Source of the DNA: Thermococci archaeon
GTDB lineage: Archaea; Hadarchaeota; B88-G9
Reading direction: 5' to 3'
DNA: 11,399 bases
Assembly (NCBI GenBank): GCA_003660555.1
Contig: QMUK01000033.1
Coordinates: forward strand, 1-11,399
Position numbers and translations under genes: made by a program. Positions 1 to 11,399 of this stretch are shown one piece after another (position 1 is the first letter of the stretch; each line of letters begins with the position of its first letter). Under the pieces are notes generated by a model. It was not told where the DNA came from and searched no databases. It worked only from the letters and a program-made list of their open reading frames with translations.

Positions 1-98
1 AACTCATAGCGGTGGGAAAGCTAATCCTCTCTCCTAGGGAGGTGTTCGACTTCGAGAGACACGTGGCTGTTAGAGTGAAGAGGGGCGTGATGAATTGA
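1..98 (+). CDS. C-terminal end of a probable PUA-domain protein (partial)
   Basis: Only the last 31 residues are present, read in frame 3 from base 3 to the TGA at 96-98. The tail runs LIAVGKLILSPREVF, then DFERHVAVRVKRG. This resembles the end of an archaeal PUA domain: a 'vGkallSsrEm' strand and turn followed by 'frrGvAVrV'. Such domains end RNA-modification enzymes such as archaeosine transglycosylase/ArcS-type proteins. The match is from memory of the family pattern over a short stretch, so the parent enzyme cannot be named. The stop overlaps the TTG start of larC (ATTGA, 95-98), so the two genes are probably translationally coupled and in one operon. LarE, the usual partner of LarB and LarC, was considered for this slot, but the tail lacks the family's typical C-terminal 'LDLEGYR' ending. 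Confidence 0.45.
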   Translation, partial: LIAVGKLILSPREVFDFERHVAVRVKRGVMN

Positions 99-1285
99 CG
101 ATAGTCTTCGACCCATTTTGTGGCGTATCCGGAGACATGATCCTCTCTTCTCTATTGGACTTATTCCCAGAGAGAAGAGATGATGTAATCTCCAAATTGG
201 AGAATCTAGGTAGATTACTTGGGATTGAATTGAAAATAAAGCTAGAAGAGGTCAAGAGAGGAGGTATTCCAGGAAAACTCCTCGTGATAGAATCGGATGC
301 TATGAGAATAGATAACCCAATGGAGATGTTGAGAACCTTTAGTAAATTGTGTTCCACGATGAATTTCCCAGAGAAAATATCTAAAACTGGGAAGAGGATA
401 CTTCTCAGGATATTCGAAGCAGAATCTAGAGCACATGGAGTTGAGATGAGGAGATTACATCTACACGAGACTGGAGATATAGACACACAAATAGAGGTGA
501 TAGGAACACTAATTCTCTTGGAAGACGAGAGCGAGGTTTACTCCACTCCCATATCCATAGGAAAAGGATATGTTAGGACTGAACACGGATTGATGCCAGT
601 TCCAACACCAGCTACTGCCCAAATAATGCTCAAGAGCGCACATAAGTTCAGACTTGGACCTGTAGAGGGAGAACTTGCAACTCCAACTGGAGTAGCTATA
701 TTATCTGAGATTGCTAGGCCAATTCCAGATTCAATGAGCTTTAATCCCACTAGGATTGGGCACGGAGCCGGATCCATGGAATTGAAAGAGATTCCGAATC
801 TACTCAGAGCTTATTTGCTCTCACATGAGAAGGAGGAAATTCTCTACATGGTTGAGACGAGCATAGACGACGTCACTCCAGAGATATTGTCCAAAGTGCA
901 AGAAGACTTGGGCTCAATTAGTCTAGACGTATATCTATTACCTACGCTCATGAAGAAGGGCAGACTGGGACACACACTTAAGTGTTTGGTGGAAGGGACC
1001 AAGCTCAGGGAAGCTATAGAGAAGATATTCGAGTCCACTGGTACGCTTGGCGTTAGATACTACTCAGTCAAGAGAGAGAAACTGGAGAGAGAAGAAGTGA
1101 AATTAAACATTCCCATAGGCGAGAGGAAATTCAAAGTGAGATTCAAAGTTTCTTACCTTCCTAGTGGAAGAAGGCAAATAAAAGCAGAGTATGACGACCT
1201 GAAGAGGATATCTGATGAAGTTGGATTACCGATTAGGATCGTGAAGGAGGAGGCAGAGAGAATTGCGAGGAAAGAGATACGTTAG
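95..1285 (+). CDS. larC: LarC, nickel insertion protein of nickel-pincer cofactor synthesis
   Basis: LarC is the CTP-dependent cyclometallase that inserts nickel into pyridinium-3,5-bisthiocarboxylate mononucleotide, giving the nickel pincer nucleotide used by lactate racemase and relatives. The 396-residue protein opens with the family signature DPFCGVSGDM (residues 6-15). It has HLHETGDID (122-130), the stretch VRTEHGLMPVPTPAT (160-174) and EGELATPTG (191-199). The C-terminal CTP-binding half contains TSIDDVTPE (255-263), MKKGRLG (286-292) and TLGVR (317-321). The start is the TTG at 95, because the DPFCG motif sits normally close to the N-terminus. In several bacteria LarC is made by ribosomal frameshifting between larC1 and larC2; here one uninterrupted frame covers both halves. 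The 3' end overlaps larB by 23 bases. Confidence 0.95.
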   Translation: MTIVFDPFCGVSGDMILSSLLDLFPERRDDVISKLENLGRLLGIELKIKLEEVKRGGIPGKLLVIESDAMRIDNPMEMLRTFSKLCSTMNFPEKISKTGKRILLRIFEAESRAHGVEMRRLHLHETGDIDTQIEVIGTLILLEDESEVYSTPISIGKGYVRTEHGLMPVPTPATAQIMLKSAHKFRLGPVEGELATPTGVAILSEIARPIPDSMSFNPTRIGHGAGSMELKEIPNLLRAYLLSHEKEEILYMVETSIDDVTPEILSKVQEDLGSISLDVYLLPTLMKKGRLGHTLKCLVEGTKLREAIEKIFESTGTLGVRYYSVKREKLEREEVKLNIPIGERKFKVRFKVSYLPSGRRQIKAEYDDLKRISDEVGLPIRIVKEEAERIARKEIR

Positions 1286-2054
1286 AGAACTCTTGGAAAA
1301 ATATAAGGCTGGAGCGATCGGGGAAGACGAATTAATAAGAGAGATATGTAAGTTCTCCTTTGAACTGATAGTCACAGAGACAATTAAGTTCGACATTGAG
1401 AGGGACCTGAGAGTAGGTTTCCCTGAAGTAATATACGCTCCCGGGAAGAAGTACGAAGACCTGAAGAAAATATTGAAGGAAGCAATAGACAGAAAAGGGC
1501 TGGTATTTTTGTCTGATTTCGATAACTCCTTAATAGAAAAAGTGTTAGCTGAGTTTCCCGAAGTAGAGATGAAAAGGAGAGGGAAAATTCTGAGCTTGAG
1601 GTCAAGACCTAGGAATGAGATAGGACTGAAGGTAGGAGCAATTACTGCAGGGACATCAGATGTTGACAGAGCTGAGGAGTTCTCACTCATATTAGAGGAG
1701 ATGGGTTTCGAGGTGGTCAAGGAGTACGATGTTGGTATTTCGTCCATTAAGAGAGCCCTAGATGCCGTCAGGAAAATGATGGAAGAGGAAGTAAAGTTGA
1801 TAGTTGTATTTTCAGGGATGGATGGAATTCTACCAACATTAGTCTCATCTCTAGTGGGAGTCCCAGTTATAGGAGTGCCTACATCGTCTTTCAGAGGAAA
1901 TGGAAGAACACCACTCATGACCATGCTGAGTTCGTGTTCTCCAGGCCTATTAGTGGTTAACGTCGACAACTCCGTTGGGGCCGCTGCAGCTGCAGTCAGA
2001 ATACTCAATCTCCTTCTCCGGAAGGATGAGAGACCTAAAAATAAAAACCAATGA
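1263..2054 (+). CDS. larB: LarB, nicotinic acid adenine dinucleotide carboxylase/hydrolase
   Basis: LarB carboxylates the pyridinium ring of nicotinic acid adenine dinucleotide and splits off AMP, the first step of nickel pincer nucleotide synthesis. The 263-residue protein has the LarB N-terminal motif DIERDLRVGFPEV (44-56) followed by GKKYEDL, and then a PurE-like domain: VGAITAGTSD (124-133), YDVG (155-158), VFSGMDGILP (182-191), VPVIGVPTS (200-208). It ends with MLSSCSPG (221-228) and VVNVDNSVGAAAAA (231-244). Cys225 in SSCSPG corresponds to the cysteine reported to form a covalent adduct with the substrate. The TTG start at 1263 lies inside larC, with a GGAGGAGG stretch about 11 bases upstream. 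Gene order larC-larB suggests co-expression. The last 10 or so residues (KDERPKNKNQ) are a lysine-rich tail beyond the usual family end. Confidence 0.93.
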   Translation: MRGKRYVRELLEKYKAGAIGEDELIREICKFSFELIVTETIKFDIERDLRVGFPEVIYAPGKKYEDLKKILKEAIDRKGLVFLSDFDNSLIEKVLAEFPEVEMKRRGKILSLRSRPRNEIGLKVGAITAGTSDVDRAEEFSLILEEMGFEVVKEYDVGISSIKRALDAVRKMMEEEVKLIVVFSGMDGILPTLVSSLVGVPVIGVPTSSFRGNGRTPLMTMLSSCSPGLLVVNVDNSVGAAAAAVRILNLLLRKDERPKNKNQ

Positions 2055-2079
2055 AAATCGAACCCCTCTTTTAGTCACA

Positions 2080-2087
2080 TATTTAAA
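2080..2087 (+). promoter_or_regulatory. Possible internal TATA box before tldD
   Basis: TATTTAAA lies in the 64-base gap between larB and the preferred tldD start. With the usual spacing of about 26 bases, transcription would begin near 2110, just ahead of the TTG at 2119. The sequence upstream (AGTCACA) is a poor BRE and lacks the AAGG seen at other promoters here, so this is a tentative internal promoter in an otherwise continuous operon. Confidence 0.35.
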
Positions 2088-2108
2088 GAACTCACTCCAA
2101 TGCATGCT

Positions 2109-2115
2109 AGGTGGT
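2109..2115 (+). promoter_or_regulatory. Ribosome binding site that selects the tldD TTG start
   Basis: AGGTGGT sits three bases before TTG 2119. This is the same register as GGAGGTGCC, three bases before the ATG of the next gene. It supports TTG 2119 over ATG 2104, which has no purine-rich site upstream. Confidence 0.55.
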
Positions 2116-2118
2116 CCA

Positions 2119-3522
2119 TTGAGGGATCTACTGGAGAAGTTCATGTCCATAGGAACGTCTCTGGGTGCGGAATACTTGGATTTAAGGGCTCAAAAAATTG
2201 AGAAAACAGAAGTACTTCTTAAGGAGAATAAAATAGAGATATCGACTGGAATACTAGGAGGAATAGGAATAAGAGCCTTAGTAGGAGGACGTTGGGGATT
2301 CTCATCAGTTACTAAGCTCGATTCCATAGAAAGTGGAATAAAGGAAGCTATTTCAATGGCTAGAGCATCAGGAAAGAAGGGAAGCATAGATCTAGAGGAA
2401 GTGCCCACGGTAGAAGACTCAGTAACTGTGGGGAGGAAAGTCGACTTAGATCCAAGAGCTGTGACACCTGAGGAGAAGGTCTCTGTTCTAGGAGAGATGA
2501 ACAACAAACTAATAGGGATTCAGGGAGTGAAAGCAGTAACTATAGAGTACCTAGACGTCTCTGGTAGACAATACTTCTGCAATTCGGAGGGATCCTACAT
2601 AGAAGAGGACAAGACGTATGTTTGGACGAAAATAACTGCAATAGGAAGGAAGAGAGACGTGATAGTCACTGGTAGAGAAGAAATAGGAACTACTTCAGGT
2701 TTCAGCGAATTCTTGGATAAGAAAGACAGAGCCATAGAGAAGCTCGGGAACAGAATAGAAATGCAGTTGGAATCAAAAGCGCCAAAAGGAGGAGAATTTC
2801 CAGTAGTGGTTGGTCCAGAATTAGTTGGGGTACTAGTCCATGAGGCTTTAGGACATCTAGCAGAAGCCGATCTCACACTCTCAGGATCGATAATAAGGCC
2901 CCTATTGGGAAAGAAGATCGCTAGCTCACTGATCAACGTGTATGACGATGGAACTATTGAAGGAGCATTTGGATCCTTCTTCTACGATGACGAGGGAACT
3001 CCTTCTCAGAGAACTCAACTAATAAAAGAGGGAAAACTAGTCTCTCTAATGTACGATAGAGAGCATGCTATGAAGTTCAAGAGAATTTCTGAGGAAGAAG
3101 GAATAATCGATGAATTCAACACATCTCCCACAGGAAACGCTAGAGCTGAGAGTTACTCAGTACCTCCGATTATAAGGATGAGTAACACTTACGTCTCTAA
3201 AGGAGACATGAGTATGGAGGAGCTCCTCGAGGGAATAAAGTTCGGATACTACCTAGTGAGCTTTAGGGGTGGACAAGCTAACCTAGACGGAACGTTTCAA
3301 GTTGGAGTCCAAGAAGCCTATGAGATATCAAATGGAGAAATCTCTAATCCAGTTAGGAGTGTAAGCATAAGTGGAAACACCCTAGAAACACTCAATAGGG
3401 TCGAAGGAGTTGGTGAGGACTTCCATTTGATCTCGGGAAGGTGTGGAAAAGGCCAGATGGCATTCGTTGGGAGTGGAGGACCTCATTTGAAAATCGGAGG
3501 GATACTAGTAGGAGGTGCCTAG
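2119..3522 (+). CDS. tldD: TldD, catalytic subunit of TldD/TldE metalloprotease
   Basis: TldD and TldE form a heterodimeric zinc peptidase that, in bacteria, trims unfolded peptides such as microcin leaders and the CcdA antitoxin. From the TTG at 2119 the protein is 467 residues, the normal family length. The zinc motif HEALGH (HExxxH) is at residues 241-246. The family's other landmarks follow: VYDDGTIEG, YDDEGTPSQRT, NARAE, and near the C-terminus SGRCGKGQM with the conserved cysteine thought to be the third metal ligand, then SGGPHLKIGG. TTG 2119 is preferred on the ribosome binding site and because family members begin a few residues before a 'LLEKFMSIGTSLGAEYLDLR'-like helix. ATG 2104 (472 residues) is the alternative; the frame is open back to 1975 but that extension has no family match. 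It abuts pmbA with no intergenic bases. Confidence 0.95.
   Translation: MRDLLEKFMSIGTSLGAEYLDLRAQKIEKTEVLLKENKIEISTGILGGIGIRALVGGRWGFSSVTKLDSIESGIKEAISMARASGKKGSIDLEEVPTVEDSVTVGRKVDLDPRAVTPEEKVSVLGEMNNKLIGIQGVKAVTIEYLDVSGRQYFCNSEGSYIEEDKTYVWTKITAIGRKRDVIVTGREEIGTTSGFSEFLDKKDRAIEKLGNRIEMQLESKAPKGGEFPVVVGPELVGVLVHEALGHLAEADLTLSGSIIRPLLGKKIASSLINVYDDGTIEGAFGSFFYDDEGTPSQRTQLIKEGKLVSLMYDREHAMKFKRISEEEGIIDEFNTSPTGNARAESYSVPPIIRMSNTYVSKGDMSMEELLEGIKFGYYLVSFRGGQANLDGTFQVGVQEAYEISNGEISNPVRSVSISGNTLETLNRVEGVGEDFHLISGRCGKGQMAFVGSGGPHLKIGGILVGGA
3511..3517 (+). promoter_or_regulatory. Strong Shine-Dalgarno site for pmbA
   Basis: GGAGGTG is placed five bases before ATG 3523, inside the last codons of tldD. 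It fixes the pmbA start and indicates coupled translation of the two peptidase subunits. Confidence 0.75.
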
Positions 3523-4884
3523 ATGCCATTTGACCTATCCCTAATAATTAGAAAAGCTGAAAAATTCGGAGCAAAAGAGGCAGAAGCATTCCTAATAAGA
3601 AGAAGGAAGATGTCATCCGAAATAAAAGGTGGAGAAATAGACTTATCGTCGACAAAGCTTGAAGAGGGAGTTGGACTCAGAGTAGTCCTAGATAAGGGAA
3701 GAGTTGGTTTCTCCTACTCTAATGACCCAAGTAAGCAGGAGGAGTTGATAAAGAAATCCATTAAAGTGGCTAGAGCCAATGAAGAGGATGAAAATTGGCC
3801 TTCTTTCCCTTGTTGCAAAAATTACAGAAGAGTAAAGAACTTTTACAAGGAAGTTGTAAATATGGGATCAGACGAAGTCGTGGAAATGTCTAAATTGATG
3901 TTAGACTCTGCTAAGTTAGACGAAAGAGTACAACCTTTCTTTGGATCCTCTGAAGTAACGTATGACTTCAGAGAATTGTGTAACACTCAAGGAATTCATG
4001 TGGAAGAGGAGAGCACACTTCTCTCTTTGAACTTGTCCACGATAGCCAGAGAAAATGGTAAAGTGTCCCCTATTTGCTTCGAATACGATGTGAGTAGATC
4101 AAAAGACGTAGATCCAGAGAGAGTCGGAAGAGAAGCCTCTGAAATAGCTCTTAAGTGTTTAGAACACTCTAAAATAGAGAGTGGAGAAAAGGACGTACTT
4201 TTCTCTCAGGAAGCCCTCATGATGCTTTGGCTCTTCACCATCTCTCAAGGAATAAAAGGAGATCAGGTACAAAGAGAAACTTCCTTTCTTGCTGGGAAAA
4301 TAGGAGAGAAAGTTGCCTCTGAAAAAGTAAGCTTATCGGATGATGGGACTCTCGAAGGAGGAGTCTTCTCTCATTCTTTTGATGACGAGGGAGTCCCCTG
4401 CCAGAAGACAGAAATAATTTCCGATGGAACGCTAAAGGGATTCATATACGACCACTATTCAGCTAGGAAGGAAGGAAAAGAGAGCACTGGAAATGCATGG
4501 AGGGGAAGGGATTTCTTCGGAGAAAAATTACCGTATACATCTGTTCCAAGGGTAGCAACTACGAATTTAGTCCTAGAGAAAGGGAGAAAGAGTTTGGATC
4601 AACTAATAGACGAGATAGATGAAGGGGTATTGGTGAGATCCCTTCAAGGAGCGCATTCCAGTGATCCAGAAAGTGGGAGCTTCAGTGTCGTTGCAACCCC
4701 CTCATTCCTAATAGAGAAAGGAGAGGTGAAAGGACTACTCAGAGGGATAATGCTATCTGGAAATGCCTTCTCTCTACTGGAAAAGGTGAGAGAACTTTCC
4801 AGAGAGACTAGGACAGCCTATTTCCTAGTAGCTCCTTGGATTCTCTTCGAAGACGTTAGGGTCATAGCCAAGGGAAGTAGTTAA
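3523..4884 (+). CDS. pmbA: TldE/PmbA, non-catalytic partner of TldD
   Basis: This 453-residue protein is a TldD paralogue with the same overall layout. At the place of HExxxH it has SQEALMMLWLFTIS, so it lacks the zinc motif, as expected of TldE/PmbA; this is not degeneration. Shared family landmarks are present: LSDDGTLEGG, FDDEGVPCQKTE, GFIYD, STGNAWRG and a C-terminal LLRGIMLSGN. The partner shapes the substrate channel of the heterodimer. The ATG at 3523 follows directly on the tldD TAG (3520-3522), which favours equal synthesis of the two subunits. Its TAA stop overlaps the stop of the opposing oxidoreductase gene within the palindrome TTAA (4881-4884). In bacteria this pair acts in the cytoplasm; no signal peptide is seen here. 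Confidence 0.93.
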   Translation: MPFDLSLIIRKAEKFGAKEAEAFLIRRRKMSSEIKGGEIDLSSTKLEEGVGLRVVLDKGRVGFSYSNDPSKQEELIKKSIKVARANEEDENWPSFPCCKNYRRVKNFYKEVVNMGSDEVVEMSKLMLDSAKLDERVQPFFGSSEVTYDFRELCNTQGIHVEEESTLLSLNLSTIARENGKVSPICFEYDVSRSKDVDPERVGREASEIALKCLEHSKIESGEKDVLFSQEALMMLWLFTISQGIKGDQVQRETSFLAGKIGEKVASEKVSLSDDGTLEGGVFSHSFDDEGVPCQKTEIISDGTLKGFIYDHYSARKEGKESTGNAWRGRDFFGEKLPYTSVPRVATTNLVLEKGRKSLDQLIDEIDEGVLVRSLQGAHSSDPESGSFSVVATPSFLIEKGEVKGLLRGIMLSGNAFSLLEKVRELSRETRTAYFLVAPWILFEDVRVIAKGSS

Positions 4885-5879
4885 GGCCAGTATCCATCAC
4901 TGAGATACATTTCCATAGCTCTAGCAGCCTTTTTCCCAGTAGATATAGCGTCCCCTATCTTCCTTGGCCCTAGGGATACATCTCCACCAGCAAATACACC
5001 TTTCCTAGTAGTTCTACCCTCTTCGTCGGTTACTATTCTCCCCCACTCTACCTTTATTCCGAAGTCTCCCTTGAACGGAGGAGTTGGTCTTTGACCTATG
5101 GCCAATATCACACTATCCACATCCATTTCAAATTCTGATCCAGGAATTGGCTCTGGTCTAGGTCTTCCTGAAGAATCTGGCTCTCCTAGCTTCATTTTTA
5201 TCAATTCCATTTTTTCCACTCTTTTTCTTCCGATGAACTTAGTTGGATTGGTCAACCACATGAACTCTATTCCTTCTTTCTCTGCATCTTGGAGTTCCAT
5301 TTCCGTAGCGGGAGCTTCCTTTCTGGATCTCCTGTATATGACGAACACCTCTTTTGCTCCTCTCCTCTTAGCGGTCCTACAAGCATCCATGGCTACATCT
5401 CCGCAACCTATTACAGCCACCCTCTCTCCCAAGTTCGGTATCTCCTCTTCCTTGGAATACCCCTCCCTCACCATGGCCACCTTGAAGAGATAGTCCATAG
5501 CTTGATAGACTCCCTCTAGATCTTCTCCCTCTAACCCCATGGAAATTGGCTCCCAAGCCCCAGTTCCAACGAAAACTGCGTCATAGCTTTCTAGGATTTC
5601 CGAGAACTCCTCGTCATCGACTTTATGGTTCAAGTGGAATTTCACTCCTGCACTCTTCAGTTCCTCTATTCCCTTCTTTATCGGCTCCTTTGGAATTCTC
5701 CATTCTGGAATCCCAAATATTAGTAACCCTCCCGGTTCTGGTAGAGAATCAAATACATGAACTTCGTGCCCATTACAGATCATCTCTCCTGCCACTGTCA
5801 GTCCGGAAGGTCCAGCTCCTATTATTGCTACCTTTTTGCCAGTAGGACTTTTCTTCTCCTTGCAGAAGAGGAACTTCAT
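4881..5879 (-). CDS. GltD-like FAD/NADPH oxidoreductase lacking the N-terminal Fe-S domain
   Basis: This 332-residue protein belongs to the glutamate synthase small subunit (GltD)/NfnB-like flavoprotein family. The FAD-binding motif is VAIIGAGPSGLTVA (17-30), followed by PGGLLIFGIPEWRIP (49-63). The NAD(P) fold has VAVIGCGDVAMDACRTA (154-170), and YRRSRKEAP (182-190) suggests NADPH preference. The FAD-closing motif GVFAGGDVSLGP is at 294-305. Full GltD-type proteins begin with about 130 residues carrying two [4Fe-4S] clusters. Here only MKFLFCKEKKSPTG precedes the FAD motif, and an in-frame stop 6 codons upstream rules out a longer N-terminus. Electrons must come from or go to a separate partner, perhaps a ferredoxin. 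No large glutamate synthase subunit is in the window, so a role in glutamate synthesis is unproven. A GGGGGT site (5884-5889) precedes the ATG. Confidence 0.9.
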   Translation of the reverse strand: MKFLFCKEKKSPTGKKVAIIGAGPSGLTVAGEMICNGHEVHVFDSLPEPGGLLIFGIPEWRIPKEPIKKGIEELKSAGVKFHLNHKVDDEEFSEILESYDAVFVGTGAWEPISMGLEGEDLEGVYQAMDYLFKVAMVREGYSKEEEIPNLGERVAVIGCGDVAMDACRTAKRRGAKEVFVIYRRSRKEAPATEMELQDAEKEGIEFMWLTNPTKFIGRKRVEKMELIKMKLGEPDSSGRPRPEPIPGSEFEMDVDSVILAIGQRPTPPFKGDFGIKVEWGRIVTDEEGRTTRKGVFAGGDVSLGPRKIGDAISTGKKAARAMEMYLSDGYWP

Positions 5880-5894
5880 TTCGACCCCCAGCCC

Positions 5895-5910
5895 TTATTC
5901 ATCGGAATAA
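5895..5910. repeat. Small dyad in the leader/TATA region of the GltD-like gene
   Basis: TTATTC and GAATAA form perfect 6-base arms around a 4-base loop, overlapping one edge of the TATA box. Arms this short can arise by chance in AT-rich DNA; it is recorded because similar dyads sit at other promoters here. Confidence 0.3.
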
Positions 5911-5917
5911 AACCTTT
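5906..5917 (-). promoter_or_regulatory. BRE/TATA promoter of the GltD-like oxidoreductase
   Basis: On the - strand the sequence reads AAAGG-TTTTATT, matching the AAGG + TTTWWAWT pattern of other promoters in the window. The TATA centre is about 30 bases from the ATG, so a transcript would begin near 5883 with a very short leader. Confidence 0.6.
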
Positions 5918-5963
5918 ACTCTTCTCGGAGACTATCACTTCGATACCTGATAACTCCACTCTT

Positions 5964-5970
5964 AAGAAAA
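5964..5970 (-). terminator. Possible T-rich terminator after the acetyltransferase gene
   Basis: Immediately after the TGA of the acetyltransferase the - strand reads TTTTCTT. Archaeal transcription often ends at T-runs without a hairpin. The run is short, so the call is weak. Confidence 0.3.
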
Positions 5971-6567
5971 TCAGCTTCTTATAGAGTCACTACAGATTTC
6001 CATTACCTTACTCTCATGCATCTCGTTGAATTCATCCCTTAGCATGTCCATCTCTATTAAATCGTACTTCTTTGAACCTCTCAGTATCCTACACCTCTTC
6101 CTGCCCACTTCCTTGAATCCGACAGACTTGTAGCAATTTATTGCTCTCTCGTTGAACTCCATAACGTCTAAACTTATCACATCTAAGGAGAGGACATTGA
6201 ATCCATAGTCTAGAGTCAGTATTACAGACTCTCTCCCCAATCCTCTCCCCCAGAGATCTTTTCTCCACAATGAGATTCCAAGTCGCCCAGTTCTATTAAA
6301 GAAATCTACTTTTAGGCTGCTATTCCCTATCAAAGATCCATTCTCTTTGAGTATTATCGAAAAGAAGAATAAATCCTTCTCCCTCCCATTTAAGATATTA
6401 TCTAACCATCTCTCCTCCATTTCTCTCGTCATAATCCTAGGAAAGAGGTTGAGGTACTGGGTAACCTCTTTGTCGTTTATGGACTCAAGTAGAAGTTCAA
6501 CGTCCTCCTTCGTTGGTGGAGATAGGAATACTCTCTCCCCTTCGAGGATTACTGGTCTTCTAGGCAT
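5971..6567 (-). CDS. GNAT-family N-acetyltransferase (RimJ/RimL type)
   Basis: This 198-residue protein matches the RimJ/RimL branch of acetyl-CoA-dependent N-acetyltransferases, which modify N-terminal amino groups, ribosomal proteins or small molecules. The opening 'LEGERVFLSPPTKEDVELLL' (8-27) is the usual first strand and helix of this branch. The acetyl-CoA pyrophosphate loop is LWGRGLGRES (105-114). The late motif FNERAINCYKSVGFKEVGR (138-156) is the typical N-x-x-A-x-x-x-Y-x-x-x-G-F pattern. After the domain comes a polar tail of about 25 residues (DEFNEMHESKVMEICSDSIRS region) not needed for the fold. The substrate cannot be read from sequence. The ATG at 6567 is followed directly by MPRRP and preceded by a GGGAT site and its own promoter, so it is probably a single-gene transcript. 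Confidence 0.9.
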   Translation of the reverse strand: MPRRPVILEGERVFLSPPTKEDVELLLESINDKEVTQYLNLFPRIMTREMEERWLDNILNGREKDLFFFSIILKENGSLIGNSSLKVDFFNRTGRLGISLWRKDLWGRGLGRESVILTLDYGFNVLSLDVISLDVMEFNERAINCYKSVGFKEVGRKRCRILRGSKKYDLIEMDMLRDEFNEMHESKVMEICSDSIRS

Positions 6568-6570
6568 TTC

Positions 6571-6602
6571 AATCCCAGTTTTTGGATATAACAGCTGGGA
6601 TT
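6571..6602. repeat. Inverted repeat across the acetyltransferase promoter
   Basis: AATCCCAG (6571-6578) and CTGGGATT (6595-6602) are perfect 8-base arms with a 16-base spacer. With one mismatch the match extends to 11 of 12 bases (6567-6578 with 6595-6606). The distal arm overlaps the TATA box and the proximal arm covers the predicted start of transcription and the GGGAT ribosome site. It could be an operator or a leader hairpin; which one is not decidable here. Confidence 0.5.
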
Positions 6603-6612
6603 TAAAAACCTT
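6600..6612 (-). promoter_or_regulatory. BRE/TATA promoter of the acetyltransferase
   Basis: On the - strand: AAGG-TTTTTAAAT. Its centre near 6604 predicts transcription from about 6578, giving a leader of about 10 bases before ATG 6567. The rest of the 127-base gap 6568-6694 (downstream of trm56) shows no ORF, tRNA or clear snoRNA boxes. Confidence 0.6.
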
Positions 6613-6694
6613 ATGTCGGGAGATTGTTCTGAGATCATTTTGCAGACGAGTAGGGTGAGAGTTTGACCGATTAGCTACTCTAGGAGAGACAATA

Positions 6695-7234
6695 CTACTC
6701 CTCTCCTAACGAATCAACTCTTAAGACAGTTTTCCCTCTTTTGGAAGGTATTATCCTGATTTTACAGTTTTTGAATTCCCTCTTCAATTCTTCGCCTGAG
6801 AATATCCTGTCCAATAGTATCGCTAATGCTGAGATCTCAGAGTGAGGTTGATTTCCTATGGCCACGTTCAGATCTGCCAGATCATATATTTCCCTTGGAA
6901 CCTTCTCGGATCCAACTATGACTAGTATTTTCTCGTACTTTCTTATTTCGTTTATTACGTCATCTACATTTATTCCGTACATGGTCAAGTGGACTATTCT
7001 CCATCCTTTTTTCTTTCTCTCTTTTATTTCTCTCTTCCAGTTTATTCCACTTCTTATCCAGAACTCCCCTCCCCATTTGTCCACTAGATCTGATATTTTA
7101 CTTTCTAGTCTCTTGTCTTCCCTATCTATTAGTATCCCAGAGGCTCCGAAAGCTCTAGCAACTAAACAAACGTGAGTAGATACTCTCTTGTCCCTCTCAG
7201 GTCTATGTCCAACCCTCAGGACTACTATTTCCAA
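6695..7234 (-). CDS. trm56: aTrm56, tRNA (cytidine-56-2'-O)-methyltransferase
   Basis: This archaeal SPOUT-class enzyme adds a 2'-O-methyl group to C56 of the tRNA T-loop, using S-adenosylmethionine. The 179-residue protein shows the family signature at its start: [18 protein letters not shown] (5-22) followed by ARAFGASGI (26-34). The SPOUT knot region contains VIVGSEKVP (105-113) and the near-invariant [17 protein letters not shown] (123-139), which forms the cofactor pocket. Length is normal for the family. The start is a TTG at 7234 because the signature begins four residues later. The - strand has GGGAGGGGG one base before it, an unusually close ribosome site. It is divergent from the TFE alpha gene across a 67-base gap that holds a 19-bp palindrome. 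Confidence 0.95.
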
Positions 7235-7246
7235 ACCCCCTCCCAG

Positions 7247-7257
7247 AAGGTTTTAAT
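7247..7257 (+). promoter_or_regulatory. BRE/TATA promoter of the TFE alpha operon
   Basis: AAGG (7247-7250) followed by TTTTAAT (7251-7257) fits the local promoter pattern. It predicts transcription from about 7280, giving a roughly 20-base leader that includes the GGGAGTGAT ribosome site. An alternative is that TATATAATA (7271-7279) is the TATA box, which would make the mRNA start at the ATG; the ribosome site argues for the first reading. Confidence 0.5.
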
Positions 7258-7265
7258 CCGTTTCT

Positions 7266-7284
7266 CTCAGTATATAATACTGAG
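7266..7284. repeat. Perfect 19-bp palindrome in the trm56/TFE alpha divergent promoter
   Basis: CTCAGTAT, a central ATA, then ATACTGAG: both 8-base arms match exactly. It lies between the TFE alpha TATA box and its ribosome site, covering the predicted start of transcription, a typical place for an archaeal repressor operator. Its AT-rich centre could also act as the TATA element for trm56 on the - strand, with transcription from about 7248. Confidence 0.65.
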
Positions 7285-7288
7285 CCAA

Positions 7289-7297
7289 GGGAGTGAT
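7289..7297 (+). promoter_or_regulatory. Ribosome binding site of TFE alpha
   Basis: GGGAGTGAT, four bases before ATG 7302, closely follows the GGAGGTGAT anti-SD complement and selects ATG 7302 rather than the in-frame GTG at 7293, which lies inside the site. Confidence 0.7.
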
Positions 7298-7301
7298 AAC
7301 T

Positions 7302-7823
7302 ATGGAGGGAGACGACTTACTGGAGAGTTCAGGAATAGCCATAATAAGAGGCATAACCGGTGAAAAAGGCGTAATAGTCGTGAGAGCCATGGGAAAAGAG
7401 GAATTAACTGACGAAGAACTCGCTGAGAGAACTAACCTCAAGGTCAATATAGTTAGGAGCATACTCTATAAATTACACGATCACGGACTAGCCACGTATC
7501 GGAGAGAGAGGGACAAGAAGACTGGATGGTACATCTACTATTGGAGACTCACCATAGACAGACTAAAAGATGTAATCCTTCAGAGAAAGAGACTAGTAAT
7601 TAAAAACCTGAAAGAGAGACTGGAATACGAGTTAGGGTCTAAGTTCTTTTTTTGCCCATGCAATGGAAAGAGGTACACATATGAAGAGGCCTTAGAGCAC
7701 AACTTCTCCTGTCCAGACTGCTCTGGAGTAATGCTTGAGATAGACAACTCTAGAATAATAGAGGCACTCAAGTCTCAAATAGAGAAGTTAGAGAAGGAAT
7801 TATCGTCGGAGGAGAATCAGTGA
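7302..7823 (+). CDS. tfe: Transcription initiation factor E subunit alpha (TFE alpha)
   Basis: TFE helps archaeal RNA polymerase melt promoter DNA and stabilises the open complex; it is the homologue of eukaryotic TFIIE alpha. From ATG 7302 the protein has 173 residues. Residues 1-85 form the winged helix (ELTDEELAERTNLKVNIVRSIL at 34-55 is helix-turn-helix-like, with a wing rich in Tyr/Trp: TGWYIYYWRL at 74-83). A linker helix (85-112) leads to the zinc ribbon with Cys118, Cys120, Cys137 and Cys140 around RYTYEEALEHNF. A C-terminal charged helix (150-173) completes the typical layout. The first cysteine pair is CPC, one residue between cysteines rather than the common two or three. It overlaps the next gene by GTGA (7820-7823), so the two are one operon. 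Confidence 0.95.
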   Translation: MEGDDLLESSGIAIIRGITGEKGVIVVRAMGKEELTDEELAERTNLKVNIVRSILYKLHDHGLATYRRERDKKTGWYIYYWRLTIDRLKDVILQRKRLVIKNLKERLEYELGSKFFFCPCNGKRYTYEEALEHNFSCPDCSGVMLEIDNSRIIEALKSQIEKLEKELSSEENQ

Positions 7824-8446
7824 GACTAGACGAATTCCTAAAGAAAAAAAGATACTTCTCATCTAGAACTAGAGCAAAAAGAGCCATATTAAAGGGTAAA
7901 GTTATAGTGGATGGAGAAGTCATCACTAAACCATCATTCAGAGTGAGAGGTGGGGAAAAGATAGAAGTACTAATAGACGATAGACCGGAAGGATATTTCA
8001 AGTTAAAAGCAATAGATGAGGAAGTGTCACTTCTTAAAGGCGCAAAAAGAGCTCTAGATATAGGATTTGGAGCTGGGGGATTCTCTATTTATTGTTTGGA
8101 GAATGGATTGGAGGTCATAGCTATAGACTTGGAGGAGACAGAGTTAGCATCTGAGTTGAGTAGAAGGGCCGAGTTCACATTCATTAAGGGAGATGCTTTC
8201 CTAATGGACTTGGAGTACATCGTAGATCTTCTCCTAATAGACGTGACTACAGAACAAAAGGGGACTCTTTCACTTTTAAACAAGTATTCGAAGTGCCTCA
8301 CATCGAATGGGAGAATATTATCTGTCTTCAAACGACCACCCATAGAGAACGAGATCAAAGATGAGATAAGTAGGAAATACCATACCATAAAGTGGATCAC
8401 TCCGGAAGAGAAAGACGAAGTCTACTGGATAGGTAAATTACGGTAG
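7820..8446 (+). CDS. S4-domain FtsJ-like RNA 2'-O-methyltransferase (TlyA-like)
   Basis: The protein joins an RNA-binding S4 domain (residues 1-52: RLDEFLKKKRYFSSRTRAKRAILKGKVIVDGE, cut into known turns) to a Rossmann methyltransferase domain. Motif I is ALDIGFGAGGF (78-88) and the acidic ribose loop is VIAIDLEE (99-106). A KDKE-type tetrad of FtsJ/RrmJ enzymes can be traced as Lys61 or Lys63, Asp141 (LLLID), Lys171 (SVFKRPP) and Glu200 (DEVYWIG), suggesting 2'-O-ribose methylation. TlyA enzymes methylate rRNA in bacteria; the archaeal target is unknown. At 208 residues it is shorter than bacterial TlyA (about 270). The start is GTG 7820 with GGAGGA six bases upstream, overlapping the TFE alpha stop. 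Haemolysin names given to this family are historical. Confidence 0.88.
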   Translation: MRLDEFLKKKRYFSSRTRAKRAILKGKVIVDGEVITKPSFRVRGGEKIEVLIDDRPEGYFKLKAIDEEVSLLKGAKRALDIGFGAGGFSIYCLENGLEVIAIDLEETELASELSRRAEFTFIKGDAFLMDLEYIVDLLLIDVTTEQKGTLSLLNKYSKCLTSNGRILSVFKRPPIENEIKDEISRKYHTIKWITPEEKDEVYWIGKLR

Positions 8447-8464
8447 AGCGGAACCAAAGAAAGG

Positions 8465-8472
8465 TTTATATT
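8465..8472 (+). promoter_or_regulatory. TATA box for the secreted Cys-rich protein gene
   Basis: TTTATATT preceded by the BRE-like AAAGAAAGG (8456-8464). Predicted transcription start is near 8494, giving a leader of about 27 bases. The AAGG + TTTATATT string is almost the same as at the hxlB promoter. Confidence 0.7.
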
Positions 8473-8473
8473 C

Positions 8474-8489
8474 GTGCTTTGTTAAGCAC
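8474..8489. repeat. Hairpin-like dyad between TATA box and predicted start
   Basis: GTGCTT and AAGCAC are perfect 6-base arms around TGTT. The site lies just downstream of the TATA box and upstream of the predicted start, so it could be an operator; it would not be in the mRNA if the start is right. Chance occurrence is possible. Confidence 0.35.
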
Positions 8490-8506
8490 ATACCAAGGGC
8501 TTGATA

Positions 8507-8515
8507 GGAGGGGGT
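8507..8515 (+). promoter_or_regulatory. Ribosome binding site fixing TTG 8521
   Basis: GGAGGGGGT lies five bases before TTG 8521. The ATG at 8516 between them reads only ATG AGT TGA and is not a start. The in-frame upstream TTG at 8479 has no such site and falls within the dyad. Confidence 0.65.
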
Positions 8516-8520
8516 ATGAG

Positions 8521-9051
8521 TTGAAAAAACCCATCTCAGTACTCGTGTTGTTGGTGACCATCTCTATGGCTAGCTTCGTCTCAGCAGATAAATCGTACCT
8601 GGAGGAGAAGGTGTCTGAGCTTGAGAGACAGAATAAGGTACTAGCGGCAGAACTACTTAGCTTAGCTACTGGATGCGACTATTGTCCAGAAGACGTTAAG
8701 TACGTAGCTTCTGTAGAGTACAGATGTCCATGTGAGGATGACCCTCCAGTAGCTTCAGAGAAAACACTAATAGACAAGATAAGAAGGTTGAAACTCGAAC
8801 AGGAAATATTGAGGGCGGCCATAAGAGAATATGCGATAAATGACAAGTGGGAAAAGGCCTGGCTCATAGATTGTTGCAATATGGAGTGCTGGTGTGGTAA
8901 AGAAGGAGTGACGCTCAGTTTCAGCTCTGACTCCATAGGCGTGATACCACCTGGATCAAAGAGACTAGGATGCTACATAGATGGCTACGTGGTCACAGTC
9001 ACTTCAAAGGAGTGCTGTCGCTGGAAGGAGTGTTACTGTTTGGATCCATGA
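8521..9051 (+). CDS. Secreted cysteine-rich coiled-coil protein, unknown function
   Basis: I do not recognise a family. From TTG 8521 the protein has 176 residues. It begins with a clear Sec-type signal peptide: KKP, a hydrophobic core ISVLVLLVTISMASFV (5-20), and a likely cleavage after SA at 22. The mature part has two coiled-coil-like helices (about 26-48 and 80-107). It holds 13 cysteines at 52, 55, 69, 71, 118, 119, 123, 125, 151, 165, 166, 171 and 173. Two cysteine clusters repeat one pattern, CC-NME-CWC (118-125) and CC-RWKE-CYC (165-173), and a simpler CxxC/CPC pair lies between the helices. Such clusters could form disulfides or bind metal outside the membrane. It has its own promoter and is probably not part of the TFE operon. 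An exported structural, metal-binding or redox protein is the likeliest kind; nothing more can be said. Confidence 0.8.
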   Translation: MKKPISVLVLLVTISMASFVSADKSYLEEKVSELERQNKVLAAELLSLATGCDYCPEDVKYVASVEYRCPCEDDPPVASEKTLIDKIRRLKLEQEILRAAIREYAINDKWEKAWLIDCCNMECWCGKEGVTLSFSSDSIGVIPPGSKRLGCYIDGYVVTVTSKECCRWKECYCLDP

Positions 9052-9057
9052 GGCCAG

Positions 9058-9501
9058 TCATCCTCCCCCACCATTCCTTTGTTGTTCTTTTCTTCTTTTA
9101 CTCACTTTCGGGTAAGGTATTGGTGGAGGTAGCCTCACTTCCTTAGATATGTATACTAGCTCCGGAGTACATCTCATTGTTATAGCTTCTATGCATTCCA
9201 GAGCAATTCTCTCTGGAACTCTCCTCTCCTCCTTCCAAGATTTTATTATCTCATCTATTCCGTCTGTCTTGTATATTACCACTCCTTCTATCTCTATTTC
9301 GCCTACGTTAGGCTGGTATTCCACTCTATACTTGAACCTCAACGCAGCTCCTTCTAGCTTGCCAGCGGGGAGCTCTGCTCTAGAGACACCCACTCCAGTG
9401 AAATCAATTGCGTGAGACGCTTTCACCTCTGGCAACTGCTCCAATGGCTCTATTTCTCTATTTCCAACGATACTGGTTAAGAATACAGCTGTTACTGGCA
9501 T
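9058..9501 (-). CDS. Small conserved-looking archaeal protein, possibly SecB-like fold
   Basis: The 147-residue protein is not firmly recognised. It is cytosolic: no signal peptide or membrane segment. It alternates beta strands (VTAVFLTSIVGNRE at 3-16, ALRFKYRVEYQ at 53-63, GEIEIEGVVIYK at 67-78), then a helix (IALECIEAITMRCTPELVYISKEV, 99-122) and a proline motif LPPPIPYPKV (124-133). This order of strands, long helix and closing proline loop resembles SecB, a chaperone fold that archaea also carry, but the match is only by pattern. The C-terminus is a basic tail (KRRKEQQRN) ending in four glycines. The ATG at 9501 has GGGGGAT (9507-9513) five bases upstream. It converges on the secreted-protein gene with a 6-base gap and diverges from hxlB. 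Confidence 0.85.
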   Translation of the reverse strand: MPVTAVFLTSIVGNREIEPLEQLPEVKASHAIDFTGVGVSRAELPAGKLEGAALRFKYRVEYQPNVGEIEIEGVVIYKTDGIDEIIKSWKEERRVPERIALECIEAITMRCTPELVYISKEVRLPPPIPYPKVSKRRKEQQRNGGGG

Positions 9502-9522
9502 ATTTTATCCCCCTAGTGGTGA

Positions 9523-9557
9523 GAGAAGGATTTATATTATGACATAAATACTTTCTC
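9523..9557. promoter_or_regulatory. Near-symmetric divergent promoter for the SecB-like gene and hxlB
   Basis: On the + strand AAGG-ATTTATATT (9526-9538) predicts hxlB transcription from about 9561. On the - strand AGAAAG-TATTTATG (9543-9556) predicts the opposite transcript from about 9521. The two form an imperfect inverted repeat: GAGAAGGATTTAT (9523-9535) against ATAAATACTTTCTC (9544-9557), so the promoters overlap within 35 bases and TBP binding at one may exclude the other. Confidence 0.6.
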
Positions 9558-9562
9558 CTGCT

Positions 9563-9575
9563 GGGGAGACTCCCC
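9563..9575. repeat. Perfect GC palindrome abutting the hxlB start codon
   Basis: GGGGAG-A-CTCCCC ends on the base before ATG 9576. If transcription starts near 9561 the leader is almost entirely this palindrome, and the only purine-rich ribosome site (GGGGAG) is one arm of it. It may be an operator rather than an RNA hairpin, because a one-base loop cannot close; in RNA the inner pairs would open. Confidence 0.6.
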
Positions 9576-10133
9576 ATGCAATTAGTTAAGGAGGCCATGG
9601 AGAAAATATCTAGGCACGTGATAGATGTATCCTCGAGTTTGGACAGCAAATCAATAGAAAAACTAATAGAGGAGTTATTAAACGCACAAAAAATATTCGT
9701 TTTTGGAACAGGGAGATCTGGCTTGGTGGCCAAGGCATTCGCAATGAGATTAATGCAATTGGGTCTAAACGTCTACGTCATAGGGGAGACAATATCTCCG
9801 CCCACAGAGAAGAATGACCTGATAATACTCGTCTCAGGATCTGGAGAGACGCATTCAGTAGTTTTTGCGGCGCAAGTTTGCAGAAAAATAGGAACGAAAA
9901 TAGTTGGCGTCACTTCAGATAGCAACTCCACGTTAGCTAAGTACTCAGACCTAATAATAACCCTCAAGGGAGGAAACAAATATAGAAAGAATGCCGAATG
10001 GAAAATAGCACCGCTTGGCACATTATTCGAGATAACTGCAATGGTCTTCTTCGATGCTATAGTAGCTGAGTTGATGTCTAGGAAAGGGATGGAGGAAGAG
10101 ACTCTGAGGAAAAGACACGCTATAATAGAATGA
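9576..10133 (+). CDS. hxlB: 6-phospho-3-hexuloisomerase (PHI)
   Basis: PHI interconverts D-arabino-3-hexulose 6-phosphate and fructose 6-phosphate. With hexulose-phosphate synthase it forms the ribulose monophosphate pathway, which many archaea run backwards to make ribulose 5-phosphate for nucleotides. The 185-residue protein is a single SIS domain: FVFGTGRSGLVAKAFAMRLMQLG (41-63, cut at the sugar-phosphate loop), VYVIGETISP, and VSGSGETHSV (86-95), the phosphate-binding serines. APLGTLFEITAMVFFDA (145-161) and the C-terminal RHAIIE (180-185) match PHI, whose members end RHAxLE. Length equals the family norm. The synthase partner (hxlA) is not in the window. The stop overlaps the next start (ATGA, 10130-10133), showing translational coupling. 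Confidence 0.95.
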   Translation: MQLVKEAMEKISRHVIDVSSSLDSKSIEKLIEELLNAQKIFVFGTGRSGLVAKAFAMRLMQLGLNVYVIGETISPPTEKNDLIILVSGSGETHSVVFAAQVCRKIGTKIVGVTSDSNSTLAKYSDLIITLKGGNKYRKNAEWKIAPLGTLFEITAMVFFDAIVAELMSRKGMEEETLRKRHAIIE

Positions 10134-10900
10134 TTCCCGTGGAAAGGAAAAAGGAGTGCAAGGGGGCGAGGGTAGTGGTTGTTGTTAGAGGAATGTTAGG
10201 GGAGCTAGAAGTCCGTCCAGATAGGGGAGAAAAACTCAAGTTCTCTAAGGGTCTAGTGGAAAAAGTCGGTGGAATATTGACAGATGGTGGAGCGATGCTA
10301 ATAGTAGATGATGTAGTCCTGAGGGGAGAAATAGAGGAAAACCAAGAAGTAAGGATAGTCCTTCCGAATGAAATAAAAGAAGTTGCAGAACAAGATGTGA
10401 GGAATAGATTCATCTTCCTAGCATCTCTTGGGAAAATACTCAGAGACATAGGGGCCTCTCCGGAGTCTCATATGGCTTTAATCTCTGCAATAGAGAGAGG
10501 TGGGTCATGGAGCGTTCTAGGGGAGGACAAAGTCATTGCGGTATTAAACAAGAACACGATTCTAGATGAAAGTGGAAAAGGGAAGACTATAGATGAGATA
10601 TATGTTCTGGAAGACCCAATACTTATTCGAAAGGAGGGAGATGTAAGGAGAATAGAGAAATGTGGAGAGAGGGAAAGGGAAATAGTATCTAGACCATACA
10701 TAGTTGAATTCGAGTTTAGAAGGGGGCTTAAAATAGTCATGGACCCCGAGGAGCAAACGATACTCGTAGGGAAGTTGGAAGGAAAAAGAGTAATATTCAA
10801 GGGAACCGCATCATATTCGGCTCATCACGAGTACGAACACATAACAGGGAAAAAGTCTTTCATTTCTCCGATCCATCATCTAAGGATCCTGAAATCCTGA
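10130..10900 (+). CDS. Unknown 256-residue protein with HExxH motif, coupled to hxlB
   Basis: I do not recognise a family. The protein is soluble by sequence: no signal peptide or transmembrane segment. The N-terminal half is strand-rich (ARVVVVVRGMLGELEV at 13-28, GGAMLIVDDVVLRGEI at 53-68, EVRIVLPNEI at 73-82). A helical stretch follows (NRFIFLASLGKILRDIG, 92-108), then a second strand-rich half. Near the C-terminus is SAHHEYEHITG (230-240), which contains HEYEH, an HExxH match that could bind metal; with one motif and no third ligand seen, this is only suggestive. It starts at ATG 10130 inside the hxlB stop, so its product is probably made together with PHI. Its last 41 bases overlap the end of the opposing TFE beta gene. 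A function in sugar-phosphate metabolism would be inference from position only. Confidence 0.88.
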   Translation: MIPVERKKECKGARVVVVVRGMLGELEVRPDRGEKLKFSKGLVEKVGGILTDGGAMLIVDDVVLRGEIEENQEVRIVLPNEIKEVAEQDVRNRFIFLASLGKILRDIGASPESHMALISAIERGGSWSVLGEDKVIAVLNKNTILDESGKGKTIDEIYVLEDPILIRKEGDVRRIEKCGEREREIVSRPYIVEFEFRRGLKIVMDPEEQTILVGKLEGKRVIFKGTASYSAHHEYEHITGKKSFISPIHHLRILKS

Positions 10901-11207
10901 GAAGCCACTCTTCAAGTTTTGGACACTCTCTAACGTTCACTCCAACCTTCTTTCCACACTCCTTCAACTCCGGGCACACTAGGCAGGGCCCCCACTCCTC
11001 TCTTCTTTCGACAGCAAATAGTCTGTAGGTCCATCTACTTTGATGTAGAACTCTTTTCCTGTATATCAGTCCATCCCTCTCAAGTTTTAGAGCAATTCTT
11101 GACCCCTCTCTGCTACTAACTTTAAGAGCCTTCCATAGATCACTCTGCAGTATCCCTTTCTCTCCGGAGGCTTTAACTAACTCATAAGCTTCTTTCAGTA
11201 GGTCCAT
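10860..11207 (-). CDS. Transcription initiation factor E subunit beta (RPC39-like, Fe-S)
   Basis: TFE beta pairs with TFE alpha to form heterodimeric TFE in many TACK archaea and is homologous to the RPC39 subunit of RNA polymerase III. The 115-residue protein has one winged helix (residues 1-66: MDLLKEAYELVKASGEKG, ILQSDLWKAL, GSRIALKLERDGLIYRKR, SRWTYRLF). A cysteine domain follows, with Cys75, Cys78, Cys84 and Cys95 in GPCLVCPELKEC and VRECPKLEEWL. This CxxCP...C...CP.L..WL pattern matches the RPC39/TFE beta cluster, shown in Sulfolobus to hold a cubane [4Fe-4S] cluster. The start is ATG 11207, since GGAGGT lies six bases upstream; the frame is open to 11240 but without support. It overlaps the end of the upstream ferredoxin-domain gene by 13 bases. 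Assignment rests on motif and length and is fairly secure; a generic winged-helix regulator is the alternative. Confidence 0.82.
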   Translation of the reverse strand: MDLLKEAYELVKASGEKGILQSDLWKALKVSSREGSRIALKLERDGLIYRKRVLHQSRWTYRLFAVERREEWGPCLVCPELKECGKKVGVNVRECPKLEEWLLRISGSLDDGSEK

Positions 11208-11399
11208 GCATGAACCTCCGAGTAATCTATTAGGGGACAAGGTCTAAGACATTTACCGCAACCAGTGCACAGATGTTCGGATATTTCAATTTTTCCATCT
11301 GCGCCGAGCCCTAGAGCCCCAGTAGGGCATTTTCCTAAGCAGGATCCACAACCTAGGCAACTCACCGCTTTGGCCAATATCCACAATATCTCTCTCTCA
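11195..11399 (-). CDS. C-terminal 2x[4Fe-4S] ferredoxin domain of a larger protein (partial)
   Basis: The frame is open at the window edge, so the N-terminus is missing; about 67 residues are visible. Two ferredoxin motifs stand out: CLGCGSCLGKCPTGAL and CTGCGKCLRPCP, eight cysteines in two CxxCxxCxxxCP sets, enough for two [4Fe-4S] clusters. An extra cysteine does not occur between them. The helix before the first motif (ILWILAKAVS) and the ending CPLIDY resemble the C-terminal ferredoxin domain of archaeal PAPS-reductase-like (CysH family) proteins, but other ferredoxin fusions are possible. A TTG at 11386 could begin a stand-alone small ferredoxin of 63 residues, yet the frame continues upstream without a stop and no ribosome site is seen, so a partial gene is preferred. 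It overlaps the TFE beta start and probably shares its transcript. Confidence 0.8.
   Translation of the reverse strand, partial: EREILWILAKAVSCLGCGSCLGKCPTGALGLGADGKIEISEHLCTGCGKCLRPCPLIDYSEVHAWTY
11214..11219 (-). promoter_or_regulatory. Ribosome binding site that selects the TFE beta start
   Basis: On the - strand GGAGGT lies six bases before ATG 11207, within the ferredoxin-domain gene. It supports the 115-residue product over the 126-residue extension that begins at 11240. Confidence 0.7.

Follow-up and report, generated by a model that had tools for sequence, protein, structure and literature searches.

A perfect palindrome over the predicted tfe transcription start is a candidate operator in an archaeal divergent promoter

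Results

An exact 19-bp palindrome, CTCAGTAT-ATA-ATACTGAG, occupies positions 7266 to 7284 of the window (the whole 11,399-nucleotide stretch of DNA that was analysed), between the divergent genes trm56 and tfe. Judged from its sequence and location, it is a candidate operator for a dimeric repressor that would block initiation at tfe, a reading to which we give an even chance. The palindrome, a feature assigned to neither strand, was recognized by sequence inspection. Its arms (7266 to 7273 and 7277 to 7284) are complementary at all eight positions and enclose a 3-nt loop, ATA, and no other inverted repeat of at least 8 occurs between 7100 and 7400. The initial annotation had reported an exact 8-base dyad in a 67-base gap, and both the dyad, with its sequence and coordinates, and the gap are correct as described: 67 bp of intergenic DNA separate the start codon of trm56 (TTG 7234, minus strand) from that of tfe (ATG 7302, plus strand). 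The perfect 8+3+8 arrangement has two-fold symmetry and spans approximately two helical turns, as expected of an operator for an archaeal dimeric repressor.

The tfe gene (7302 to 7823, plus strand) encodes transcription factor E alpha (TFE-alpha; PF02002, 2.3e-24; NF004910, 188 bits against a cutoff of 180), and the solved structures closest to its product are those of Transcription factor E (PDB 6pln/6kf4, 1.5e-42); an alternative start codon, GTG 7293, is possible. The trm56 gene (6695 to 7234, minus strand) encodes a tRNA (cytidine(56)-2'-O)-methyltransferase (PF01994, 5.5e-50; NF003048, 239 bits against a cutoff of 223). Shine-Dalgarno-like stretches are present upstream of both start codons: GGGAGTGAT at 7289 to 7297 (plus strand) for tfe, and a G-rich stretch at 7236 to 7245 (minus strand), directly upstream of TTG 7234, for trm56. 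The neighbors of the palindrome are trm56 and tfe, and no regulator gene adjoins it.

The position of the palindrome relative to the tfe promoter was assessed with a BRE/TATA model learned from the genome itself by a motif search of 292 upstream regions, which yielded the motif aAAAgTTTTTAt, starting preferentially near -45 and -37. The predicted BRE and TATA box of tfe, AGAAGGTTTTAAT (7245 to 7257, plus strand), scored 9.4-9.8 bits, compared with a 90th percentile of 10.2 for promoters and a 99th percentile of 8.7 for coding sequence. The tfe transcription start predicted from the motif (motif start + 34, i.e., TATA centre + ~26) would be at ~7280 (7278 to 7283, plus strand), within the right arm of the palindrome, such that the palindrome extends from approximately -14 to +4. 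The suggestion in the initial annotation that the dyad covers the predicted tfe start is therefore borne out by the genome-trained element. With the start so predicted, the palindrome overlaps or directly follows the predicted tfe core promoter, which is the placement expected of an operator, and the predicted leader of ~20 nt accommodates GGGAGTGAT.

The main alternative, which we consider a serious possibility while leaning against it, is chance: an AT-rich stretch near the start would simply happen to have complementary pentamer flanks, with no protein bound to it. When the 67-bp gap was dinucleotide-shuffled 20,000 times, a dyad with arms of at least 8 appeared in 83 cases (~0.4%) when the loop was at most 3 and in 182 (~0.9%) when the loop was at most 8, in agreement with the earlier statement that such a dyad is unlikely by chance in a gap of this size. 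By itself, however, this rarity is weak evidence in a genome that has more than 100 divergent gaps. A genome-wide count covered 1.16 Mb of the window's 1.30-Mb draft genome (1175 genes predicted with a simple codon model; gaps of 20-300 bp). Dyads with arms of at least 8 and loops of at most 8 were found in 9 of 117 divergent gaps versus 1.93 expected, and with loops of at most 3 in 5 of the 117 versus 0.96 expected, counts that none of 100 shuffles reached in either case and that should be read with the tfe site itself included and a crude gene caller. There was no clear excess in codirectional gaps (5 versus 2.27 expected) or in convergent gaps (0 versus 0.51).

Perfect short-loop dyads in divergent promoters are thus a genuine class in this genome, of which perhaps one-fifth are fortuitous. 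Divergent gaps as a class exceed expectation 4-5 fold, yet ~1 to 2 of them would be expected to carry such a dyad genome-wide by chance alone, and the tfe site was picked by eye. A dyad of the kind found in the tfe gap is roughly 20% likely to be fortuitous before allowing for selection by eye, and the odds of the tfe dyad itself are somewhat worse because it was both chosen by eye and included in the count. Proximity to predicted starts follows the same pattern: of the 99 promoters whose BRE/TATA is good, 6, including that of tfe, have a dyad with arms of at least 7 no more than 20 bp from the predicted start, versus 1.49 expected and 0 of 100 shuffles. Since dyads at divergent promoters exceed chance, an operator is a reasonable reading of the palindrome.

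Also consistent with chance are the single copy of the palindrome and its lack of conservation in any genome examined. The proposal that a repressor controls this basal factor stood in part, in that an operator is reasonable; a search of the genome turned up no second non-coding copy. The best near match in the whole genome (C131:902) has one mismatch outside the loop and is intragenic. Near matches occur at 10 places in the genome, versus 3 for a reversed control, and all those checked against predicted genes, at up to 3 mismatches, fall in coding sequence, such that no regulon is indicated. Further sites or an adjoining cognate regulator are usual, though not obligatory, for the operator of an archaeal dimeric repressor, and the palindrome could be a single-site operator whose regulator is encoded elsewhere.

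The search for tfe and trm56 covered 27 further same-phylum genomes and 33 genomes of other phyla, the nearest relatives being at the level of the phylum; in same-phylum relatives, tfe is ~40% identical. The palindrome was present upstream of tfe in none of the relatives' regions examined, where the best matches had 5-8 mismatches in 16 positions, as in shuffles. Its absence from distant relatives is uninformative because promoters are not expected to align at such distances, and conservation across the relatives examined gives the palindrome, known from one draft genome only, no positive support. Adjacent trm56 and tfe genes recur across archaea, with varying relative orientation. In nine same-phylum genomes both genes share a strand, with trm56 upstream, and in five they are on different contigs. 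Besides the present genome, only two Odinarchaeia (members of another phylum) among the genomes searched have the divergent arrangement. The gaps of these two are AT-rich and TATA-like, with imperfect or AT-rich dyads, and do not contain this palindrome.

We consider it improbable that the core of the palindrome, TATATAATA, serves as a TATA box, either for trm56 (minus strand) or for a near-leaderless tfe, with the symmetry arising from promoter architecture. Its spacing suits such a role, as it is 47 bp upstream of the trm56 TTG, near the most frequent spacing in the genome, and ~36 bp upstream of the tfe ATG. However, the core scores only 0.4 bits on the minus strand and 1.7 bits on the plus strand, compared with 9.8 for the upstream tfe element, and a leaderless tfe is at odds with the Shine-Dalgarno-like stretch. 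The idea in the initial annotation that the palindrome could double as the trm56 TATA element hence fails on sequence: AGTATTATATAC (7270 to 7281, minus strand) is at a fitting distance, but it is a poor match (0.4 bits) that lacks a BRE. The highest-scoring minus-strand site under the model (7263-7252, 6.9 bits) was rejected as a trm56 promoter element since the trm56 start codon is too near. Moreover, a TATA box leaves the CTCAG/CTGAG outer arms unexplained; these are unlike BRE or TATA, and overlapping promoter elements therefore do not account for them. Two or three other divergent dyads in the genome (L120, L108, L209) do resemble back-to-back BRE/TATA elements, whereas the tfe dyad does not.

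A function in RNA, as a hairpin in the leader or another transcription or mRNA signal, is very improbable; the plus strand gives a stable fold (-13.9 kcal/mol, z -3.5), but folding is expected of any perfect dyad, an mRNA begun at the predicted tfe start inside the dyad could not carry both arms, and an Rfam search gave no match. Least credible of all is autoregulation by TFE, alone or together with TBP/TFB, through binding to the palindrome. The winged-helix domain of TFE-alpha is a fold reflected in weak matches of the tfe product to Sta1/Lrs14 regulator models, but the protein encoded here is a standard TFE-alpha, and TFE is a polymerase-bound basal factor that is not known to bind specific sites. 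The earlier suggestion of autoregulation gained nothing from any of our results, and the available portions of PMC7289017 and PMC4495717 locate the action of TFE-alpha at the clamp of the polymerase and on the melted non-template strand and do not report site-specific binding.

Discussion

From three observations, namely the dyad, its position relative to the BRE/TATA element of the genome-trained model and the excess of dyads in divergent gaps, we infer protein binding and repression at the candidate operator. An archaeal regulator of bacterial type, bound as a symmetric dimer, would occupy the palindrome (approximately -14 to +4 relative to the predicted tfe start) and would exclude RNA polymerase from the tfe promoter, downstream of TBP/TFB, resulting in less TFE-alpha. 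Such a regulator may also affect trm56, whose promoter would lie in the same 67 bp. That this archaeal lineage adjusts the level of TFE-alpha, and perhaps of trm56, by means of a dedicated repressor with sequence specificity acting at the tfe promoter is a tentative proposal that we hold to be doubtful. In other respects the palindrome is an ordinary candidate regulatory site, unusual only in the gene on which it sits. If a repressor site on tfe is real, it would offer a direct handle on how transcription of the TFE-alpha gene is controlled, a subject on which we found no literature; nor did we find, within an incomplete coverage of the literature, any publication on autoregulation of an archaeal tfe promoter or on a palindrome there. 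In Sulfolobus, TFE-beta levels vary with stress (PMC7289017, PMC4495717).

The proposed operator bears similarity to several known repressor sites of archaea. In Pyrococcus furiosus, 75% of promoter-proximal TrmBL1 sites are directly downstream of BRE/TATA, and TrmBL1 bound at such sites represses by blocking polymerase recruitment (PMC4706686). The tfe palindrome is likewise a dyad directly downstream of BRE/TATA, but it differs from TrmBL1 sites (the TGM, TATCAC-N5-GTGATA) in its arms and loop length, and TrmBL1 sites define a regulon whereas the palindrome is present in a single copy. We rejected the palindrome as a TGM, as its arms (CTCAGTAT/ATACTGAG) and 3-nt loop do not match. TrmB at the Pyrococcus trehalose/maltose promoter represses by occupying the core promoter (PMC4706686), as is proposed for the tfe operator; the TrmB site, however, overlaps BRE/TATA, while the tfe palindrome overlaps the predicted tfe start instead.

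The operators of Phr, the ArsR-type heat-shock repressor of Pyrococcus, resemble the tfe site in being palindromes near the start of a core cellular gene. The palindrome sequences differ (ATTATGTCACTGACATAAT at L207, a putative Phr-like locus of this genome, versus CTCAGTATATAATACTGAG), and tfe is without an adjoining ArsR gene. The tfe palindrome was also rejected as a Phr-type site of this genome, its half-site being different from the L207 half-site, ATTATGTCA.

L207 has a dyad of its own at 762-780, ATTATGTCA-G-TGACATAAT, between a CDC48/VAT gene and a divergent gene for an ArsR-family regulator, and this dyad, like that of tfe, belongs to the 6 of 99 promoters described above. The pairing is of the same kind as that of Phr with AAA+ ATPase/VAT genes in Pyrococcus (PMC10746257), and the L207 dyad is probably a Phr-like heat-shock operator outside the Thermococcales. 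Another of the 6 promoters, at L189, has a perfect 10-bp dyad, ACCCAACTTTAAAGTTGGGT (3866-3885), over the predicted gene start. The N-terminus of the L189 product appears ribbon-helix-helix-like by eye (a Pfam search gave no match), and autoregulation by this product is possible. In the window, a further perfect dyad, TGGGGAGACTCCCCA (9562-9576), is near the predicted start of a SIS-domain gene at 9576.

Farther along the window, the minus-strand gene at 10860-11207 likely encodes TFE-beta, with a winged-helix domain (PF04182, 1e-5) and a weak, below-cutoff match to Rpc34 (PF05158, 0.0027). In its product, the winged helix is followed by a cysteine set, CLVCPELKECGKKVGVNVREC, that resembles the [4Fe-4S] domain of TFE-beta. 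If this identification is correct, both TFE subunits are encoded within 4 kb.
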